Shown here in pieces: positions 1 to 64,000 of a stretch of DNA of 64,000 bases. Within the stretch, counting starts at the first letter, position 1. Each line of letters begins with the position of its first letter. The notes beneath the pieces are model-generated. The model did no database searches. It worked only from the letters and a program-made list of their open reading frames with translations, and had not been told where the DNA came from. The DNA comes from Actinobacteria bacterium HGW-Actinobacteria-2 (lineage in GTDB: Bacteria; Actinomycetota; Actinomycetes; Propionibacteriales; Propionibacteriaceae): the NCBI GenBank assembly GCA_002841335.1, contig PHEY01000001.1, forward strand, positions 124,964-188,963. The letters are read 5' to 3'. The translations under genes were made by a program, and so were the position numbers.

Positions 1-1
1 G

Positions 2-1159
2 AAGTACGTCGGTCCGATCGACGGCCATGACCTGGTTTCGATGGAGGTGGCGTTGCAGCAGGCCAAAGGCTTCGACGGCCCGGTGCTGGTGCACTGCATC
101 ACCCAGAAGGGTCGCGGCTACGCGGCCGCCGAGCAGAACGAGCAGGACCGCTTCCATGCGGTCGGGATCATCGACCCCGAGACCGGTGAGCCGCTGACGT
201 GCGGTGGACGCACCTGGACCGACGCCTTCGGCGAGGAGCTCGCGCGGATCGGTGCTACCAACGACAAGGTCGTAGCCATCACCGCTGCCATGCTGCATCC
301 CACCGGTCTGGACCGTTTCGGGCGGCTTTTCCCCGAGCGCACCTTCGATGTCGGGATCGCCGAGCAGCACGCCGTCACCTCGGCTGCAGGCCTGGCCTCA
401 GCTGGGCTGCATCCGGTGGTGGCGGTGTACGCGACCTTCCTCAACCGGGCCTTCGACCAGGTGTTGATGGACGTCGGTCTGCATCAACTCGGGGTCACCT
501 TCGTGCTGGATCGCGCCGGCATCACCGGACCGGACGGCGCCAGCCATCACGGCGTCTGGGACACCTCGTTCCTGGGTCTGGTGCCCGGACTGCAGCTCAC
601 CGCACCGCGCGATGAAGCGCGACTGGGCGAGGCGCTCCGGCTGGCGATGGCGGTGAACGACGCACCGACGGTGATCCGCTACTCCAAGGAGACGCTGCCG
701 GAGCCGATCGCCGCCCGGCGTCGGCACGGTGACGTGGATGTGCTGATGGAGTCCGACAAGCCGCGGGTACTGGTCATCGGCTACGGGCAGCTGTGTGGCA
801 TGGCCGTCGAGGTCGGTGCCCGGATCGAGCTGCAGGGCATCGGAGTCACCGTGGTCGACCCGGTCTGGGCCTTGCCCGTGTCGTCCGACCTGCTGGATCT
901 GGTAGCCGCGCACGAGTTGGTGCTCACCATCGAAGACGGCGGCATCGTCGGCGGCTTGGGGGCGCGAGTCTCCCAGGAGGCTCGTCAGGCCGGCATCGGG
1001 ACACCATTGCGCGAGTTCGGGGTCGCCTCCGGCTTCATCGCCCATGCCTCGCGGTCGGAAGTCATGACCGACCAGGGACTGAGTGCGCAGCAGTTGGCTA
1101 TGTATGCGATCGAGAAGATCGCCGCCACGGCTGAGGCCTCCGACCTCACCAACTCTTAG
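2..1159 (+). CDS. dxs: 1-deoxy-D-xylulose-5-phosphate synthase, C-terminal part (5' end outside window)
   Basis: The reading frame is open from base 2, so this is the last ~385 residues of a protein usually ~630 long. Dxs condenses pyruvate with glyceraldehyde 3-phosphate using thiamine diphosphate, the first step of the MEP isoprenoid pathway. Visible landmarks are KYVGPIDGHD at the left edge, the pyrimidine-binding domain with the catalytic-glutamate motif GIAEQHAV, the stretches YATFLNRAFDQV and DRAGITGPDGASHHGVWD, and then the transketolase C-terminal domain. It converges with rnd and overlaps it by 14 bp. The adjacency of dxs, rnd and DUF3000 is common in actinobacteria. Confidence 0.97.
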   Translation, partial: KYVGPIDGHDLVSMEVALQQAKGFDGPVLVHCITQKGRGYAAAEQNEQDRFHAVGIIDPETGEPLTCGGRTWTDAFGEELARIGATNDKVVAITAAMLHPTGLDRFGRLFPERTFDVGIAEQHAVTSAAGLASAGLHPVVAVYATFLNRAFDQVLMDVGLHQLGVTFVLDRAGITGPDGASHHGVWDTSFLGLVPGLQLTAPRDEARLGEALRLAMAVNDAPTVIRYSKETLPEPIAARRRHGDVDVLMESDKPRVLVIGYGQLCGMAVEVGARIELQGIGVTVVDPVWALPVSSDLLDLVAAHELVLTIEDGGIVGGLGARVSQEARQAGIGTPLREFGVASGFIAHASRSEVMTDQGLSAQQLAMYAIEKIAATAEASDLTNS

Positions 1160-2405
1160 CGATCACCGGCACCACCAAAGCACGTTGCCAGGGCCGGGTA
1201 CCGAGTTCGACCAGGTGCGCCTCGATGGCCTCTTCAGTGGTCTGATCGGGTGAATCCCACAGCAGTCGCCGCAGATGATCGGGGGAGAGCAGGTTTTCCA
1301 GCGGGACGTTGACCTCCTCGGCCAACTCGGCCAAGGCCGGACGAACCCGGTAGAACCGCTCGAAGGAGCTGGGCCAGCGGCGCTCCCACGAACGAGGCTG
1401 CGGCGGCCCGTCGACCGGCAAATGGCGCAGCGGAAGTTCGGCGTGAGTCAGCGAGGCGGCGCGGTCGGTGGCGGCCAGCCAATCCTGCTCGTAGCGGACG
1501 GCCAGTCGGTTGTTGAACGAGCGGACGCTGCGCAGGTCGTTGCGCGTGAGGCGCTTGGTCTTGCCGGTCTCGACCAGTTCGGCGAGTTCGGTGATCGCCC
1601 GGTCGGGCACCACCCGTCCTGGAGCCCGGTCGAGGCGCTCGGCGATCTGCTCACGAGCGATCCACAACTCGCGCACCACGGCCAACGCGGCGGGGGAGTG
1701 AATGGCATGCAGCCCCGATGTGCGTCGCCACGGATCGCGCCGAACCGGTGCCGGATCGGCGGCGTGCGCAACCAGATGAGCGAACTCCTGGTGGGCCCAT
1801 TCCAACTTGTCGGCCTTCTGAAGCTCATCGATCAGCCACAGTCGCAGATCAACCAGGCGCTCCACGTCCAAGGCGGCGTAGGCCAGCCAATCGTCTGGGA
1901 TCGGTCGCTTCGACCAGTCGGCGGCGGAGTGTTCCTTGCGCAGGGTCAGTCCGAGCGCGGTCTCCATCAGGGCGCTCAGGTTCACTCGCGGCAGGTTGAG
2001 CAGGCGGGCGGCGAGTTCGCTGTCGAAGAGGTGGGTGGGTAGCAGGCCGAGTTCGGCAAGGCAGGGTAGGTCCTGGCTGGCGGCGTGCAGAATCCAATCG
2101 TCATCGGCCAGTTCCGCGGCCATCGCGGAGAAGTCCGCACGGGGGGCGCCGCCCTCGAAGGCCACCGGGTCGATCAGGTGCGTACCGGAGCCCTCACGCC
2201 GCAGCTGAATGAGGTAGGCCTTGGCGGTATAGCGGTAGCCCTGTGCGCGTTCGGTGTCGATGGCGATGGGTCCCTGACCCTCGCGCAGCGCGCGGCGTGT
2301 CTCAGCGAGAGCTTCGGGGGTGTCGACGACAGGGGGGATTCCGTCGGCGGGAGCCTCCAGGATGGGGTACTCCTCGATGGGGGTCTCTTCACTCACCGCT
2401 GCCAC
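1146..2405 (-). CDS. rnd: Ribonuclease D-like 3'-5' exonuclease with HRDC domain
   Basis: A 419-residue DEDD-family exonuclease. The N-terminal domain carries the expected acidic motifs: AIDTERA (DxE), HAASQDLPCL (second Asp region) and YAALDVERL (DEDDy Tyr/Asp). An HRDC-type helical domain follows near residues 235-315, and a further C-terminal helical region ends the protein. Proteins of this type trim 3' ends of stable RNAs such as tRNA precursors. The start is a GTG inside the end of the upstream DUF3000 gene (13 bp overlap), so the two are probably translationally coupled. The 3' end overlaps convergent dxs. Confidence 0.92.
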   Translation of the reverse strand: MAAVSEETPIEEYPILEAPADGIPPVVDTPEALAETRRALREGQGPIAIDTERAQGYRYTAKAYLIQLRREGSGTHLIDPVAFEGGAPRADFSAMAAELADDDWILHAASQDLPCLAELGLLPTHLFDSELAARLLNLPRVNLSALMETALGLTLRKEHSAADWSKRPIPDDWLAYAALDVERLVDLRLWLIDELQKADKLEWAHQEFAHLVAHAADPAPVRRDPWRRTSGLHAIHSPAALAVVRELWIAREQIAERLDRAPGRVVPDRAITELAELVETGKTKRLTRNDLRSVRSFNNRLAVRYEQDWLAATDRAASLTHAELPLRHLPVDGPPQPRSWERRWPSSFERFYRVRPALAELAEEVNVPLENLLSPDHLRRLLWDSPDQTTEEAIEAHLVELGTRPWQRALVVPVIAKSW

Positions 2406-2989
2406 GATCCTGGACGATGGGGGGCGATCGCAACCACGCCTTCAGGTAGCGGCGGCAGCCCGGCGGACATGCACAACAACTCCGACCAGGCCCGCAGATG
2501 GGCCAACACGTCCTCGGGTTCGGTGATCACCGGCGTCCAGGAAGCCCGCACTTCGACCTCGGCACGTGCGGGGTCGTCGGCGATGCCGCCGAACGACTTG
2601 CTGGACACCGCGGTCACCGTGCCGCTGGGCGCTCGGAACTCAGCCTGATTGCGCTCCAGCGCCTCCAGAAGCCACGACCAGCCGACCTCGGTGAGTAGCG
2701 GATCGGAGACCATCTCGGGTTCGACCTCGGCGCGGGAGAAACTCACACAGCGGAAGTCTCCGTCCCAGGACGGGCTGCCGGCGGGGTCATGGAGCAGGAC
2801 CAGCCTGGCGGTGCCGAGTTCTTCTCCTGCGCTGGAGATCTCGGCGGTGATCGCGACCGAGTGCGGGGCGATCTTCTGCGGGGCGGGGATCTGTTCGACC
2901 TTGAGTTCGGGTCGCCACGTCATGGTCAGCAACAACTGGGCCGCAGCGTCGAACAGCTGCGGCGCTCCGTGCTCACGGCGTGCGTCCAC
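2393..2989 (-). CDS. DUF3000 family protein
   Basis: A 198-residue protein matching the actinobacterial DUF3000 family in length and in its position immediately upstream of the RNase D gene. It has no recognisable catalytic motif, signal peptide or membrane segment, and its biochemical role is not known. The GTG start is supported by a TACGCT -10 hexamer ending exactly 6 nt upstream, which implies a leaderless mRNA. It is first in a two-gene operon with rnd. Confidence 0.85.
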   Translation of the reverse strand: MDARREHGAPQLFDAAAQLLLTMTWRPELKVEQIPAPQKIAPHSVAITAEISSAGEELGTARLVLLHDPAGSPSWDGDFRCVSFSRAEVEPEMVSDPLLTEVGWSWLLEALERNQAEFRAPSGTVTAVSSKSFGGIADDPARAEVEVRASWTPVITEPEDVLAHLRAWSELLCMSAGLPPLPEGVVAIAPHRPGSWQR

Positions 2990-2995
2990 GCGTTG

Positions 2996-3001
2996 AGCGT
3001 A
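2996..3001 (-). promoter_or_regulatory. Leaderless-type -10 box of the DUF3000-rnd operon
   Basis: TACGCT (minus strand) followed by 6 nt and then the GTG start at 2989. The spacing places transcription start at or next to the start codon. No Shine-Dalgarno sequence is present. Confidence 0.6.
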
Positions 3002-3039
3002 GCCCTGCGCTGTGACGCTGCCGCTACGCCGCGCCGATC

Positions 3040-3444
3040 CTAGTCAGCGACGAAACGCAGGCTGACGGAGTTGATGCACCAGCGTTGGTCGGTCGGTGTG
3101 TCGTAGCCCTCGCCGGTGAACACGTGCCCCAAATGGGAGTCGCATTGGGCACAGCGCACCTCGGTGCGCGGCGCGCCGGGCAGGGAGCGGTCCTCCAGCA
3201 GCCGGACGTGATCGCCCGCGGCCGCGGTGAAGAACGACGGCCAGCCGCAGTGGGAGGCGAACTTGTGCTCACTGCGGAAAAGCTCGGCGCCGCAGGCGCG
3301 GCATTGGTAGGCCCCGGCGGTGGTGGTGTCGGTGTACTCGCCGGTGAAGGGGGCTTCGGTGCCGGCCTCGCGCAGGACGTGGTACTCCAACGGGCTCAGC
3401 TGCGCACGCCACTCTTGCGGCGTCTTGATGACTTTGAGTTCCAT
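3040..3444 (-). CDS. msrB: Peptide-methionine (R)-S-oxide reductase MsrB
   Basis: A 134-residue enzyme that reduces methionine-R-sulfoxide in oxidised proteins. Two zinc-binding CxxC pairs are visible (CRACG and CAQCDSHLGH), as are GWPSFF and the catalytic cysteine in RWCINSVSLRF near the C-terminus. The ATG at 3444 is chosen because GGAGG lies 5 nt upstream; the frame stays open far upstream but only as antisense of the neighbouring gene. It is a single-gene unit, divergent from the polymerase-domain gene at 3508. Confidence 0.95.
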   Translation of the reverse strand: MELKVIKTPQEWRAQLSPLEYHVLREAGTEAPFTGEYTDTTTAGAYQCRACGAELFRSEHKFASHCGWPSFFTAAAGDHVRLLEDRSLPGAPRTEVRCAQCDSHLGHVFTGEGYDTPTDQRWCINSVSLRFVAD

Positions 3445-3495
3445 GTGGGCCTCCAGCGGGCGTCGGGTCATCCAGCATAGGCAGAGGGTTGCGGC

Positions 3496-3501
3496 TAGCC
3501 T
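3496..3501 (+). promoter_or_regulatory. Leaderless-type -10 box of the LigD-polymerase gene
   Basis: TAGCCT, 6 nt, then ATG at 3508. There is no ribosome binding site between them. Confidence 0.6.
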
Positions 3502-3507
3502 GCGGTC

Positions 3508-4554
3508 ATGGCCGACAAAGCAGTCGAACTGCTGATCGAGGGACGTCCGGTGCGCCTCAGCAGCCCGGACAAGCCCTACTTCGCCGAGTTGGGGCTGAGC
3601 AAACGTGCCGTCGCCGACTACTTCTGCAGCGTGGGCGAGGGCATCGTCGCCGCGCTCCGCGACCGTCCGACCACGATGGAGCGCTGGCCAGGGGGAGTGC
3701 GGGCTGAGGCCAAGCTGGCCACCCGCAGCGACGGTGAGGGTGACGCCTTCTTCCAGAAGCGGGCCCCGTCCGGCACCCCGGAGTGGGTGCAGACCGCGGA
3801 GGTGCGGTTCCCGTCTGGACGGACGGCGCAGGAGGTGGCGCCGGCCGACCTGGCGACGATCATCTGGATGGTCAATCTCGGCACGGTGCGGTTCCACCCC
3901 TGGCCGGTACGCCTGCCCGATACCGAGGCGGTCGACCAGCTTCGGATCGACTTGAATCCCCAACCCGGGGTGGACTTCGACACCGCGGTGCGGGCGGCGC
4001 TGGTGCTGCGCGAGGTGCTCACCGAGGCGGGACTGACCGGCTTCTGCAAGACCAGCGGTGGCCGGGGAGTGCACGTGTACGCGCCGATCGAGCCTGCCGA
4101 CTTCATCGCGGCCCGGCACGCGGCGATCGCGGTCGGACGGGAGCTCGCTCGGCGTCTGCCCGACCAGGTGACGGTCAACTGGTGGAAGGAGGAGCGCGGC
4201 ACCCGGGTGTTCGTCGACTTCAACCAGATGGCCCGTGACCGGCTGATGACCTCGGCGTACTCGATCCGCCCCACCCCGGCAGGACTGGTGTCCGCACCCG
4301 TGGACTGGGATGAGCTGGCCTCGATCCAGCCGTCGCAGTTCTCGGTGGTGACCATGCCGGCCCGGTTCGCCGAGCGGGGTGATCTGTGGGCCGACCTGGA
4401 CGCCACCACGCCGGGTTCGCTGACGACCGCGCTGGACTGGTACGAGCGCGATGCGGCCGCCGGTGAGGGGGAGCTGCCCTATCCGCCGGAGTACCCCAAG
4501 ATGCCCGGTGAGCCGCCGCGAGTGCAGCCGTCGCGGGCTCGCAGGGTCGAGTGA
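3508..4554 (+). CDS. LigD-type polymerase/primase domain protein (stand-alone PolDom)
   Basis: A 348-residue archaeo-eukaryotic-primase-like polymerase, homologous to the polymerase domain of LigD and to stand-alone actinobacterial enzymes that fill gaps during DNA end joining and repair. Recognisable segments are LSSPDKPYFAE, MERWPGGV, FFQKRAP, LGTVRFHPWPVR, GRGVHVYAPI and RVFVDFNQMARDR. In the family the metal site is a DxD pair plus a later Asp. Here the first is D148 and the later is D237, but the second residue of the pair is N150 (gac ttg aat), so activity may be altered. It faces a LigC-type ligase gene convergently. No ligase or nuclease domain is fused, and no ku gene is in the window. 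Confidence 0.9.
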   Translation: MADKAVELLIEGRPVRLSSPDKPYFAELGLSKRAVADYFCSVGEGIVAALRDRPTTMERWPGGVRAEAKLATRSDGEGDAFFQKRAPSGTPEWVQTAEVRFPSGRTAQEVAPADLATIIWMVNLGTVRFHPWPVRLPDTEAVDQLRIDLNPQPGVDFDTAVRAALVLREVLTEAGLTGFCKTSGGRGVHVYAPIEPADFIAARHAAIAVGRELARRLPDQVTVNWWKEERGTRVFVDFNQMARDRLMTSAYSIRPTPAGLVSAPVDWDELASIQPSQFSVVTMPARFAERGDLWADLDATTPGSLTTALDWYERDAAAGEGELPYPPEYPKMPGEPPRVQPSRARRVE

Positions 4555-4588
4555 GGTCGCGGACGGGTTGCTGAGCCCCGCCGTCGGA

Positions 4589-4662
4589 GGCTTCGACACG
4601 CGGCTGCGCCGCTGCTCGACCAGCGCCGAGGTGACCAGAGCTCGTTGATCTGGTCGAACCCC
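4589..4662 (+). repeat. Intergenic REP-like palindromic repeat
   Basis: Between the convergent polymerase and ligase genes lies a palindromic sequence. A TTCGACACGCGGC arm pairs loosely with GCTGCTCGACC around an inner GCGGC-TGC-GCCGC hairpin. It is followed by an inverted partial copy, CTGGTCGAACC. The TTCGACA...CGACCAGC pattern resembles repeats scattered between genes in many high-GC actinobacteria (recalled, not searched). Only one copy was found in this window. It may act as a bidirectional transcription end. Confidence 0.5.
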
Positions 4663-4665
4663 ACG

Positions 4666-5724
4666 TCAGGGCGTGGGCGCCCAGACCTCGGCCAAGTCGT
4701 AGCCCGGGGCCTCTTGGAGTTGGTCGAAGCGGCACGAGGCGGCCTCGCGGTCAGGACGCCAGCGGCGGAACTGAGCCGAGTGACGCAAGCGGGTGCCCTG
4801 CAGGTGCTCGTAGCCGACGGTGCACACCAGCAGCGGCCAGATGAGTTCGGTCTGCTTCAGTTCGGTGGTCCAGCGACTCACCACTCCCGGGCGGCGGGCC
4901 CCGGTACTTGCCTGCGACCAGGGGTGTTCGACCTCCGGGGGCACCAGGTGGGCGGCCAGCATCTCGGCCAACTCGGCTCGTTTGGCTTGGGTGAAAGCCG
5001 AGGCCACTCCCACGAAGTGCAGCTCGCCGTCCTCGTACAGGCCCAGCTGCAAGGACCCGACCAGTGGACGGGCCGGCGTCGAGGTGCGGTGCCACCGGAA
5101 ACCGGCGACCACCACGTCGGCCTCGCGGGCGTGCTTGATCTTGATCATGGCGCGTTTGCCGGGCTGATAGGTGCCATCCAGGGACTTGGCGACGATGCCG
5201 TCCAGGCCTGCCCCCTCGAATTGGGCGAACCAGCGCTGGGCCAGGTCCAGGTCGGTGGTCAGCGGGGTCACCTTCACACCGTCGCCGGGGGAGGGGAGTA
5301 CCGCCAGCAGGCGCTGCCGGCGCTCGCTGAACGGACGTTCCAAGAGCACCTCGTCCTCGCTGCACAGCAGGTCCCAGCACACCAGCACCGCCGGAGTGGT
5401 GTCGGCGAGCATGGCCACCCGGCTCTCGGCGGGGTGGATGCGCTGGCTGAGCAGATCGAAGTCGAGCCGATCACCGGCCACGATCACCAACTCGCCGTCG
5501 ATCACGCAGCGCTGGGGAAGCTCCCGGCGCACTGTGGCGGCGACCTCGGGGAAGTAACGGGTCAGGTCGAGTCCGTTGCGGCTGGAAAGCACGACCTCGT
5601 CACCATCGCGGAACACCAGGCAGCGAAACCCGTCCCACTTGGGCTCATAGGCCATCCCCGGCGGAATGGTGGCCGCGGAACGCGCCAGCATGGGCTCCAG
5701 CGGCGCAGAAAGTGGCAGCGACAT
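4666..5724 (-). CDS. ATP-dependent DNA ligase, LigC type
   Basis: A 352-residue nucleotidyltransferase-fold ligase. The adenylated lysine is K29 in motif I (EPKWDGFR), followed by LSSRNG (motif Ia/III region), VIDGELV, GIVAKSLDGTY (motif IV) and KIKHARE (motif V), then a C-terminal OB-fold region. It seals nicks using ATP. Length and lack of extra domains fit LigC rather than LigD. It is convergent with the polymerase-domain gene and divergent from ppk2, 48 bp away. LigC plus PolDom encoded side by side is a split version of LigD functions. Confidence 0.92.
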   Translation of the reverse strand: MSLPLSAPLEPMLARSAATIPPGMAYEPKWDGFRCLVFRDGDEVVLSSRNGLDLTRYFPEVAATVRRELPQRCVIDGELVIVAGDRLDFDLLSQRIHPAESRVAMLADTTPAVLVCWDLLCSEDEVLLERPFSERRQRLLAVLPSPGDGVKVTPLTTDLDLAQRWFAQFEGAGLDGIVAKSLDGTYQPGKRAMIKIKHAREADVVVAGFRWHRTSTPARPLVGSLQLGLYEDGELHFVGVASAFTQAKRAELAEMLAAHLVPPEVEHPWSQASTGARRPGVVSRWTTELKQTELIWPLLVCTVGYEHLQGTRLRHSAQFRRWRPDREAASCRFDQLQEAPGYDLAEVWAPTP

Positions 5725-5772
5725 CGCTCAATAGTGACCCAATCCGGCGCGCCGGGGGTCCAAACTGAGCAC

Positions 5773-6633
5773 ATGAGCGCAGCCACCAAGACACCCCTGT
5801 CGCAACTTCTCCGCGTCCCGGCCGGTCCGGTCTCGCTGAAGGATTTCGACGCCGCGGCCACGCCCGGCTACCCCGGCACCGGCAAGAAGGACGCTGAAAA
5901 GAGGACCGAAGGCCTGGCCGCAGAACTGTCGGACCTGCAGGAGCGACTGTTCGCCAACGGCAAGGCCGACCCCGAGCAGTCACCCCGCGTCCTGGTGGTG
6001 CTGCAAGGTATGGACACCTCCGGCAAGGGTGGCATCGTCCGGCACGCCATGGGATTGGTCGATCCGCAGGGGGTGGCGCTGAAGTCGTTCAAGGCGCCGA
6101 CCGAGGAAGAGCGCAAGCATCACTACCTGTGGCGAATCCGTCAGGCGCTTCCCGGGCCCGGGCTGATCGGCGTGTTCGACCGCTCGCACTACGAGGACGT
6201 GCTGGTGGTGCGGGTCGAGCAGCTGGTTCCGGAGGCCGAGTGGAGCAAGCGCTACGCCGAGATCAACGAGTTCGAGGCCGAACTGGTCGCCAGCGGGACG
6301 AGGTTGATCAAGTGCATGCTGAATGTCTCCTTCGAGGAGCAGAAGGCACGCCTGGCCGCGCGCCTGGCCGACGAGTCGAAGTATTGGAAGTACAACCCCG
6401 GCGATGTGGACGCGCGCAGCAAGTGGCCGGCCTACATGGAGGCCTATGACGCCGTGCTGCAGGAGTGCAACACCGCAGTGGCGCCCTGGCATGTGATTCC
6501 GGCCGACCGGAAGTGGTACCGGAACTGGGCGGTGGCCGAACTTCTGCGCGAAAACCTCGCGGGTCTGGCCCTACCGTGGCCGAAGCCGGACTACGACGTG
6601 ACGGTCGAACGTCAGCGGGTGGACGCCAGCTGA
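5773..6633 (+). CDS. ppk2: Polyphosphate kinase 2 family protein
   Basis: A 286-residue PPK2 enzyme, a P-loop kinase that moves phosphate between polyphosphate and nucleotides. Walker A is GMDTSGKGG (residues 79-87), Walker B is VFDRSHYED, and the lid region KYWKYNPGDVDARSKW is intact. A single PPK2 domain of ~290 residues is typical of class I or III; which nucleotide it uses cannot be read from the sequence. The ATG at 5773 starts the recognisable protein; the frame is open further upstream only because it runs antisense through the ligase gene. It converges with the CbiX-like gene. Confidence 0.94.
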   Translation: MSAATKTPLSQLLRVPAGPVSLKDFDAAATPGYPGTGKKDAEKRTEGLAAELSDLQERLFANGKADPEQSPRVLVVLQGMDTSGKGGIVRHAMGLVDPQGVALKSFKAPTEEERKHHYLWRIRQALPGPGLIGVFDRSHYEDVLVVRVEQLVPEAEWSKRYAEINEFEAELVASGTRLIKCMLNVSFEEQKARLAARLADESKYWKYNPGDVDARSKWPAYMEAYDAVLQECNTAVAPWHVIPADRKWYRNWAVAELLRENLAGLALPWPKPDYDVTVERQRVDAS

Positions 6634-6650
6634 GGGGACTCTCGCCTCAG
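6630..6650. terminator. Possible bidirectional hairpin between ppk2 and the CbiX-like gene
   Basis: CTGAGG and CCTCAG are separated by 9 nt and overlap the ppk2 stop codon, with the convergent stop just beyond. There is no T-run, so this is only a weak terminator candidate. Confidence 0.3.
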
Positions 6651-7456
6651 GCGCTGACCACGTGCAGGTGCGGCGCCGGGGGCATCTCCTCGTCCTCGGC
6701 TTCCTCGGCAAAGCCGAAGTCGAGCAAGTCCATGGCGGCGAAGGCGTAGCGGGCCAGCACCAGGTCGTACAGCTCGCGGGCTGCGCCGATCGGGTCGCTG
6801 ACGGCCACCGCGCCGTACCGGAAAGCCAGGTCCGACTGGGTGTGGTAGTCCTCGTCGGAGGCCAGGAAGAACGAACCGACCGCGATGTGTCGGCGTCCTT
6901 GAGCGCGCAGGCTCATGATCGCCTGGGCGACCGAGGGGCCGGTGTCGTCGGCGACCGCCGTCAGGCAGGGGAGCCGGTGGTGCGTGGACCACTGGCGGGC
7001 ACGGCGGGCGAGCAGCGCGCTGCCGCGCACATCACCGGCGCAGGGAGCCGACAGCACCAGGCCGTCCAGCTCCAGGCAGCGGGCCTGGCTGAGCGCGGTA
7101 CGCAGCCGCTGGTCGAGGACGGTGAGCAGGCTCAACTCCGGGCCGAGCGGACGGGAGAGGGTCAGGCGCAACCCGGGGAAGCGGACCCGGGCCTTGTCCA
7201 TCAGTTCGGCCATCGGCAAGGAGCCGTCGACCGCGTGGGTGAGCTGCATCGGCACCAGGGCGGCCTCATGGGCTCCGCTGGCTACGACCTGGTCGAGCAC
7301 CTGGGATACCGATGGCGGATTCTGGTCGATGAAGGCCGAATGGGTCTGGATCTCTGGGCGGATCGAGCGAATGCCTTGGCGCAGTTGGTGGGCAATCTGC
7401 GCGACTGAGGGCTCGCTGCTACCACGGGTGACCATGACGAGGGCTGGTGCGGCCAT
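6647..7456 (-). CDS. CbiX-like sirohydrochlorin chelatase family protein
   Basis: A 269-residue protein with two CbiX-type halves. The first begins ALVMVTRGSSEP and contains the metal-site-like PMQLTHAVDG. The second has VLSAPCAGDVRGS and IAVGSFFLASDEDYH. Family members insert cobalt, nickel or iron into sirohydrochlorin for cobalamin, F430 or siroheme synthesis; the metal is not predictable here. The ATG at 7456 is preferred over one 48 nt upstream because GGGAGG precedes it. No other siroheme or cobalamin gene is nearby, and no cobalamin-riboswitch signature was seen upstream. Confidence 0.75.
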   Translation of the reverse strand: MAAPALVMVTRGSSEPSVAQIAHQLRQGIRSIRPEIQTHSAFIDQNPPSVSQVLDQVVASGAHEAALVPMQLTHAVDGSLPMAELMDKARVRFPGLRLTLSRPLGPELSLLTVLDQRLRTALSQARCLELDGLVLSAPCAGDVRGSALLARRARQWSTHHRLPCLTAVADDTGPSVAQAIMSLRAQGRRHIAVGSFFLASDEDYHTQSDLAFRYGAVAVSDPIGAARELYDLVLARYAFAAMDLLDFGFAEEAEDEEMPPAPHLHVVSA

Positions 7457-7643
7457 GTGCTGCCTTCCTCCCGGAACCGGAGGCGATGTTGCTTGTAAGG
7501 ACATTCTTTTTGGTTCGCGGGGTATCGCGCAATCTGGGCGTCCATAACTTGAGACGGCGTACCGCTATGTGGACGCAATCGTTTGACCTGGCGCTGTCGT
7601 CCGCGGAAATCCCGCTCAGATCCCGACTTCATCTCACTATGTG

Positions 7644-7672
7644 AAAACCGCGGCTCAGATACTGAGTCGCGG
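7644..7672 (-). terminator. Rho-independent terminator of the tRNA operon
   Basis: On the minus strand just after tRNA-Val(CAC), CCGCG-A-CTCAG / TAT / CTGAG-C-CGCGG is followed by TTTT. It is a 10-bp stem with one internal mismatch and a 3-nt loop. Confidence 0.8.
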
Positions 7673-7680
7673 TGCTGATT

Positions 7681-7755
7681 TGGTGGGCGATACTGGGTTC
7701 GAACCAGTGACCTCTTCGGTGTGAACGAAGCGCGCTACCACTGCGCCAATCGCCC
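7681..7755 (-). tRNA. tRNA-Val (anticodon CAC), 3' CCA encoded
   Basis: A cloverleaf can be folded by hand. Acceptor stem GGGCGAT/ATCGCCC, D arm GCGC-AGTGGTA-GCGC, anticodon arm CTTCG-TTCACAC-CGAAG with anticodon CAC reading GUG, T arm ACTGG-TTCGAAC-CCAGT, discriminator A, then encoded CCA. It is last in the operon. It closely resembles the neighbouring Val-GAC gene, which suggests an old duplication. Confidence 0.96.
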
Positions 7756-7802
7756 CTTGCGGGGATCAACCAACGTGGCGACCAGGCCACTGAGGATGAT
7801 CG

Positions 7803-7874
7803 TGGGCGACACTGGGATCGAACCAGTGACCTCTTCCGTGTCAGGGAAGCGCGCTACCGCTGCGCCAGCCGCCC
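7803..7874 (-). tRNA. tRNA-Val (anticodon GAC)
   Basis: Acceptor GGGCGGC/GTCGCCC (one G-U pair), anticodon arm CTTCC-CTGACAC-GGAAG with anticodon GAC, T arm ACTGG-TTCGATC-CCAGT, discriminator A. CCA is not encoded. Confidence 0.96.
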
Positions 7875-7945
7875 GTGGTCGATGCAGGAATCCTGCGGTG
7901 ACCCGGTTTTTCTCGAGTGCGGGTGAGTGGTCACTCGTTCTCGAG

Positions 7946-8016
7946 AGGTGGAGACGGGATTTGAACCCGTGTACACGGATTTGCAGTCCGTTGCCTCGCC
8001 TCTCGGCCACTCCACC
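7946..8016 (-). tRNA. tRNA-Cys (anticodon GCA)
   Basis: Acceptor GGTGGAG/CTCCACC, anticodon arm ACGGA-CTGCAAA-TCCGT with anticodon GCA, T arm ACGGG-TTCAAAT-CCCGT, discriminator U as expected for tRNA-Cys. CCA is not encoded. Confidence 0.96.
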
Positions 8017-8059
8017 GGCCAGAGCCGGTCTCGTGGTCAAGCCTGTGAGACCTTCTCCG

Positions 8060-8132
8060 AGCGGACGACGGGATTCGAACCCGCGACCCTCACCTTGGCA
8101 AGGTGATGCTCTACCAACTGAGCCACGTCCGC
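8060..8132 (-). tRNA. tRNA-Gly (anticodon GCC)
   Basis: Acceptor GCGGACG/CGTCCGC, anticodon arm TCACC-TTGCCAA-GGTGA with anticodon GCC, T arm GCGGG-TTCGAAT-CCCGT, discriminator U. It is first in the Gly-Cys-Val-Val operon. CCA is not encoded. Confidence 0.96.
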
Positions 8133-8167
8133 ATCACTTTCACGCATCGGCGGGAAGTGCGGGTGCA

Positions 8168-8197
8168 ACCTTAACCTAGCCAGACGACCGGCCGCAA
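8168..8197 (-). promoter_or_regulatory. Probable promoter of the tRNA operon
   Basis: On the minus strand, TTGCGG (-35) is followed by 18 nt and TAAGGT (-10), about 35 nt before the tRNA-Gly gene. Confidence 0.5.
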
Positions 8198-8352
8198 AAT
8201 CGGCGTGCCGATGGGCTCGGCAACGGCTGATTTTCGGCTTCGAAACGGGGACGACGGCGTCTGCGTAGCTTTGCCACCAGTGAGGAAATAGACCAGCCGG
8301 GTCGGGGTGTTGTGCTGACAGTCTTGAGCGAACAGCGCCCCCGAGGAGGATC

Positions 8353-9072
8353 GTGGACATCGGCTTGCAGGCCATCACCGTGGTCGACCTGGTGAGCGCG
8401 GTCGCGGAATCCCTTCGGGTGGACCGTCCCGCCGGGGGAGTGATCTGCACTCATCTGGTGACCGCCACCACCGCGGACGCCGCCGCGTGGATCGCAGCGC
8501 GTGAGGGTGAGGGCACCGAACTGATGTGGTCGCATCCGGCCGGTTCGGGCACCGACTCGCTGGTCGCCGCGGCCTTGTCGGCGGTCGACACCGCCGGCAG
8601 TGGCGAGCTGTCCCGGCTCCGGGTTCCGCGCATCGGTGAAGTGGTGGTTCTGGCTCCTGCGGAGCTGCCCGGCACCGGCCCTTCTGGGGCCCTGCGGCTG
8701 CTGGCCCTGGCCAAGCGCAAGGGGTTCACCGACGATGACATCGAGCTGCTCACCGGCTGTCTGCCCGCGCTGACCCTGATGCTGGCGCAGGTCGTGGCGA
8801 CCAGCGAACGGCAGCGGCGTGCCGCCGCGCGGGTCGAGGCGGCCAGGGAGTTGGGGCTGAGCGAGCGCGAGTTGGAGGTCCTGCAGCTGCTGTCGCAAGG
8901 GCTCTTGGCGACTTCGATCGCCTCTCGCTTGGCGCTGTCGCCACGAACGGTGCACAAGCACCTGGGCAACATCTACTTCAAGCTCGGGGTCCATGACCGG
9001 CTGGTGGCGGTCAAGGTCGCCATTGCGCACGGTCTGGTGAGTCCTGACGGCGTCGCACCTGGAGTCGGCTGA
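8353..9072 (+). CDS. LuxR-family transcriptional regulator with N-terminal GAF-like domain
   Basis: A 239-residue regulator. The C-terminal ~65 residues form a LuxR/NarL helix-turn-helix (LSERELEVLQLLSQGL, then SPRTVHKHLGNIYFKLGV). The first ~165 residues look like a small-molecule-binding GAF-type module rather than a response-regulator receiver, since no phospho-acceptor Asp motif is seen. The GTG start follows a good GAGGAGG. It stands alone between the tRNA operon and thrS, so its targets and ligand are unknown. Confidence 0.8.
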   Translation: MDIGLQAITVVDLVSAVAESLRVDRPAGGVICTHLVTATTADAAAWIAAREGEGTELMWSHPAGSGTDSLVAAALSAVDTAGSGELSRLRVPRIGEVVVLAPAELPGTGPSGALRLLALAKRKGFTDDDIELLTGCLPALTLMLAQVVATSERQRRAAARVEAARELGLSERELEVLQLLSQGLLATSIASRLALSPRTVHKHLGNIYFKLGVHDRLVAVKVAIAHGLVSPDGVAPGVG

Positions 9073-9249
9073 TCCGGCTCACTGTCGCAGCCGGCGCCGG
9101 TGAGTAAGCGAGGTGGCCCCGGTGTTGGCCCGCGAGCTGCCGATCCGGTGGCCGTTCAGCCATGCTGATCGTCGGTGCGCGGTGGGGTTTGCGCGAGGCG
9201 ACACCGATGTGCGGCAGACTAGGAAGCCGCAGAGAGAGGAAACACACTC

Positions 9250-11229
9250 GTGTCCGTGTCGATCACCGTGTCACAGCAATCCGTCGTCACCCCGCAATCG
9301 GTGGCCGACGGCACTACCGCAGCTGAGGTGTTCGGCAAAGACAAGACTGTGGTTGCCGCTCGCATCAACTCCCGTCTGGTCGATCTGGCGACCGTGCTGG
9401 TCGACGGCGACGTCCTCGAGCCGGTGCTCATCGACTCGCCCGACGGGTTGAACATCATTCGCCACTCCTGCGCCCACGTGGCTGCCCAAGCGGTGCAGAA
9501 CCTCTTCGTGGACGCGAAGCTGGGCATCGGGCCGCCCATCACCGACGGCTTTTACTACGACTTCGACGTGGCCACGCCGTTCACCCCCGAGGACTACAAG
9601 TCCATCGAGAAGGCGATGACCCGGATCATCAAGTCCGGCCAGAAGTTCGTCCGGCGCGTGGTCAGCGACGACGAAGCCCGCACCGAGCTGGCCAGTGAGC
9701 CCTACAAGCTGGAACTGATCGGCCTGAAGGGCAACTCTGACGCGGCCGAAGGTGCCTCGGTGGAGGTCGGCGCCGGCGAGTTGACCATCTACGACAACGT
9801 CGGACGCGACGGCTCGGTGGCGTGGAAGGACCTCTGCCGTGGACCGCACGTGCCCGACACCAGCTACCTGAAGGCCTACGCGATCACCCGGAGCTCGGCG
9901 GCGTACTGGCGTGGCGATCAGGCCAATGCCCAGCTGCAGCGGCTCTACGGCACCGCCTGGCCCACGCGAGAAGACCTGGAGGCCTACCAGCATCGGCTCG
10001 CCGAGGCTGCCCGACGCGACCACCGCAAGCTGGGTGCCGAACTCGACCTGTTCAGCTTCCCCGAAGAGCTCGGTGCCGGCCTGCCGGTCTTCCACCCCAA
10101 GGGCGGTGTGATCAAACGGGTGATGGAGGACTACGTCCGTGAGGCGCACCTGCGGGCCGGATTCCAGTACGTCGGCACTCCGCACATCTCCAAGGAGGGT
10201 CTGTTCCACACCTCCGGACACCTGCCGTACTACGCCGACGGGATGTTCCCGCCCATGGACGACGACGGTCAGGCATACCGGCTCAAGGCGATGAACTGCC
10301 CGATGCACAACCTGATCTTCGCCTCGCGCGGACGCTCGTACCGGGAGTTGCCGCTGCGCTTCTTCGAGTTCGGCACTGTCTACCGCAACGAGAAGTCCGG
10401 CGTGCTGCAGGGCCTGACCCGGGTGCGGATGATCACCCAGGACGACTCGCACTCCTACGTGATGGCTGATCAGGCCGCCGACGAGGTCAAGCACCTGCTG
10501 AAGTTCATCACCGAACTGCTGGAGGACTTTGGCCTGGACGAGTACTACCTGGAGCTGTCCACCCGCGACACCGAAGGCGCGAAGTCGACCAAGTTCATCG
10601 GGTCCGATGAGCAGTGGGAGAAGGCCACCGGCGTGCTGGAGCAGGTGGCGATCGACTCCGGGATCACCTTGGTGCCCGATCCCGGTGGCGCGGCCTATTA
10701 CGGCCCGAAGATCTCGGTGCAGGCCAAGGACGCGATCGGACGCACCTGGCAGATGTCGACGATCCAGTACGACTTCAACCAGCCCTCCCGCTTCGGCCTG
10801 AGCTACACCGCTCCGGACGGCCACCAGGCCGAACCGGTGATGATCCACTCAGCCAAGTTCGGCTCGATCGAGCGTTTCATCGGTGTGCTCACCGAGCACT
10901 ATGCGGGCGCTTTCCCGGCCTGGCTGTCGCCGGTACAGGTGATGTGCATCCCGGTCGCGGAGGAGTACGAGGGCTACCTGGCCGATATCGCTGCCCAACT
11001 GCGCATCCAGGGCATCCGGGTGGAGGTCGACTACAGCGACGATCGGTTCGGCAAGAAGATCCGCAACGCGCAGACCCAGAAGGTGCCGTTCATGCTGATC
11101 GCCGGCGAGACCGACGCCGCGGCCGGCGCAGTGAGCTTCCGCTACCGCGACGGCACCCAGAACAACGGTGTGACGATCGAAGATGCTGTGGCTGAGATCG
11201 TCGCCGCGACCCGGCCGCCTCGGCGATGA
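9250..11229 (+). CDS. thrS: Threonine--tRNA ligase
   Basis: A 659-residue class II aminoacyl-tRNA synthetase with the full bacterial layout: TGS domain (residues ~1-65), the second editing-type domain, the catalytic core with [10 protein letters not shown] and the motif 2 loop [14 protein letters not shown], and a C-terminal anticodon-binding domain. It charges tRNA-Thr. The GTG start is ~9 nt after GAGAGGAAA. It overlaps the HIT gene by 4 nt (ATGA), so the two are coupled. No T-box was recognised in the 177 nt upstream. Confidence 0.97.
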
Positions 11230-11792
11230 CCGACTCCGGCGCGGACGACACCCTGCTGCCCGGGGTGCCGGACGCGTTCGCCCGGCTGTGGACGCCGCAT
11301 CGGATGGTCTACATCGGCGGTGAGAACAAGCCGAGCGACCCCAGTGAGGCCTCCTGTCCGTTCTGCCGTGCGCCGGCGGGTCCACAGGAGGACACGCTGA
11401 TCGTCCACCGCGGCCAGAGTGCGTACGTGGTGCTGAACCTCTACCCGTATTCGCCCGGTCATCTGTTGGTCTGTCCGTATCGGCACGTCAGCGACTGGAC
11501 CGAAGCCACGCCACAGGAGCGAGCCGAGATCGGTGAACTCACCGCGACCGCGATGCGGGTGCTTCGACAGGTGTCTGCGCCGGCGGGGTTCAATCTGGGG
11601 ATGAACGCCGGAGAGGTCGCCGGGGCCGGGATCGCAGCCCATCTGCACCAGCACGTGGTACCGCGGTGGCTGGGGGACGCCAACTTCTTGCCGATCATCG
11701 GGCAGGCGCGCGCCGTCCCGCAGTTGCTGGGACAGACCCGAGAGTTGCTCATCGACGCCTGGCCGCAGGCCGACGCCCCGTCGATAGGCTGA
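11226..11792 (+). CDS. HIT family nucleotide hydrolase/phosphorylase
   Basis: A 188-residue histidine-triad protein with the signature [10 protein letters not shown] (H139, H141, H143) and a zinc-type CPFCRAP near residue 40. It matches mycobacterial Rv2613c-type proteins, which act on diadenosine tetraphosphate, in architecture and in following thrS. The start overlaps the thrS stop (ATGA). The last codons contain the -10 box of the next gene. Confidence 0.9.
11785..11790 (+). promoter_or_regulatory. Leaderless-type -10 box of the pgsA-like gene
   Basis: TAGGCT, 7 nt, then ATG at 11798. It lies inside the 3' end of the HIT gene, so the pgsA-like gene can be transcribed separately from thrS-HIT. 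Confidence 0.55.
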
Positions 11793-11797
11793 GGCCT

Positions 11798-12430
11798 ATG
11801 GCCGGCGAACCCTACGACACCACCCGGGTGTTCACCGTCCCCAACATCCTCAGCTTCATCCGACTGGCGGGGGTGCCGGTGATGCTGTGGCTGCTCCTGG
11901 TGCGTGAAGCCGACATCTGGGTGGTCGTGGTGCTGGCCGTCGGTGGCGCCACCGACTGGCTGGACGGCTACCTGGCGCGCACCTGGCATCAGCGGTCCCG
12001 GCTGGGGCAGGTGCTGGATCCGTTGGCTGATCGGCTCTACATCCTGGCCACGTTGATCGGGTTGGCCTTCCGAGAGATCGTGCCCTGGTGGCTGGTCGTG
12101 CTGTTGGCGGCGCGCGACCTGGTCATGGCCACCACCATCTGGCCGGCATTGCGTCGCCGTGGTTTCGCCAGCCTTCCGGTGCACTTCCTGGGCAAGGCAG
12201 CCACCTTCGCGTTGCTGTACGCCTTCCCCCTGGTACTTCTGGGTAACGGCGAGGGCCCCTGGGCGACCGCAGCACGGATCGTCGGCTGGGCCTGCGTGAT
12301 CTGGGGAGCGGCGCTGTACTGGTGGTCGGGCCTGCTCTACCTGGGTCAAGGTGCCGAAGTGGTGCGACGTTTCCCCGTGGAGAAGGGCAAGCCGGCAGCC
12401 TTTGCCGACGCCGACGCCGACAACCGCTAA
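11798..12430 (+). CDS. CDP-alcohol phosphatidyltransferase (PgsA2-like)
   Basis: A 210-residue integral membrane enzyme with about six hydrophobic helices. The CDP-alcohol phosphatidyltransferase signature D-G-x2-A-R-x8-G-x3-D-x3-D is complete (DGYLAR ... GQVLDPLAD). It joins a CDP-diacylglycerol-type donor to an alcohol in phospholipid synthesis. Length and position before gcvH-garA match M. tuberculosis Rv1822 (pgsA2), but a cardiolipin-synthase or PG-phosphate role cannot be separated by sequence reading alone. Confidence 0.85.
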   Translation: MAGEPYDTTRVFTVPNILSFIRLAGVPVMLWLLLVREADIWVVVVLAVGGATDWLDGYLARTWHQRSRLGQVLDPLADRLYILATLIGLAFREIVPWWLVVLLAARDLVMATTIWPALRRRGFASLPVHFLGKAATFALLYAFPLVLLGNGEGPWATAARIVGWACVIWGAALYWWSGLLYLGQGAEVVRRFPVEKGKPAAFADADADNR

Positions 12431-12484
12431 GGTGAGCCCAACGCCGGGTATCACCGGCGAGGTCGCTGAACGAGGAGACTCACG

Positions 12485-12865
12485 TTGTTCCCTGATGATC
12501 TGCTCTACACACCGAAGCACGAGTGGGTGCGCCGCGGCGATGCCGGCACCGTTCGGGTGGGGATCACCAGCTTCGCTGCGTCCGAATTGGGCGATGTGGT
12601 GTTCGTTTCCTTGCCGCAGGTCGGCGAGGAAGTGGCTGCGGACGATTCCTGCGCCGAGGTCGAGTCGACCAAGAGCGTCTCGGGGGTCTACACGCCCGCT
12701 GCCGGAGTGATCACTGCCGTCAACGAGCTGCTCAATGACTCTCCGGAGACGATCAACTCCGACCCTTATGGCGAGGGTTGGCTGTTCGAATTGGAGCTGA
12801 CCGATCCCAGCCAGCTTGACGGACTTCTCAGCGCGCTCGCGTACAGCGAACTCGTCTCGGGATAG
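12485..12865 (+). CDS. gcvH: Glycine cleavage system H protein
   Basis: A 126-residue lipoyl carrier. The lipoylated lysine is K63 in ESTKSVSGVY. It shuttles the aminomethyl group between the P, T and L proteins of the glycine cleavage complex. The start is TTG at 12485, preceded by GAGGAG; this reads MFPDDLLYTPKHEWV, the normal H-protein N-terminus. It lies 2.5 kb upstream of gcvP in the same orientation, separated by regulators. Confidence 0.96.
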   Translation: MFPDDLLYTPKHEWVRRGDAGTVRVGITSFAASELGDVVFVSLPQVGEEVAADDSCAEVESTKSVSGVYTPAAGVITAVNELLNDSPETINSDPYGEGWLFELELTDPSQLDGLLSALAYSELVSG

Positions 12866-12932
12866 GGTGAAGGTCAACCTGCAGTAGAGCCCCGCGGCCG
12901 GGCCCCCCGGTCGGGCGCGAAAGGTGACCTGA

Positions 12933-13415
12933 ATGAGTAGTTGTCCCGTTTGTGGCCACGAGTTGATCGAGGCTGCCAACTTCTGCCCGCATTGCGGTGC
13001 CAGCCTGGCGAAGATGTCCGGCGACACCACGCGGGTGATCCCTGCGGTGATCGAGGAGTTCCAGCTCGAAGACCTCGCTGACGAGGACGTCGCCGCTGTT
13101 GAGGCGTTGCCGAAGCGGTCGGCCCTGCTGATCATCTTGAAGGGCGGCCACTCCGACGGACGGTTCCTCATCGACGCCGACCTGGTTACCGCCGGACGCC
13201 ACCCGCGCACCGATATCTTCCTCGACGACGTGACCGTCTCCCGGCACCACGCTCGGTTCACCCGGGATGGCGACCTGTTCTCGGTGTCCGACGAGAACAG
13301 CCTCAACGGCACCTATGTCAACGGCGAACTGATCGAAGGACCGACCGCGCTCCGGCGTGGTGACGAGGTGCAGATCGGCAAGTTCCGCATGGTGTTCTTC
13401 GCCAACCAGGACTGA
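12933..13415 (+). CDS. garA: FHA-domain protein, GarA/OdhI-like, with N-terminal zinc ribbon
   Basis: A 160-residue protein. Residues 4-21 form a CxxC...CxxC zinc ribbon, then comes a TT pair (T32, T33 in GDTTRVIP) where GarA/OdhI is phosphorylated by Ser/Thr kinases, and then an FHA domain (GRHPRTDIFLDD, VSRHHARF, NSLNGTYVNG). GarA/OdhI switches carbon and nitrogen flow by binding 2-oxoglutarate dehydrogenase and glutamate enzymes. The gene order gcvH-garA-ftsR-DUF151-merR-gcvP matches mycobacteria. The added zinc ribbon is not in mycobacterial GarA. Partners here are inferred. Confidence 0.85.
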   Translation: MSSCPVCGHELIEAANFCPHCGASLAKMSGDTTRVIPAVIEEFQLEDLADEDVAAVEALPKRSALLIILKGGHSDGRFLIDADLVTAGRHPRTDIFLDDVTVSRHHARFTRDGDLFSVSDENSLNGTYVNGELIEGPTALRRGDEVQIGKFRMVFFANQD

Positions 13416-13427
13416 TCGGTCGCGGCA

Positions 13428-14129
13428 ATGGCATTGGGGTTACGCAGCATCGGCCAGGTGCTGGCCGTACTGAAACCCGACTTCGACGACATCTCCATCT
13501 CCAAGATTCGCTTTCTGGAGGCGGAAGGGCTGATTTCTCCGGAGCGGGCACCGTCGGGCTATCGGCGTTACGCCGAGTCCGACATCGAGCGTCTGCGCTA
13601 CATCCTCGATGTGCAGAAGAACCACTACCTGCCGTTGAAGGTGATCCGCGAGCACCTCGACATGATGGACCGCGGCCAGCGTCCGCCCGCGCTGGGTGGA
13701 ACCCCGAGTGAGGAGCCGTCGGAGGAGTCAATTGCCAACGCGGCCGAGGGCCTGACCCCTCAACCCAGGCCGCCGCGCCGGGCGATCCGGGTCACCCGCC
13801 GTGAGCTGCTGGAAGTCAGCGGCCTCAGTGAGGCGGCCTTGGCTGAACTGGAGAAGCACCAACTGGTGGTGCCGCGCCGCGGCACGATCTACTACGGACG
13901 CGACGCGCTCACCGTTGCCGTGGTAGCCCGCAAGCTGTCCGCCTACGGGATGGACGCGCGGCACCTGCGTGTGGTCAAACAAGCCGCCGAGCGGGAGGTG
14001 GGTCTGATCGAACAGGCCATCGCGCCTCATCTGCGCCGCAACCCGGCGGCGCGAGCGCTGCCGGCCGACGTGATGCAGTTGGTCCTGCACGCGCACGCCG
14101 CGATCATGCGATCCCAACTCAGCCAGTAG
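13428..14129 (+). CDS. ftsR: MerR-family regulator FtsR-like (Rv1828 homologue)
   Basis: A 233-residue protein with a MerR-type winged helix at the N-terminus (ISISKIRFLEAEGLISPERAPSGYRRY) and a second MerR-like segment in the C-terminal half (VTRRELLEVSGLSEAAL ... YYGRDAL). This layout and the position after garA match Rv1828 and corynebacterial FtsR, which activates ftsZ. The gene follows garA by 12 nt and probably shares its transcript. Confidence 0.85.
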   Translation: MALGLRSIGQVLAVLKPDFDDISISKIRFLEAEGLISPERAPSGYRRYAESDIERLRYILDVQKNHYLPLKVIREHLDMMDRGQRPPALGGTPSEEPSEESIANAAEGLTPQPRPPRRAIRVTRRELLEVSGLSEAALAELEKHQLVVPRRGTIYYGRDALTVAVVARKLSAYGMDARHLRVVKQAAEREVGLIEQAIAPHLRRNPAARALPADVMQLVLHAHAAIMRSQLSQ

Positions 14130-14136
14130 GTGGATC

Positions 14137-14628
14137 GTGATCGAGCTCAAGGTTTCCGAGATCCGGGTCGCGGGCAGCGAGACCCCGCCGGTGGTGGTGC
14201 TTTCCGAGGTGGACGGCGATCGGTTGCTGCCGATCTGGATGACCCATGGTGGCGCAGCGGCCATTCTCGGAGCCACCGAAGACCCGGACGAGCGACGTCC
14301 CTCGATCCACGATCTGGCCGGAGTGCTGGTCACCGAGTTGGCCGACTCCGAGCTGACGTCGGTGCAGATCGTCGGGTGTGAAGAGGGGCAGTTCTTCGCC
14401 GAACTGGTCTTCGCCGACCGGCAGTTGCCGGCCCGTCCCAGCGATGCCATCGCGCTGGCGCTGCGCGTGGGCTGCCCGATCACCTGCCTGCCAGAAGTGA
14501 TGGACACTTACGGTGTGGCCGCGGAGGCTGCGGTGACAAGCGCAGATGCTCCCGCCGAGGACGAGGTGGAGAAGTTCTTGGAGTTCTTGGACTCGGTCAC
14601 CCCCGACGACTTCGAAGACCCCGAGTGA
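14137..14628 (+). CDS. DUF151 / bifunctional nuclease family protein
   Basis: A 163-residue protein of the DUF151 family (Rv1829 homologue). The conserved RPSDAIALALR motif is present, together with LPIWMTHGGAAAI. Some relatives have reported nuclease activity, but no classical catalytic motif identifies the reaction here. The GTG start lies 7 nt after the ftsR stop. Confidence 0.85.
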   Translation: MIELKVSEIRVAGSETPPVVVLSEVDGDRLLPIWMTHGGAAAILGATEDPDERRPSIHDLAGVLVTELADSELTSVQIVGCEEGQFFAELVFADRQLPARPSDAIALALRVGCPITCLPEVMDTYGVAAEAAVTSADAPAEDEVEKFLEFLDSVTPDDFEDPE

Positions 14629-14716
14629 AACCCTGAGCCACTGGTTCAGACTCCTCGGCTGCCCGGCGTGGCGGGCGGCGTGTCGTTGACCAAGCCGAAG
14701 GCGGCGGATTACCGTC

Positions 14717-14738
14717 TTAATCGCAACGACGTGATTAA
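14717..14738. promoter_or_regulatory. Inverted repeat, candidate MerR operator
   Basis: TTAATC-N10-GATTAA, a 22-bp dyad of unusually AT-rich sequence, sits 25 nt before the merR start. Position and symmetry fit autoregulation by the MerR protein encoded at 14763. This is inference. Confidence 0.45.
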
Positions 14739-14762
14739 CACATCGAAGGAAGAGGTCGAGCG

Positions 14763-15332
14763 ATGAACGCACCCGAGCAGCTGCCCGGCACACCGCGGCC
14801 TGCGCAGGACTTGTTGTTCGATGGCGACTTCTCGCCGCTGCCCGATGACTTCGGCTTCCGCGGGCCGGTGGCCTGCCGTGCGGCCGACATCACCTACCGC
14901 CAGCTCGACTACTGGGCCCGCACCGGACTGGTGGTGCCCGAGATCCGCACCGCAGGAGGCTCCGGCACCCAGCGGCTGTACAGCTTCCGCGACCTGCTGC
15001 TGCTGAAGGTGATCAAGCGACTCATCGACGCCGGCATCTCGTTGCAGCAGATCCGCACGGCTGTCGACCATCTGCGCGCCCGCGGGGTGGAGGACCTCAC
15101 CCAGGTGACGCTGATGAGCGACGGCATCTCGGTGTACGAATGCACCTCCGACGATCAGGTCGTCGACCTGCTGCGCGGTGGCCAGGGCATGTTCGGGATC
15201 GCCCTCGGTGGGGTCTGGCGCGACATCGAAGGCACCCTGCAGGAGCTGCCGTCCGAGCGCGCCGAGGACCACGCCCCTCACAACAGCGACGACGAGTTGT
15301 CGCGGCGCCGTCGGGCCCGCGCCGCGGGCTGA
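14763..15332 (+). CDS. MerR-family transcriptional regulator (Rv1830-like)
   Basis: A 189-residue regulator with the MerR helix-turn-helix and wing (YRQLDYWARTGLVVPEIR ... GTQRLYSFRDLLLLKVIKRL) and a dimerisation helix after it. The C-terminal part is uncharacterised. Its position between the DUF151 gene and gcvP is the same as Rv1830 in mycobacteria. A 22-bp palindrome upstream may be its own operator. No metal-binding cysteines are seen, so it is not a classical metal sensor. Confidence 0.85.
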   Translation: MNAPEQLPGTPRPAQDLLFDGDFSPLPDDFGFRGPVACRAADITYRQLDYWARTGLVVPEIRTAGGSGTQRLYSFRDLLLLKVIKRLIDAGISLQQIRTAVDHLRARGVEDLTQVTLMSDGISVYECTSDDQVVDLLRGGQGMFGIALGGVWRDIEGTLQELPSERAEDHAPHNSDDELSRRRRARAAG

Positions 15333-15389
15333 TCTGCCACCTCAGTAAGGCCCGCTGACGGGCCCGGTGGGGATAAGTTTGTCCCTGCC

Positions 15390-18254
<2,865 letters not shown>

Positions 18255-18257
18255 CCG

Positions 18258-19334
18258 ATGATCCAGTGGTGGCAGCGGTTCTCCCAGCACCGGATCGTCG
18301 CGCACCTGTTGCGGGCGATCGATCGGTTCAACATTCGTGGGGGAGGGCAGTTCGCTGCGGCGGTCGCCTACTTCTCGGTGTTGTCGATCGTGCCGATCCT
18401 GATGCTGGCCTTCAGCGGGCTGGGACTGACGCTGACGGTCGTGCGTCCGGACGCCCTGGCCGGGGTGCAGGAATGGGTCACGACGACGTTGGCGGACTAC
18501 GGCGATCTGGGCGAGAAGCTGGTCGTGGTGGTGACCTCCGCGTTGCAGAACTGGGCGACCCTCGGGGTGACCGGCCTGGTGATCGCGGTGTGGAGCGGCG
18601 CGACCTGGATGGGGAACCTCAAACGGGCCGTACAAGCGATGATGCGTGAGGACTACGACCGTCCCCCTCGTCAACTGGCGATGCCGTTGGACCTGCTGGT
18701 GAACTTCGCCGGGCTGCTGGTGCTGTTCGTGGCGGTGCTGGTGAGTGCCGGGGCGACCGCGGTGGCCACCGCGCTGACCCAGCAAGTGGGGGAGTGGCTG
18801 GGGCTGAACGGCCTGGGTTGGTCCATCGTGGTTCGGCTGGTGGGCCTGGTCTTGTCGCTGGCGATCGGCGTCCTGCTGTTCTGGTGGATGTTCCGCTGGT
18901 TCGCGCTGACCCCGGTACGCCCGCGGCTGCTGTGGCTTGGCGCGGCCGTCGGTGCCGTGGGCATGGTGGCGTTGCAGACCCTGGCCAGCTTCCTGATCGG
19001 CCTGTTCTCCCGGAACCTGGCCGCGTCGCTGTTCGGCTCGGTGATCATCTTGATGATGTTCTTCAACCTGTTCGCCACCCTGATCCTGGTGGTGGCCGCC
19101 TGGCTCGCCACGGAGAATGCGCCCGCACCGATCCTTCCCGAGCCTGAGCTCACTCCCGAGCCGGAGGAGATCGCACGTCCGGGGTCCGAGGTGGTCTCTG
19201 CCGAAGTCGCGCGACGATCGATGGGGGTCGGGTTGGTCACCGGCTACACCATCGGCGCAGCCACCGGCGTCGGCGTCGGTGCGGTCATGGTCTCAATCCT
19301 GTCGCGGCTCTTCGGCACCCGGCGCAGCCAGTGA
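18258..19334 (+). CDS. YihY/BrkB family membrane protein
   Basis: A 358-residue integral membrane protein with about six hydrophobic helices and the family hallmarks QFAAAVAYFSVLSIVPIL near the N-terminus and a final pair LFGSVIILMMFFNLFATLIL. Once annotated as ribonuclease BN, this family is now regarded as transport- or envelope-related with unclear function. A charged Pro/Glu-rich tail (residues ~290-320) precedes one last hydrophobic segment. It overlaps the aminotransferase gene by 4 nt (GTGA). Confidence 0.85.
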   Translation: MIQWWQRFSQHRIVAHLLRAIDRFNIRGGGQFAAAVAYFSVLSIVPILMLAFSGLGLTLTVVRPDALAGVQEWVTTTLADYGDLGEKLVVVVTSALQNWATLGVTGLVIAVWSGATWMGNLKRAVQAMMREDYDRPPRQLAMPLDLLVNFAGLLVLFVAVLVSAGATAVATALTQQVGEWLGLNGLGWSIVVRLVGLVLSLAIGVLLFWWMFRWFALTPVRPRLLWLGAAVGAVGMVALQTLASFLIGLFSRNLAASLFGSVIILMMFFNLFATLILVVAAWLATENAPAPILPEPELTPEPEEIARPGSEVVSAEVARRSMGVGLVTGYTIGAATGVGVGAVMVSILSRLFGTRRSQ

Positions 19335-20482
19335 ACCCGTCGATGCGATCGGCCGTGGCGCCGTTCTATGTGATGGAGGTCGCCAAGGCGGCAGCTGAGC
19401 GCCAACGCACTCACGGCGACATGATCGGGCTGTTCGTCGGGCAACCGGCGACCCCAGCTCCTCGGATCGTCCGGGAGCAGGCTGCCCGCGCCGTGCGCGA
19501 CGACGTCCTGGGGTACACCGTGACCAACGGCATTCCCGTCCTCCGTGCGGCGATCGCTACCGAGTACCGGCGTCGCTACGGCATCGACGTCGATCCCGAA
19601 CAGGTCGTGATCACCACCGGATCGTCGGCGGGCTTCGTGTTGGCAGCCCTGGCTGCGCTGGATGCCGGTGATCAGGTGGCGATGGCGAGCCCGGGCTATC
19701 CCGCCTATCGCAACACGTTGCGCGCGCTGGGTGCCGAGGTGGTCACGCTGCGCACCGACGCACGCACCCGCTTCCAACCCACGGTGGAGATGTTGGAGTC
19801 GTTGCCGCAGCCGCCTCGCGCGGTGGTGATCGCCTCACCGTCGAACCCGACCGGGACGATCATCGATGCTGCCGAGCTCGGCCGGATCAGCGCCTGGTGT
19901 GATGACGTCGGATGCCGGCTGATCAGCGATGAGATCTACCACGGGATCAGTTTCGGCGCCGAATGCGCCAGTGCCTGGCAGTTCGGCCAGGACCACCTGG
20001 TGGTCGGGTCGGTGAGCAAGTATCACTCGATGACCGGTTGGCGGCTGGGGTGGCTGCTGGCGCCGTCCGACCTGGCCGATCCGCTGGATCGGCTGCAGGC
20101 GAATCTGGCGATCTGCGCCCCGGCGGTCTCGCAGGTGGCTGCCGCGGCGGCGTTCACCGAGGAAGCGCGGCTCGAACTGGACGGCCATGTCGCCCGGTAT
20201 GCGCGCAATCGTGAGGTACTCCTGCAGCGCTTGCCCGAACTGGGCATCACCTCGTTCGCGCCGCCCGACGGCGCGTTCTATGCCTACTGCGACGTCGGAC
20301 ACCTGACCGACGACTCACTGCAGTGGTGCGAGGACGTCCTGGCGGCCACCGGGGTCGCGCTCGCGCCAGGGGTCGACTTCGACGAGGAGCAGGGGCGGCG
20401 GATGATCCGTCTGAGCTTCTGCGGCCAGACCGATGAACTCAACCAGGGGTTGGATCGGCTGGCCGCCTACATGGGCCGGTGA
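19331..20482 (+). CDS. Class I/II pyridoxal-phosphate aminotransferase
   Basis: A 383-residue fold-type I aminotransferase. The nucleotide-like loop GSSAGF, the substrate motif SPSNPTGT, SDEIYHG and the PLP lysine region GSVSKYHSMTGWRLGW are all present. Substrate specificity is not evident; aspartate or aromatic amino acids are possible. The GTG start overlaps the yihY stop, so it is probably the last gene of the gcvP-yihY operon. It converges with pfp 4 nt away. Confidence 0.85.
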   Translation: MNPSMRSAVAPFYVMEVAKAAAERQRTHGDMIGLFVGQPATPAPRIVREQAARAVRDDVLGYTVTNGIPVLRAAIATEYRRRYGIDVDPEQVVITTGSSAGFVLAALAALDAGDQVAMASPGYPAYRNTLRALGAEVVTLRTDARTRFQPTVEMLESLPQPPRAVVIASPSNPTGTIIDAAELGRISAWCDDVGCRLISDEIYHGISFGAECASAWQFGQDHLVVGSVSKYHSMTGWRLGWLLAPSDLADPLDRLQANLAICAPAVSQVAAAAAFTEEARLELDGHVARYARNREVLLQRLPELGITSFAPPDGAFYAYCDVGHLTDDSLQWCEDVLAATGVALAPGVDFDEEQGRRMIRLSFCGQTDELNQGLDRLAAYMGR

Positions 20483-20486
20483 GCGA

Positions 20487-21725
20487 TCAGTGCTCCGCGG
20501 GGGGCGCCGCTACCGGCGTTCCCTGGCCGATCTCGTTCAGCAGCTCGACAAACCAGTCCTCGGTGATGTCGAAAGCCTTGCCGCCCTTGATGCGATCGAA
20601 GGCGATCACGCCGAGGGCGTCGTCGTTCTCCTCGTCATGGCCGATCACGCCGGGCTCGCCGTTCAGGGCGCTGTCGACGGCCAGATCGGTCATCGACCTG
20701 ATCAATGCCCGATCGAAGGCGTTGGCCGGAGCCGACCGAGAGAAGTAGCCCGACTTCTGCACCAGCACCTTGTTGGCGTCGAGCATGGTGGCGAACTGCT
20801 TGGCGAACCACTCGCCGGGGTTGATCCGCTCCAAGCGGATGTGACCGAAGGCGTCGCGGGCGACCTCCTGGCCGGCGCGCTCCATCTCGGCGACGATGTC
20901 GGCCACGCCGGCGCCTTCGGAGAGGAAGATGTTCACGCAGCTGTTGGCGTCCATCTCCGCGCGCAGGCGGTGCGACTCGGCTTCGATGTCGATGACGGCT
21001 TCGGGGACGAAGACAGCATCGATGTCCCAATCCTCTTTGCTCAGACCGATCTCCGGCAGCCAGTCGACGCTCTCGATCCACTCGTGGTACTTGCGGGCCG
21101 TGGCCGCAGTGAGCCACCCGCAGTTGCGTCCCATCACCTCGTGGACGATCAGGATGCGGGTGCCCGCGTTGTGCTCGGCCATCACATTTCTGGCGAAGTT
21201 TGCGCCCATCTCGGCGGCGGTATCAGCGCCCAGGGACTGCCGGATCGGGACGATGTCGTTGTCGATGGTCTTGGGCAGGCCGACCACGGTCAGGTCGTAA
21301 TTGTTCCGGGCCAGGTAGGCGGCCAGATCGGCGGCAGTGGTGTTGGTGTCGTCGCCACCGATGGTGTGCAGCACGTCCACGCCGTCAGCGACCAGGCGTT
21401 CGGCGGCCACCTGTAGCGGGTCGGCGCCCTCGGTGACCAGGCCGCGCTTGACCAGGTCGGCGGCGTTGGTGAGCTTCACCCGGGAGTTGCCGATGGGGGA
21501 GCCGCCGTACTCGTGCAGCAGCGCGGCTTTGGCCCGCACCGCCGGCGTGACGGTCAGGTAGTCACCGCGCAGCAGGCCCTCGTAGCCGTTCTTGTAGGCG
21601 ATGATCTCGATCTGGGGGGCGATCTCGGTGTAACGCTCGATCAGTCCGCCGATCGCAGAGGACAAACAGGGGGCGAAACCACCGGCAGTGAGCAGGGCAA
21701 CCTTGCGGACCATCTTCTTCGACAT
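20487..21725 (-). CDS. pfp: Pyrophosphate--fructose 6-phosphate 1-phosphotransferase
   Basis: A 412-residue PPi-dependent phosphofructokinase. MVRKVALLTAGGFAPCLSSA and GGSPIGNSRVKLTN look very like the Propionibacterium freudenreichii enzyme. GGDDTNT and PKTIDNDIVP carry the Asp and Lys that mark PPi rather than ATP use. It makes glycolysis reversible at this step. The ATG at 21725 is chosen because a TAGCGT hexamer lies 7 nt upstream (leaderless); an internal ATG at 21713 is the alternative. Confidence 0.95.
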   Translation of the reverse strand: MSKKMVRKVALLTAGGFAPCLSSAIGGLIERYTEIAPQIEIIAYKNGYEGLLRGDYLTVTPAVRAKAALLHEYGGSPIGNSRVKLTNAADLVKRGLVTEGADPLQVAAERLVADGVDVLHTIGGDDTNTTAADLAAYLARNNYDLTVVGLPKTIDNDIVPIRQSLGADTAAEMGANFARNVMAEHNAGTRILIVHEVMGRNCGWLTAATARKYHEWIESVDWLPEIGLSKEDWDIDAVFVPEAVIDIEAESHRLRAEMDANSCVNIFLSEGAGVADIVAEMERAGQEVARDAFGHIRLERINPGEWFAKQFATMLDANKVLVQKSGYFSRSAPANAFDRALIRSMTDLAVDSALNGEPGVIGHDEENDDALGVIAFDRIKGGKAFDITEDWFVELLNEIGQGTPVAAPPAEH

Positions 21726-21732
21726 CCAATCC

Positions 21733-21738
21733 ACGCTA
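21733..21738 (-). promoter_or_regulatory. Leaderless-type -10 box of pfp
   Basis: TAGCGT on the minus strand, 7 nt, then ATG at 21725. Confidence 0.6.
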
Positions 21739-21854
21739 TGAGTTCGGTCAGGAGGGGAGTTTACCGAGGAGACTTGAGACGTACCTGTGGACGGCCGAGT
21801 TTGGACCGTGCCGGTTCGGCAGAATGGAGCCACCCCACACCCCCGGGAGGTCTG

Positions 21855-22247
21855 ATGGCATCACAGCGTGGCGCGTCCATGACCGCGATGGTTGCGGTGT
21901 TGCTGCCCGCACTACTGGTGGTGATCGGACTCGTGGTGGACGGTGGCGCGCAGGCGAGCGCCGATGCGCGTGCCGAACGGGTGGCCGCGGCTGCAGCGAG
22001 AGCCGCGAGTGACAACACCGCCCAGGCCCGGTTGGGGGGACGAACAGTCGGCGCCGGCGAGGCGATCGCGGTGGCGCAGCGGGTGATCGGCGCCGCGAGC
22101 GGCGTCACGGGGTCGGTCGAGGTGAGCGGCGGCCAGGTGATGGTGCATACCTCGGTGGCGGTGCCGACGACTCTGTTGAGCCTGATCGGGATCACCCAGC
22201 TTCACGGCAGCGGCACCGCCGTCGCGGCGCTCACTCCAGATCGTTGA
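21855..22247 (+). CDS. TadE/TadG-like small secreted or membrane protein
   Basis: A 130-residue protein with one N-terminal hydrophobic segment (residues ~8-30, MTAMVAVLLPALLVVIGLVVDGG) followed by an Ala-rich amphipathic region and a short beta-rich tail. This is the layout of TadE/TadG pseudopilin-like proteins. The ATG follows GGGAGG. No other tad gene is adjacent, but an Flp pilin gene lies 4.4 kb away. It overlaps convergent patB by 17 bp. Confidence 0.6.
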   Translation: MASQRGASMTAMVAVLLPALLVVIGLVVDGGAQASADARAERVAAAAARAASDNTAQARLGGRTVGAGEAIAVAQRVIGAASGVTGSVEVSGGQVMVHTSVAVPTTLLSLIGITQLHGSGTAVAALTPDR

Positions 22248-23370
22248 CGCTGGCCGCCATCCGGTCCACGGCTTCGCTGACCACTTCGGGGGCGCAGGCC
22301 AGGTTGATCCGAGCCCATTGCTGGTGGCTGCCGGCGAAAGTCGAACCCGGGGAGAATGCCACGCGTCCCACCTCCCTGAAGTGCCGGACGGGGTCCGGCA
22401 GGTCCAACCCGGAGCAGTCCACCCACGCCAGATAGGTGCCCGGCGTAGGTTGATAGCGCACCTGCGGCAACTTAGCGGCCAGCTCGCTGGCGAGCAGCTT
22501 CTTGTTGTCCATGACCTCGACCATCAGCTGATCGACCCACTCCTGGCCGTAGCGCAGGGCGGCGGTGTGAGCCAGGTTGGCCAAGTGGCCCGACGACTGC
22601 TGGGCCATCGGTGGGAGGGCGTCCAGGACCTCTCGGGCCTGGGTCCCGGCGATGATCAGCCCCGCCTTGAAACCGGCCAGGTTCCAGGCCTTGCCAGCGC
22701 TGGTGGCGACGACGGCGCGCTCACCGCCGGGCACGGAGAGGATGGGCACGTAGTCCTCGCCGGGATCGACCAACCGGCTGTGGATCTCGTCGCTGATCAC
22801 CTGGATCGAATGCGCGTTGGCCAACTCCATGACCGCGGTCAGTTCGGCAGCGGTGTGGATGGTCCCGGTCGGATTGTGCGGGGAACACAGCAGGTAGGCG
22901 CGCGGTGCAGCGGGGCCGGCGAAGGCTTCGGCCAGGCCATCCAGGTCGAGACGACCCGCGGCCGTCAATGGCACCTCGACGATCTCACGGCCGTAGCCAC
23001 TGACCACCTGACGAAACGGCGGGTAGATCGGCGGGTTGATGACTACCGCATCGCCGGCGTTGGTGGTGGCCTCCAAGATGGCCGCGATGGAGTTCATCAC
23101 GTCACCGGCGCGGCGGATCTGGCTGCGGGGCGACAACTCCAGCTGCCAGCGCACCGAGGCCATCTCGGCAAACGCCTCGGCATAGGCGGTGCCGAACGGA
23201 TAGCCGGTGTCGCCACGACGGCAGGCGTCGATCACCACCTCCTGGGCGGCCGGAAGCATGGCGGTGTCCATCTCTGCTACCCACATCGGCAATACGTCCT
23301 CGGAGTAGAACCGCCACTTGAGACTGGTGCGACGGCGGAGTTCATCGAGGGGGAGCGAGAGGAGAGCCAT
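22231..23370 (-). CDS. MalY/PatB-type aminotransferase, probable cystathionine beta-lyase
   Basis: A 379-residue fold-type I PLP enzyme. LKWRFYSEDVLPMWVAEMD at the N-terminus is typical of the MalY/PatB C-S lyase branch. CSPHNPTGT, SDEIHSRL and the PLP lysine in SAGKAWNLAGFK are present. It probably cleaves cystathionine or related C-S bonds. The ATG at 23370 is 6 nt after a TAGGGT box. It is divergent from the YciO-type gene, and both starts look leaderless. Confidence 0.85.
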   Translation of the reverse strand: MALLSLPLDELRRRTSLKWRFYSEDVLPMWVAEMDTAMLPAAQEVVIDACRRGDTGYPFGTAYAEAFAEMASVRWQLELSPRSQIRRAGDVMNSIAAILEATTNAGDAVVINPPIYPPFRQVVSGYGREIVEVPLTAAGRLDLDGLAEAFAGPAAPRAYLLCSPHNPTGTIHTAAELTAVMELANAHSIQVISDEIHSRLVDPGEDYVPILSVPGGERAVVATSAGKAWNLAGFKAGLIIAGTQAREVLDALPPMAQQSSGHLANLAHTAALRYGQEWVDQLMVEVMDNKKLLASELAAKLPQVRYQPTPGTYLAWVDCSGLDLPDPVRHFREVGRVAFSPGSTFAGSHQQWARINLACAPEVVSEAVDRMAASVNDLE

Positions 23371-23376
23371 GGCGAC

Positions 23377-23382
23377 ACCCTA
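23377..23382 (-). promoter_or_regulatory. Leaderless-type -10 box of the patB-like gene
   Basis: TAGGGT on the minus strand, 6 nt, then ATG at 23370. It lies back to back with the box at 23392-23397. Confidence 0.6.
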
Positions 23383-23391
23383 ATGGGCGGA

Positions 23392-23397
23392 TAAGGT
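23392..23397 (+). promoter_or_regulatory. Leaderless-type -10 box of the YciO-type gene
   Basis: TAAGGT, 6 nt, then ATG at 23404. Confidence 0.6.
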
Positions 23398-23403
23398 GAT
23401 TTC

Positions 23404-24027
23404 ATGGCGCGCTACTTCGACGTCCACCCGCAGAATCCGCAACCACGGTCGCTGACTCAGGTGGTAGACCTCATCCGTTCTGGTGGCCTGGTGGCCTACC
23501 CGACCGATTCCGGCTATGCGCTGGGCTGCCAGTTGGGCAATCGCGACGGCCTGGAGCGCATCCGGACGCTGCGCGGGTTGGACGATCGGCACCACTTCAC
23601 CCTGGTCTGCAGCGAGTTCGCCCAACTGGGCCAGTACGTGCAGATGGACAACGACGTGTTCCGGGCGGTGAAGGCGGCGACCCCTGGTCGTTACACCTTC
23701 ATCCTGAAGGCCACCCGCGAGGCGCCGAAGGTGATGCTGCATCCGAAGAAGAAGACGGTGGGCGTGCGGATTCCCCAGCACACCACCGCGCTGGCGTTGC
23801 TGCAGGCGCTGGGGGAGCCGCTGATGTCGTCCACGTTGATCCTGCCCGGTGAGGAAGAGCCGTTGACCGATGGCTGGCAGGTGAACGACGACCTGGGTAC
23901 GTTCCTGGACGCGGTGCTGGACTCGGGCGATTGCGGTCTGGAGCCGACCACCATCGTCGACCTGTCCGACGATGAAGTGGAGATCCTTCGCTACGGTGCC
24001 GGAGATCCGTCCCCGTTTGAGCCCTGA
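23404..24027 (+). CDS. YciO/YrdC/Sua5-family RNA-binding protein
   Basis: A 207-residue single YrdC-like domain. SGGLVAYPTDSGYALGCQ is the nucleotide/RNA-binding signature, and RHHFTLVCSEF and MLHPKKKTVGVRIPQH follow. Sua5/YrdC enzymes make threonylcarbamoyl-adenylate for tRNA t6A. The KTVGVRIPQH stretch and short length fit the YciO branch, whose in vivo role is less clear. The 3' end overlaps the convergent HD-domain gene by 37 bp. Confidence 0.85.
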   Translation: MARYFDVHPQNPQPRSLTQVVDLIRSGGLVAYPTDSGYALGCQLGNRDGLERIRTLRGLDDRHHFTLVCSEFAQLGQYVQMDNDVFRAVKAATPGRYTFILKATREAPKVMLHPKKKTVGVRIPQHTTALALLQALGEPLMSSTLILPGEEEPLTDGWQVNDDLGTFLDAVLDSGDCGLEPTTIVDLSDDEVEILRYGAGDPSPFEP

Positions 24028-24629
24028 TCGCTCAGCCGGCCCCATTCCTGGCGCAAATTCTGTCTGGCCGCGGCTTCCCAGAAGTCACGCCCCTTTCGGG
24101 TGGTGAACAAAGACTCCCGGGCGCGGAGGGTTTCGACCTGTCGGCGACGCGTCGCCCGCCATTCGGCGTCGGTGAGTTGGCAGAACTCGGCGCGTAGGGC
24201 GGCCACCGACGCCAGGTAGCGGCGCGGCTCGGCGCCCAGAATGGCCAAGTCGGCGTCACACACCCGTCCAGCCGCCTGATCGTCGGCAGCGGGACGATGG
24301 TTGATGGTGGCCAGGATCAGCCGGACGACCTCAGCCACCTCACGGTGTCCCAGGCCAGCGGCGTCGAGTTCGACAGCAGCCACCTCAGCGCTGGCGCGTT
24401 CATCGATACCGGGCTGGTTGTGATGCACCAGATCGTGGAACCACAACGCCAGGGCCTCGTTGCGGTGCTGCCCACCGAGCCGGGCCCAGGCGGTCAGGCA
24501 CGCCTGGAGGTGGCCCACGCCGTGGTAGACCCGAGCCGGATCTGCCCAGGCGGTCAGCAGTCGACCTCCGAGCTGAGATTGACCAGGCAGAGTGGCGTTC
24601 CATTGCCGCAGCAGCGCGTCGGTCACCAC
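23991..24629 (-). CDS. HD-superfamily metal-dependent phosphohydrolase-like protein
   Basis: A 212-residue all-helical protein of the predicted HD type. YHGVGHLQACL supplies the first His, LALWFHDLVHH the HD pair, and INHRPA plus DADLAILG later His/Asp residues, so a full metal site looks possible. The substrate is unknown. The GTG start is 7 nt after the membrane-protein gene, making it third in the SatD-like/membrane/HD operon. Confidence 0.7.
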   Translation of the reverse strand: MVTDALLRQWNATLPGQSQLGGRLLTAWADPARVYHGVGHLQACLTAWARLGGQHRNEALALWFHDLVHHNQPGIDERASAEVAAVELDAAGLGHREVAEVVRLILATINHRPAADDQAAGRVCDADLAILGAEPRRYLASVAALRAEFCQLTDAEWRATRRRQVETLRARESLFTTRKGRDFWEAAARQNLRQEWGRLSDQGSNGDGSPAP

Positions 24630-24636
24630 GGCCCGC

Positions 24637-25083
24637 TCACCACAGCCCGATCAACCACCAGGCAAGCCCGGCGCAGGCCGCGGCGAACAGTGTGCTGGCG
24701 AAAGTGCCGATGATGAACCGCTCGGCCGCGCCGGAGGTGGTGGCGCGCAGTTCGGGATAGCGGGCCAGGCTCTTGACCGCCAGGATCACGGCGATGCCCT
24801 CGCCGAAGCCGGACAGCAGGGTGGCGAAGATCGCCAATCGTTCGAGGAGACCGATCCAGTGGCCGCCACGCAGCAGCGCGGCGGCGGCCTGGAGCCGTGG
24901 GGCGGCAGTGGGGGCGTCCTGCTCTGCGCCGCCGGCGGACGTGGCCTTTGTGACCGCTTTGGCGGCCGATGCGTCGACGCGCCGGAACAACCAGCTGACC
25001 ACGGGGCTGCCCACGAACACCGCGATAGCGCCCAAAGCAGCGACCACCAGGACCTTCAACACCAATGCCCAGACCGGACTCAT
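24637..25083 (-). CDS. Small membrane protein of the SatD-like operon
   Basis: A 148-residue protein with three hydrophobic segments (residues ~4-32, ~82-108, ~118-146) and a polar Ala-rich loop after the first. It is not recognised beyond this. The ATG at 25083 overlaps the SatD-like stop by 4 nt (ATGA), so it is translationally coupled and probably works with that protein. Confidence 0.7.
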   Translation of the reverse strand: MSPVWALVLKVLVVAALGAIAVFVGSPVVSWLFRRVDASAAKAVTKATSAGGAEQDAPTAAPRLQAAAALLRGGHWIGLLERLAIFATLLSGFGEGIAVILAVKSLARYPELRATTSGAAERFIIGTFASTLFAAACAGLAWWLIGLW

Positions 25084-25730
25084 GCGGATTCCCCTTCGGC
25101 GATGGTGAGGCACTCGATGAACAGCCGCTGGCACAGGGCCGCGCCACGCAGGCCCTCTTCGCGTGCTGCGGTGGCCAGTCGTTGGCTGACAGCCGACGGG
25201 GAGATGCCGAGTTCCCGCGCGGCGTCGGCCTTGGTGTAGCCGCGGTCAAGCAAGTCCATCAGTTCCCATCCTTCCGGGGTGCGTCGGGTGAGTACGCCGC
25301 GCCACAGCCAGACTGCGGTCTCAGCAGCCTCGCCGGCAGCGACACTGTCACCGTAGCGGTCGCCACCGACGGTTTCGGCGACCCGCAGGGCAAAGGACGT
25401 GGGCTGTTTGCGGGCAGCGGTGATCGCCGCGCGCGCGGCCAGATAGGCCGGGCCCCGGGCGGCCCTGGTGGAGTTGGGCAGCGGCTGATCGACCAGGCCC
25501 AGGCCCACGCCGACGCGCCAGCCCGAGATTCGGGTGAGGGTGAGAATCGCCGCCACCAGGGCATCGGGGGAGTCCAGGAGGCCTTGAATCTCGTCGCCGG
25601 CGGTGCGCTCGAAGGGCAGCACGGTGGGCACCTGTTCCAGGTGGGCGAGTGCAGCGGGGACCAGGTCGTCGTCGGCGCGACTGTTGATCTGGTCGGCCAC
25701 CACCGCGAATGTGAAGGCGTTAGGCTTCAT
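25080..25730 (-). CDS. SatD-family protein with C-terminal helix-turn-helix
   Basis: A 216-residue protein. The N-terminus FAVVADQINSRADDD resembles the SatD signature (GDIxxSR). The C-terminal ~55 residues are a sigma-like helix-turn-helix (YTKADAARELGISPSAVSQRL). SatD was named from a streptococcal acid-tolerance locus; its biochemical role is unknown. The ATG at 25730 is 6 nt after a TAAGTT box. A perfect 14-bp palindrome abuts that box, so autoregulation is likely. It is first in a three-gene operon. Confidence 0.7.
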   Translation of the reverse strand: MKPNAFTFAVVADQINSRADDDLVPAALAHLEQVPTVLPFERTAGDEIQGLLDSPDALVAAILTLTRISGWRVGVGLGLVDQPLPNSTRAARGPAYLAARAAITAARKQPTSFALRVAETVGGDRYGDSVAAGEAAETAVWLWRGVLTRRTPEGWELMDLLDRGYTKADAARELGISPSAVSQRLATAAREEGLRGAALCQRLFIECLTIAEGESA

Positions 25731-25736
25731 TCCTCA

Positions 25737-25755
25737 AACTTAAGGCAATTGCCTT
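25737..25755 (-). promoter_or_regulatory. Promoter -10 box plus 14-bp palindromic operator of the SatD-like operon
   Basis: AAGGCAATTGCCTT (25742-25755) is a perfect palindrome that overlaps the last base of the upstream ybaK stop. It is contiguous with TAAGTT (25737-25742), which lies 6 nt before the ATG at 25730. A protein bound here would block the -10/-35 spacer. Confidence 0.6.
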
Positions 25756-26252
25756 CATTGCGCAAGGGGTTCGTCGGCGCAGAGGTCGGCGACGACCGCG
25801 CCGGGCATGACTTCGAGCAAGGCAGTGGGGGAGAGCTCCACACTGAGTTCCGGGCTGCCACCGCCGCAATACAGCACCGGAAGGTCCAGCAGTGAGCGCT
25901 CGATCAGCAAGGTGACTTCGGCAGTGGTGAACGGTGCGACGCCGCCCGGCAGCATGCCGAGTCCGGCCAGAGCGTCTTCGTCAGCGGGCCGCAGCGCCGA
26001 ACGCGAGACGCCCAGCGCAGCCGCCAGCTTGGGGTAGCGCAGCCGAGCAGTTCCAGGAATGGCGGCCAGCACCACACGTCCGTCCGCAAGAGTGAAGGCC
26101 AGCGTCTTGGCAGAAGTCTCGATGTTGAGGCCCGTGAGGTGCAGCTCGTCGAAGTTGCGTGCCGGCGGGTGCTGGTGCAACCGAAAGTCGACACCGGCGG
26201 CGGTGAGTGCTGCGACGGCTCCATTGGCCGAGGAGGAGTCCATGCGGCTCAT
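25755..26252 (-). CDS. YbaK/EbsC-type aminoacyl-tRNA deacylase family protein
   Basis: A 165-residue YbaK/ProX-type domain. VDFRLHQHPPARNFDEL, AKTLAFTLADGRVVLAAIPG and the glycine loop GMLPGGVAPF are the family landmarks. Relatives hydrolyse mis-acylated tRNAs in trans. Which tRNA is edited cannot be told. It lies 24 nt upstream of the SatD-like gene on the same strand, but that gene has its own promoter. Confidence 0.85.
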   Translation of the reverse strand: MSRMDSSSANGAVAALTAAGVDFRLHQHPPARNFDELHLTGLNIETSAKTLAFTLADGRVVLAAIPGTARLRYPKLAAALGVSRSALRPADEDALAGLGMLPGGVAPFTTAEVTLLIERSLLDLPVLYCGGGSPELSVELSPTALLEVMPGAVVADLCADEPLAQ

Positions 26253-26627
26253 TGTGGCTGTTGTCGACGTACGCGGCGCCCAGAGGTGGCTATCGGTGAG
26301 ACTGCGGAGGGGTGGGACCCTGGTGGCGTAATGTCATAATGCACCTTATCGGACAAGCTAGTGAGCGAGGCGACTGAGCCCAGAAGTGGCACTGTGCCCT
26401 GGATTGGACGTCCTGGGTGCCGTGGTCGCCGCCCTGCTGCGTTTCCGGTTCTCTGTGCAGCAATCTGGCCGACGCTGTGTCAGTCGTCAGACATGAACTC
26501 GCCGTTCTCGACGTCGCGGAGCTAACGGCCAAATGTGACGCGCAACGCATCAGCGGCTTTGTGTGGCTCGCCCACGTTCGCAGTGGGACGGAACTGGCTG
26601 CGGTGCGCGGCCTGCGGCGCGATGATC
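26253..26627. other. Intergenic region without a supported gene
   Basis: About 375 bp between ybaK and the Flp pilin gene. Short frames exist on both strands, but none has a family match, a convincing start, or codon use like the neighbours. The only possible signals are AT-rich patches near 26329-26350 that could hold a promoter for ybaK (TAAGGT on the minus strand at 26343-26348). Confidence 0.5.
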
Positions 26628-26822
26628 TCAGTGATGAGTCTGGAAGAAGGTGCCGACCGGGTCGAACAGCTGCAGTGTGGTGTTGCCCAGCGCTGTGACC
26701 ACCACCACGATGACGGCAGCGACGGCGGCCAACATGATTGCATACTCTGCGCTCGTGGCGCCGCGCTCAGAACCGAAGATCACGGCAGAATCGTAGGGTG
26801 AAAGCGTGAAATAGGCCAGCAT
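26628..26822 (-). CDS. Flp-type (type IVb) pilin
   Basis: A 64-residue small pilin. ERGATSAEYAIML followed by a long hydrophobic helix is the Flp signature. The prepilin peptidase site would be between G and A in RG-ATSAEY, with Glu and Tyr at mature positions 5 and 6. The start is uncertain: ATG at 26822 has no ribosome binding site, and an internal GTG before IFGSERG would give a shorter leader more like other Flp pilins. No prepilin peptidase or tad secretion genes are adjacent. Confidence 0.8.
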   Translation of the reverse strand: MLAYFTLSPYDSAVIFGSERGATSAEYAIMLAAVAAVIVVVVTALGNTTLQLFDPVGTFFQTHH

Positions 26823-26895
26823 TGCAAACCGAGCTATCCCCGCATTGTTGGCGCCTGTCCCCCATATGGGTTACATAACTCCGCTATTTCAGGAA

Positions 26896-26916
26896 ATGGG
26901 GTCGCGGTGACCCCAT
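26896..26916 (-). terminator. Probable terminator after lpd
   Basis: ATGGGGTC-N5-GACCCCAT, a perfect 8-bp stem, is followed on the minus strand by TTT. It lies 26 nt downstream of the lpd stop and upstream of the Flp pilin gene, so it would separate the two. Confidence 0.6.
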
Positions 26917-26941
26917 CCCCTCTCCCCTGCTGCCGGCTCGC

Positions 26942-28342
26942 TCAGAGGTTGATCATGTGGCCGGAGATGCCTTCGACGGCTTCCTTAACGGCTTCTGACA
27001 AGCTCGGATGCGCGTGGATGTTGCGTCCCACTTCGTCGGCGGTGAGGTCCCAGAGCTGTGCCAGGGTGAGTTCGGGAAGCAACTCGGACACGTCAGGTCC
27101 GATCAAGTGGGCGCCCAACAACTCGTTGTAGCGCGCGTCGGCGACGACTTTGACGAAACCGGTGGCATCGCCGAGTCCGTGGGCCTTGCCGTTGGCGCTG
27201 AACGGGAATTTGGCGACCTTCACCTCGTAGCCGCGCTCCTTGGCTTGAGCCTCGGTGTAGCCGAACGAACCGATCTGCGGCTGGCAGTAGGTCGCCCGCG
27301 GGATCATGTCGTAGTTGATCGGCATGGTCTCGACTCCGGCGATGGTCTCGGCGGCAACCACACCCTGGGCCTCGGCGGTGTGAGCGAGCATCAGCTTGGC
27401 GGTGACATCACCGATGGCGTAGATGCCGGGCACGTTGGTGCGCAGGTAGTCGTCGACCGCGATCGCGCCACGATCGGTGAGTGCCACTCCGGTGTTCTCC
27501 AGCCCGTAGCCCTCGGTGCGCGGGGCGAAGCCGAGCGACTGCAGGACGCGATCGGCGTGGAGGACCTGGCCCTCTCCCCCGGCCGCCGGGCTGACGTGCA
27601 CCCGGACGCCGTCGGCGTCTTCCTCGATCGCGTCGACCTTCGTGCTGGTCATGATGGTGATGCCCAGCTTGGCGTAGGCCTTGGCCAGTTCGGCCGACAC
27701 GTCGGCGTCCTCGTTGGGCACCATCCGGTCGAGGTACTCCACGATGGTGACCTTGACCCCGTAGTTGGCCAGAACGTAGGCGAACTCGGTGCCGATGGCG
27801 CCGGCGCCACAGATGACGATGGAGCTCGGCAGGTCTTCGGACAGGATCTGCTGCATGTAGGTGTAGACCCGATCACTGACCTTGGTGTTGGGCAGCATCT
27901 TGGTCATCGCGCCGACGGCGATGATGCAGTTCTCGAAACCGACCTCGGTGGTCGAGCCGTCCGCGCCGGCCACCGAAATGGTCTTCGGTCCGGTGAAGGT
28001 GCCCCAGCCGTCCAGTTCGGTGATCTTGTTCTTCCGCATCAGGAAGTGGACGCCCTTGACCATTCGCTCGCTGACCGCGCGGCTGCGCTTGAAAGCCGCG
28101 CCGTAGTTGAAGGTGACCTCGCCCTCGATGCCGAAGGTGTCGGCCTCGGCGCGGTAGATGTGCGCCAGCTCGGCATTGCGCAGCAGGGCCTTGGTCGGGA
28201 TGCAGCCCACGTTCAGGCACACACCGCCCCACCACTGCTTCTCGATGACGGCCACCTTCTTGCCCAGCTGGGCGGCCCGAATCGCAGCAACGTAACCGCC
28301 GGGGCCGGCGCCGAGGACAACAACATCGAAGTTTTGGGTCAT
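26942..28342 (-). CDS. lpd: Dihydrolipoyl dehydrogenase
   Basis: A 466-residue FAD- and NAD-dependent disulfide oxidoreductase. FAD-binding [12 protein letters not shown], redox [10 protein letters not shown], the NAD motif [11 protein letters not shown], and the C-terminal HAHPSLSE with the catalytic His are all intact. It is the E3/L component for 2-oxo-acid dehydrogenases and glycine cleavage. ATG at 28342 is preferred over GTG at 28351 because TAGAGT lies 7 nt upstream (leaderless). Confidence 0.96.
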
Positions 28343-28349
28343 GCGCGTC

Positions 28350-28355
28350 ACTCTA
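28350..28355 (-). promoter_or_regulatory. Leaderless-type -10 box of lpd
   Basis: TAGAGT on the minus strand, 7 nt, then ATG at 28342. Confidence 0.6.
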
Positions 28356-28439
28356 GACGACCGCGCACCTTGTCGGTGTGGTGGTCATCTGGTCCGAACA
28401 AACCCTCTCCTCCCCCGCCCGGAGCCGTGGACTAGTCCT

Positions 28440-28461
28440 CATATCTCATATGAGATATGGT
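28440..28461 (+). promoter_or_regulatory. 20-bp perfect palindrome overlapping the -10 box of the HTH-MurA gene
   Basis: CATATCTCATATGAGATATG (28440-28459) is perfectly self-complementary and strikingly AT-rich for this genome. It overlaps TATGGT (28456-28461), a -10 box placed 6 nt before the GTG at 28468. It is a likely operator for the HTH domain of the protein it precedes. Confidence 0.65.
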
Positions 28462-28467
28462 CGAAAG

Positions 28468-29994
28468 GTGGTTGATCTTCTACCCGCCAGCCTCGGCTCG
28501 ATGATCAGGGACGCTCGCAAGCAACGCGGGCTCACCCAACAAGAGCTTGCCGACCTGCTGAACACGTCCCAAAGTGCGGTGCACCGGATTGAATCCGGTG
28601 GCCAGAACTTGAGCTTGGAGATGATCAATCGGATCGCCACCGCGCTGGAGAGCCCACTGATCACCGCTGGTGCCGGTGGCCCTACCCATCTGCGGATCGA
28701 AGGCCCGGTCACGTTGTCGGGTTCGATCGCGGTCCGCTCGTCGAAGAATGCTGCGGTCGCGCTGCTGTGCGCCTCGCTGATCAACCGTGGACGGACGGTG
28801 CTGCGGGGCATCGCGCAGATCGAAGAGGTGAACCGCATCCTCGAGGTGCTCACCAGCATCGGTGTCCGGGCGACGTGGTCGGCCGACAAGAGCGAACTGG
28901 AGCTGATCCGCCCCGTCACCCTCGACCTGGCCAACATGGACGAGGCGGCCGCGCGGCGAACCCGCTCGATCATCATGTTCCTGGGGCCGCTGCTGCACTC
29001 GGAGGAGCAGTTCGAACTCCCCTATGCCGGCGGCTGCAACCTGGGCGCCCGAACGATCACGCCGCACCTGCATGCGCTGCGGCACTTCGGACTGGCCGTG
29101 CAGACCACCAAGGGTGCCTATCACGCCGAGGTCACGCCGGTGGGCAGCGATGACATCCGACTCACCCTGATCGAACGCGGTGACACTGTCACCGAGAACG
29201 CGTTGATGGCTGCCGCGCTCTTCGAGGGACGTACCGAGATTCGCAACGCGTCCAGCAACTACATGGTTCAGGACCTGTGCTTCTTCCTGGAGGCCCTCGG
29301 GGTCAAGGTCGACGGTATCGGGACCACCACGTTGGTCGTGCACGGCCGCCGGATGATCGAGGCCGATGTCGCTTTCGCGCCGTCGGAGGACCCGATCGAA
29401 GCGATGAGCCTGTTGACCGCAGCGATCGTGACGTCGTCGGAGTTGACCATCCAGCGGGCGCCGATCGAGTTCCTCGATGTGGAGTTGGCCACGCTGGCCG
29501 AAATGGGGTTGAACTACTCACTCACCCCGGAGTACCCGGCTGCCAACGGCCAGACCCGGCTGGTCGACATCACCGTCTATCCCTCGGTCCTGCACGCTGC
29601 GGCCGACAAGATTCATCCGATGCCGTTTCCCGGGTTGAACATCGACAACCTGCCGTTCTTCGCGGTCATCGCTGCGGTCTCCGAAGGCCGCACGATGATT
29701 CACGACTGGGTGTACGAGAACCGGGCGATCCACCTGGTGGAGCTCAACAAGCTCGGTGCTGATGTCCAGTTGCTCGATCCGCACCGGATCGTGGTCTCCG
29801 GGCCGACCCGCTGGCGAGGCCAGGAGATCGTGTGTCCCCCGGCCCTGCGTCCGGCGGTGTGTCTGCTGCTGGCCGCCCTGGCCGCCAAGGGCACCAGCGT
29901 GCTGCGCGACGTGTACGTGATCAATCGCGGCTACGAGGACCTGCCCAACCGGCTGAACGCCTTGGGCGCCAAGATCGAGGTCTTCCGCGACTGA
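28468..29994 (+). CDS. XRE helix-turn-helix fused to MurA-like enolpyruvyl transferase domain
   Basis: A 508-residue protein. Residues ~13-70 are an XRE HTH (IRDARKQRGLTQQELADLL ... SQSAVHRIE). Residues ~80-508 resemble MurA (UDP-GlcNAc enolpyruvyl transferase, EPSP-synthase fold). K93-N94 in SSKNAA, the catalytic-type cysteine C190 in AGGCNLGAR, R461 and the terminal NRGYED are kept. The counterparts of E. coli D305 and D369 are L390 and A459. It resembles a recurrent but poorly characterised actinobacterial family, so it may not be the main MurA. GTG at 28468 is chosen over ATG at 28450 because the ATG lies inside the palindrome and upstream of the expected transcript start. Confidence 0.8.
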   Translation: MVDLLPASLGSMIRDARKQRGLTQQELADLLNTSQSAVHRIESGGQNLSLEMINRIATALESPLITAGAGGPTHLRIEGPVTLSGSIAVRSSKNAAVALLCASLINRGRTVLRGIAQIEEVNRILEVLTSIGVRATWSADKSELELIRPVTLDLANMDEAAARRTRSIIMFLGPLLHSEEQFELPYAGGCNLGARTITPHLHALRHFGLAVQTTKGAYHAEVTPVGSDDIRLTLIERGDTVTENALMAAALFEGRTEIRNASSNYMVQDLCFFLEALGVKVDGIGTTTLVVHGRRMIEADVAFAPSEDPIEAMSLLTAAIVTSSELTIQRAPIEFLDVELATLAEMGLNYSLTPEYPAANGQTRLVDITVYPSVLHAAADKIHPMPFPGLNIDNLPFFAVIAAVSEGRTMIHDWVYENRAIHLVELNKLGADVQLLDPHRIVVSGPTRWRGQEIVCPPALRPAVCLLLAALAAKGTSVLRDVYVINRGYEDLPNRLNALGAKIEVFRD

Positions 29995-30006
29995 GCGCCG
30001 CGGCGA

Positions 30007-30864
30007 TCAGCGCAGCCGTTCCACCTCGAAGTGGTGGGACGGGTTGACCAACTCGGATTGGGCCTCGACCAGCATCAGTTCCGGCGATCCGGCCGCAGTG
30101 GTCACCGCCAGCAGCGAGTAGATCGCATCAGCGGTGCGTCCCATGGCCACTCCCGGGTCGGCGCCGGCCAGCAGGTGCGCGAGGAACAGCGCTGCGGTGA
30201 CATCGCCGGAGCCGGTGAAGTTGCGCTCCAGTCGCGGGGTCGATACCTGCCAGACCCCGTCGGCGGAGACCGTGAGCATGGTGATCTGATCGGGGTCGCG
30301 TTCGGCCAGCACGGTCGAGGTGACCAGGACGATCTCCGGACCGGTGGCGCGGAGCGCTTGGGCCGCTTCGATCACCTCGTCCAAGGTGTTCGTGGTGCGT
30401 CCGGTGAGGAAGTCGAGCTCGAAGTGGTTCGGGGTCACGATCTGAGCGTGCGGGACGACCTGATCACGCATGAACTCCGGGATGCCTTCGCGGACGTAGA
30501 TCCCGCGACCGACGTCGCCGATCACCGGGTCGCAGCAGTACACCGCGGCCGGGTTGAGACCCTTGACCTGGTCGACGGCCTTGAGAATCTCCGCACCGAC
30601 CGCTTCGGCTCCCTGGTAGCCCGACAGCACGGCGTCGACCTGGTTCAGCACGCCACGATCGTCGATACCGGCGATCACCTCGGCGATATCGGTGGCCGCT
30701 AGCAGGGGGCCTCGCCAGGCGCCATAGCCGGTGTGATTGGAGAAGTGGACGGTCAACACCGGCCAGACCCGCACCCCCAGCCGCATCAGCGGGAAGGTGG
30801 CAGCACTGTTGCCGACATGGCCGTAGGCCACCGAGGACTGAATCGAAAGAATGGTCTTGGTCAC
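30007..30864 (-). CDS. pdxY: Pyridoxal kinase
   Basis: A 285-residue ribokinase-fold kinase that phosphorylates pyridoxal in PLP salvage. ILSIQSSVAYGHVGNSAA at the N-terminus, YCCDPVIGD, TPNHFELDFLTG and the catalytic loop NFTGSGDVTAALF are typical of PdxY/PdxK. GTG at 30864 follows GGAGAAAG; longer starts would add a basic, unconserved stretch. PdxY versus PdxK cannot be fully separated by eye. It is convergent with the HTH-MurA gene, 12 bp apart. Confidence 0.88.
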   Translation of the reverse strand: MTKTILSIQSSVAYGHVGNSAATFPLMRLGVRVWPVLTVHFSNHTGYGAWRGPLLAATDIAEVIAGIDDRGVLNQVDAVLSGYQGAEAVGAEILKAVDQVKGLNPAAVYCCDPVIGDVGRGIYVREGIPEFMRDQVVPHAQIVTPNHFELDFLTGRTTNTLDEVIEAAQALRATGPEIVLVTSTVLAERDPDQITMLTVSADGVWQVSTPRLERNFTGSGDVTAALFLAHLLAGADPGVAMGRTADAIYSLLAVTTAAGSPELMLVEAQSELVNPSHHFEVERLR

Positions 30865-31004
30865 GATCTGCTTTCTCCATCGCCGAGCGCGCGCCTTGCC
30901 AGCGCTCGGCACAGCTTAGAGGTGGGCGGTGCCGCTTCGGGCTCGTGATCGTCTGTCATGAGGAATTCACCGGCGCTTGTGGCGCCTGACAGGCTCCCAA
31001 GCCC

Positions 31005-31010
31005 TAGAGT
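31005..31010 (+). promoter_or_regulatory. Leaderless-type -10 box of the GDPD gene
   Basis: TAGAGT, 7 nt, then GTG at 31018. Confidence 0.6.
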
Positions 31011-31017
31011 TTCGCTC

Positions 31018-31800
31018 GTGCGTGAGTCGTCCCACCCCTTCCTGGGCAGCGGTTTTGTCGCGCTGGCTCACCGAGGCGGGTGGATCAGCGCTGAAGACCG
31101 ACTGCGGGAGAACACCTGGTACGCCTTCGCTCAGGCGGTGGCCGAGGGCTACCGCTACCTGGAAACCGACGTCCACACCACCGCGGACGGCAAGTTGGTG
31201 GCCTTTCACGACAGTCAACTGGGACGCCTGACCGACGGCAGTGGTGCGATCAACGACTGGACCTGGGACGAGTTGGCTGACATTCGCGTGGGCGGCAGCG
31301 ATCCGATTTCGCTGATGGAAGAGCTGCTGACGGAGTTCTCCGGCACCTACTTCAACATCGACCTGAAGGACGAAGGCGCAGTCATCGCGTTGCCACCGCT
31401 GCTGGCCAAGCTGGGGGCCGAAGACCGGGTCTGTGTGGCGTCCTTCTCGACGGCACGGCTGAATGCCTTCCGCAAGCTGGCCCCATCGGTCCTCACCTCC
31501 ACCACCCCACTGGAGGTGGCCTGGTACACCTTCGGCTTCGGGCTTCGCCGACGGCCGTGGGGTGCGGGGATGGTGATGCAGGTGCCTGCAGCGGTCTTGG
31601 GGGGGCAACTGCGAGTGGTGCGTCCCGACGTGATCGCGGCCGCGCACGCCGCAGGCCGCGCCGTCCATGTGTGGACGGTCGATGATCGCGCCGAGATGGA
31701 GCGCCTGATCGATCTGGGCGTGGACGGAATCATTACCAACGAGATCGCGGTGTTGAAGCAGGTCCTGCTTGAACGCGGTCTGTGGGAGGGACAGCAATGA
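31018..31800 (+). CDS. Glycerophosphodiester phosphodiesterase
   Basis: A 260-residue GDPD TIM barrel. ALAHRGG and ENTWYAFAQAVAEGYRYLETDV carry the His-Arg and Glu/Asp metal and catalytic residues, VAFHD the second catalytic His, and NIDLKD the later acidic residues. It releases glycerol 3-phosphate from lipid-derived phosphodiesters. No signal peptide is seen, so it is probably cytosolic. GTG at 31018 is favoured over ATG at 30958 by the -10 box. It overlaps the UMF1 gene by 4 nt. Confidence 0.9.
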   Translation: MRESSHPFLGSGFVALAHRGGWISAEDRLRENTWYAFAQAVAEGYRYLETDVHTTADGKLVAFHDSQLGRLTDGSGAINDWTWDELADIRVGGSDPISLMEELLTEFSGTYFNIDLKDEGAVIALPPLLAKLGAEDRVCVASFSTARLNAFRKLAPSVLTSTTPLEVAWYTFGFGLRRRPWGAGMVMQVPAAVLGGQLRVVRPDVIAAAHAAGRAVHVWTVDDRAEMERLIDLGVDGIITNEIAVLKQVLLERGLWEGQQ

Positions 31801-33134
31801 AGAGCACACCGCAACAGCGGTCCTGGTACTGGTACGACTGGGCGAACTCCGCCTACATCACCACGACGGCCACGGTGATCATCGGCCCCTATCTGACCAG
31901 CTTGGCCAACAACGCCGCCTGCCCGGACCTGCCGGATGGACAGGTGTGTCAGAACCCGGTGATGCTGCTGGGGCTGTTCCCGGTGCTGCCGGGCGCGCTG
32001 CACCCGTTCCTGGCCACGCTGAGCACGATCGTGTCCGCGGTGGTGCTGCTGTTCATTGGCGCGTTGGTGGATCGTTCGGCGCATCCGCACCGCTGGCTGG
32101 CCGGTACCGCCTGGGTCGGCGCCATCTCGGGCAGCCTGATGTTCTTCCTGGTCGGCGACAACTGGCAGTTGGGCGCGTGGCTGATGATCATCGGCGCCTT
32201 CAGCTTCGGCGCCTCCACCGTGGTGTACGACTCGATCCTGGTGCGGATCGCCGGTCCCGACGACCGTGACCGGGTGTCCAGCCGTGGCTGGGCTTTCGGG
32301 TACGTCGGCGGCGGCCTGCTGCTGGCGCTGAACTTCCTGCTGATGACCTTCTACGACAAGCTCGGCCTCGACTACGGCATGGCGATCCGGCTGAGCCTGT
32401 TGTCGGCCGGCGTCTGGTGGGGTGCGTTCACCATCATCCCGGTGCTGGGACTGCGGAAGCTGCCCAAGGAAGTGCCGGTCGAGGTCGCGCACCGCAACCC
32501 GTTCGTGCAACTGCGCAGCACCTTCGCCGAGATGAAGCACTACCCGCAGACGCTGCTGTTCTTGGCGGCCTTCCTGTTCTACAACGACGGCATCCAGACC
32601 GTCATCGTGGCGTCCAGTCTGTACGCCACCAAGGAACTGGGCATGGCCACCAACCAGGTGATGATCACCTTCCTGGTCACCCAGTTCGTGGCGATCGCCG
32701 GGGCGCTGCTGTTCGGAAAGGTGGCCTCCCACATCGGTGCCCGCAAGACCGTCCTGGGTGGCATCGTGATCTGGCTGGGGGTGGTCGCGGTCGGCTACGT
32801 GCTACCCGCCGGCGTCTTCGGTGCTCTGATCGGGCTCGGTGCGGCGATCGGGCTGGTCATGGGCGGCACGCAGGCGCTGTCCCGCTCGATGTACAGCCAG
32901 CTGATCCCCTTGGGCCGTGAGTCGGAGTACTTCAGCTTCTACCAGGCGATGGAACGGGGAACCAGCTGGTTGGGGACGCTGACCTTCGGACTGGTCTTCC
33001 AGTTCACCCAGTCCTACCGGCTGGCGCTGGTGGCGCTGCTCGGCTTCTTCGTGATCGGTGGAGTGCTTCTGCTCCGGGTGAAGATGCGTCAGGGAATCAT
33101 TGACGCGGGAAATGCGTTGCCAAAGGTGCTGTGA
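31797..33134 (+). CDS. UMF1-family (Atg22-like) MFS transporter
   Basis: A 445-residue permease with about 12 hydrophobic helices. SWYWYDWANSAYITTTATVI is the hallmark N-terminus of the UMF1/Atg22-like branch of the major facilitator superfamily. The substrate is unknown; fungal relatives export amino acids from vacuoles. ATG at 31797 follows GGAGGG and overlaps the GDPD stop (ATGA), so the two genes form an operon. Confidence 0.87.
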   Translation: MKSTPQQRSWYWYDWANSAYITTTATVIIGPYLTSLANNAACPDLPDGQVCQNPVMLLGLFPVLPGALHPFLATLSTIVSAVVLLFIGALVDRSAHPHRWLAGTAWVGAISGSLMFFLVGDNWQLGAWLMIIGAFSFGASTVVYDSILVRIAGPDDRDRVSSRGWAFGYVGGGLLLALNFLLMTFYDKLGLDYGMAIRLSLLSAGVWWGAFTIIPVLGLRKLPKEVPVEVAHRNPFVQLRSTFAEMKHYPQTLLFLAAFLFYNDGIQTVIVASSLYATKELGMATNQVMITFLVTQFVAIAGALLFGKVASHIGARKTVLGGIVIWLGVVAVGYVLPAGVFGALIGLGAAIGLVMGGTQALSRSMYSQLIPLGRESEYFSFYQAMERGTSWLGTLTFGLVFQFTQSYRLALVALLGFFVIGGVLLLRVKMRQGIIDAGNALPKVL

Positions 33135-33150
33135 CATTTGGTCGTGGCGC

Positions 33151-33156
33151 TAGGTT
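33151..33156 (+). promoter_or_regulatory. Probable -10 box of rbpA
   Basis: TAGGTT about 16 nt before the rbpA ATG. Unlike the leaderless genes here, a GGAGG ribosome binding site fits between this box and the start codon. Confidence 0.45.
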
Positions 33157-33172
33157 GGAAGCGGAGGTCACC

Positions 33173-33505
33173 ATGGCGGAGCGAGCACTACGAGGTTTCG
33201 GGCTGGGCGCGAAGAGCTTTTCCGAACCCGCGACGGTGGAGTTGGCCCCCCGTCAGGAGATCGGTTTCGACTGCAGCGGCGGTCACCACTTCCAGGTGGT
33301 CTTTGCCGAAGAGGCCGAGTTGCCCACGGAGTGGGAGTGCCCGCGCTGTGGCGCGACGGCTCGCCGTTCCGACGGGGTCGAGCCGGAGGTCAAAGAGACC
33401 AAGCCGGTGCGAACCCACTGGGACATGCTGCGCGAGCGACGCTCGATCGAAGAGCTTGAAGACCTGCTGGCTGAGCGTCTCGACGAGATTCGCGGGACGC
33501 GCTGA
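33173..33505 (+). CDS. rbpA: RNA polymerase-binding protein RbpA
   Basis: A 110-residue actinobacteria-specific transcription factor that stabilises the open complex with the principal sigma factor. ALRGFGLGAKSFS (N-terminal tail), the zinc-type core with FDCSGGHHF and CPRCG, and the sigma-interacting C-terminal helix RTHWDMLRERRSIEELEDLL are all clear. ATG at 33173 follows GGAGG. It converges with fxsA 2 bp away. Confidence 0.96.
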   Translation: MAERALRGFGLGAKSFSEPATVELAPRQEIGFDCSGGHHFQVVFAEEAELPTEWECPRCGATARRSDGVEPEVKETKPVRTHWDMLRERRSIEELEDLLAERLDEIRGTR

Positions 33506-33507
33506 GC

Positions 33508-34029
33508 TCACTCGATCTCGCCGGAGATCACCTGTGAGCCGGGATCGTCCTTGCGGGTCGGCGGATCGACCACCTCACCGGGGACAACTCCCGGGCCTTG
33601 GCGCGTGCTGAAGCCGCGCACGTCGATGCCGGCTCGGGCCACAGAGCGTGCCACCAACCAGCCCACTGCCTTGCGCGCCAGCGGACGCGTGAACGGCAGC
33701 AGGAAGAACAAGCCGATGATGTCGGTGAAGAAGCCCGGCAGGATCAGCATGATGCCGCCGGCCAGCACCAGCGCCGCGTCGGCCAACTGCCCGGTGGGCA
33801 CCCGCCCGGCCTCGTAGGCTGACACCAGCGCGGTCCAGGATTTACGGCCCTCGCTGCGCAGCAGCCAGGAGCCGACGAGTGCCTCGGCGACCAGGATCGC
33901 CAAGGTCCACGGAATCCCGATCCAGCCGCCGACGACGGTCAGCAGCCAGACCTCGGCGATCGAGATGACGATGAAGCCCACCACCAGGATGGGCAATAGC
34001 AGCCGGTAGGCGCCGGGGGCGCCCTTCAC
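33508..34029 (-). CDS. FxsA family membrane protein
   Basis: A 173-residue membrane protein with hydrophobic helices at residues ~8-28, ~30-50 and ~80-115. GGIMLILPGFFTDIIGLFFLLP is the FxsA signature. FxsA was found as a suppressor of phage exclusion in E. coli; its normal role is unknown. The GTG start overlaps the Ppm stop by 4 nt (GTGA). It is last in the lnt-ppm-fxsA operon. Confidence 0.88.
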   Translation of the reverse strand: MKGAPGAYRLLLPILVVGFIVISIAEVWLLTVVGGWIGIPWTLAILVAEALVGSWLLRSEGRKSWTALVSAYEAGRVPTGQLADAALVLAGGIMLILPGFFTDIIGLFFLLPFTRPLARKAVGWLVARSVARAGIDVRGFSTRQGPGVVPGEVVDPPTRKDDPGSQVISGEIE

Positions 34030-34817
34030 GAGACGTCCTGTTTGTCGGCGGTGACGGCCGGACGGCGCCCGAAGAGCGCGGCAACCTGTCCAGCACGGTG
34101 CTTGATCCCCCACCGGGTGGTCAACAGCATCGCCTCGGCCACGATCGCACCGCTCATCTTGGACGCACCGAGTTCGCGCTCGACAAAGGTGATCGGCACC
34201 TCGGCAGCGGTGTAACCGGACTTGAGGGCGCGCCAGATCAGGTCGACCTGGAACCCGTAACCGGCGGCCTCAACCGCGTCCAGATCCATGCCGCGCAGAG
34301 TGTCGGCGCGCCAGGCGGCCAGTCCACCGGTGGCGTCCTTGACCGGCAGGCCGAGCCACATCCGGGTCCACAGATTGCCGCCACGGCTGAGCAGTTCGCG
34401 GTGCAGCGGCCAGCCCTCGGTGGCGCCACCGGGAACGTAGCGCGAGCCCTTCACCACATCGGCGGTCTTGAGCCGTTCCAACATGGCTGGGAGGTATTCG
34501 GGCTGGTGGGAGCCGTCGGCGTCGTGCTCGATCAGCACGTCGTAGCCCTGCTCAAGCCCCCACCGGAAGCCGGCGATGTAGGCCGCTCCCAGGCCTTCCT
34601 TGCCCAAGCGATGCAGCACGTGGAGGTGGTCGTCGGCAGCTGCCAGGGTGTCGGCGATGGCACCGGTCCCGTCGGGCGAGTTGTCGTCGGCGATCAGAAT
34701 GTGCGCCTCAGGGACGGCCTTGCGAATACGGGTCGTGATCGGGCCGACGTTCTCGGCTTCGTTGTAGGTGGGGATAACCACCAGAACCCGCTCCAGCGTG
34801 GCGGCCGGGTCAGCCAT
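34026..34817 (-). CDS. Polyprenol monophosphomannose synthase-like glycosyltransferase
   Basis: A 263-residue GT2 glycosyltransferase. VVIPTYNEAENV, DDNSPDGTG and EHDADGSHQPEYL (metal-binding acidic motif) match dolichol/polyprenol-phosphate mannose synthases. In mycobacteria this catalytic domain is joined to Lnt as Ppm1; here the two are adjacent genes overlapping by 8 bp. The product, polyprenyl-phosphate mannose, feeds extracytoplasmic mannosylation of lipoproteins and glycolipids. Confidence 0.9.
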   Translation of the reverse strand: MADPAATLERVLVVIPTYNEAENVGPITTRIRKAVPEAHILIADDNSPDGTGAIADTLAAADDHLHVLHRLGKEGLGAAYIAGFRWGLEQGYDVLIEHDADGSHQPEYLPAMLERLKTADVVKGSRYVPGGATEGWPLHRELLSRGGNLWTRMWLGLPVKDATGGLAAWRADTLRGMDLDAVEAAGYGFQVDLIWRALKSGYTAAEVPITFVERELGASKMSGAIVAEAMLLTTRWGIKHRAGQVAALFGRRPAVTADKQDVS

Positions 34818-36366
34818 GGAGTGCTCCTGATTCGTTTGGGTGCTTCTTCATTCTGCCGTAGAACAGCCCTGCGCCAAGACCGACGGCTCCGGCGATGACC
34901 AGGGCGAGCTCTACCAACCAACCGTAGCCAGCCGTGAAAGTGACGTTCTCTCGCTGCGGCAGGGCGACGACTCCGGAGGCGGCGGTGTGGTCCGAGGTCT
35001 GGAAAGTGACCGTGCCGTCGGGTTGGATCAGTCCAGAGATGCCGCTGGTGGTGACCACCAGGATCTCGCGGCGCAACTCCATCGCCCGGGCGCGGGTGAT
35101 CGCGAACTGCTGATCGATCTGACCGGTGCCTTGGTACATCGCGTTCGACGACTGCACGACCAGCACCTGGCCGCCGTGGGTGACGGTGTCGGCGACCACC
35201 TGATCAAAAGCCAGGTCGTAGCAGACCAGCACGCCCAGGCGCAGTGTTCGTCCGTCCGGCAGGGTGGGGGTGATCACTCCAGGCGCAGTGCCGGCAACCG
35301 ATTGGGCACCGACGTAGCGAAGCTCGGGGATCAGCGGCTCCAGCAAGGACCGCAGTGGCACCCACTCGCCGAACGGGACGATCCCGCGCTTGATGTAGCG
35401 GGTGGTTTCGCCGGCGGCCGGATCCCACCACAGCGAGGCCGTCTGGCGCTCGTTGGCACCCGGTCCGTCCAGGATCGTTCCGACCAGCACGGGGAGATCG
35501 AAGCGGGCCACGGCCTGCCTGACCAGAGCGCCGGTCTCGGGGTCGTGGTACGGGTCGAGGTCGGTGGAGTTCTCCGGCCAGACCACGAAATCGGGACGAG
35601 GCAGGGTGCCGGCATCGATCTGCCCGGCCAGCGTGGCCGACTCGGCGACGTGATTGCGGGTGAGCGTCCGTGGCGCGCCCAGGCCGTAGACCCCGCCACC
35701 AGGTGCGCCACCTTGCACCCACCCGACGCGTACCTCGCCCAGGCTGGGACCGGCGCTGATCAGCAGCCCGGAGCCGGCCAGGCCGAGGGAAGCCACCAGG
35801 CCGATCGCGGTGATCAGGATCCGGCGCCGGCTCGGGGCGTCCAGCACCCAGGCGAGCAGCTGTCCCAGCAGGGCGGTGAGGAAACCGGCTCCGGCGACGC
35901 CGTACAGCGGCAGACCCCAGGCGATCGGCGAATCGACCATGGCGTAGCCCAGCCGCATCCAGCCGAAGCCGTCGAACGGGAAGCGGGAGAAACAGAACTC
36001 GACGATCGTCCAAGCCGCGGCGGCCGTCAGCGGCCACCAGGGCGTCCGGACGGCGAGGCGCAGCAGCACCACCAGGACGGCGTAGTTCAGGGCCATGATC
36101 GCCACCAGGGCGACCATCGCTTCGACGAAGATCGCCTGCATCCAGCCCACCCCCAGCCCGAGCAGGCCGAGCCCGAAGCCGTAGCCGTGCAACAGGACGA
36201 AACGCCACTTGGTGGTGGCCAGGATGATCAAGGTCAGGCCGGCTGGGCCGATGATGGCCAGCGGCCACCACGAGTACGGCGCGAACCCGGCGGCGGTGAG
36301 TACGCCGAAAACGATGGCGGCCGCGGTCTGCAGGCTCCAATGCCTTGCGGCCAGCCAAGATGTCAC
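34810..36366 (-). CDS. lnt: Apolipoprotein N-acyltransferase
   Basis: A 518-residue membrane enzyme with about seven N-terminal helices and an extracytoplasmic nitrilase-like domain. The Glu-Lys-Cys catalytic triad is visible in VVWPENSTD, YIKRGIVPFGEWV and GVLVCYDLAF. It N-acylates the lipoprotein cysteine. The GTG start is 6 nt after a TAGGCT box, so it is leaderless and first in the lnt-ppm-fxsA operon. Confidence 0.92.
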   Translation of the reverse strand: MTSWLAARHWSLQTAAAIVFGVLTAAGFAPYSWWPLAIIGPAGLTLIILATTKWRFVLLHGYGFGLGLLGLGVGWMQAIFVEAMVALVAIMALNYAVLVVLLRLAVRTPWWPLTAAAAWTIVEFCFSRFPFDGFGWMRLGYAMVDSPIAWGLPLYGVAGAGFLTALLGQLLAWVLDAPSRRRILITAIGLVASLGLAGSGLLISAGPSLGEVRVGWVQGGAPGGGVYGLGAPRTLTRNHVAESATLAGQIDAGTLPRPDFVVWPENSTDLDPYHDPETGALVRQAVARFDLPVLVGTILDGPGANERQTASLWWDPAAGETTRYIKRGIVPFGEWVPLRSLLEPLIPELRYVGAQSVAGTAPGVITPTLPDGRTLRLGVLVCYDLAFDQVVADTVTHGGQVLVVQSSNAMYQGTGQIDQQFAITRARAMELRREILVVTTSGISGLIQPDGTVTFQTSDHTAASGVVALPQRENVTFTAGYGWLVELALVIAGAVGLGAGLFYGRMKKHPNESGALHG

Positions 36367-36372
36367 CGGCCC

Positions 36373-36378
36373 AGCCTA
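36373..36378 (-). promoter_or_regulatory. Leaderless-type -10 box of lnt
   Basis: TAGGCT on the minus strand, 6 nt, then GTG at 36366. Confidence 0.6.
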
Positions 36379-36399
36379 GTCGCGTGACAACATGGGGCG

Positions 36400-37314
36400 A
36401 TGAACGCACCACGGTTGCTGCTGTTCGACACAGCCTCGGTCTACTTCCGCGCCTTCTTCGGGATGCCCACTTCGCTGCGCGCCCCCGACGGGCGTCCGGT
36501 GAACGCGGTGCGCGGCCTGCTGGACTACCTGGCCCGTTTCATCACCGACTACTCCCCCACCCACGTTGGGTGTTGTTGGGACAACTCGTGGCGTCCGGCC
36601 TGGCGGGTGGCACTGGTGCCCACCTACAAGGCGCACCGGGTCGCCCACGGTGATATCGAGGAGGTCCCGGCCGACCTGGTCGCACAGGTGCCGCTGATCC
36701 TCGATGTGCTGGCCGCCCTCGGCATTGCGGTGGTCGGAGCGGACGGCTACGAGGCCGACGACGTGATCGGCACGCTCGCGGCGACCTCGGGTATGCCGAC
36801 TGAAGTGATCACTGGCGACCGGGACCTGTTCCAGGTGGTCGATGACGCCGCGGCCGTGCGGGTGTTGTATCTGGGCCGTGGGCAGGGCCGCCACGATCGG
36901 GTGGACGGTGCGTGGTTGGCCGAGCGCTACGGAGTCACCCCGCAGACCTATGCCGACTTCGCCACGCTGCGCGGCGACCCGTCCGACGGGCTGCCGGGGG
37001 TGCCGGGGATCGGTGAGAAGACCGCGGCGAGCCTGCTGCAGCGCTACGGCGACCTGGCCGGGATCCTGGGGGCCGCGCAACGCGGCGAACTGAGCGCCAA
37101 GCAGGCGGCCTCGTTGCGCGACAGCATCGACTACCTCGGCGCGGCGAGCGAAGTGGTCCGGGTCGCGCGGAGGGTGCCGCTGGGCACTGTGCAGCTGCAG
37201 TTGCGGGCCCAGCCCGCTGATCCGGAACGCTTCGAGGCGTTGACCGCCGAACTCAACCTCGGCGGCACTGCCGTCCGGGTGCGTGAGGCGATGGCTCAGG
37301 CGCGCAGGACGTAG
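36400..37314 (+). CDS. 5'-3' exonuclease, PolA N-terminal-domain-like
   Basis: A 304-residue stand-alone FEN-type nuclease homologous to the 5' nuclease domain of DNA polymerase I. LLFDTASVYFRAFFG, DGYEADDVIGTLA and TGDRDLFQVVDD hold the metal-binding acidic residues, and GDPSDGLPGVPGIGEKTAASLL is the helix-hairpin DNA-binding motif. It probably removes flaps or RNA primers as a back-up to PolA. It overlaps convergent metW by 19 bp. Confidence 0.92.
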   Translation: MNAPRLLLFDTASVYFRAFFGMPTSLRAPDGRPVNAVRGLLDYLARFITDYSPTHVGCCWDNSWRPAWRVALVPTYKAHRVAHGDIEEVPADLVAQVPLILDVLAALGIAVVGADGYEADDVIGTLAATSGMPTEVITGDRDLFQVVDDAAAVRVLYLGRGQGRHDRVDGAWLAERYGVTPQTYADFATLRGDPSDGLPGVPGIGEKTAASLLQRYGDLAGILGAAQRGELSAKQAASLRDSIDYLGAASEVVRVARRVPLGTVQLQLRAQPADPERFEALTAELNLGGTAVRVREAMAQARRT

Positions 37315-37889
37315 ACCGCGGCCGCGCCGAACAGGTTCGCCAACGCCTGGCCGCTACGTGCCGGACGTCCTGAGGGTGCCAGCACGATCCGGCGCTCTAC
37401 GCGCAGGTGGACCGCGGCGAACAGCTCTTCCAAGTCGACCAGGCTGGTGAAGCGAAGGTTGGGGCTGTCGTACCAGGAGTAGGGCAGGTCGCGCGACATC
37501 GGCATCCGTCCGCCCAACAGGCGCAACCGGTTGCGCAACAAGGCGAAGTTCGGCACCGAGACGATGAGTTGGTCGCCGATCCGGGCCATCTGCCGCAGCA
37601 CGTCGGCGGGACGACGCAGGGTCTGGATCGTGCGGGACAACACCACCACGTCGTAGGAGTGATCAGCGAAGTGGTCCAGCTCGGTGTCGATGTCGAGGTC
37701 GATGACCGGCACACCGCGTCCGATCGCCTCGATGATGGCGTCGTGGTCGATCTCGACACCGGTTCCGCGGCAGTCCCGGGCGGTGATCAGGTGTTCCAGC
37801 AACGCACCCGAGCCGCAGCCCAGGTCGAGGACTCGGGCCGAGTCGGGGATCAGCTCGGCCAGCAGTGCCAGTTCCGGTCGCAGACTCAT
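37296..37889 (-). CDS. metW: Methionine biosynthesis protein MetW
   Basis: A 197-residue Rossmann methyltransferase-like protein with the SAM-binding motif RVLDLGCGSGALLEHL. YDVVVLSRTIQTLRRP and SVPNFALLRNRLRLL are typical of MetW, which works with MetX homoserine acetyltransferase in some bacteria. ATG at 37889 overlaps the metX stop by 4 nt (ATGA), supporting a joint role. Confidence 0.93.
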   Translation of the reverse strand: MSLRPELALLAELIPDSARVLDLGCGSGALLEHLITARDCRGTGVEIDHDAIIEAIGRGVPVIDLDIDTELDHFADHSYDVVVLSRTIQTLRRPADVLRQMARIGDQLIVSVPNFALLRNRLRLLGGRMPMSRDLPYSWYDSPNLRFTSLVDLEELFAAVHLRVERRIVLAPSGRPARSGQALANLFGAAAVYVLRA

Positions 37890-39037
37890 CGCTGCACCTC
37901 CGTCAGCGCGCGATCCAGGAAGGCGCTGATGGTCGCGTGGTAGTCGGGCACGACCAGCAGGAAGGAGTCGTGGCCCCACGGCGAGGCGATCTCGCGGAAG
38001 GTCACCGGCTGCGCGGCCAGCTCCAGTCGGCGGGCGATTCGTCGGGAATGTTCGGTGCCAAAGCGCCAGTCGGTGTCGAAGGCCATCACCAGCCACTTCA
38101 CCGGATGGGCGGTGACCGCATCGAGGGCGTCGGGCGCGGCGAACGGATCGAAGTAGTCCATCACCCGTGACAGGTACAGGTAGCTCAGAGCGTCGAACCG
38201 TTCCAAGAAGACCTGGCCTTGGTGGTCGAGGTAGCTCTCCACGGCGAAGTCGATGCCGAAGCCGGGCACATTGTCGGCCTGGTGGGGTTGGCGTCCGAAC
38301 TTTTCGGTGAGTGCGTCTTCGGACAGGTAGGTGATGTGCGCCATCATCCGTGCGATCGCCAACCCGGCGTCCGGGTTGAGGCCCTGGGCGGCGTAGTCAC
38401 CCTCGGCGAAACCGGGGTCGTCCATGATCGCCCGGCGGGCGACCGCAGAGAAGGCGATGTTCTGCGCGGTGAGTCTGCTGGAGGCGGCGATCACGACCGC
38501 ATTGGCTACCTCGTCGGGGTAGCTCAAGCCCCAGTGCAGTACCTGCATTCCACCTAGTGAACCGCCGAAAGCTGCCAGCAGGCGGGTGATTCCGAGGTGG
38601 TGGATCAAGGCGCGGTGCACTTCGACGAGATCCGCGACGGTCAGCAGCGGGAAACTCAGCCCGTAGGGCGCATCGGTGGCCGGGTTGATCGAGGACGGCC
38701 CGGTGGTGCCCTGGCAGCCGCCGAGCAGATTGGCGCAGATGACGAACATCCGATCGGTGTCCAGCGGCTTGCCCGGACCGATCAGGTTGTCCCACCATCC
38801 CGGACGGGTGGCGCCGGGCAGGAAGCCGGCCGCGTGGGCGTCGCCGGTCAGCGCGTGACAGATGAACACCGCGTTGTCGCGGTCCGCCGACAGCGTGCCG
38901 TAAGTCTCGAAGGCGACGTCGATCGGGCCGAGGGTGTCGCCGTTGGCCAGGTGTAGAGGTTCGGACGCGGTGAACAGGCGGGCAGTCTGGCGCTCCACCT
39001 GGCCGACCGAACCCGGCGCCGGTGTGCTGGCACCCAT
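37886..39037 (-). CDS. metX: Homoserine O-acetyltransferase
   Basis: A 383-residue alpha/beta hydrolase. The nucleophile elbow is GGSLGGMQVLHWGLSYP (Ser), and the late Asp/His pair includes PWGHDSFLL. YETYGTLSADRDNAVFICHALTGDAHAAG is the MetX N-terminal block. It acetylates or succinylates homoserine at the start of methionine synthesis; the acyl donor cannot be decided by eye. The ATG follows GGGGAGG. Confidence 0.93.
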   Translation of the reverse strand: MGASTPAPGSVGQVERQTARLFTASEPLHLANGDTLGPIDVAFETYGTLSADRDNAVFICHALTGDAHAAGFLPGATRPGWWDNLIGPGKPLDTDRMFVICANLLGGCQGTTGPSSINPATDAPYGLSFPLLTVADLVEVHRALIHHLGITRLLAAFGGSLGGMQVLHWGLSYPDEVANAVVIAASSRLTAQNIAFSAVARRAIMDDPGFAEGDYAAQGLNPDAGLAIARMMAHITYLSEDALTEKFGRQPHQADNVPGFGIDFAVESYLDHQGQVFLERFDALSYLYLSRVMDYFDPFAAPDALDAVTAHPVKWLVMAFDTDWRFGTEHSRRIARRLELAAQPVTFREIASPWGHDSFLLVVPDYHATISAFLDRALTEVQR

Positions 39038-39132
39038 CGAATGACCTCCCCGAATCCGGTGCTCAGCATAGCCGGGCGGAGCCGACGGTTCGTCCGTGGG
39101 ACAATGGGCGGGCTCGGTGGAAAGGACAACGC

Positions 39133-39600
39133 ATGAGTGAGTTGAGCCAGCGGATTCAGGCCGACATGGTCGCCGCGATGAAGTCCGGGGACGATCTGAC
39201 GCGATCGACCCTGCGCATGGCCATTGCCGCGATCAAGAACGAGGAAGTGGCCGGCAAACAGGCTCGCGAACTCAGTGACGCTGATGTGGTCACGGTGCTG
39301 AACCGTGAGGTCGCCAAGCGCCGGGACTCCGCCGAGGCCTACACCGCGGGCAATCGGGCCGAGCTGGCTGCCAAGGAAGTCGCCGAGATCGAGGTGCTGC
39401 AGCGCTACCTCCCGGCGGCTCTCACCGAAGCCGAGCTGGACGAGATCGTCGCCGGTGCGCTGGCTCAGGTGACCGCTGAACTCGGCGAAGCACCGTCGAT
39501 GCGGCAGATGGGTCTGGTCATGAAGCTGGTGACCCCCGCGGTGGCCGGACGCGCCGACGGTGGCGCGGTGGCGGCGAAGGTACGGGCTGCCCTGAGCTGA
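39133..39600 (+). CDS. GatB/YqeY domain-containing protein
   Basis: A 155-residue helical YqeY protein, homologous to the tail domain of the GatB amidotransferase subunit. DMVAAMKSGDDLTRSTLRM, RRDSAEAYTAGNR and LQRYLPAALTEAELDEIV are family landmarks. It may bind tRNA; no enzymatic residues are evident. ATG at 39133 follows GGAAAGGA; the frame extends upstream but without support. Confidence 0.9.
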   Translation: MSELSQRIQADMVAAMKSGDDLTRSTLRMAIAAIKNEEVAGKQARELSDADVVTVLNREVAKRRDSAEAYTAGNRAELAAKEVAEIEVLQRYLPAALTEAELDEIVAGALAQVTAELGEAPSMRQMGLVMKLVTPAVAGRADGGAVAAKVRAALS

Positions 39601-39619
39601 CCACTCCGCAGTGGCACGG

Positions 39620-39638
39620 CACGGCATCGACTGCCGTG
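39620..39638. terminator. Possible hairpin after the YqeY gene
   Basis: CACGGCA-N5-TGCCGTG, a 7-bp stem 20 nt past the stop codon. It has no T-run. Confidence 0.3.
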
Positions 39639-39765
39639 ATCATCTGCCTGGATCGTCATGCAGGGGTATGAGCCGGGCCCGGAATGGGGCTACGCTACGT
39701 CCGGTGCGGCATCACCTGCCATCACCCACCCCCGCATTCTGATTCGAACTGAGCTGAGGATTGCC

Positions 39766-40551
39766 ATGAGCATGCGGGGGGTAGCCGGCTTCGCCGCGGC
39801 TGCCGTCTTCTGGGCGGCGTGCCTGGTGGGCCTGGCATTCGCGGCCGGTTCACTCGGAGTCGCTCTCACCGTCGCTCTGCTCGGACTGTGCGGGGCCGTG
39901 GGGCTGCTGATTCAAGCCACCCTGGTGAAACGCAAGCTCACCTGGCGGGTCAACTGGAGCTCGGTCGTGATCTGGGCGGCGCTGGGGGCGGTGATCGTCT
40001 GGGCCATCACCTTCGCGGTTTCCTGGGCGGGGGTCGCCGTTGGCGCCCTGACCGTCAGTTCCATTCCGCTCTTTCACAACGTCGTCGCTCAGATGCGGGG
40101 CAAATCGCCGGCGACCGGCCTCGGCGCGGTGAGTCTCCTGCTCGGCATCGGCGGTCTCGCACGCCAGTTCACCGAGCGGCTGCAGCACCCGGTCGCGGTC
40201 GAGTCCTCGATTCTCTCCGGCGCCATCGGCGGGTTCGTCTCCTTGTTGATGATCCCTGTGGCGCCGCCGGTCAATCCATCTCTGGCCGGGTTCGCGGCGG
40301 TGGTTGCCATCGCGCTGGGCGGAGGCTTCGTGATGCTGTTCGCCATGTCGCACGCTGCGGACTCCGTCCCGCGACGTCCGCTGGCCATCCTTCCGGGCGT
40401 GGGCACCGTGCTGTCGGTGATCGCCGGGGTGGTCATTCTGGGCGAGCGCCTCTCCGTGCCACAGGTGCTGGGGCTTGTGTTGATCCTGGCCGGATCAGGC
40501 TTGTTGTTGGGATTGGTGCCGCGCTGGTTCCCGGCATCTTGGCGCGCTTAG
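39766..40551 (+). CDS. DMT-superfamily-like (EamA-type) membrane protein
   Basis: A 261-residue protein, almost entirely hydrophobic, with 9-10 predicted helices. The final pair (VLSVIAGVVILGERLSVPQVLGLVLILAG) is typical of EamA drug/metabolite transporters, while the middle is divergent. The substrate is unknown. The ATG follows AGGA. A TACGCT at 39691-39696 is a possible -10 with a normal leader. Confidence 0.6.
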   Translation: MSMRGVAGFAAAAVFWAACLVGLAFAAGSLGVALTVALLGLCGAVGLLIQATLVKRKLTWRVNWSSVVIWAALGAVIVWAITFAVSWAGVAVGALTVSSIPLFHNVVAQMRGKSPATGLGAVSLLLGIGGLARQFTERLQHPVAVESSILSGAIGGFVSLLMIPVAPPVNPSLAGFAAVVAIALGGGFVMLFAMSHAADSVPRRPLAILPGVGTVLSVIAGVVILGERLSVPQVLGLVLILAGSGLLLGLVPRWFPASWRA

Positions 40552-40575
40552 CCTGCAGGACGCCCGGTCGCTGCT

Positions 40576-40581
40576 TAGGCT
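40576..40581 (+). promoter_or_regulatory. Leaderless-type -10 box of the AI-2E family gene
   Basis: TAGGCT, 6 nt, then ATG at 40588. Confidence 0.6.
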
Positions 40582-40587
40582 TCTGCC

Positions 40588-41769
40588 ATGCCGAAGGCCA
40601 CTCCCGCCAGCGCGACCGACACAGCTGCCGTCGCTGAACCGCCCGTCCGCAAGCGAGCTGCTCGCTCCCCCGCGGTACCGCCGCGTCCGGCACCTCTGCG
40701 GGTGATCACCGATCTTGCCCATCCGTTCCGCTGGGGTTTCACTGCGGCTGCCGGGGTCCTGGTCGCCATCGGCCTGGCCGGCGCGTTGGCGTCGTTGTCG
40801 ACGGTATTGGTCTGGTTCGGTATCGCGCTGTTCGTCGCCCTGGCGCTTGATCCGATCGTCAGTTGGCTGGAGGCGCGCCGATTGCGCCGCGGTCTGGCTA
40901 TCGCGTTGGTGTTCGCCGGTGTTGCGGTGGTCTTCGCCGGCCTGATCGCCTTGGTGGTGCCGGTCGCGGTCGTCCAGATCACCCAGTTCGCCGCAGCGGT
41001 GCCTGGCTACGTCTCCGACATTCAGAACGCCGAGTGGTTCAAGGCGATCGGGGAAACAACTGGCCAAGGAACCTGGTACCAGACTCTGCTCACGCAGATA
41101 CAGACCTGGCTGTCCAACCCAGCCAACCTGCTTGCCTTGGGTGGTGGCGCGCTGAGCATCGGCACCGGGGTGCTCGATTTCGCCTCGGGCAGCTTCGTGG
41201 TGTTGGTGCTCACCTTGTACTTCCTGGCCACGCTGAAGACCATCAAAAGTGCGTTGGTGCGGCTGGCGCCGGCCTACTCTCGGCCGCAACTGGCTGACTT
41301 CGCCGATCGGATGGCGGGTTCGGTCGGCAACTACGTCTCCGGAATGGTGATCCTGGCGACGTGCAACGCGGTCTTCTCCTTCATCGTGTTGACCCTGCTG
41401 GGGGTCCCGTTCGCCGCCTTGCTCGCGGTGGCGGCGCTGGTGCTGACGATGATTCCGATGATCGGTTCACCGGTGTTCTGGATACTGGCCACCGTGGTGT
41501 CGCTGTTCACGTCCGGCTGGGCCGCGCTGATCTGGACGGTGGCTTACAACGTCTACATCCAGATCGAGGCGTACGTGATGACGCCCAAGGTGATGAACAA
41601 GGCCGTGTCGATTCCCGGCCTGCTGGTGGTCATCGGTGCCGTGGTCGGTGCCACGCTCTTCGGCCTGTTGGGCGCTCTGGTCGCCGTGCCGGTGACGGCC
41701 TCTGTCTTGATGATCGTCGAGGAAGTGCTGCTGCCGCGCCAGGATGCACAGACCGAAGCCCCCGAGTGA
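40588..41769 (+). CDS. AI-2E/PerM family transporter
   Basis: A 393-residue membrane protein. A charged N-terminal tail (~45 residues) is followed by two helices, a soluble region, and a helix cluster with VLTLYFLATLKTIKSALVRL and PMIGSPVFWILATVVSLF typical of the family. Members export autoinducer-2 or act as Na+/H+ antiporters; the substrate here is unknown. The stop codon lies in the loop edge of a strong hairpin terminator. Confidence 0.88.
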   Translation: MPKATPASATDTAAVAEPPVRKRAARSPAVPPRPAPLRVITDLAHPFRWGFTAAAGVLVAIGLAGALASLSTVLVWFGIALFVALALDPIVSWLEARRLRRGLAIALVFAGVAVVFAGLIALVVPVAVVQITQFAAAVPGYVSDIQNAEWFKAIGETTGQGTWYQTLLTQIQTWLSNPANLLALGGGALSIGTGVLDFASGSFVVLVLTLYFLATLKTIKSALVRLAPAYSRPQLADFADRMAGSVGNYVSGMVILATCNAVFSFIVLTLLGVPFAALLAVAALVLTMIPMIGSPVFWILATVVSLFTSGWAALIWTVAYNVYIQIEAYVMTPKVMNKAVSIPGLLVVIGAVVGATLFGLLGALVAVPVTASVLMIVEEVLLPRQDAQTEAPE

Positions 41770-41789
41770 GAGTCTCTCGGGGGCTTCGG
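41753..41789. terminator. Bidirectional terminator between convergent genes
   Basis: CCGAAGCCCCCGAG-N9-CTCGGGGGCTTCGG, a perfect 14-bp stem. It encloses the stop codon of the AI-2E gene in its loop and sits 12 bp before the stop of the minus-strand gene ending at 41801. Confidence 0.75.
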
Positions 41790-41800
41790 CGTACGTGGAC

Positions 41801-42310
41801 TCAGGCTGCGGCGACCTCGTCGGCGCAGCAGTTCGCCGCTTCGTCGAGCGCGGTCTGAAGCTGAGCGACCGTACGGAAGCGGCGCAGCCGCACCCGCGGG
41901 TCAGCCGCGATGTGGGCCATCGCTGCCCGCAGGTACTCCCGACGCCACCGGAACAGCCAGACTCGCAGGTCGCGACGCTCGGTGGGATAGCGCAGAGCAC
42001 GGATCAGGCAGGTGAGCGGGCTGAAGTCGAGCACCCACACCTCGTCGGGGTTCCCGAGTCGCGGCTCGTCGATGTCGAACGGGCCGAGGTCGGCGTCCAG
42101 CACCCACTGGCGGTTGCCGGCGATGTGGGCTTGGACGTCCGCCCAGTGCGGCGCCGGCTGGGGACGACGGTCCACCGGCCAGAAGTGCTTGTCGATGTGG
42201 ATCAAGGGACGGGCGCAGATCTCGGCCAGTTGAGCAGCGGCGGAGGCATCGCCGACTCCCCCACGTCCGAGCACTACGATGCGGTCGGAAAGTTCACCAG
42301 ATTCAGGCAT
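41801..42310 (-). CDS. Adenylate-kinase-like / FlaR-type protein with degenerate P-loop
   Basis: A 169-residue protein. The segment VVLGRGGVGDASAAAQLAEI followed by PLIHIDKHFW aligns with small kinase-like proteins (topology-modulation FlaR type: GxGGxGKST ... IHLD). The Walker A lysine is Asp and the next residue Ala, so normal phosphate binding is unlikely. RYPTERRDLRVWLFRWRREYL resembles the lid region. Function is unknown and it may be a pseudo-kinase. It has a CATACT box 6 nt before the ATG. Confidence 0.6.
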   Translation of the reverse strand: MPESGELSDRIVVLGRGGVGDASAAAQLAEICARPLIHIDKHFWPVDRRPQPAPHWADVQAHIAGNRQWVLDADLGPFDIDEPRLGNPDEVWVLDFSPLTCLIRALRYPTERRDLRVWLFRWRREYLRAAMAHIAADPRVRLRRFRTVAQLQTALDEAANCCADEVAAA

Positions 42311-42373
42311 GCCACGAGTATGTCAAGACAAAGGCGTCCGCGGTAGAAGAATCGTTAAAGTCGTCGAGGAGTT

Positions 42374-43057
42374 TCAGCCCTCGAAGCGATAGCCGATGCC
42401 CGGCTCGGTGATGAAGTACAGCGGGTGGCTGGGGTGGGGTTCCAGCTTGCGTCGCAGCTGGGCGAAATAGACCCGCAAGTAGTTGGTTTCCTTCTCATAA
42501 CCCGGCCCCCAGACTTCGCTGAGCAGCTGGGCGGAGCTGACCAGGTTTCCCCGATGGCGCACCAGCACTTCGACCAGCTGCCACTCCGTCGGGGTCAAGC
42601 GGACGACGGCGCCGTCGCGCTCGGCGCGCTTGGCGGCCAGATCGAGCCGGAAAGCGGGCGTCTCGACCACGGCGGACTCGTGGCCATCGCTTTGTTCGAA
42701 GCGGCGTTGGGTCGCTCGGATTCTGGCGAGCAACTCGTCCATGCCGAACGGCTTGGTGACATAGTCGTCGGCGCCGGCGTCCAAGGCCTTGACCTTGTCA
42801 GCCTGGGAATCGCGGGCCGACAACACGATGATCGGCACACTGCTCCAGCCGCGGATGCCGGCGATCACCTCGCCACCGTCCAGATCGGGCAGCCCGAGGT
42901 CGACGATGACCAGATCGAGCCGACCGGCAGCTGCGATCCGCAAGGCCGCGGTGGCGGTGGCAGCGGTCTCCACCTCATAGCCGCGGGCGCGCAGGTTGAT
43001 GCTGAGGGCACGGCGCAGGCCGTCCTCGTCCTCAACGATGAGGATTCGCTGCATCAC
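42374..43057 (-). CDS. kdpE: KdpE-like response regulator
   Basis: A 227-residue OmpR-type regulator: receiver domain with phospho-acceptor D53 (LVIVDLGLPDLDG) and conserved K in the DYVTKPFGMDELLAR segment, then a winged-helix DNA-binding domain (TPTEWQLVEVLVRHRGNLV ... YLRVYFAQLRRKLE). KdpE proteins control potassium uptake genes. It overlaps the kinase gene by 26 bp and follows it in the operon. Confidence 0.9.
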   Translation of the reverse strand: MMQRILIVEDEDGLRRALSINLRARGYEVETAATATAALRIAAAGRLDLVIVDLGLPDLDGGEVIAGIRGWSSVPIIVLSARDSQADKVKALDAGADDYVTKPFGMDELLARIRATQRRFEQSDGHESAVVETPAFRLDLAAKRAERDGAVVRLTPTEWQLVEVLVRHRGNLVSSAQLLSEVWGPGYEKETNYLRVYFAQLRRKLEPHPSHPLYFITEPGIGYRFEG

Positions 43058-44426
43058 TCACCTCCACGCTCACTGTCATGGTCAGTCCTCCTCCGGGGGT
43101 GGCCGCGGGTGCAATGGTGCCACCCATCGCTTCGACGAAGCCGCGCGCGATCGCCAGGCCGAGGCCCACACCGCCGACGGCGCGATCAGAGAAGTGCTGG
43201 AAGGGCCGGAAGATCTCGGCCAGGCGATCCGGGCTGACACCGGGTCCGTGATCGATGACGGCGATCTCCACGCGTCTGCCGCGGGGGTAGGCCGCCACCA
43301 CGATCTGTCCACCGGACGGCTCGTAGCGATCTGCGTTGTCGACCAGATTGGCCATCACCCGTTCCAGGAGGCCCGGATCGGCCATCACCAGGGGAAGGTC
43401 GTCGGCGACCTCGAGGCGCACCCGCTGCGATCCGCGGCGGGCCGCGTCGGTGAGCACCTGGAGCACCGAGATCGGTTCAAGGCTGACCGACAGCACTCCG
43501 GCTTGGAGGCGGGACAGGTCGAGCAGATTGGCGATGATGGCGTCCAGGCGTCCCACGGCCGACTGAATCTCGTCCAGAAGTTCGTTGCGATCCTCGTCAC
43601 TGAGGGTGAAAGTGCGATCGCCCAAGGTGTCGGCCGAGGTGCGGATGGTGGCCAGTGGCGCCCGGATGTCGTGGCCGACCGCGGCAAGCAGGCTGGCTCG
43701 CAGCTCGTCGATACGGGCCAGTTCCTCGGCGCGGTTGGCCTGTTCGGCCAGGCGTTGGGAACGCCACAACCGTCCAGCGGTCGCGGCAAGAGCTTCCAAA
43801 GGCGCCAAGTCGGCACCGAGATGTTCGGGTCCGAGGATCGCCAGGTACATCCCGTCGCCAGCGCTGGCCCGCAACTCCTGACCGGTCTGCGGGCGTTGGC
43901 CGGTGGTGGCCACAGGGGTGTCGCGTTCGGTGAGCGCCGCCCAATCGGCGCCGTAGACGCGGCGCGCCTCGGTCAGCACTGCCGCTAAGGACGCCGGGTT
44001 CGAGGCGTCCTCCAGGCCGGCCAGCCATTCGGCGCGGGCTCGTGCCCGCTCGGCGCGCTCACGAGTGCGCGCGCCCATCTCGGTGATCAGCCCGACGAAG
44101 GCGGTGACCGCGAGGAAGACCACCAGGTCGACCAACTCCCCCGCACTGGCCACCACCAAGGTGCCGTAGGGCGGGGCGAAGAAGAAATTGGCTACCCCGA
44201 AGCTGACCAAGGCAGCGGTGAGGGCCGGCACCACCCCGCCCAGAACCGATGCGCTGACCGACACCAGAACGAAGATCAGCAGGATCGTGTCCAGTCCCAC
44301 CGTGCCGCGGATCGGCAGCAGTGCGACGGTCAGTGCCGGGGCGCCCAGCAGGGCCACCGCCATGCCGTACCAACGGCGGCGCTGAGACAGTCCTCTCGTC
44401 GCGGCGAGAGGACGCTCGTCGTCCAT
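43032..44426 (-). CDS. KdpD-like sensor histidine kinase, short form
   Basis: A 464-residue kinase with four N-terminal membrane helices (DUF4118, residues ~20-115), a GAF-like region, the dimerisation domain with phosphorylated His in AVGHDIRAPLATIRTSADTL, and an ATPase domain (ANLVDNADRY, DHGPGVS, GVGLGLAI). Full-length KdpD has a further ~400 N-terminal residues (KdpD sensor and USP domains) that are missing. ATG at 44426 is chosen; a GTG at 44438 is possible. It faces the K+ importer gene upstream on the same strand. Confidence 0.87.
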   Translation of the reverse strand: MDDERPLAATRGLSQRRRWYGMAVALLGAPALTVALLPIRGTVGLDTILLIFVLVSVSASVLGGVVPALTAALVSFGVANFFFAPPYGTLVVASAGELVDLVVFLAVTAFVGLITEMGARTRERAERARARAEWLAGLEDASNPASLAAVLTEARRVYGADWAALTERDTPVATTGQRPQTGQELRASAGDGMYLAILGPEHLGADLAPLEALAATAGRLWRSQRLAEQANRAEELARIDELRASLLAAVGHDIRAPLATIRTSADTLGDRTFTLSDEDRNELLDEIQSAVGRLDAIIANLLDLSRLQAGVLSVSLEPISVLQVLTDAARRGSQRVRLEVADDLPLVMADPGLLERVMANLVDNADRYEPSGGQIVVAAYPRGRRVEIAVIDHGPGVSPDRLAEIFRPFQHFSDRAVGGVGLGLAIARGFVEAMGGTIAPAATPGGGLTMTVSVEVSDAANPHR

Positions 44427-44465
44427 GCCTGAGCCCACCGAACTAGCCTGCCAGAATCACCCGGC

Positions 44466-46436
44466 TCACGGGCGTCCGGCGTCCACCGGCTCGCGGACCT
44501 CCGTCCCGTGCTCACCGGGATGCGGCAGCGCCCACGGCTGGGCGGACTTCAGGTGGTACGGCACCGAGGTGACCATGACGCCGGGCAGGTAGAGCAGGCG
44601 ACTCTTCAACCGGAAGGCGCTCTGGTTGTGCAGCACGGCCTCCCACCAGTGACCGACGACGTACTCGGGGATGAACACCTCGATCACATCGCGCGGGCCG
44701 ACCGGGATGGCCTGCAGGTAGTCCAGGACGGGGTCGATCAGGTCGCGGTACTCCGAGGTCACCATGGTCAGCGGGACCGGGATCTCGCGGTGAGCCCACT
44801 CGGCGACCAACTTGTGGGTGCGCTCGGTATGGGTGTCGACATGCAGCGCCGTGACCGTGCTGGGGTGGATCGCGCGGGCAAACGCCAGGGCCTTGAGCGC
44901 CGGCTCGTTGAGTTGGCTGATCAGCACCACGGCATGGATCCGGCTGGGCAGAGTGATTCCAGCGGTCTTGGGCGCCAGCTGGGCCGAGGTGCGCCGATAG
45001 TGGCGCTCCACCCGCAGCATCAAGAAGACCAGCAACGGGATCGCGATCACCACCAGGTAGGCGCCGTGGGTGAACTTGGTGATCAAGACGATCACCAGCA
45101 CCAGGGCGGTGGCGCTGGCACCGATGGTGTTGATCGCCGCTGAGATCACCGTCTTCGGCCTCCAGCCGTGTTGACGCGCCTCGCGGCGCCAGTAGACGAC
45201 CATTCCGGCCTGGCTGAGGGTGAACGAGACGAACACCCCGAGGATGTACAGCTGGATCAGCTTGGACACTGACCCGTCGAAGCCGACGATCAGTGCGGCG
45301 GCGATGCCGGCGAGGATCAAGATGCCGTTGCTGAACACCAGGCGATCACCGCGGCGGGCCAACTGCTTGGGCATGTAGCGGTCGTCGGCGAGGATCGACG
45401 ACAGCACCGGGAAGCCGTTGAAGGCGGTGTTGGCGGCCAGGATCAGGATCAGCGTGGTGAAGCCCTGGACGGCGAAGAAGCCGATGCTGTTGTTGCCGAA
45501 GGTGGCCGCCGACAGCTGGGCCAGGACGGTCCGCTGTTCGTAGCCTGGTGCGACGCCGGTGAGCTGATCGAGGCCGTCGGCGATGTGGATTCCGGCGATC
45601 GTGCTGAGTACGGAGATGCCCATCATCATCGCGATGCTCAGCCCGCCCATCATCATCAAGGTGACCGCGGCGTTGTGGGCCTTGGGGACGCGGAAGGTCG
45701 GCACGCCGTTGCTCACGGCCTCGACGCCGGTCAACGAGGTACAACCGGACGCGAAAGCCCGCAGCAACAGGATCAGCATGGCCGCGCCGGCGGGGTTGCC
45801 TGAGACGAAGCCCAGCTGGGCCGACTCCGCGACCGGCGGATGGCCGTTCGCCACGTTCCAGAACCCGACGATCAACAAGACGAAGACGCTCACCACGAAG
45901 CCGTAGGTCGGGATGGCGAACAGCGTCCCGGACTCCTTGACCCCGCGCAGGTTCATCACGGCCAGCCCGGCGACCAGCCCCACCGCGATCATCACCGAGT
46001 AGTCACCCAACCCCGGGAAGGCCGAGACCAGGTTCTCCACGCCGGAGGCCACCGAGACCGCCACGGTCATCACGTAGTCCACCAGCAGGGCAGCGGCAGC
46101 GATCAGCGACGGGAGTCGTCCCAGGTTCGCTCGGCTGACTGCGTACGCGCCGCCGCCGTCGGGGTAGGCGTGGCAGGTGGATCGGTAGCTCAAGGTCACG
46201 AGGGCGAGCAGGGCCACGACCACCAGCGCGATCCAGGGGGTGAGCAGGATGGCGGCCGCGCCACCCATGGCCAACACCAGCAGGATCTCCTGGGTGGCGT
46301 AGGCGTTGGAGGAGATCGGGTCGGAGCAGTAGACCGGGAGCGCGATCCGTTTGGGAAGCAGGGTCTCGTGCAGCTGCGTGGAGCGCATCGGGTTGCCCAC
46401 AAGAATGCGTTTGGGAATGCGAAGGTTGGTAACCAC
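44466..46436 (-). CDS. KimA-type potassium importer (APC superfamily)
   Basis: A 656-residue permease with about 12 membrane helices and a C-terminal cytosolic domain of ~150 residues. It closely resembles Bacillus KimA: VYCSDPISSNAYATQEI and LLVDYVMTVAVSVASG contain D39, D120, T124 and S128, matching the K+-site residues D36, D117, T121 and S125 of KimA as recalled. It is a K+/H+ symporter. It precedes the KdpDE-like genes on the same strand, which suggests the sensor pair controls it. No c-di-AMP riboswitch was recognised upstream. Confidence 0.82.
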   Translation of the reverse strand: MVTNLRIPKRILVGNPMRSTQLHETLLPKRIALPVYCSDPISSNAYATQEILLVLAMGGAAAILLTPWIALVVVALLALVTLSYRSTCHAYPDGGGAYAVSRANLGRLPSLIAAAALLVDYVMTVAVSVASGVENLVSAFPGLGDYSVMIAVGLVAGLAVMNLRGVKESGTLFAIPTYGFVVSVFVLLIVGFWNVANGHPPVAESAQLGFVSGNPAGAAMLILLLRAFASGCTSLTGVEAVSNGVPTFRVPKAHNAAVTLMMMGGLSIAMMMGISVLSTIAGIHIADGLDQLTGVAPGYEQRTVLAQLSAATFGNNSIGFFAVQGFTTLILILAANTAFNGFPVLSSILADDRYMPKQLARRGDRLVFSNGILILAGIAAALIVGFDGSVSKLIQLYILGVFVSFTLSQAGMVVYWRREARQHGWRPKTVISAAINTIGASATALVLVIVLITKFTHGAYLVVIAIPLLVFLMLRVERHYRRTSAQLAPKTAGITLPSRIHAVVLISQLNEPALKALAFARAIHPSTVTALHVDTHTERTHKLVAEWAHREIPVPLTMVTSEYRDLIDPVLDYLQAIPVGPRDVIEVFIPEYVVGHWWEAVLHNQSAFRLKSRLLYLPGVMVTSVPYHLKSAQPWALPHPGEHGTEVREPVDAGRP

Positions 46437-46694
46437 GTCTCCAGCTAACGACCAATCGAGGCCGCCGATGGCGGTCTTTACGGTCTCTTAGCGGCGCACC
46501 GGCCGATGTTGACGCCGTCCATACGACTGAGGGTGAACGGCCTAGCCCGAGCCTCGTGGGTGTCCGGTCGCGGACCCGTGGCAGGAGGGACGAATTGGCC
46601 CCCTACGGGTGACTGCGAAATGCCTTGCGAGCACGATAATCTGCCGGGGACGGGATTGCGTCCTCCTCCCCAACACCGTCGATAGCGAGCCAAA

Positions 46695-48569
46695 ATGACC
46701 CTGACTCTTCCCCGCCGTGCGGTGGTCGATCCGGATGAGCTACCTGCCACCGTGTCAGCCGCGCCTGCGTCGTCAGCCACCGTTTCGGACGCCTCAGCCA
46801 CCCCCAGCGGGCCCGAGCAGGAGTGGCTGCGCAAACTCAACTGGGGCTTGTTCGAGACCCTGGTCGAGTCGGCCTTCTCTCGTGACGGCTTCCAGGTGCT
46901 CCCGGCGCCGGAACGCGTGAGTGGACAGGCAGACATGCTGCTGGAGCGGCAGGGTGAGCAGTACCTGGTCCAATGCAAACACTGGAAGGCCTGGCAGGTC
47001 GGCACCCCCGCGGTGGCCGAACTGAGAGCCCTGGTCGACGAGCACGGATTCGGTAACGGCCTGCTCATCACCGCCGGCAAGTTCAGTCCTGAAGCGACCG
47101 AGTTGGCCCAGGAGTCGGGCCTGCTGCTGCTGGACGGCAACGACGTGCTGCGGATGGCGTCCGGCTCGCCGGTGCTGCCGCTGGCTGACGAAACCATCTC
47201 CCAGTGGGCGCTGCCGAAGGGCTGGACGGCCTACGGCGCGCCGACCTGTCCCTTGTGCGAGTCGCCGATGCTCTACAAGCGCGTCCGTGGCGGCGAACAC
47301 GCCGGGATGCGCTTCTGGGGCTGTCGTCACTACCCCGCCTGCCGGGCGATCCGTGAAGTCGGACCGTCCTACCTGGGCCTGCCGCTGGAGCGCCCGGCGC
47401 CTGAGGCCGACCCGGCCCCGTCTGCTCCGGTCGACGTCGCCGAGCCGACCCCCGAGGCCGTTGTCGAGGGTGGCCAGGTCGACGAAGCGGTGGCAACCCT
47501 CATCCCGCCCACGCAGGGGTTGCCCACGGCGCCGATGATGACCGCGATGTCGACGCCGTTGCTGCCGATGCCCGTTGCGCCGTCGGTCGAGCCGACCGCC
47601 CCGGATGATGCTGCGCCGGAGCCGGTCGCCGACGTGGGGGTGTTGCTTCCGTCGGCACCGATGGTGGCTCCGGGAGCTCCGGTGCCGGTCGTGTTGCCGA
47701 GCCTTCCCGCCCCCGGCGTGCAGGCGCTGGTTGCCTCCGAGTCTGGCGCTCCCGAGTTGACGGACGCCGTAGCGGAGCAGCCGCTGGCCGCCTCCGTGGC
47801 CGAACCCGCTCTTGTGGCGCCGCCACTTCCTGAGCCGATCATGCCCGAACCCGAACTCGCGGCACCGGTGCCGGTCGCGCCACCTGCGGTCCCCTTGATG
47901 GCAGCAGTTCCGGCGGAGCCGGTCCTGGTCGCGCCACCGGTGCAGATGGCCGAACCCGTCCACGATGTGCCGCCCGCCCAGGGTGTGGTCGCAGGAGGCT
48001 CGCCCGGCGCGCCCGCCCCCAGCGACCTGACTATCCCGGTGGCCCCGGAGGGCCTGTCGGCTGAGATCCAGAGCCCCGCGTGGGGTGGTCCCGAGGGCGA
48101 ACCAGTGCTGGAACCGCTGGAGCCACCGACTGCTGTGTCGGCTGTCGAGGGCGCCACGGACATCGCCGCGCCTGCGGTGGTCGCAGAGCGCGAGCCGTCC
48201 GAGCCCCTCCTCCCGCCGCTGATTCCGCCGGGCGGGGAAGACTCCTACGCGATCCTGCTGGCGCACCCGACGTGGGCCGATCCTCGCGATGAGGAGGACG
48301 TGCCCAGCTTCGTCCCCGAGGAACACTCGCCTTATCAGTGGCCCACCTCGGCCGACCTGGTCGAGGACGACCGCGCCCCGATCGCGTGGCCGGAGTCTGC
48401 TCCTGAGCCGGTGACCGAGGTGGTCGAGTATGAGCCGGAGCCGGCACCGTCGCGTCGGCGGCATTTCGTGATGATCGGCGCGGTGCTAGCCATCGCGGCC
48501 GCACTCACCGTCGGTGTCGCGGTGCTCATCCCTGCGGTGATGAGCGCGATGAAGCTCATCCTGCACTGA
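46695..48569 (+). CDS. Mrr-type nuclease with topoisomerase zinc finger, long Pro/Ala linker and C-terminal membrane anchor
   Basis: A 624-residue protein with an unusual domain order. Residues ~45-160 are a Mrr-like restriction endonuclease domain (E57; GQAD80; QCK with Q93 and K95). Residues 185-216 are a topoisomerase-type C4 zinc finger (C185, C188, C210, C216). Residues ~230-585 are a low-complexity Pro/Ala/Val/Glu linker. Residues ~588-620 form one hydrophobic helix after RRR. The nuclease would face the cytosol, tethered to the membrane. The target is unknown. A TAGCGA, 6 nt before ATG, may be its -10. Confidence 0.8.
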   Translation: MTLTLPRRAVVDPDELPATVSAAPASSATVSDASATPSGPEQEWLRKLNWGLFETLVESAFSRDGFQVLPAPERVSGQADMLLERQGEQYLVQCKHWKAWQVGTPAVAELRALVDEHGFGNGLLITAGKFSPEATELAQESGLLLLDGNDVLRMASGSPVLPLADETISQWALPKGWTAYGAPTCPLCESPMLYKRVRGGEHAGMRFWGCRHYPACRAIREVGPSYLGLPLERPAPEADPAPSAPVDVAEPTPEAVVEGGQVDEAVATLIPPTQGLPTAPMMTAMSTPLLPMPVAPSVEPTAPDDAAPEPVADVGVLLPSAPMVAPGAPVPVVLPSLPAPGVQALVASESGAPELTDAVAEQPLAASVAEPALVAPPLPEPIMPEPELAAPVPVAPPAVPLMAAVPAEPVLVAPPVQMAEPVHDVPPAQGVVAGGSPGAPAPSDLTIPVAPEGLSAEIQSPAWGGPEGEPVLEPLEPPTAVSAVEGATDIAAPAVVAEREPSEPLLPPLIPPGGEDSYAILLAHPTWADPRDEEDVPSFVPEEHSPYQWPTSADLVEDDRAPIAWPESAPEPVTEVVEYEPEPAPSRRRHFVMIGAVLAIAAALTVGVAVLIPAVMSAMKLILH

Positions 48570-48575
48570 GAGGCC

Positions 48576-49310
48576 TCAGGCGGGGCCGGAGAGCTCGTCC
48601 AGTGCGCTGCGCAGCGCTTTGACAGCCGCAGGGTCGGTGATCGCGCGTTGCGTCCGTCCAGGGCCCGCGAGCGTACCGAGACCGATCGGCACGTCTTCGT
48701 CTATGAAGGCTTTCGCTGAGGCATGAACGGCGTCGACCCCGCATCGGGCGACGGCGGCCACGTTCGCCGCGGTGATCCCACCGCCGGCCATCACCTCAAC
48801 TCGCCCGTCGGCGAGCCGCACCAGGGAGGCCAGCTCGCCCAGCGCGTCCGCGGCGTTACTGGCGCCGCCGGAGGTGAGAACGCGGTCAACTCCCAGTCCG
48901 ACCAGGCTCTCCAGGGCTGCGGCGCGGTCGGCGAGCGTGTCGAAGGCGCGGTGGAAGGTGACGTGGACGTCCGCGGCCAGCTCGCGCACCTCTGCGACGA
49001 ACGCCTGGTCGATCGCACCGCCGCTGGTAGCGCCTACGACAACACCGGCGACGCGGCGGCGCACGGCCGCGCGGACATCGCTGAGCATGACCGCACGCTC
49101 ATCTTCTGTAAAATCGAAGTTACCTTCACGGGTACGGATCAAGACATGTACGGGAAGCCCGAGGTTCACCGCTGCCTCGATCAACGCCAGTGACGGAGTC
49201 AAGCCGCCGAGGGCGAGGGCGCTGCCCAGCTCGACCCGACTCGCTCCCCCGGCCATGGCGGCACGCACCCCGGCGAGGTCCTGGACCGCGATCTCCAGTG
49301 ACCAACTCAT
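48576..49310 (-). CDS. cutC: Copper homeostasis protein CutC family
   Basis: A 244-residue TIM-barrel protein. MSWSLEIAVQDLAGVRAA, ASRVELGSALALGGLTPS, VLIRTREGNFDFTEDE, FHRAFDT, VLTSGGA and VMAGGGI are CutC signatures. Originally linked to copper tolerance, its reaction is unknown. The ATG follows GGGGAGA. It is convergent with the Mrr-like gene (6 bp) and divergent from the small gene at 49617. Confidence 0.92.
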   Translation of the reverse strand: MSWSLEIAVQDLAGVRAAMAGGASRVELGSALALGGLTPSLALIEAAVNLGLPVHVLIRTREGNFDFTEDERAVMLSDVRAAVRRRVAGVVVGATSGGAIDQAFVAEVRELAADVHVTFHRAFDTLADRAAALESLVGLGVDRVLTSGGASNAADALGELASLVRLADGRVEVMAGGGITAANVAAVARCGVDAVHASAKAFIDEDVPIGLGTLAGPGRTQRAITDPAAVKALRSALDELSGPA

Positions 49311-49521
49311 CGTGGTATCTCCCCTAGTCAGGTGGCGCCCGGAGGTAGTGGCCACGGCTGCGCAGCGCTGCGTGGCCGACCGATTTCGAGCGTGGGTGAA
49401 GTACATCACACCGGCCCGCGGTGGCGCCCACAAGCCGCAGGAAAGTCGCCGCCAAGCAGAACTGGTGGGGAGATGCAATAGCGAACGGGTAATCCATTCT
49501 GCCCAGGGCTCTGTGGCGGTT

Positions 49522-49606
49522 GTCCCCATAACGGGGACGTTGCGAGGTCCACAAAATGGGCTAACGTCCTCCGTACGGACGGCGGATACCCCTCAACCCC
49601 CCGCCG
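49522..49606 (+). promoter_or_regulatory. Promoter, upstream dyad and leader hairpin of small gene 1
   Basis: GTCCCC-N5-GGGGAC (49522-49538), then 23 nt, then TAACGT (49562-49567, -10). The leader carries CGGCGG (49580-49585) pairing with CCGCCG (49601-49606) around a 15-nt loop with ACCCCTC. The same ordered elements precede small gene 2 at 51910-51995. Low similarity between the two outside these blocks suggests each block is selected. Confidence 0.6.
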
Positions 49607-49616
49607 AAACACGAAA

Positions 49617-49769
49617 ATGAATGCACCCCTCCCACCACGCGCAATGCTGGTTTCAGTCACTGCTCCTGAAAGCAGTGGTCGTTCTCGTTCCGATCTGGAA
49701 GCGGACTTCGGTGACCGTCGGTTCGCCGCCCGCGCCCAGCGTCATCAACCCCGCTACCTGGCCAGCTGA
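49617..49769 (+). CDS. Small protein 1, paralogue of the protein at 52006
   Basis: A 50-residue frame, MNAPLPPRAMLVS at the start and RFAARAQRHQPRYLAS at the end. The protein at 52006 begins MNTPLPRRAILVN and ends QFAYAATHQQPRRIMQ. In the first 12 codons most differences are third-position silent changes, which points to selection on the protein. No Shine-Dalgarno is seen, only an A-rich CACGAAAATG. It has no signal peptide or membrane helix. Function is unknown; possibilities are a regulatory small protein, a leader peptide or a RiPP precursor. It is followed by a 14-bp stem hairpin at 49786. Confidence 0.6.
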   Translation: MNAPLPPRAMLVSVTAPESSGRSRSDLEADFGDRRFAARAQRHQPRYLAS

Positions 49770-49785
49770 CCGGTCGCTGCTCTTG

Positions 49786-49828
49786 CCTTGACGTGGGCGT
49801 CGTGCCCAGTGCTTCGCCCACGTCAAGG
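49786..49828 (+). terminator. Perfect 14-bp inverted repeat after small gene 1
   Basis: CCTTGACGTGGGCG-N15-CGCCCACGTCAAGG, 16 nt after the stop codon. A terminator is likely from position, but there is no T-run. Confidence 0.5.
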
Positions 49829-49857
49829 TCGGGGGTCGCTCAGGAATAGCATCGTCG

Positions 49858-49875
49858 CGAATGCTTGCGCATTCG
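49858..49875 (+). repeat. Short inverted repeat
   Basis: CGAATGC-TTGC-GCATTCG, a 7-bp perfect stem with a 4-nt loop, second in the hairpin cluster between small gene 1 and the amidohydrolase gene. Confidence 0.5.
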
Positions 49876-49922
49876 AACAATGCGGGCCGCCCGCGCTCAC
49901 CGCGCCTCCCCCTGTGAAAGCT

Positions 49923-49966
49923 CGATAACCGTCGGCGATCATTCGCCCTCGGGTCAACGGTTATCG
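49923..49966 (+). repeat. Perfect 10-bp inverted repeat
   Basis: CGATAACCGT-N24-ACGGTTATCG, third in the cluster. AT content is higher than in the surroundings. Confidence 0.55.
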
Positions 49967-49968
49967 CG

Positions 49969-50024
49969 TGGGTGCGGCTGGTGATGGTCACAAACCTCAC
50001 CCCGCTCGTTACCAGCCGCACCCA
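49969..50024 (+). repeat. Perfect 14-bp inverted repeat with 28-nt loop
   Basis: TGGGTGCGGCTGGT-N28-ACCAGCCGCACCCA, starting 3 nt after the previous repeat. Two perfect long-loop repeats side by side suggest a folded RNA or a protein-recognition site rather than chance. Confidence 0.6.
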
Positions 50025-50087
50025 ACCCTTTGTCTGGAACATGCCGTTCCCGCATTGTTTGCACGCCTATGGCGGTCGGTTCGTCCG

Positions 50088-50130
50088 GCCTGCGCCCGCT
50101 TCCCCCCTCCCCCCCCGTGCGGGCGCAGGC
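50088..50130 (+). ncRNA. Hairpin with C-tract loop, candidate structured RNA
   Basis: GCCTGCGCCCGC and GCGGGCGCAGGC form a perfect 12-bp stem around a 19-nt loop consisting almost only of C and T, with runs of six and eight C. The other strand has matching G runs. It is reminiscent of C-rich-loop hairpins in the actinobacterial 6C RNA family, but only one such hairpin is present. It lies 69 nt before the amidohydrolase start. Confidence 0.45.
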
Positions 50131-50198
50131 TGAGACCCTGCTGTAACCAAGGCGTCCTAGCATCACCGGCGGAACCAGCGGGTGAAGGGGCTTTGGCG

Positions 50199-51845
50199 AT
50201 GTATGCAGATCTGGTGTTCACAGGCGGTCCGGTGTTCACCGCAGACACGGTGCGCTCGCGCACGGACGCGGTGGCGGTCCTCAATGGCCGAATCGTCGCG
50301 GTGGGATCGCCGCAGGTCGCCGAGCTGATCGGGCCGTCGACCGAGGTCGTCGACCTGGCCGGACGGCTGCTGATCCCCGGCTTCCAGGACGCGCACATCC
50401 ACCCGGTCGGCGGCGGCATGGAACTGCTGCGCTGCAACCTGGCCGACTCCCACGACGTGAGCGAGTACGAGGCCGTGATCGCCGGCTATGCGGCCGAACA
50501 TCCTGATGAGGAGTGGATTCTCGGTGGCGGCTGGGCGATGGCCGCCTTCCCCGGGGGGACGCCCACTGCGGCGGCGCTGGATCGGCTGGTGCCGGAACGT
50601 CCGGTCTTCCTGCCCAACCGCGACCACCACAGCGCCTGGGTGAACTCCGTCGCCCTCGCTGCGGCGGGCATCACGCGCGACACCCCCGATCCCGAAGACG
50701 GGCGCATCGAGCGGGACGCCGACGGCAATCCGTCCGGGGTGCTGCATGAGGGCGCGATGTCGCTGGTGGAGGGGCTGATTCCTGAGCCGACCACCGAAGA
50801 GATCGTCGAAGGGCTGCTGGCCGGCCAGGCCTACCTGCACTCGCTGGGAATCACCGGCTGGCAGGACGCGATCATCGGTGTGTACAGCGGCATTCCCGAC
50901 GCCGGAGAGGCCTATCTGCAGGTGGCCGGCGACGGCCGACTGACCGCCCGTGTGGTGGGCGCGCTGTGGTGGGACCGGACAGCCGGCGCCGAGCAGATTC
51001 CGGGCCTGGTGGCCCGCCGCGAGCGCCTGCAGGCCGGACGCTTCCGCGCCACGTCGATCAAGATCATGCAGGACGGCGTCCCGGAGAACTTCACCGCGGC
51101 GATGACCTACCCCTACGAAGACGGGTGCGGTCACGCCACCGACCGTTCCGGAATCTCATTCGTACCGGTGGAGGTGCTGAACCAGATCGTGCCCGAGCTG
51201 GACGCCCTGGGCTTCCAGTTGCACTTCCACGGCATTGGCGACCGGGCCGTCCGCGAGTGCTTGGACGCGATCGAGCTGGCCATCACCCGCAACGGACGCA
51301 ATGACCAGCGTCACCACATCGCTCACCTGCAGGTGGTGCACCCCGATGACGTGGCGCGACTGTCCCAGCTGGGTGTGGTGGCCAACCTGCAGCCGCTGTG
51401 GGCCACCCTCGACGAACAGATGGCGGAGTTGAATCTGCCGTTCCTGGGTGAGCCGCGCAGTAGTTGGCAGTACCCCTTCGGCGACCTGCTGCGCCACGGC
51501 ACCGTTCTGGCCGGTGGCAGCGATTGGCCGGTGACCACGCCGAATCCGTTCCACGCCATGCACACCGCGGTGACCCGGCAGAGCGCGCCTGGCTACAGCG
51601 ATCAGGAGGCTGAGGCGTTCCTAGAGCACCAGAAGCTCGACCTGGCCACGATCATGGTCGCCTACACCGCAGGCTCGGCCTTCGTGAACCACTGCGAGGA
51701 CGAGGTCGGGACGATCGAGGTGGGCAAGCTGGCCGATCTGGTGGTGCTCGATTCCGACCCGTTCGCCACCGGCGACATTGCGAACACGAAGGTGTTGCAG
51801 ACCTTCGTCGAGGGCGTCCGGGTCTACGCGGCAGACCAGGCCTGA
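50199..51845 (+). CDS. YtcJ-type amidohydrolase
   Basis: A 548-residue metal-dependent amidohydrolase. LIPGFQDAHIHP supplies the first HxH, a lysine in SIKIMQDG, FHGIGDRAV and HHIAHLQVVHPDD later His residues, and GGSDWPV the catalytic Asp. GTIEVGKLADLVVLDSDPF is the family C-terminal signature. The substrate (amide, cyclic amide or ester) is unknown. No secretion signal is seen. ATG at 50199 follows GAAGGGG. It lies between the two paralogous small genes. Confidence 0.88.
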   Translation: MYADLVFTGGPVFTADTVRSRTDAVAVLNGRIVAVGSPQVAELIGPSTEVVDLAGRLLIPGFQDAHIHPVGGGMELLRCNLADSHDVSEYEAVIAGYAAEHPDEEWILGGGWAMAAFPGGTPTAAALDRLVPERPVFLPNRDHHSAWVNSVALAAAGITRDTPDPEDGRIERDADGNPSGVLHEGAMSLVEGLIPEPTTEEIVEGLLAGQAYLHSLGITGWQDAIIGVYSGIPDAGEAYLQVAGDGRLTARVVGALWWDRTAGAEQIPGLVARRERLQAGRFRATSIKIMQDGVPENFTAAMTYPYEDGCGHATDRSGISFVPVEVLNQIVPELDALGFQLHFHGIGDRAVRECLDAIELAITRNGRNDQRHHIAHLQVVHPDDVARLSQLGVVANLQPLWATLDEQMAELNLPFLGEPRSSWQYPFGDLLRHGTVLAGGSDWPVTTPNPFHAMHTAVTRQSAPGYSDQEAEAFLEHQKLDLATIMVAYTAGSAFVNHCEDEVGTIEVGKLADLVVLDSDPFATGDIANTKVLQTFVEGVRVYAADQA

Positions 51846-51909
51846 GCGGCGATTTTGGGGCTGTCGGCGGCTCCGGAGGTGTCGATATTGCCTACAGAGT
51901 TCGCTCAGA

Positions 51910-51995
51910 TGTCCCCTTTCGGGGGACACCTGGGTGACAGTTTTCGGCTAAGGTCGCCCGCAACGGACGGCAGGTTACCCCTCGACCCCCTGCCG
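51910..51995 (+). promoter_or_regulatory. Promoter, upstream dyad and leader hairpin of small gene 2
   Basis: TGTCCCC-N5-GGGGACA (51910-51928), then TAAGGT (51949-51954, -10). The leader carries CGGCAGG (51968-51974) pairing with CCTGCCG (51989-51995) around a loop with ACCCCTC. Compared with small gene 1, one stem pair changes from G-C to A-T on both sides, a compensatory change. Confidence 0.62.
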
Positions 51996-52005
51996 AAAAA
52001 CGAAG

Positions 52006-52155
52006 ATGAACACACCTCTCCCGCGACGGGCCATCCTCGTCAACGACACACCAACCGCCAACACGGCCGCGAGCCGTCCCGCCAACCAGAACATGGGGAC
52101 TCCCCAGTTCGCCTACGCCGCGACGCATCAGCAACCGCGGCGGATCATGCAGTGA
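52006..52155 (+). CDS. Small protein 2, paralogue of the protein at 49617
   Basis: A 49-residue frame starting MNTPLPRRAILVN and ending QFAYAATHQQPRRIMQ. Conserved with small protein 1 are the N-terminal block and a C-terminal FAxxAxxxQPR pattern at the same distance from the end. The middle is Thr/Ala/Asn-rich here and Ser/Arg/Asp-rich there. No ribosome binding site is seen, just CGAAGATG. It is followed 10 nt later by a strong intrinsic terminator, so it forms its own transcription unit. Function is unknown. Confidence 0.65.
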   Translation: MNTPLPRRAILVNDTPTANTAASRPANQNMGTPQFAYAATHQQPRRIMQ

Positions 52156-52164
52156 GGCTTTCAG

Positions 52165-52213
52165 ACCAGTGATCGGGACGGCGAGCGAAAGCTCCCCGTC
52201 CCGATCTGGTTTT
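52165..52213 (+). terminator. Strong Rho-independent terminator of small gene 2
   Basis: ACCA, then GATCGGGACGG and GAGC, pair with GCTC, CCGTCCCGATC and TGGT around a GAAA tetraloop, with one mismatch and a 2-nt bulge. TTTT follows. Confidence 0.85.
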
Positions 52214-52236
52214 GAACGCGTGTCGACCGTCGGCCA

Positions 52237-53178
52237 CTAGCTCGCGGCGCTGATCGCGAGGCGGCTCAGATCCTCGGCGGTGTAACCAGGCCAGCCGTGC
52301 AGGCGGCGCTGCCAATCCGGCGGCACCTGCTTGGCTCCCCAGACCGCTCCGGCCAGGCTGCCGGCGATAGCGGCCACGGTATCGGTGTCTCCCCCGCCCC
52401 GCACCGCCCTGATCAATGCGTCACTGACGTCGCTGGCGCCGGCGACCGCAGCGAAGGCGCCTTGGAAAGCCCGGACGACCCACCCGTTCGACTCGCGGAA
52501 GTCACGAGGGTGGGCACCGGGGACGGCGGCTTCGTCGATGAAGCCGGCCCAGCGCTGGCGCCGATCGGCCGCCAGCCAGGGCAAGCCCGTGGTGATGTCG
52601 AGTTCTCCGGTGCGGATGCCGTGGCGGATGGCCAGTGACCACAGCACCACCGCGTCGACGTTGTCCTGCTCGTAGTGGGTGAGTTGGGCGATGCGGGCAG
52701 CGGCCTCGACCAGTTCGTCCTCGGCGCCGTCGGTCAGGAAGCCGAGCGCGACCGGGCCGGTGCGCATCAGCGACCCGTTGCCCGCGCTGCGCCCAGACTG
52801 CAGATGGACGGCGCGAGCTGCTCTGCGTGCGGTGTCCTCGCGGACGTCGCCGCGAAGCTGAACCAACACCGAGCGCGTCTGGGCGCCCACGTCCTTGGCG
52901 GTGGCCGACCACTCCAGCCACCGATCGAGGATTCCGGCCAGCACGTCTGCGTCACGCAGCGAGTCGCCGCGAGCCAGCGCTTCCAGAATCGGCATCGCCA
53001 TGGACGTGTCATCGGTCCACTCTCCCGGCTCGTGCCCGAAGATGCCGACTCCGAACTCGGGGCGCTGCTGATCTGACAGTCCGTCGCCGAACTCGTACGC
53101 CGAGCCCAGGGCGTCCCCTGCCGCCGAGGCGATGATCGCCCCCACGGCCCGGTCAAGCTGCATCGGATCATCGCTCAT
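52237..53178 (-). CDS. ADP-ribosylglycohydrolase family protein
   Basis: A 313-residue DraG/ARH-type hydrolase. The two-metal site motifs are present: GEWTDDTSMAMPIL near the N-terminus and GGGDTDTVAAIAGSLAGAVWG near the C-terminus. It removes ADP-ribose from proteins or other targets. No partner ADP-ribosyltransferase is seen nearby. ATG at 53178 is 6 nt after a TAGTCT box. It is divergent from the MFS gene, whose start also looks leaderless. Confidence 0.92.
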   Translation of the reverse strand: MSDDPMQLDRAVGAIIASAAGDALGSAYEFGDGLSDQQRPEFGVGIFGHEPGEWTDDTSMAMPILEALARGDSLRDADVLAGILDRWLEWSATAKDVGAQTRSVLVQLRGDVREDTARRAARAVHLQSGRSAGNGSLMRTGPVALGFLTDGAEDELVEAAARIAQLTHYEQDNVDAVVLWSLAIRHGIRTGELDITTGLPWLAADRRQRWAGFIDEAAVPGAHPRDFRESNGWVVRAFQGAFAAVAGASDVSDALIRAVRGGGDTDTVAAIAGSLAGAVWGAKQVPPDWQRRLHGWPGYTAEDLSRLAISAAS

Positions 53179-53184
53179 GCAGCG

Positions 53185-53190
53185 AGACTA
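53185..53190 (-). promoter_or_regulatory. Leaderless-type -10 box of the ADP-ribosylglycohydrolase gene
   Basis: TAGTCT on the minus strand, 6 nt, then ATG at 53178. Confidence 0.6.
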
Positions 53191-53295
53191 CTGGCGGTCC
53201 AAGGGTCCGGTTCAGAGTTGGCGACCCCTGGCCCGAATGTCGACGCGCCGCGGCGCCACATGCCAACATCTCCCCCACGCGATCATCCGGCTGAC

Positions 53296-53301
53296 TAGGG
53301 T
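53296..53301 (+). promoter_or_regulatory. Leaderless-type -10 box of the MFS transporter gene
   Basis: TAGGGT, 7 nt, then GTG at 53309. Confidence 0.58.
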
Positions 53302-53308
53302 CTGCTGC

Positions 53309-54556
53309 GTGAGTGCAATGCTGCGCCCGGGCTATCGCTGGGTCGTCTTGGTCGTGTCGGTGCTGGTGAACATCACCATCCAGTTGCAGTGGATTGCGCT
53401 GTCGCCGGTGAGTGCCACCGCCGCTGAGTTCTACGGGGTTTCGACCACCCTGGTCGGCTACTTCTCGATCGTGTTCATGGTCGCCTTCATCCCGCTGTCG
53501 ATCCCGGCCGCCTGGCTGGTCGACCGGCGCGGGCTGCGGTTCGCCGTCGGGCTGGGCTCGGTGCTGGTGGGCCTGGGCGGCACCGTCCGCTACTTCGCCG
53601 GGACGTCCTATGCGGTCGCGATGGTGGGCACCTTGCTGGTGGCGGCCGCGCAGCCGCTGCTGTTCAACGCCTGGACGACCGTGGCCGGCAAGTGGTTCCC
53701 CCGGCGTCAGCGGGCCACCGTGGTGTCGGTGCTGACCCTGGCGATGATGATCGGCGTCGCGTTGGGCACCGCGCTGACTCCGGCGCTGCTGGATGCCGGC
53801 TTCACCATCAACCAGACGCTCGGCATCTACGCCGTGGCCGCTTGGATCACCGCCCTCGCCTACGTTCTCCTCGCCCGCGACGCCGATCGCAGCATCACCG
53901 ACGCCGACCAGGCGCGCGCCCTGGAGTTGGCCGGATTGAAGCACGCCATGGCGCAGCGTCCCTTCCAGGTCTTCCTGCTGGCACTGTTCGTTGCTTTGGG
54001 GGTATTTAACGGTTTGTCGACTTGGGCACTGCAGGTGGTCTCGGCCATCGGGTTGCCCGAGGAGGCGGCCGAAATCATGCTCGAGGCGCTCCTGGTCGGT
54101 GGCGTGATCGGTGCGCTGGCGCTCGGCGCTGCGTCCGACCACACCGGACGCCGGGTGCCCTGGACGGCGATCCCGATGATCATCGCTGCGCCGCTGATGG
54201 CCGCGTTCGTGATTCCACAGCTGTCGGTGTGGCTGCTGGGTGCGTGCGCGTTCACCGTGGGTTTCCTGCTGACCGGCGCGATGCCGGTGGGCATGCAGTA
54301 CGCCTCGGAGATCGCCGCGCCCACTCCGGAGGGTGCGTCGTCCGGGCTGTTCCAGCTGGTCGGGCAGGCATCGTTCGTGGTGGTGCTGTTCATGGACGGC
54401 GTCCGGGGTGGCGATGGCAGCTTCCTGGTCAGCTTCGCGATCCTCGGCCTTCTGCTCGCAGTGATCGGGATCTGGATGGCCCGCCAGCCCGAGCCAGTGT
54501 TGGACGCGGTGATCCCCGGCGACCTGCCGGACGAGCCCGCGCGCGAGACCGTCTGA
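53309..54556 (+). CDS. Major facilitator superfamily transporter
   Basis: A 415-residue permease with 12 predicted helices. AAWLVDRRGLRFAVGLGSVL between helices 2 and 3 is the MFS loop signature, and ALGAASDHTGRRVPW is its repeat in the second half. The helix content and SGLFQLVGQASF fit metabolite uptake permeases. The start GTG at 53309 is supported by a -10 box. It is convergent with the FGGY kinase gene and may import that pathway's substrate, which is an inference from position. Confidence 0.85.
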   Translation: MSAMLRPGYRWVVLVVSVLVNITIQLQWIALSPVSATAAEFYGVSTTLVGYFSIVFMVAFIPLSIPAAWLVDRRGLRFAVGLGSVLVGLGGTVRYFAGTSYAVAMVGTLLVAAAQPLLFNAWTTVAGKWFPRRQRATVVSVLTLAMMIGVALGTALTPALLDAGFTINQTLGIYAVAAWITALAYVLLARDADRSITDADQARALELAGLKHAMAQRPFQVFLLALFVALGVFNGLSTWALQVVSAIGLPEEAAEIMLEALLVGGVIGALALGAASDHTGRRVPWTAIPMIIAAPLMAAFVIPQLSVWLLGACAFTVGFLLTGAMPVGMQYASEIAAPTPEGASSGLFQLVGQASFVVVLFMDGVRGGDGSFLVSFAILGLLLAVIGIWMARQPEPVLDAVIPGDLPDEPARETV

Positions 54557-54584
54557 ACGGCGCGGCCTGCGTGGTACCCGCGGC

Positions 54585-56168
54585 TCAGTGGCGCCGGGCG
54601 ATCCGCCGGTAGAACGGCCCCAGCCGACGGTGGGCTTCGACGAAGATCTCGAACGACTCGTCGTAGATCCCACGCACTCTCGGATCGGGCTCGTGCACGT
54701 CGGCGATCCGCACCAGCGCCGGAATGTCGGACGCGGCCAGCGCCCCGGTCCCGATGGCGCCGATCAGGCCTGCGCCGCGGGCGTTGGCGGCCACCGGGTC
54801 TTCGACCCGATCGATCCGCACGCCGAGCACGTCGGCCAGAATCTGGGTCCAGGAGTCCGACCGTGCTCCCCCACCGATCAGCCGCAGTGACTCGACCGGC
54901 CGGCCCAGGAACTTGTTGACCGGGTTGAGCATCCAGCGAGTGTTCAGCGCGATCCCTTCGAACACGGCCCGCAGCAGGTCGCCGCGAGTGTTGTGCAGCG
55001 AGATGTTCAGCAACCCGGCGCGCAGGGACTGGTCGTCCACCGGTGCGCGTTCGCCGAAGATCCACGGCAGGTACAGCACGCCGTTCGCGCCGGCGGGAAT
55101 CCCGGGCAGCAGCCGGTCGGCGAGGGTGAAGAACTCGCCGCGCACGTCCGCGGCCACCATCGGGTCGCCGGGGCCGACGACGTTGTCGCGCAACCAGTTC
55201 AGGTTGCCGGCGGCGGTCGCCTGCAGTGCGGTCAGCAGGTAGCGATCGGGCAGGGCGCAGGGCACCGACGCGATGCCGTGCAGTACATCGGTCTTCTTCG
55301 CCGGCACGTGTCCGGCGATCCACGACGAGGTGCCTAGGTACAGGTGGCAGTCGCCGTTGTCGATGGTGCCGGCACCGATCGCGGCGGCGGTGTTGTCGAT
55401 CGCCCCGGCGACGACCTGCACCGAGGTGAGCAGGCCCAGATGCTCAGCGGCTGCCGGGGTCAGCGTGCCGATCACGTCGGTGCAGGCCACGATCGGCGGC
55501 AGCTTGTCGGCGTCGATGCCGGAGCCGGCCACCAGCGCCGCGTCGTAGCGGATGCGGCTGGGGTTGCGGTTGTCGGTGACCCAGGAGGTGAGGATCGAGT
55601 CGACCGTGGCCACCGTCCGTCCGGTCAGGCGCAGGTTGAGGTAGTCCAGGACGTTGAGGAACACCGCGGTGCGTTCGTAGATCTCGGGCAACTCGTCACG
55701 CACCCACAGCATGTGCGCCGACGGGTCCTTGCCGGTCGGTGAGGGCGCGCCGCCGGTGAGCCGCACCCAGCGGGCGTGCCGGGCAGCCGACAGTCCGTTG
55801 ATGGCCGGACGTCCACCGAAGTGGCGGCGCAGGTTGGCGGCGCCGCGCATGTCCATCCACAAGATGGCGTTGGTCAGTGGCTCGCCGTTGGCGTCGATGG
55901 CGATGGTGCCTTCGCCCTGGGTCGAGCAACAAACCGTGGTGACCGCCCGGAACTGAACTGGGTGCCGGGCGGCCAGCCGTGCAGCGCAGGCGCCGAAGGC
56001 ATCCCACCACTGCTGCGGTACCTGTTCTGCTCCGCCCCCCGGTAGGAGCAACAGGTCGATCGGTTCGGCTTCCCAGCCGATCACCTGGCCGTCGTGGCCG
56101 ACCAGGGCGAGCTTCATGCCCGATGTGCCCAAGTCGACGGCCAGGACCTGGGGTGGCACGGCGCTCAT
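54585..56168 (-). CDS. FGGY-family carbohydrate kinase (xylulokinase-like)
   Basis: A 527-residue sugar kinase of the actin/hexokinase fold. The phosphate loop is LAVDLGTSGMKLALV, the substrate-loop Asp lies in AGAIDNTAAAIGAG, and the ATP-site signature is LRLIGGGARSDSWTQILADVLG. FGGY kinases act on ketoses, polyols or glycerol; the exact substrate is unknown. ATG at 56168 follows GAAGAGGGG and lies 37 nt after the fusion gene, so the two are an operon. Confidence 0.88.
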   Translation of the reverse strand: MSAVPPQVLAVDLGTSGMKLALVGHDGQVIGWEAEPIDLLLLPGGGAEQVPQQWWDAFGACAARLAARHPVQFRAVTTVCCSTQGEGTIAIDANGEPLTNAILWMDMRGAANLRRHFGGRPAINGLSAARHARWVRLTGGAPSPTGKDPSAHMLWVRDELPEIYERTAVFLNVLDYLNLRLTGRTVATVDSILTSWVTDNRNPSRIRYDAALVAGSGIDADKLPPIVACTDVIGTLTPAAAEHLGLLTSVQVVAGAIDNTAAAIGAGTIDNGDCHLYLGTSSWIAGHVPAKKTDVLHGIASVPCALPDRYLLTALQATAAGNLNWLRDNVVGPGDPMVAADVRGEFFTLADRLLPGIPAGANGVLYLPWIFGERAPVDDQSLRAGLLNISLHNTRGDLLRAVFEGIALNTRWMLNPVNKFLGRPVESLRLIGGGARSDSWTQILADVLGVRIDRVEDPVAANARGAGLIGAIGTGALAASDIPALVRIADVHEPDPRVRGIYDESFEIFVEAHRRLGPFYRRIARRH

Positions 56169-56205
56169 CGCAGACCCCTCTTCTGCGGTGAGCGCCGGGC
56201 CACGT

Positions 56206-58527
56206 TCAGACTCCCTCAATCAGGGCGAACGACTGGTCGAAGCGATCCAGGGCGTCGTCGATGACCGCATCGGTGCAGGCCATCGAGGTGTAGAGCCGCG
56301 AGCCGGCCAGGGTGATGATGCCGTGGGCGGCGTAGACCGCGCCCATCTGCTCCATCACACGCTTGCGCTCGCCGTTCTCCTTGAGCAGCTTGGCCGGGTT
56401 GCGCATGGACAGCATCATGACGCCTGTCGACTCCAGATGCACGATGGATCCCTGGTTGAACACCACGTACGGCAGGCCCCACTTGGCGACCAGCCGACGC
56501 AGGCCTTCGGCGAGCCGGTCACCGGCGCGTCCGGCGATCACCGGGGCGTTGGTGCGGGCCATTTCCTCGATCGCGAACACCCCGGCCGCACACGACAGCG
56601 GGTTGGCCGACAGCGTCCCGCCGACCTGGACGTGCGCGCCGGCCTTGCCGTCCAGGCCGGAGCCGAAGACCGCCATGACGTCCGCGCGTCCGCCGACACC
56701 GCCGGCCATCGGGTAGCCACCGGAGACCGCCTTGCCGAGCACGGTGAGGTCGGGGGTGACGCCGAAGTAGCCCTGGCCGCCGCCCATGCCGAGCCGGAAG
56801 CCGGTGACCACTTCGTCGAAGATCAGTAGCGCGTTGAACTCGTCACACAGCTCGCGGACCTTGGCGTTGTAGTCCTCGGGCACCGGACGGGTGCCGCTCT
56901 CGGGACCGACCGGTTCGACGATGACCGCGGCCGTCCCACCACGCAGGCGGTTCTCGATCAGCTTGCGCTTCAGCTCGCTCAGCGCTTCGGGGAAGGCTTC
57001 GCGGGTGTCGGCGGTGGCGCCGAGCGGGATGCCCTTGGCGTTCATTCGCCAGGTGCCCGGGACGCGCAGGCCGACGACCATGGTGTCGGACCAGCCGTGA
57101 TAGGCCCCGCCCATCTTGATCACCATCGGTTTACCGGTGAAGGCTCGGGCACCGCGGACGGCCGCCATCACACCTTCGGTGCCCGAGCCCAGGGAGCGAT
57201 ACACCTCAACGCTCGGCATGAAGTGGTTGACCAGTTCGGCCAGCCGCAGTTCGTACTCGTGGAACAGGCCGGTGACCGGGCCGGATTCGCGAATGACCTC
57301 ATCGACCCGTTCCCGCACCGGCGCGTAATTGCTGCCCAGGATCGTGGGCCCGCCGGCTTGCAGGAAGTCGATGTAGGTGTTGCCGTCCACATCGACCAGG
57401 TGGGCGCCCTCGGCCTTGGTGATGGCCAGCGGGAAGGGGTAGTTGAAGGCCAGGTTGTGCTGCACGCCGCCGGGGATGCGCCTCTTGGCGCGATCGGTGA
57501 TCTGCTTGCTACCGGTGCACTTGGTGTCGAAGTAGTCCAGGACGCCGAGCAGCGCGTCGTGGCGCGGGCCGCGGACCGGCTGGGCGACCAGAGCGGCCAG
57601 GCGACGCTGGACGTCGGCGACGTCGGGATAGGTGGAGATGGCGTAGCCGAGGCTGTCGGCGCTGGGCAGGTCGACGGTGGGGATGTCGGTCGGTGCGGCG
57701 TCGGATTTGGCGGCCTTGGTCTTCTTCTTGGACGGCGCCTCGGCTTGGGCCTCGGCGTGTTCGGCCGCGGCGGCGTCCGCACTGGGCAGCGGCTCTTCCT
57801 CGACCACGTCGGACGGGACGGCGTTGGTGACGCGGGCGGCCAGGCGTTTCTGTTCGGAGCGCAGCTTGTTGATCGCGATCTCGCGGATCGGGGCGGGCAC
57901 GGTGTAGATCTTGTCCGGCTCGGTGATCAGGGCCATCAGGTAGGCGATCGAGACCTTCTCCAGCAGACCCATGGCGAACACGGCGCGTTCGGGGTCGGAG
58001 CCGAGGACCACGACGCCGTGGTTGGCCAGGATGTAGGCGTTGCCGCCGTTGCTGAGCTTCTTGCGCATGTTGGCGGCCAGGAAGCTGGTGCCGGCCGGGG
58101 CGTAGTCGACGATCGGGACTTCGCCGCCGAGGAAGCGGCTCTGCTCGTCCGACAGGGCCGGGATGGGCTTGCGGAGGTAGGCCAGGGCCGAGGCGAACGG
58201 CTGGTGGGTGTGCACGATGGCGTTCACGTCGGGGCGTTCGCGGTAGATGGTGGCGTGCATGGCCGCTTCGACCGAGGGCGGCAGGGTGGAGCTGCCGTCG
58301 ACCTTCACCAGGGCGCCGCTGAAGTCGAGGACGCAGATGTCTTCGGGACGCATCTTCTCGTAGCTGTAGTTGCTCGGGGTGACCGCGTAGAGCTGGCGTC
58401 CGGGGATGCGCACCGACACGTTGCCTTCGGTGGCTTTCAGGAAGCCGTGGGCGAGCATCGCCCGGCACATCTCAACTACATGTTCTCGACTGGCTGCGTA
58501 CTCCATGACTCCATTCTTCATCATCAC
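56206..58527 (-). CDS. Class II aldolase fused to class III aminotransferase/aminomutase
   Basis: A 773-residue two-domain enzyme. Residues ~10-235 are a class II aldolase/adducin domain with zinc histidines (HTHQPF and ILANHGVVVLGSD) and TEGNVSVR. Residues ~240-305 form an Ala/Lys/Glu-rich linker. Residues ~330-773 are a class III PLP enzyme like glutamate-1-semialdehyde aminomutase, with K599 in VLGKAVSGGYPMAGG, IFDEVVTGFR and AYHGWSD. The aldolase could split a phosphorylated sugar made by the adjacent kinase and the second domain transaminate the product. This is inference. Alternative starts lie at 58524, 58521 and 58506. Confidence 0.85.
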   Translation of the reverse strand: MMMKNGVMEYAASREHVVEMCRAMLAHGFLKATEGNVSVRIPGRQLYAVTPSNYSYEKMRPEDICVLDFSGALVKVDGSSTLPPSVEAAMHATIYRERPDVNAIVHTHQPFASALAYLRKPIPALSDEQSRFLGGEVPIVDYAPAGTSFLAANMRKKLSNGGNAYILANHGVVVLGSDPERAVFAMGLLEKVSIAYLMALITEPDKIYTVPAPIREIAINKLRSEQKRLAARVTNAVPSDVVEEEPLPSADAAAAEHAEAQAEAPSKKKTKAAKSDAAPTDIPTVDLPSADSLGYAISTYPDVADVQRRLAALVAQPVRGPRHDALLGVLDYFDTKCTGSKQITDRAKRRIPGGVQHNLAFNYPFPLAITKAEGAHLVDVDGNTYIDFLQAGGPTILGSNYAPVRERVDEVIRESGPVTGLFHEYELRLAELVNHFMPSVEVYRSLGSGTEGVMAAVRGARAFTGKPMVIKMGGAYHGWSDTMVVGLRVPGTWRMNAKGIPLGATADTREAFPEALSELKRKLIENRLRGGTAAVIVEPVGPESGTRPVPEDYNAKVRELCDEFNALLIFDEVVTGFRLGMGGGQGYFGVTPDLTVLGKAVSGGYPMAGGVGGRADVMAVFGSGLDGKAGAHVQVGGTLSANPLSCAAGVFAIEEMARTNAPVIAGRAGDRLAEGLRRLVAKWGLPYVVFNQGSIVHLESTGVMMLSMRNPAKLLKENGERKRVMEQMGAVYAAHGIITLAGSRLYTSMACTDAVIDDALDRFDQSFALIEGV

Positions 58528-58530
58528 CTG

Positions 58531-58548
58531 GGGCTAGTTCTCTAGCCC
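58531..58548. promoter_or_regulatory. Palindromic operator candidate between the fusion gene and pucR
   Basis: GGGCTAG-N4-CTAGCCC in the 56-bp divergent gap. A protein bound here could control both the catabolic operon and the PucR gene. Confidence 0.5.
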
Positions 58549-58571
58549 TATGCGCGAAGTTCGGCGGCTCG

Positions 58572-58577
58572 TATTAT
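58572..58577 (+). promoter_or_regulatory. Leaderless-type -10 box of the PucR gene
   Basis: TATTAT, 6 nt, then ATG at 58584. Confidence 0.6.
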
Positions 58578-58583
58578 CACCTC

Positions 58584-59735
58584 ATGACAAAGGAGGAGCG
58601 GACGCCCTGGCTGGGCCTGCCGGCGAGCCTCGGGACGGCACTGAAGACGCGGTCGCGGGACGTTCAACGGGAGGTCATCGCGCTGATCGACGTCGAGCGC
58701 GGCTGGGCGGAGCGCCGCGACAACCCGAAGCTGCGCGCCGATCTGGCCGAGCTCTCGAGCCTGGTGTTGTCGCGCTTTGTGGCCGTGATGGGCACCGCAT
58801 CACCGGTGTTCACTGCGGCGCAGCGCGCCCGCTTCCGCGAGGTCGGAGCCGGCGAAGCCCGGGAGGGCCGCGGCCTGGAGGATCTGCTGGCCGCCTATCG
58901 CATCGGCATCCGGGTGATCTACGCCGAAGGGACGCGCGCGCTGACCGAGCTGGACCCGTCCCCAGCGGCCCAGGTGGCACTCGGCGAGGCGGTGCTCGCG
59001 CTGTCGGACGTCCTGCAGGCCGAGAGTGCCGAGGGCTACGCCCACGAGGTCTCCACGCACGCGGGAGAGCGCGAGCGCCGCCTGTTGCGCCTGGTGGACG
59101 CCCTGTTCGCCGGCGACCAGGCGGCGGTTCGGACGGTCGCCGCGCAGGTGGGCTGGGCGGTGCCTGCGTCGGTGGCGGTGCTCGTGGTGCCCCTGGAGGC
59201 AATGGCGTCCGCGCGGGCCGCGATCGGTGACGCCGGCTTCGTGGTCGAGCGGGACGGAGTGGCCGCTGCCGTGGTGTCGTCCGCCGGTGTGGCGCTGGCC
59301 GTGGACCGGATTGCCGCCACACTCCCGCCGGACTCCCCCGCCGTCCGAGTCGGTCCCGACGTCCCACTGGCCGAAGCTTCGCGATCCTGGTTCGTCGCCC
59401 GCCTGCTCCCCGAGGCGTCCGGCGCCCCCCAGTGGGCCGCCGACCGCCTCCCCGAACTCCTCCTCCGAGCCGCCCCCGAAGTCAGCCGCACCATCGCCGA
59501 TCGAGTGCTCGCGCCCCTGCAGGATCTCCCACCAGCAACCCGCGACCGCCTTGAGGAAACCCTGGCCGCCTGGCTACGCCACTGGGGCCAACGCTCCCCC
59601 GTCGCCGCCGAACTAGGCGTCCACCCCCAAACCGTCGCCTACCGCGTCAATCAGCTGCGCGCGATCTTCGGCGCAGTGCTGGATGATCCGAGTTGGCGCT
59701 TGGAAGCCCAGTTGGCGTTGTCCGCCCGCAGTTGA
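58584..59735 (+). CDS. PucR/CdaR-type transcriptional regulator
   Basis: A 383-residue regulator. The C-terminal ~60 residues form the PucR helix-turn-helix (LEETLAAWLRHWGQRSPVAAELGVHPQTVAYRVNQLRAIF). The N-terminal half has a RsbR-like helical segment (FREVGAGEAREGRGLEDLLAAYRIGIRVI), followed by a GGDEF-like middle region. Divergence from the aldolase-aminotransferase operon, with a palindrome between, suggests it senses that pathway's substrate. Confidence 0.85.
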   Translation: MTKEERTPWLGLPASLGTALKTRSRDVQREVIALIDVERGWAERRDNPKLRADLAELSSLVLSRFVAVMGTASPVFTAAQRARFREVGAGEAREGRGLEDLLAAYRIGIRVIYAEGTRALTELDPSPAAQVALGEAVLALSDVLQAESAEGYAHEVSTHAGERERRLLRLVDALFAGDQAAVRTVAAQVGWAVPASVAVLVVPLEAMASARAAIGDAGFVVERDGVAAAVVSSAGVALAVDRIAATLPPDSPAVRVGPDVPLAEASRSWFVARLLPEASGAPQWAADRLPELLLRAAPEVSRTIADRVLAPLQDLPPATRDRLEETLAAWLRHWGQRSPVAAELGVHPQTVAYRVNQLRAIFGAVLDDPSWRLEAQLALSARS

Positions 59736-60064
59736 TGAGGTCGCACCTCCACGAGGGGGCAGAGCCCCCGGGTGCTGCTGGGCTCACGCAGATGGCCAAG
59801 GCGCGACGATGGGTCCGTCGAAATGTGTGCCACCCAGATACCTCGGAACCCCGACCCTGTGGCAGCCCGGGTCGCCGCCAACGCTCTGGGTCCCCGACGC
59901 TTTCCGGAAAAGGACACTTGTCTCGCGTGACCCTGATCCAAGCAACGGCTCCACAGCGGCTCGAGAAGCCGCGAGACGGGCAAAATTCACAGGATGAGAA
60001 TCCCGTGATCCCCCGGGGAAATTGATGCTACCTTCACTCCTGAGCCCGGCCTAGTGAGGTCTTG
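59736..60064. other. Intergenic region at the edge of the low-GC segment
   Basis: About 330 bp with no supported gene. GGGGGC-AGA-GCCCCC (59755-59769) is a hairpin 20 nt past the pucR stop and may end its transcript, but no T-run follows. Composition shifts to lower GC in the second half. No tRNA or direct repeat marking an attachment site was recognised. Confidence 0.5.
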
Positions 60065-61297
60065 ATGCCGTCCATGCTTTCAGTTGATACTCCATTCGGT
60101 GTCATCTTCTATGCCCTTGTTGCCACAGCCATCGCGGCCCTAGCGCGTCTGGCCCGCCGGCCGCTTGTCGGATGGGCAAGGCGATTGTCATACGTAATGC
60201 CTAAACGGGTACGAGTCGCCATGAAGGATCTCGGCTACCTGATGGTTCCGTCGTGGCGATCATATGTTGACGGGGGTGACAGGTCTCGGGCCCAACTGGA
60301 AGGGCGGATTGACGCCCTCCGTTCGTCTTCAAGGCTCCGGATCTGCCTGATCGGCGGCCTATATCGAGATCTGATAGTTGAACCGGTGGACCTTGGCTCA
60401 TCGTGTGACGAGGAGCGTTCGAACCTGGAGCGCGTGACGCTCGGTGCCGGCGGGTCCGTGTTCCACACGGCTCGACATCTTTGGGCTGGGTTCCGGCGCA
60501 CGGCCGATGTCTTCGGCACAATCGGCGCGCGTGGTGCTGAAGCAAAGGCGATAGTGCGAGCGGTCAACTCGGAGCCGGGAGTAAGGAGAGCCCATCTCGT
60601 GAAGGTTGCCGGACTCGAATCAGGGTTCTCGCTCCATCTTGTTCCCAGCCAGAGCTCATCCCCCCAGACAACGCTCACGCTTCCCGGGGCTGTCAGCCAA
60701 CTTCGGTGGGGAGATTGTCTTCGGCCCATGCAAAAGGCCTTCAGGCGCGGATTTGGTGTAGCGTTCGTCACGAGCATTTTTCGAACTGAGCTAATCGCGG
60801 ACTTCGCTTCGGCCGTGCGACAGTTGCCACCACGCATTCTCGTTGTTCTCGACCTTGGGAGAACTGATAGGCAGGTGGACGCGGAGAAGATGAAGGTGCT
60901 CGCTAGGCTCCTGAAAGATGGCTCAATCGATGTCCTCCTGTGTACGCCTGGTGAGCTCCGAAATTTCGCTTCTGCGAACGGAATCGACACCACCGACCTC
61001 CGCAACGGGCCGCTAATCAAGGCGGTGGCCGGCACAGATCTGCTCCCGCGAGTCACCGTGATACGTGGACAGAGGCGCGTCGGTCCGCCGACTGCCATCG
61101 CCATCGTGGATGCGGATGTCCATATCGTAGAAGGCGACAACCAGTCCTGGGTGCCTTCCAGAACCGTCGGCGGAATGAATGCCTTCAATGCGGCTTTTAT
61201 CAACTCGGTTGCGCAAGGTCGAGCTCGCCTAGATCTTCATGACTCAATTCGTGCAGCGGTTCGGGAGTCCCTCATCTATTGGTCGTCTATTGACTAA
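60065..61297 (+). CDS. PfkB-like protein with altered catalytic motif and N-terminal hydrophobic segment
   Basis: A 410-residue protein. Residues ~8-30 are hydrophobic (GVIFYALVATAIAALARL). From residue ~90 it follows the ribokinase/PfkB pattern: ICLIGGLYRDLIVEP, LGAGGSVFHTARHLWAG, GTIGARGAEA, CTPGELRNFA and RTVGGMNAFNAAFINSVAQG. In PfkB kinases the last motif is GAGD with a catalytic Asp; here it is GGMN (N372), so catalysis is doubtful. ATG at 60065 follows GAGG. Codon use and GC are lower than in the rest of the window. It lies 16 nt upstream of the IMPase-like gene. Confidence 0.6.
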   Translation: MPSMLSVDTPFGVIFYALVATAIAALARLARRPLVGWARRLSYVMPKRVRVAMKDLGYLMVPSWRSYVDGGDRSRAQLEGRIDALRSSSRLRICLIGGLYRDLIVEPVDLGSSCDEERSNLERVTLGAGGSVFHTARHLWAGFRRTADVFGTIGARGAEAKAIVRAVNSEPGVRRAHLVKVAGLESGFSLHLVPSQSSSPQTTLTLPGAVSQLRWGDCLRPMQKAFRRGFGVAFVTSIFRTELIADFASAVRQLPPRILVVLDLGRTDRQVDAEKMKVLARLLKDGSIDVLLCTPGELRNFASANGIDTTDLRNGPLIKAVAGTDLLPRVTVIRGQRRVGPPTAIAIVDADVHIVEGDNQSWVPSRTVGGMNAFNAAFINSVAQGRARLDLHDSIRAAVRESLIYWSSID

Positions 61298-61313
61298 CAT
61301 TTTTGGAGAAGCA

Positions 61314-62399
61314 ATGACATCGGAATTTACTGGCCAGATCGACGTCCTACGTGATGCTGCTAGACAACTTGCCCTGGCTGGTGCCGAGGCAGGCATTCTA
61401 GAAGTGCACCGGAGTTTGTTGTCCATAGTTGATGACGAGGGCTCAGATGGGGTGCTGATTCAGGACCAGGCCCATCCAGGCGCTCCCGCGAGGCCTATTG
61501 ATGCCAATGCGCACGAGGCCGTGGCATCGGCCCTACAGCAGAAGTTCGCAGCGTTGAAAGATGTGCTTCCGGTCTCCGTGCACTCGCTGCGGGTAGTCGG
61601 CGAGGAGTCGGGCACGCAAACACAGATTCTTCGCGAGGGCACACTCCTCGCCCGAACGGATCCTCTTGATGGAACCACTAACGCGGTGAACACTCTCACG
61701 GGCTTCTCCTCTGTGGTCTGCATAGATCTAGTGAAGGCCGCAGGCTCACCCGCACGGCACTTGGCGGGCGCGATCTTCGGCGGTGACTTTGACCTTTGCT
61801 GGACCAACTACTCGTTGAGATCCAAGACCGGTGATCCCGTCTGGGCCAGGAAGGCTGGAGATGTCTACATACGGTCCGCGAGGCTAGGTCGAGGCTGGCA
61901 GCTACTTCGCGTTGAACAAGAGAGTCGAAGTGATTCTGTCGCAGCTGTCGCTGCGAGTCAGCGGCGGTTCACTGCTTTTGAGGCCGTGAGGGAAAGAGTG
62001 TTTCGTCACGACGGGGTGGTATACCACCTAGCGGGGAACCCCTTGTGGGCTGGCCTCCTTATGGGCCAAGTAGGCAGTGTGGTGGAAACCCAGAGCGTGA
62101 CCCTTCATGACTCTGCCTTCCTAATCCCACATGTTCTCCTAGGGGGCAACATCGAGGATTCGAAAGGACATCCCCTTGATTACCTTTCGCTTTACGAGTC
62201 AAGCTGCGCTGTGTTTGATGCGCGACACGCGCCGGTCCCGCCGTACGTGGCCTACTCGGGTGGCGTGAATCCGCTTGCCGATCTCGGCGATCTGCCGGTG
62301 TCAACTTCGCCGACGGCGCCATCTGTCGACGTAGATCCGCCGCTGCCTGCCAATCGAGCTCAACGGTCGGTGGAGCTCCCTGACGACGTACTCGAATGA
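61314..62399 (+). CDS. Inositol-monophosphatase/CysQ-like phosphatase family protein
   Basis: A 361-residue protein of the lithium-sensitive phosphatase superfamily. VVGEESGT (E97, E98) and RTDPLDGTTNAVNTLTG (D116, D119, with G120-T121-T122) form the metal site, and LHDSAFLIP is a plausible counterpart of the late WDxAA motif. IMPases, CysQ and fructose-1,6-bisphosphatases share these; the substrate is unknown. The N-terminus is unusual and a disordered Pro/Ser tail ends the protein. The ATG follows GGAGAAG. It is probably co-transcribed with the PfkB-like gene. Confidence 0.75.
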   Translation: MTSEFTGQIDVLRDAARQLALAGAEAGILEVHRSLLSIVDDEGSDGVLIQDQAHPGAPARPIDANAHEAVASALQQKFAALKDVLPVSVHSLRVVGEESGTQTQILREGTLLARTDPLDGTTNAVNTLTGFSSVVCIDLVKAAGSPARHLAGAIFGGDFDLCWTNYSLRSKTGDPVWARKAGDVYIRSARLGRGWQLLRVEQESRSDSVAAVAASQRRFTAFEAVRERVFRHDGVVYHLAGNPLWAGLLMGQVGSVVETQSVTLHDSAFLIPHVLLGGNIEDSKGHPLDYLSLYESSCAVFDARHAPVPPYVAYSGGVNPLADLGDLPVSTSPTAPSVDVDPPLPANRAQRSVELPDDVLE

Positions 62400-62626
62400 T
62401 GTCCCGCTGACCTCACGCGGTGTGTGGCGCCGCCGACGGCACCAGCTCACCAGACCGGACGAACCGGTGCCGCCTCGCGATGAGGCCCGGCAAGGGTCGG
62501 CGCAGAGCATCATTGCCGCGTTCTTTGGCCCCGAGTGCCGAGTCGATCTTGCGTGCGTGGGGTCGCGCAGCTCTACGAGTCGTTGTTCGCGCTTGTTGAC
62601 TTCTTCGGTCGGCAGTGGGCTCTCCC

Positions 62627-64000
62627 CTATGCACTGGCTACCAGTTCAAGCCCCACACCGTGTCCAACGCAGGCGTCGTGAGCAATAGTCAACAGCTCCC
62701 GGACTTGTTGGCTTGCGAGATCGGGGGCTTCCCTCACAAGATGCTTTTGCAGAGCATCAAGGCTGAGGCCCGGTTGGACCATCACCACCTTCCCGAGGAT
62801 TGGCCGATTGGAATCGGCGATGCTTAACGAGGCATGCTCCGGAACTAGGCCAAGCGCGACCTGCAGCAGGCGCAGGCTTGAGCCGGAGACAAGGTTCAGC
62901 GCAGGTCCCTCGGCTCCACTTAGGCGGCGTCCGAGTCGGTGCCAGAAGTCGGGGTCGTGGAAATGCCTACGAGATTTGACGGCCTGAGCCACCAGCACCT
63001 CCATGTCGGTGACCCGGATACCGGGGGCTCCGCCAGTCCCCTTGGAATGCCACAGTTCGACACGGGGCTGGTCACAGGGTCGGAGCTCAACGACGATGTG
63101 GTCGGCGATCTCACCCTGGCCGTCGTTGCATAGGACCCATCGAGCGGTACCTCTTGTCCTTTGGCGCTCGAGACGCCTCTCAACCGTGGTGTGAATGGCC
63201 TCGCCGCCTGTGGCATGGGTCGGCGTCTCATGCGTAGTGTCCACACCAGTCCAACTCCATGGCGAACGTAGGAAGACTGGGAGGTCCGCGCGGGCAGCGA
63301 TCGGCTTGTGGAGCAGTGCTCCAGTGACGGTCTCCCCTGCAAGGAAGTGAATCGTGGGCGGGAAGTCCTCGAGTGTGACGCTCAGTGCCTCCTTGCCAGA
63401 GTAGCCATGTTGCGAACACAACTCCGTTCCTACCGAGACGAACGAACCGTCGACTCGCTGTGCTCCCGTCCAAACAACCTCGCCAGTCGCCTCAACGATG
63501 AGATCCAGGGGGATTTCGCGACCGTCATCTGACGGCTCTGACACTTGTATGTCTAGGTCGCCTAGCGCGGCTCCGCTTGGGAGCGTTCGGCCCGAGTTGA
63601 GCCAACCCTCATGAAGGGTTGCAATTAGCGGGCTCCTTGGGAACTCCTCGAGCCGAACCCCACGTGCAATCGCTGGCAGGAGCGGACCGGAGGCCGATGT
63701 GGCGGGCGCCCAGTAGGCGTCCGCGAGGTCCGTGCAGAAGGTGGCGAATTCCCGGAGTGGCAGGTAGCGCGATTGCCAAAGCTTCCCTTTTTCTGTGGCC
63801 AACCCTGCGGTGGCGGTTGTGCCGTCGGTGTTGCGGACCTGGGCCATGACGTGCCCGAGAGCCCGGTTGTCCGTGTCGGAGGCTCTCAGACCGTTCTCCA
63901 CGCGACTTCCACCGAAGGTGGCGTATGAGGGCGTTCCGACGACACCGGGGAACACGTTTCGAACTCCAACTGACGAAACGCCCACTCGCTCGTAAGCGTC
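62627..64000 (-). CDS. C-terminal part of a large unrecognised protein, possible PD-(D/E)XK nuclease domain
   Basis: The frame is open to the right edge, so the 5' end lies outside the window; about 457 residues are visible. SVGVRNVFPGVVGTPSYATF at the start reads like the interior of a larger enzyme. Near the middle, EIADHIVVEL followed by RVELWHSKG gives a D...ExxHxK spacing similar to some nucleases of phage-defence proteins, and PGIRVTDMEVLVAQAVKSRRHF follows. No confident family is assigned. It is convergent with the IMPase-like gene (227 bp gap, no gene seen) in the same low-GC segment. Confidence 0.5.
   Translation of the reverse strand, partial: DAYERVGVSSVGVRNVFPGVVGTPSYATFGGSRVENGLRASDTDNRALGHVMAQVRNTDGTTATAGLATEKGKLWQSRYLPLREFATFCTDLADAYWAPATSASGPLLPAIARGVRLEEFPRSPLIATLHEGWLNSGRTLPSGAALGDLDIQVSEPSDDGREIPLDLIVEATGEVVWTGAQRVDGSFVSVGTELCSQHGYSGKEALSVTLEDFPPTIHFLAGETVTGALLHKPIAARADLPVFLRSPWSWTGVDTTHETPTHATGGEAIHTTVERRLERQRTRGTARWVLCNDGQGEIADHIVVELRPCDQPRVELWHSKGTGGAPGIRVTDMEVLVAQAVKSRRHFHDPDFWHRLGRRLSGAEGPALNLVSGSSLRLLQVALGLVPEHASLSIADSNRPILGKVVMVQPGLSLDALQKHLVREAPDLASQQVRELLTIAHDACVGHGVGLELVASA

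Follow-up and report, generated by a model that had tools for sequence, protein, structure and literature searches.

Two short open reading frames lie on either side of an amidohydrolase gene in a 64,000-nucleotide stretch of the genome of Actinobacteria bacterium HGW-Actinobacteria-2 (hereafter, the window), raising the question of whether they are genuine genes and, if so, what their products might do. The original prediction held that they are paralogous protein-coding genes under selection that belong to no known family. Small gene 1 (49617–49769, forward strand) and small gene 2 (52006–52155, forward strand) were both found as open frames of 50 and 49 aa, respectively. Their proteins share the N-terminal block MN[AT]PLP[PR]RA[MI]LV, and in each of them the C-terminal motif F-A-x-x-A-x-x-x-Q-P-R starts 15 residues before the C-terminus. 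Counted by eye, 10 of the first 12 codons differ between the genes, seven by silent and three by replacement changes, in agreement with the mostly silent divergence claimed for this block. The likeness extended upstream beyond that claim, to an operator, a −10 box, and a leader hairpin.

A profile search recovered both genes and eight further copies in six other genomes. Of the 30 genomes of the genus, 7 thus carry the family, with ten copies in all and no internal stop in any of them; the likeness of the two frames therefore exceeds chance. Family proteins were 49–61 aa long. In the closest informative pair, gene 1 and its G004 orthologue, we counted 10 silent and 3 replacement changes (dN/dS about 0.09; binomial P 0.0002). 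The pN/pS of gene 2 against G004 was 0.36, and the G019–G003 comparison gave 9 silent and 8 replacement changes (binomial P 0.02); for these comparisons, reading of the second frame in G023 started one codon past its first ATG. Conservation in codons 2–12 was 0.91, 0.90, and 0.46 at the first, second, and third positions (averages over seven sequences, omitting both G023 copies and G007), and this segment is therefore conserved as protein. Homologues, silent excess, and family searches thus bore out the original prediction, and on sequence evidence it is nearly certain that the two frames are real protein-coding paralogues.

Searches of Pfam with both window proteins, and of NCBIfam and PHROGs with three family proteins, returned no family (E ≤ 1 for Pfam and NCBIfam), and the SipW-dependent cognate signal (TIGR04088) was not found in the three proteins by the NCBIfam search; no member of the family was found in these libraries. 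Rfam gave no match in the gene region up to E 5 and only four tRNAs in the whole window. A mobile-element origin was also considered and set aside, as tblastn of the G008 peptide against phages and plasmids gave no match and the hairpin pattern did not occur in viral contigs. RNA model R1 had some match at E ≤ 1 in 69 of 198 genomes of the family, with membership confined to ten matches (E ≤ 6.8e-18, 7 genomes). Eight weaker matches read by eye (L059–L065 and L069) were rejected as non-members: six were signal-peptide-like protein starts with Arg-Arg and a hydrophobic stretch, L069 resembled a PspC-type start, and L063 fitted neither class. The order-wide search (391 genomes) gave a match at E ≤ 0.001 in seven, namely six of the genus and G282, the latter partial (E 9.2e-4). 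A search of 60 genomes at E ≤ 1 gave matches in 45, mostly weak; among the matches listed, the non-members L005, L010, L011, and L018 were without the conserved blocks. The family appears lineage-restricted, its apparent range being part of one genus of Propionibacteriaceae.

The amidohydrolase gene between the small genes (PF07969; 50199–51845, forward strand) is a neighbour only. The small genes do flank it in the window, as originally described, but the association is not constant: with a cutoff of E ≤ 1e-100, only 4 of the 30 genomes of the genus had it, and it was missing in three of the seven small-gene genomes (G003, G019, and G023). G003 and G023 are incomplete, at 74 and 83%, but the stretches around the small genes of these two held no amidohydrolase relative either. 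Judging from this distribution, the neighbourhood is incidental.

We then compared the upstream regions. Operator 1 (49522–49538; GTCCCCATAACGGGGAC) and operator 2 (51911–51927; GTCCCCTTTCGGGGGAC) follow the palindrome GTCCCC-N5-GGGGAC, and their centres lie 32 and 30 nt, respectively, upstream of the −10 boxes TAACGT (49562–49567, forward strand) and TAAGGT (51949–51954, forward strand). The gene 1 box is of the TANNNT type, has no clear −35, and is aligned among copies. The operator centre was 29–32 nt upstream of a TANNNT box in all seven copies with an intact site, and the operator was degenerate in the other three of ten (G003, G019, and the second copy of G023). The claim that each gene has its own promoter holds insofar as a TANNNT box was placed alike, by eye, in all ten copies, but a sigma-70 consensus scan of 49400–52300 gave no match. 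Leader hairpin 1 (49580–49606, forward strand; stem CGGCGG/CCGCCG, loop with CCCCTCAACCCC) starts 12 nt past the −10 box, and leader hairpin 2 (51968–51995, forward strand) has the stem CGGCAG/CTGCCG and a loop with CCCCTCGACCCC. In an alignment fitted to the model, 54 of 54 stem cells were paired in nine distinct sequences, with two compensated pairs. From these comparisons, each small gene has its own predicted promoter region and structured leader, and the operator, which is also found elsewhere in the genus, is present in most of these promoters.

A downstream hairpin had also been claimed for each gene, and both were located. That of gene 1 (49786–49828, forward strand) has fully complementary 14-nt arms, a loop of 15, and no T run; that of gene 2 (52171–52213, forward strand) is terminator-like, its 16-nt arms (52171–52206) being 94% complementary and followed by the T-rich tail tggtttt. 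A terminator scan listed neither, reporting three other sites, one of them within gene 1, against an average of 1.6 sites in shuffles.

The operator occurs genus-wide: with a gap of 5, used for all counts, there were 58 sites in 30 genus genomes, compared with 3 for the reversed control; seven of the 58 precede small genes. Twelve sites (9 loci, 8 genomes) had a TadE or SipW-cognate gene no more than 2.2 kb away, where 0.38 would be expected if sites were placed evenly over the whole genome rather than in intergenic DNA only. The input to this count was 58 operator, 103 of 128 TadE, and 31 of 44 SipW-cognate positions, those omitted being in genomes without a site. The other 46 sites were not within this distance; one lies downstream of dnaA, and several inspected loci had no clear surface gene. 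Other neighbours, some at relaxed sites, included subtilases, a CshA/SpaA-type adhesin, and a LuxR-type regulator, the inspected loci being a chosen set (20 stretches and 12 stretches) with families scanned for some genes only. At L132, the one SipW-cognate site checked, inspection by eye did not reveal the operator-to-−10 spacing that characterises the small genes. In G012, G018, and G022, operator and surface genes were present and the small gene was absent. A gap-4 variant near a SipW-cognate gene (G019:C9:25738) falls outside the counts. Comparison of ten operator loci with Rfam yielded one tRNA, plus two matches that were weak or sub-threshold. No relevant paper on the motif stood among the top-ranked literature results, and operators already described in actinobacteria, such as that of MtrA, were also considered. 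Taken from site placement, the small genes likely belong to the operator regulon.

Both protein ends are conserved (LPRRALL...QPRRLL) and the middle is variable; the ends resemble each other over a short length only, and less so in gene 1. Seven proteins examined had no hydrophobic stretch, no Cys, and a net charge of +1 to +4, and no Tat signal (twin Arg with a hydrophobic stretch) was found in them, the top 15-residue mean hydropathy being 0.17–0.73. The AlphaFold model of gene 2 had a mean pLDDT of 62 and a pTM of 0.16, with the highest confidence at its ends (76 and 68). The protein is hydrophilic and probably disordered, where disorder is a reading of the low confidence scores because DSSP gave no assignment for this model.

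Our favoured explanation, in which we place about even confidence, is that the small genes encode a cytoplasmic peptide with two functional ends, which serves a surface programme in an accessory or feedback role and is controlled via its own leader. Bound to GTCCCC-N5-GGGGAC at about −42, a factor would turn the small genes on together with Tad pili, SipW/TasA-like matrix proteins, secreted proteases, and adhesins. The mRNA would start at the C-rich-loop hairpin, which may shield the message or gate translation, since no clear Shine-Dalgarno was seen. Least certain, the disordered product would act as an adaptor whose similar ends bind a programme partner and tune output. Counting against this explanation, G019 and G003 are more alike in the upstream stretch (79/80) than in the frame (147/165). 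A more specific version seems improbable to us: a new mode of actinobacterial surface control in which the peptide, made when the regulon is on and gated by a leader RNA whose loop copies the frame start, cross-links or displaces the LuxR-type activator of the regulon and thereby determines how much pilus and matrix is produced.

The conserved leader also admits a dual-function or mainly non-coding RNA, which, in the manner of 6C/B11-type sRNAs, would use its C-rich loop and frame start to base-pair with the G-rich ribosome-binding sites of further mRNAs, leaving the frame secondary. The loop is nearly fixed (CCCCTC-N-ACCCC), the frame start repeats a CACCCCTC-like stretch, and both transcripts have more stable predicted folds than their shuffled versions (gene 1, z −2.6; gene 2, z −3.9). 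We nevertheless consider this unlikely: third positions of codons 2–12 (0.46) are no better conserved than those of the C-terminal block (0.43), the hairpin pattern in the genome contig collection occurred in seven stretches and was followed by a family frame in all seven, and the Rfam search gave no 6C match in the region. RF01066 also had no match in the window's own genome at E ≤ 0.001, a weak negative because scoring covered only 150 of 759 candidates and 1 of 14 genomes gave the control. The same exclusive pairing of leader and gene would suit a basic peptide that binds the CCCCTC motif in the loop and near the start codon and represses itself, and ACACCCCTC does occur in the loop and at codons 3–5 in G003, G007, G008, and G019. 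The in-frame copy drifts at third positions, however (ACTCCCCTT in G004, AATTCCCTG in G023), and with no known family matched in Pfam or NCBIfam, such autoregulation is decidedly unlikely.

Small size, the variable middle, and the surface-gene link would fit a secreted signal or bacteriocin-like precursor with conserved ends and a variable core, and the window genome, G003, G007, and G019 each have a relative of one AI-2E-family transporter (PF01594) at a distance of 1.5 to about 8 kb. Given proteins lacking a hydrophobic stretch and Cys, no gene common to all compared stretches, and no modification gene among the ten window neighbours scanned, we regard it as very improbable. That the frames are chance passengers of a conserved promoter is scarcely credible: they are very small, and leader and promoter are conserved about as well as the frame, but the silent-change excess and ten open frames oppose it.

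Among known systems, SinI and SlrA are antirepressors of Bacillus subtilis, SinI being reported as 57 aa long. Like them, the small genes encode a small cytoplasmic protein probably tied to a programme with SipW/TasA-type matrix genes; unlike SinI, the two window proteins had no SinI-type Pfam match (E ≤ 1) and come from a different phylum. The gene 2 model, which is poor, showed no helical hook of the kind by which SinI binds an XRE-type repressor. The 6C/B11 sRNA (RF01066) likewise has a C-rich loop in an actinobacterial transcript, but 6C RNA has two such hairpins, whereas the leader has one, has no covariance-model match, and precedes a selected protein in its transcript. In Rhodobacter CcsR/CcaF1, a small Arg-containing protein also stands beside a C-rich loop RNA; here the small proteins have no Pfam match and the loop is in the 5′ leader. 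CrsL (MSMEG_5890/Rv3489) is a CarD-binding disordered 5.7-kDa actinobacterial protein (PMC12709188); the small proteins resemble it in size and phylum, and probably in being disordered alone. Compared by description, CrsL is widespread and conserved in its middle (residues 20–45; PMC12709188), whereas the small proteins are conserved at their ends and restricted to part of one genus.

These results make two overlooked reading frames testable as a small-protein family whose promoter and leader are defined and for which a candidate regulon can be named. When leader and frame of a gene of 50 codons are compared together, their conservation can tell selection on the protein from selection on the RNA. 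The operator, which did not turn up in the searches carried out, would connect Tad pili and SipW-type matrix with secreted surface proteins within a single Propionibacteriaceae genus.

The two small frames at 49617-49769 (gene 1; 50 aa) and 52006-52155 (gene 2; 49 aa) were present exactly as in the original prediction, as were the hairpins 3' of the genes; the contig that holds the window is 683,815 bases long, the genome measures 2.92 Mb, and the genes look monocistronic. The likeness of the two loci extends beyond the peptides: it begins at a palindrome, 95 bases 5' of the start codons, and continues over a −10 box and leader hairpin into the frame. Homologues were searched with the gene 2 peptide against 60 relatives and then with a profile against 30 genomes of the genus, which recovered ten copies in seven of the 30; the window genome, G004, and G023 have two copies apiece, and G003, G007, G008, and G019 have one. 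An RNA model of the leader and frame start recovered the same ten copies across 198 family genomes, and none of the eight weaker matches read was a family member. The order-wide search (391 genomes) gave good matches in six genus genomes and a weak partial match in one other genome. In genome_contigs, the hairpin DNA pattern matched seven stretches, all with the family frame downstream, labeled Propionicimonas sp. (one), Propionibacteriaceae bacterium (five, from four assemblies), and Propionibacteriales bacterium (one); the genus would correspond to a 'Propionicimonas group'. As anticipated, the small proteins matched no family in Pfam, NCBIfam, or PHROGs. The family had no match in phages, plasmids, or viral contigs, the small-gene region had none in Rfam, and the top results of a literature search held no account of the family or of the palindrome, GTCCCC-N5-GGGGAC (hereafter, operator).

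The excess of silent changes expected of selected coding sequence was recovered among orthologues. Between gene 1 and its G004 orthologue, 10 changes were silent and three were replacements (binomial P = 0.0002), with 3/0/10 changes at codon positions 1/2/3, and the pN/pS of gene 2 against G004 was 0.36. Nearly all of the same gene 1 changes were replacements in the other two forward frames, and one reverse-strand frame with shared wobble positions looked similar (eight silent and four replacement codons). Identity to G004 was 140/153 in the gene 1 frame, 51/55 in the leader, and 92/140 in the 150 bases 3' of the stop. The G019 and G003 genes differed by nine silent and eight replacement changes (P = 0.02), with higher identity in the upstream stretch (79/80) than in the frame (147/165), and this pair taken alone is weak evidence for coding. 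Overall, we regard the small genes as almost certainly a real protein-coding family.

The ends of the protein are conserved (MNTPLPRRALLEP ... QFA..A..HQPRRLLQ), and its middle varies in both sequence and length. Seven of the proteins were Cys-free and hydrophilic, with a net charge of +1 to +4. The AlphaFold model from eight sequences was of low confidence (mean pLDDT 62; pTM 0.16; no DSSP assignment), being best in the first (pLDDT 76) and last (68) blocks, and on this model the protein is probably disordered. Related PRR(A)LL motifs at both ends may represent two putative binding sites, and a two-ended accessory or feedback peptide is tentatively proposed, at well below even chances. An RNA-centred explanation would draw on the leader hairpin, which has a 6-bp stem and a loop with CCCCTC-N-ACCCC. 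The stem was paired in 54 of 54 cells (nine distinct sequences), with compensated changes at two pairs, in an alignment that had been fitted to the tested structure; shuffles reached the number of compensated pairs in 27 of 500 cases and that of compensated cells in three of 500, and 7 to 71% of cells were paired when the stem was slid along the alignment. Conservation at codon positions 1/2/3 was 0.91/0.90/0.46 in codons 2-12 and 0.61/0.71/0.43 in the last 15 codons (seven sequences), which argues that the N-terminal block is kept as protein rather than RNA, and we consider the RNA-centred explanation improbable. In the six copies for which the spacing was measured, the stem starts 12-13 nt past the −10 box, so that the transcript probably starts with the hairpin; no clear Shine-Dalgarno sequence was seen by eye 5' of the start codons, and the hairpin may act in cis on stability or translation. 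The centre of the operator lies 29-32 nt upstream of the −10 box in all seven small-gene copies with an intact site, a position typical of class II activators; the operator was degenerate in three copies. An autoregulatory role for the small protein, as an alternative to the accessory or feedback peptide, likewise seems improbable.

The amidohydrolase gene (PF07969) lies between genes 1 and 2 in the window, as predicted, but is no constant partner: it was found in four of the 30 genus genomes, and three small-gene-bearing genomes showed none. The copies partly share chromosomal neighbours, with no gene common to all stretches compared. Four genomes (the window genome, G003, G007, and G019) carry relatives of the AI-2E-family transporter gene at 40588-41769 (PF01594 in the window) at a distance of 1.5 to ~8 kb from the small gene.

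Exact operator sites numbered 58 in the 30 genomes versus three for the reversed control, with at least one site in 18 genomes. Among the matches listed, the relaxed pattern GTCMCC-N5-GGKGAC exceeded its own control in most genomes, many of these being GTCACC/GGTGAC pairs of uncertain standing as operators. Seven of the 58 exact sites stand upstream of small genes. For 12 exact sites (nine loci, eight genomes), a TadE or SipW-cognate (TIGR04088) gene is no more than 2.2 kb away, and for eight no more than 1 kb, versus 0.38 and 0.20 expected from even genome-wide placement. RcpC-like/Tad junctions occur at operator loci of the window genome, G022, and G019 (RcpC below cut-off in the latter two), and a G007 locus encodes two SipW-cognate proteins and a SipW-like peptidase. 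Secreted subtilases and a CshA/SpaA-type adhesin adjoin relaxed sites, and a LuxR-type regulator adjoins an exact one. The remaining 46 exact sites lie away from both marker families, and some sites adjoin glycosyltransferases, a helicase, a transporter part, a CAAX protease, or match-less genes; together with a site downstream of dnaA, these weaken a purely surface-related reading.

Several operator loci were observed individually. Besides the sites at 49522-49538 and 51911-51927 in the window, those by Tad-pilus or SipW-cognate genes are on G007:C24, G008:C1, G012:C33, G018:C68 and C74, G019:C21, G022:C1, G000:C14, and G027:C145 (genome:contig); paired sites, 34-46 bp apart, occur at several loci. 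In the stretch L132 (1260-3891), from an actinobacterium, a SipW-like signal peptidase has a SipW-cognate (TasA-like) protein on each side, each preceded by an exact or relaxed site. The dnaA-downstream site (L129:3000-3016) lies ~1.4 kb 3' of the window genome's dnaA, alongside a DnaA-box-like sequence seen by eye. In L162, a site at 3022-3038 stands ~190 bases 5' of a gene at 3226-5727 whose 833-aa product has a LuxR-type HTH (PF00196) at its C-terminus and is a candidate regulator acting at the operator. G007 and G022 resemble each other over ~100 bases next to an operator site (L134:3015 and L140:3061; common CGAGGAAAGCGAT.CCTTCCCCGCGCCGCC), perhaps an RNA gene, with no match in Rfam.

The small-gene family is new, yet a thing of a known sort, a lineage-restricted small protein gene. 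The genus-wide operator set looks like an undescribed surface regulon, and the small genes are rather probably operator-controlled members of such a surface-linked regulon.
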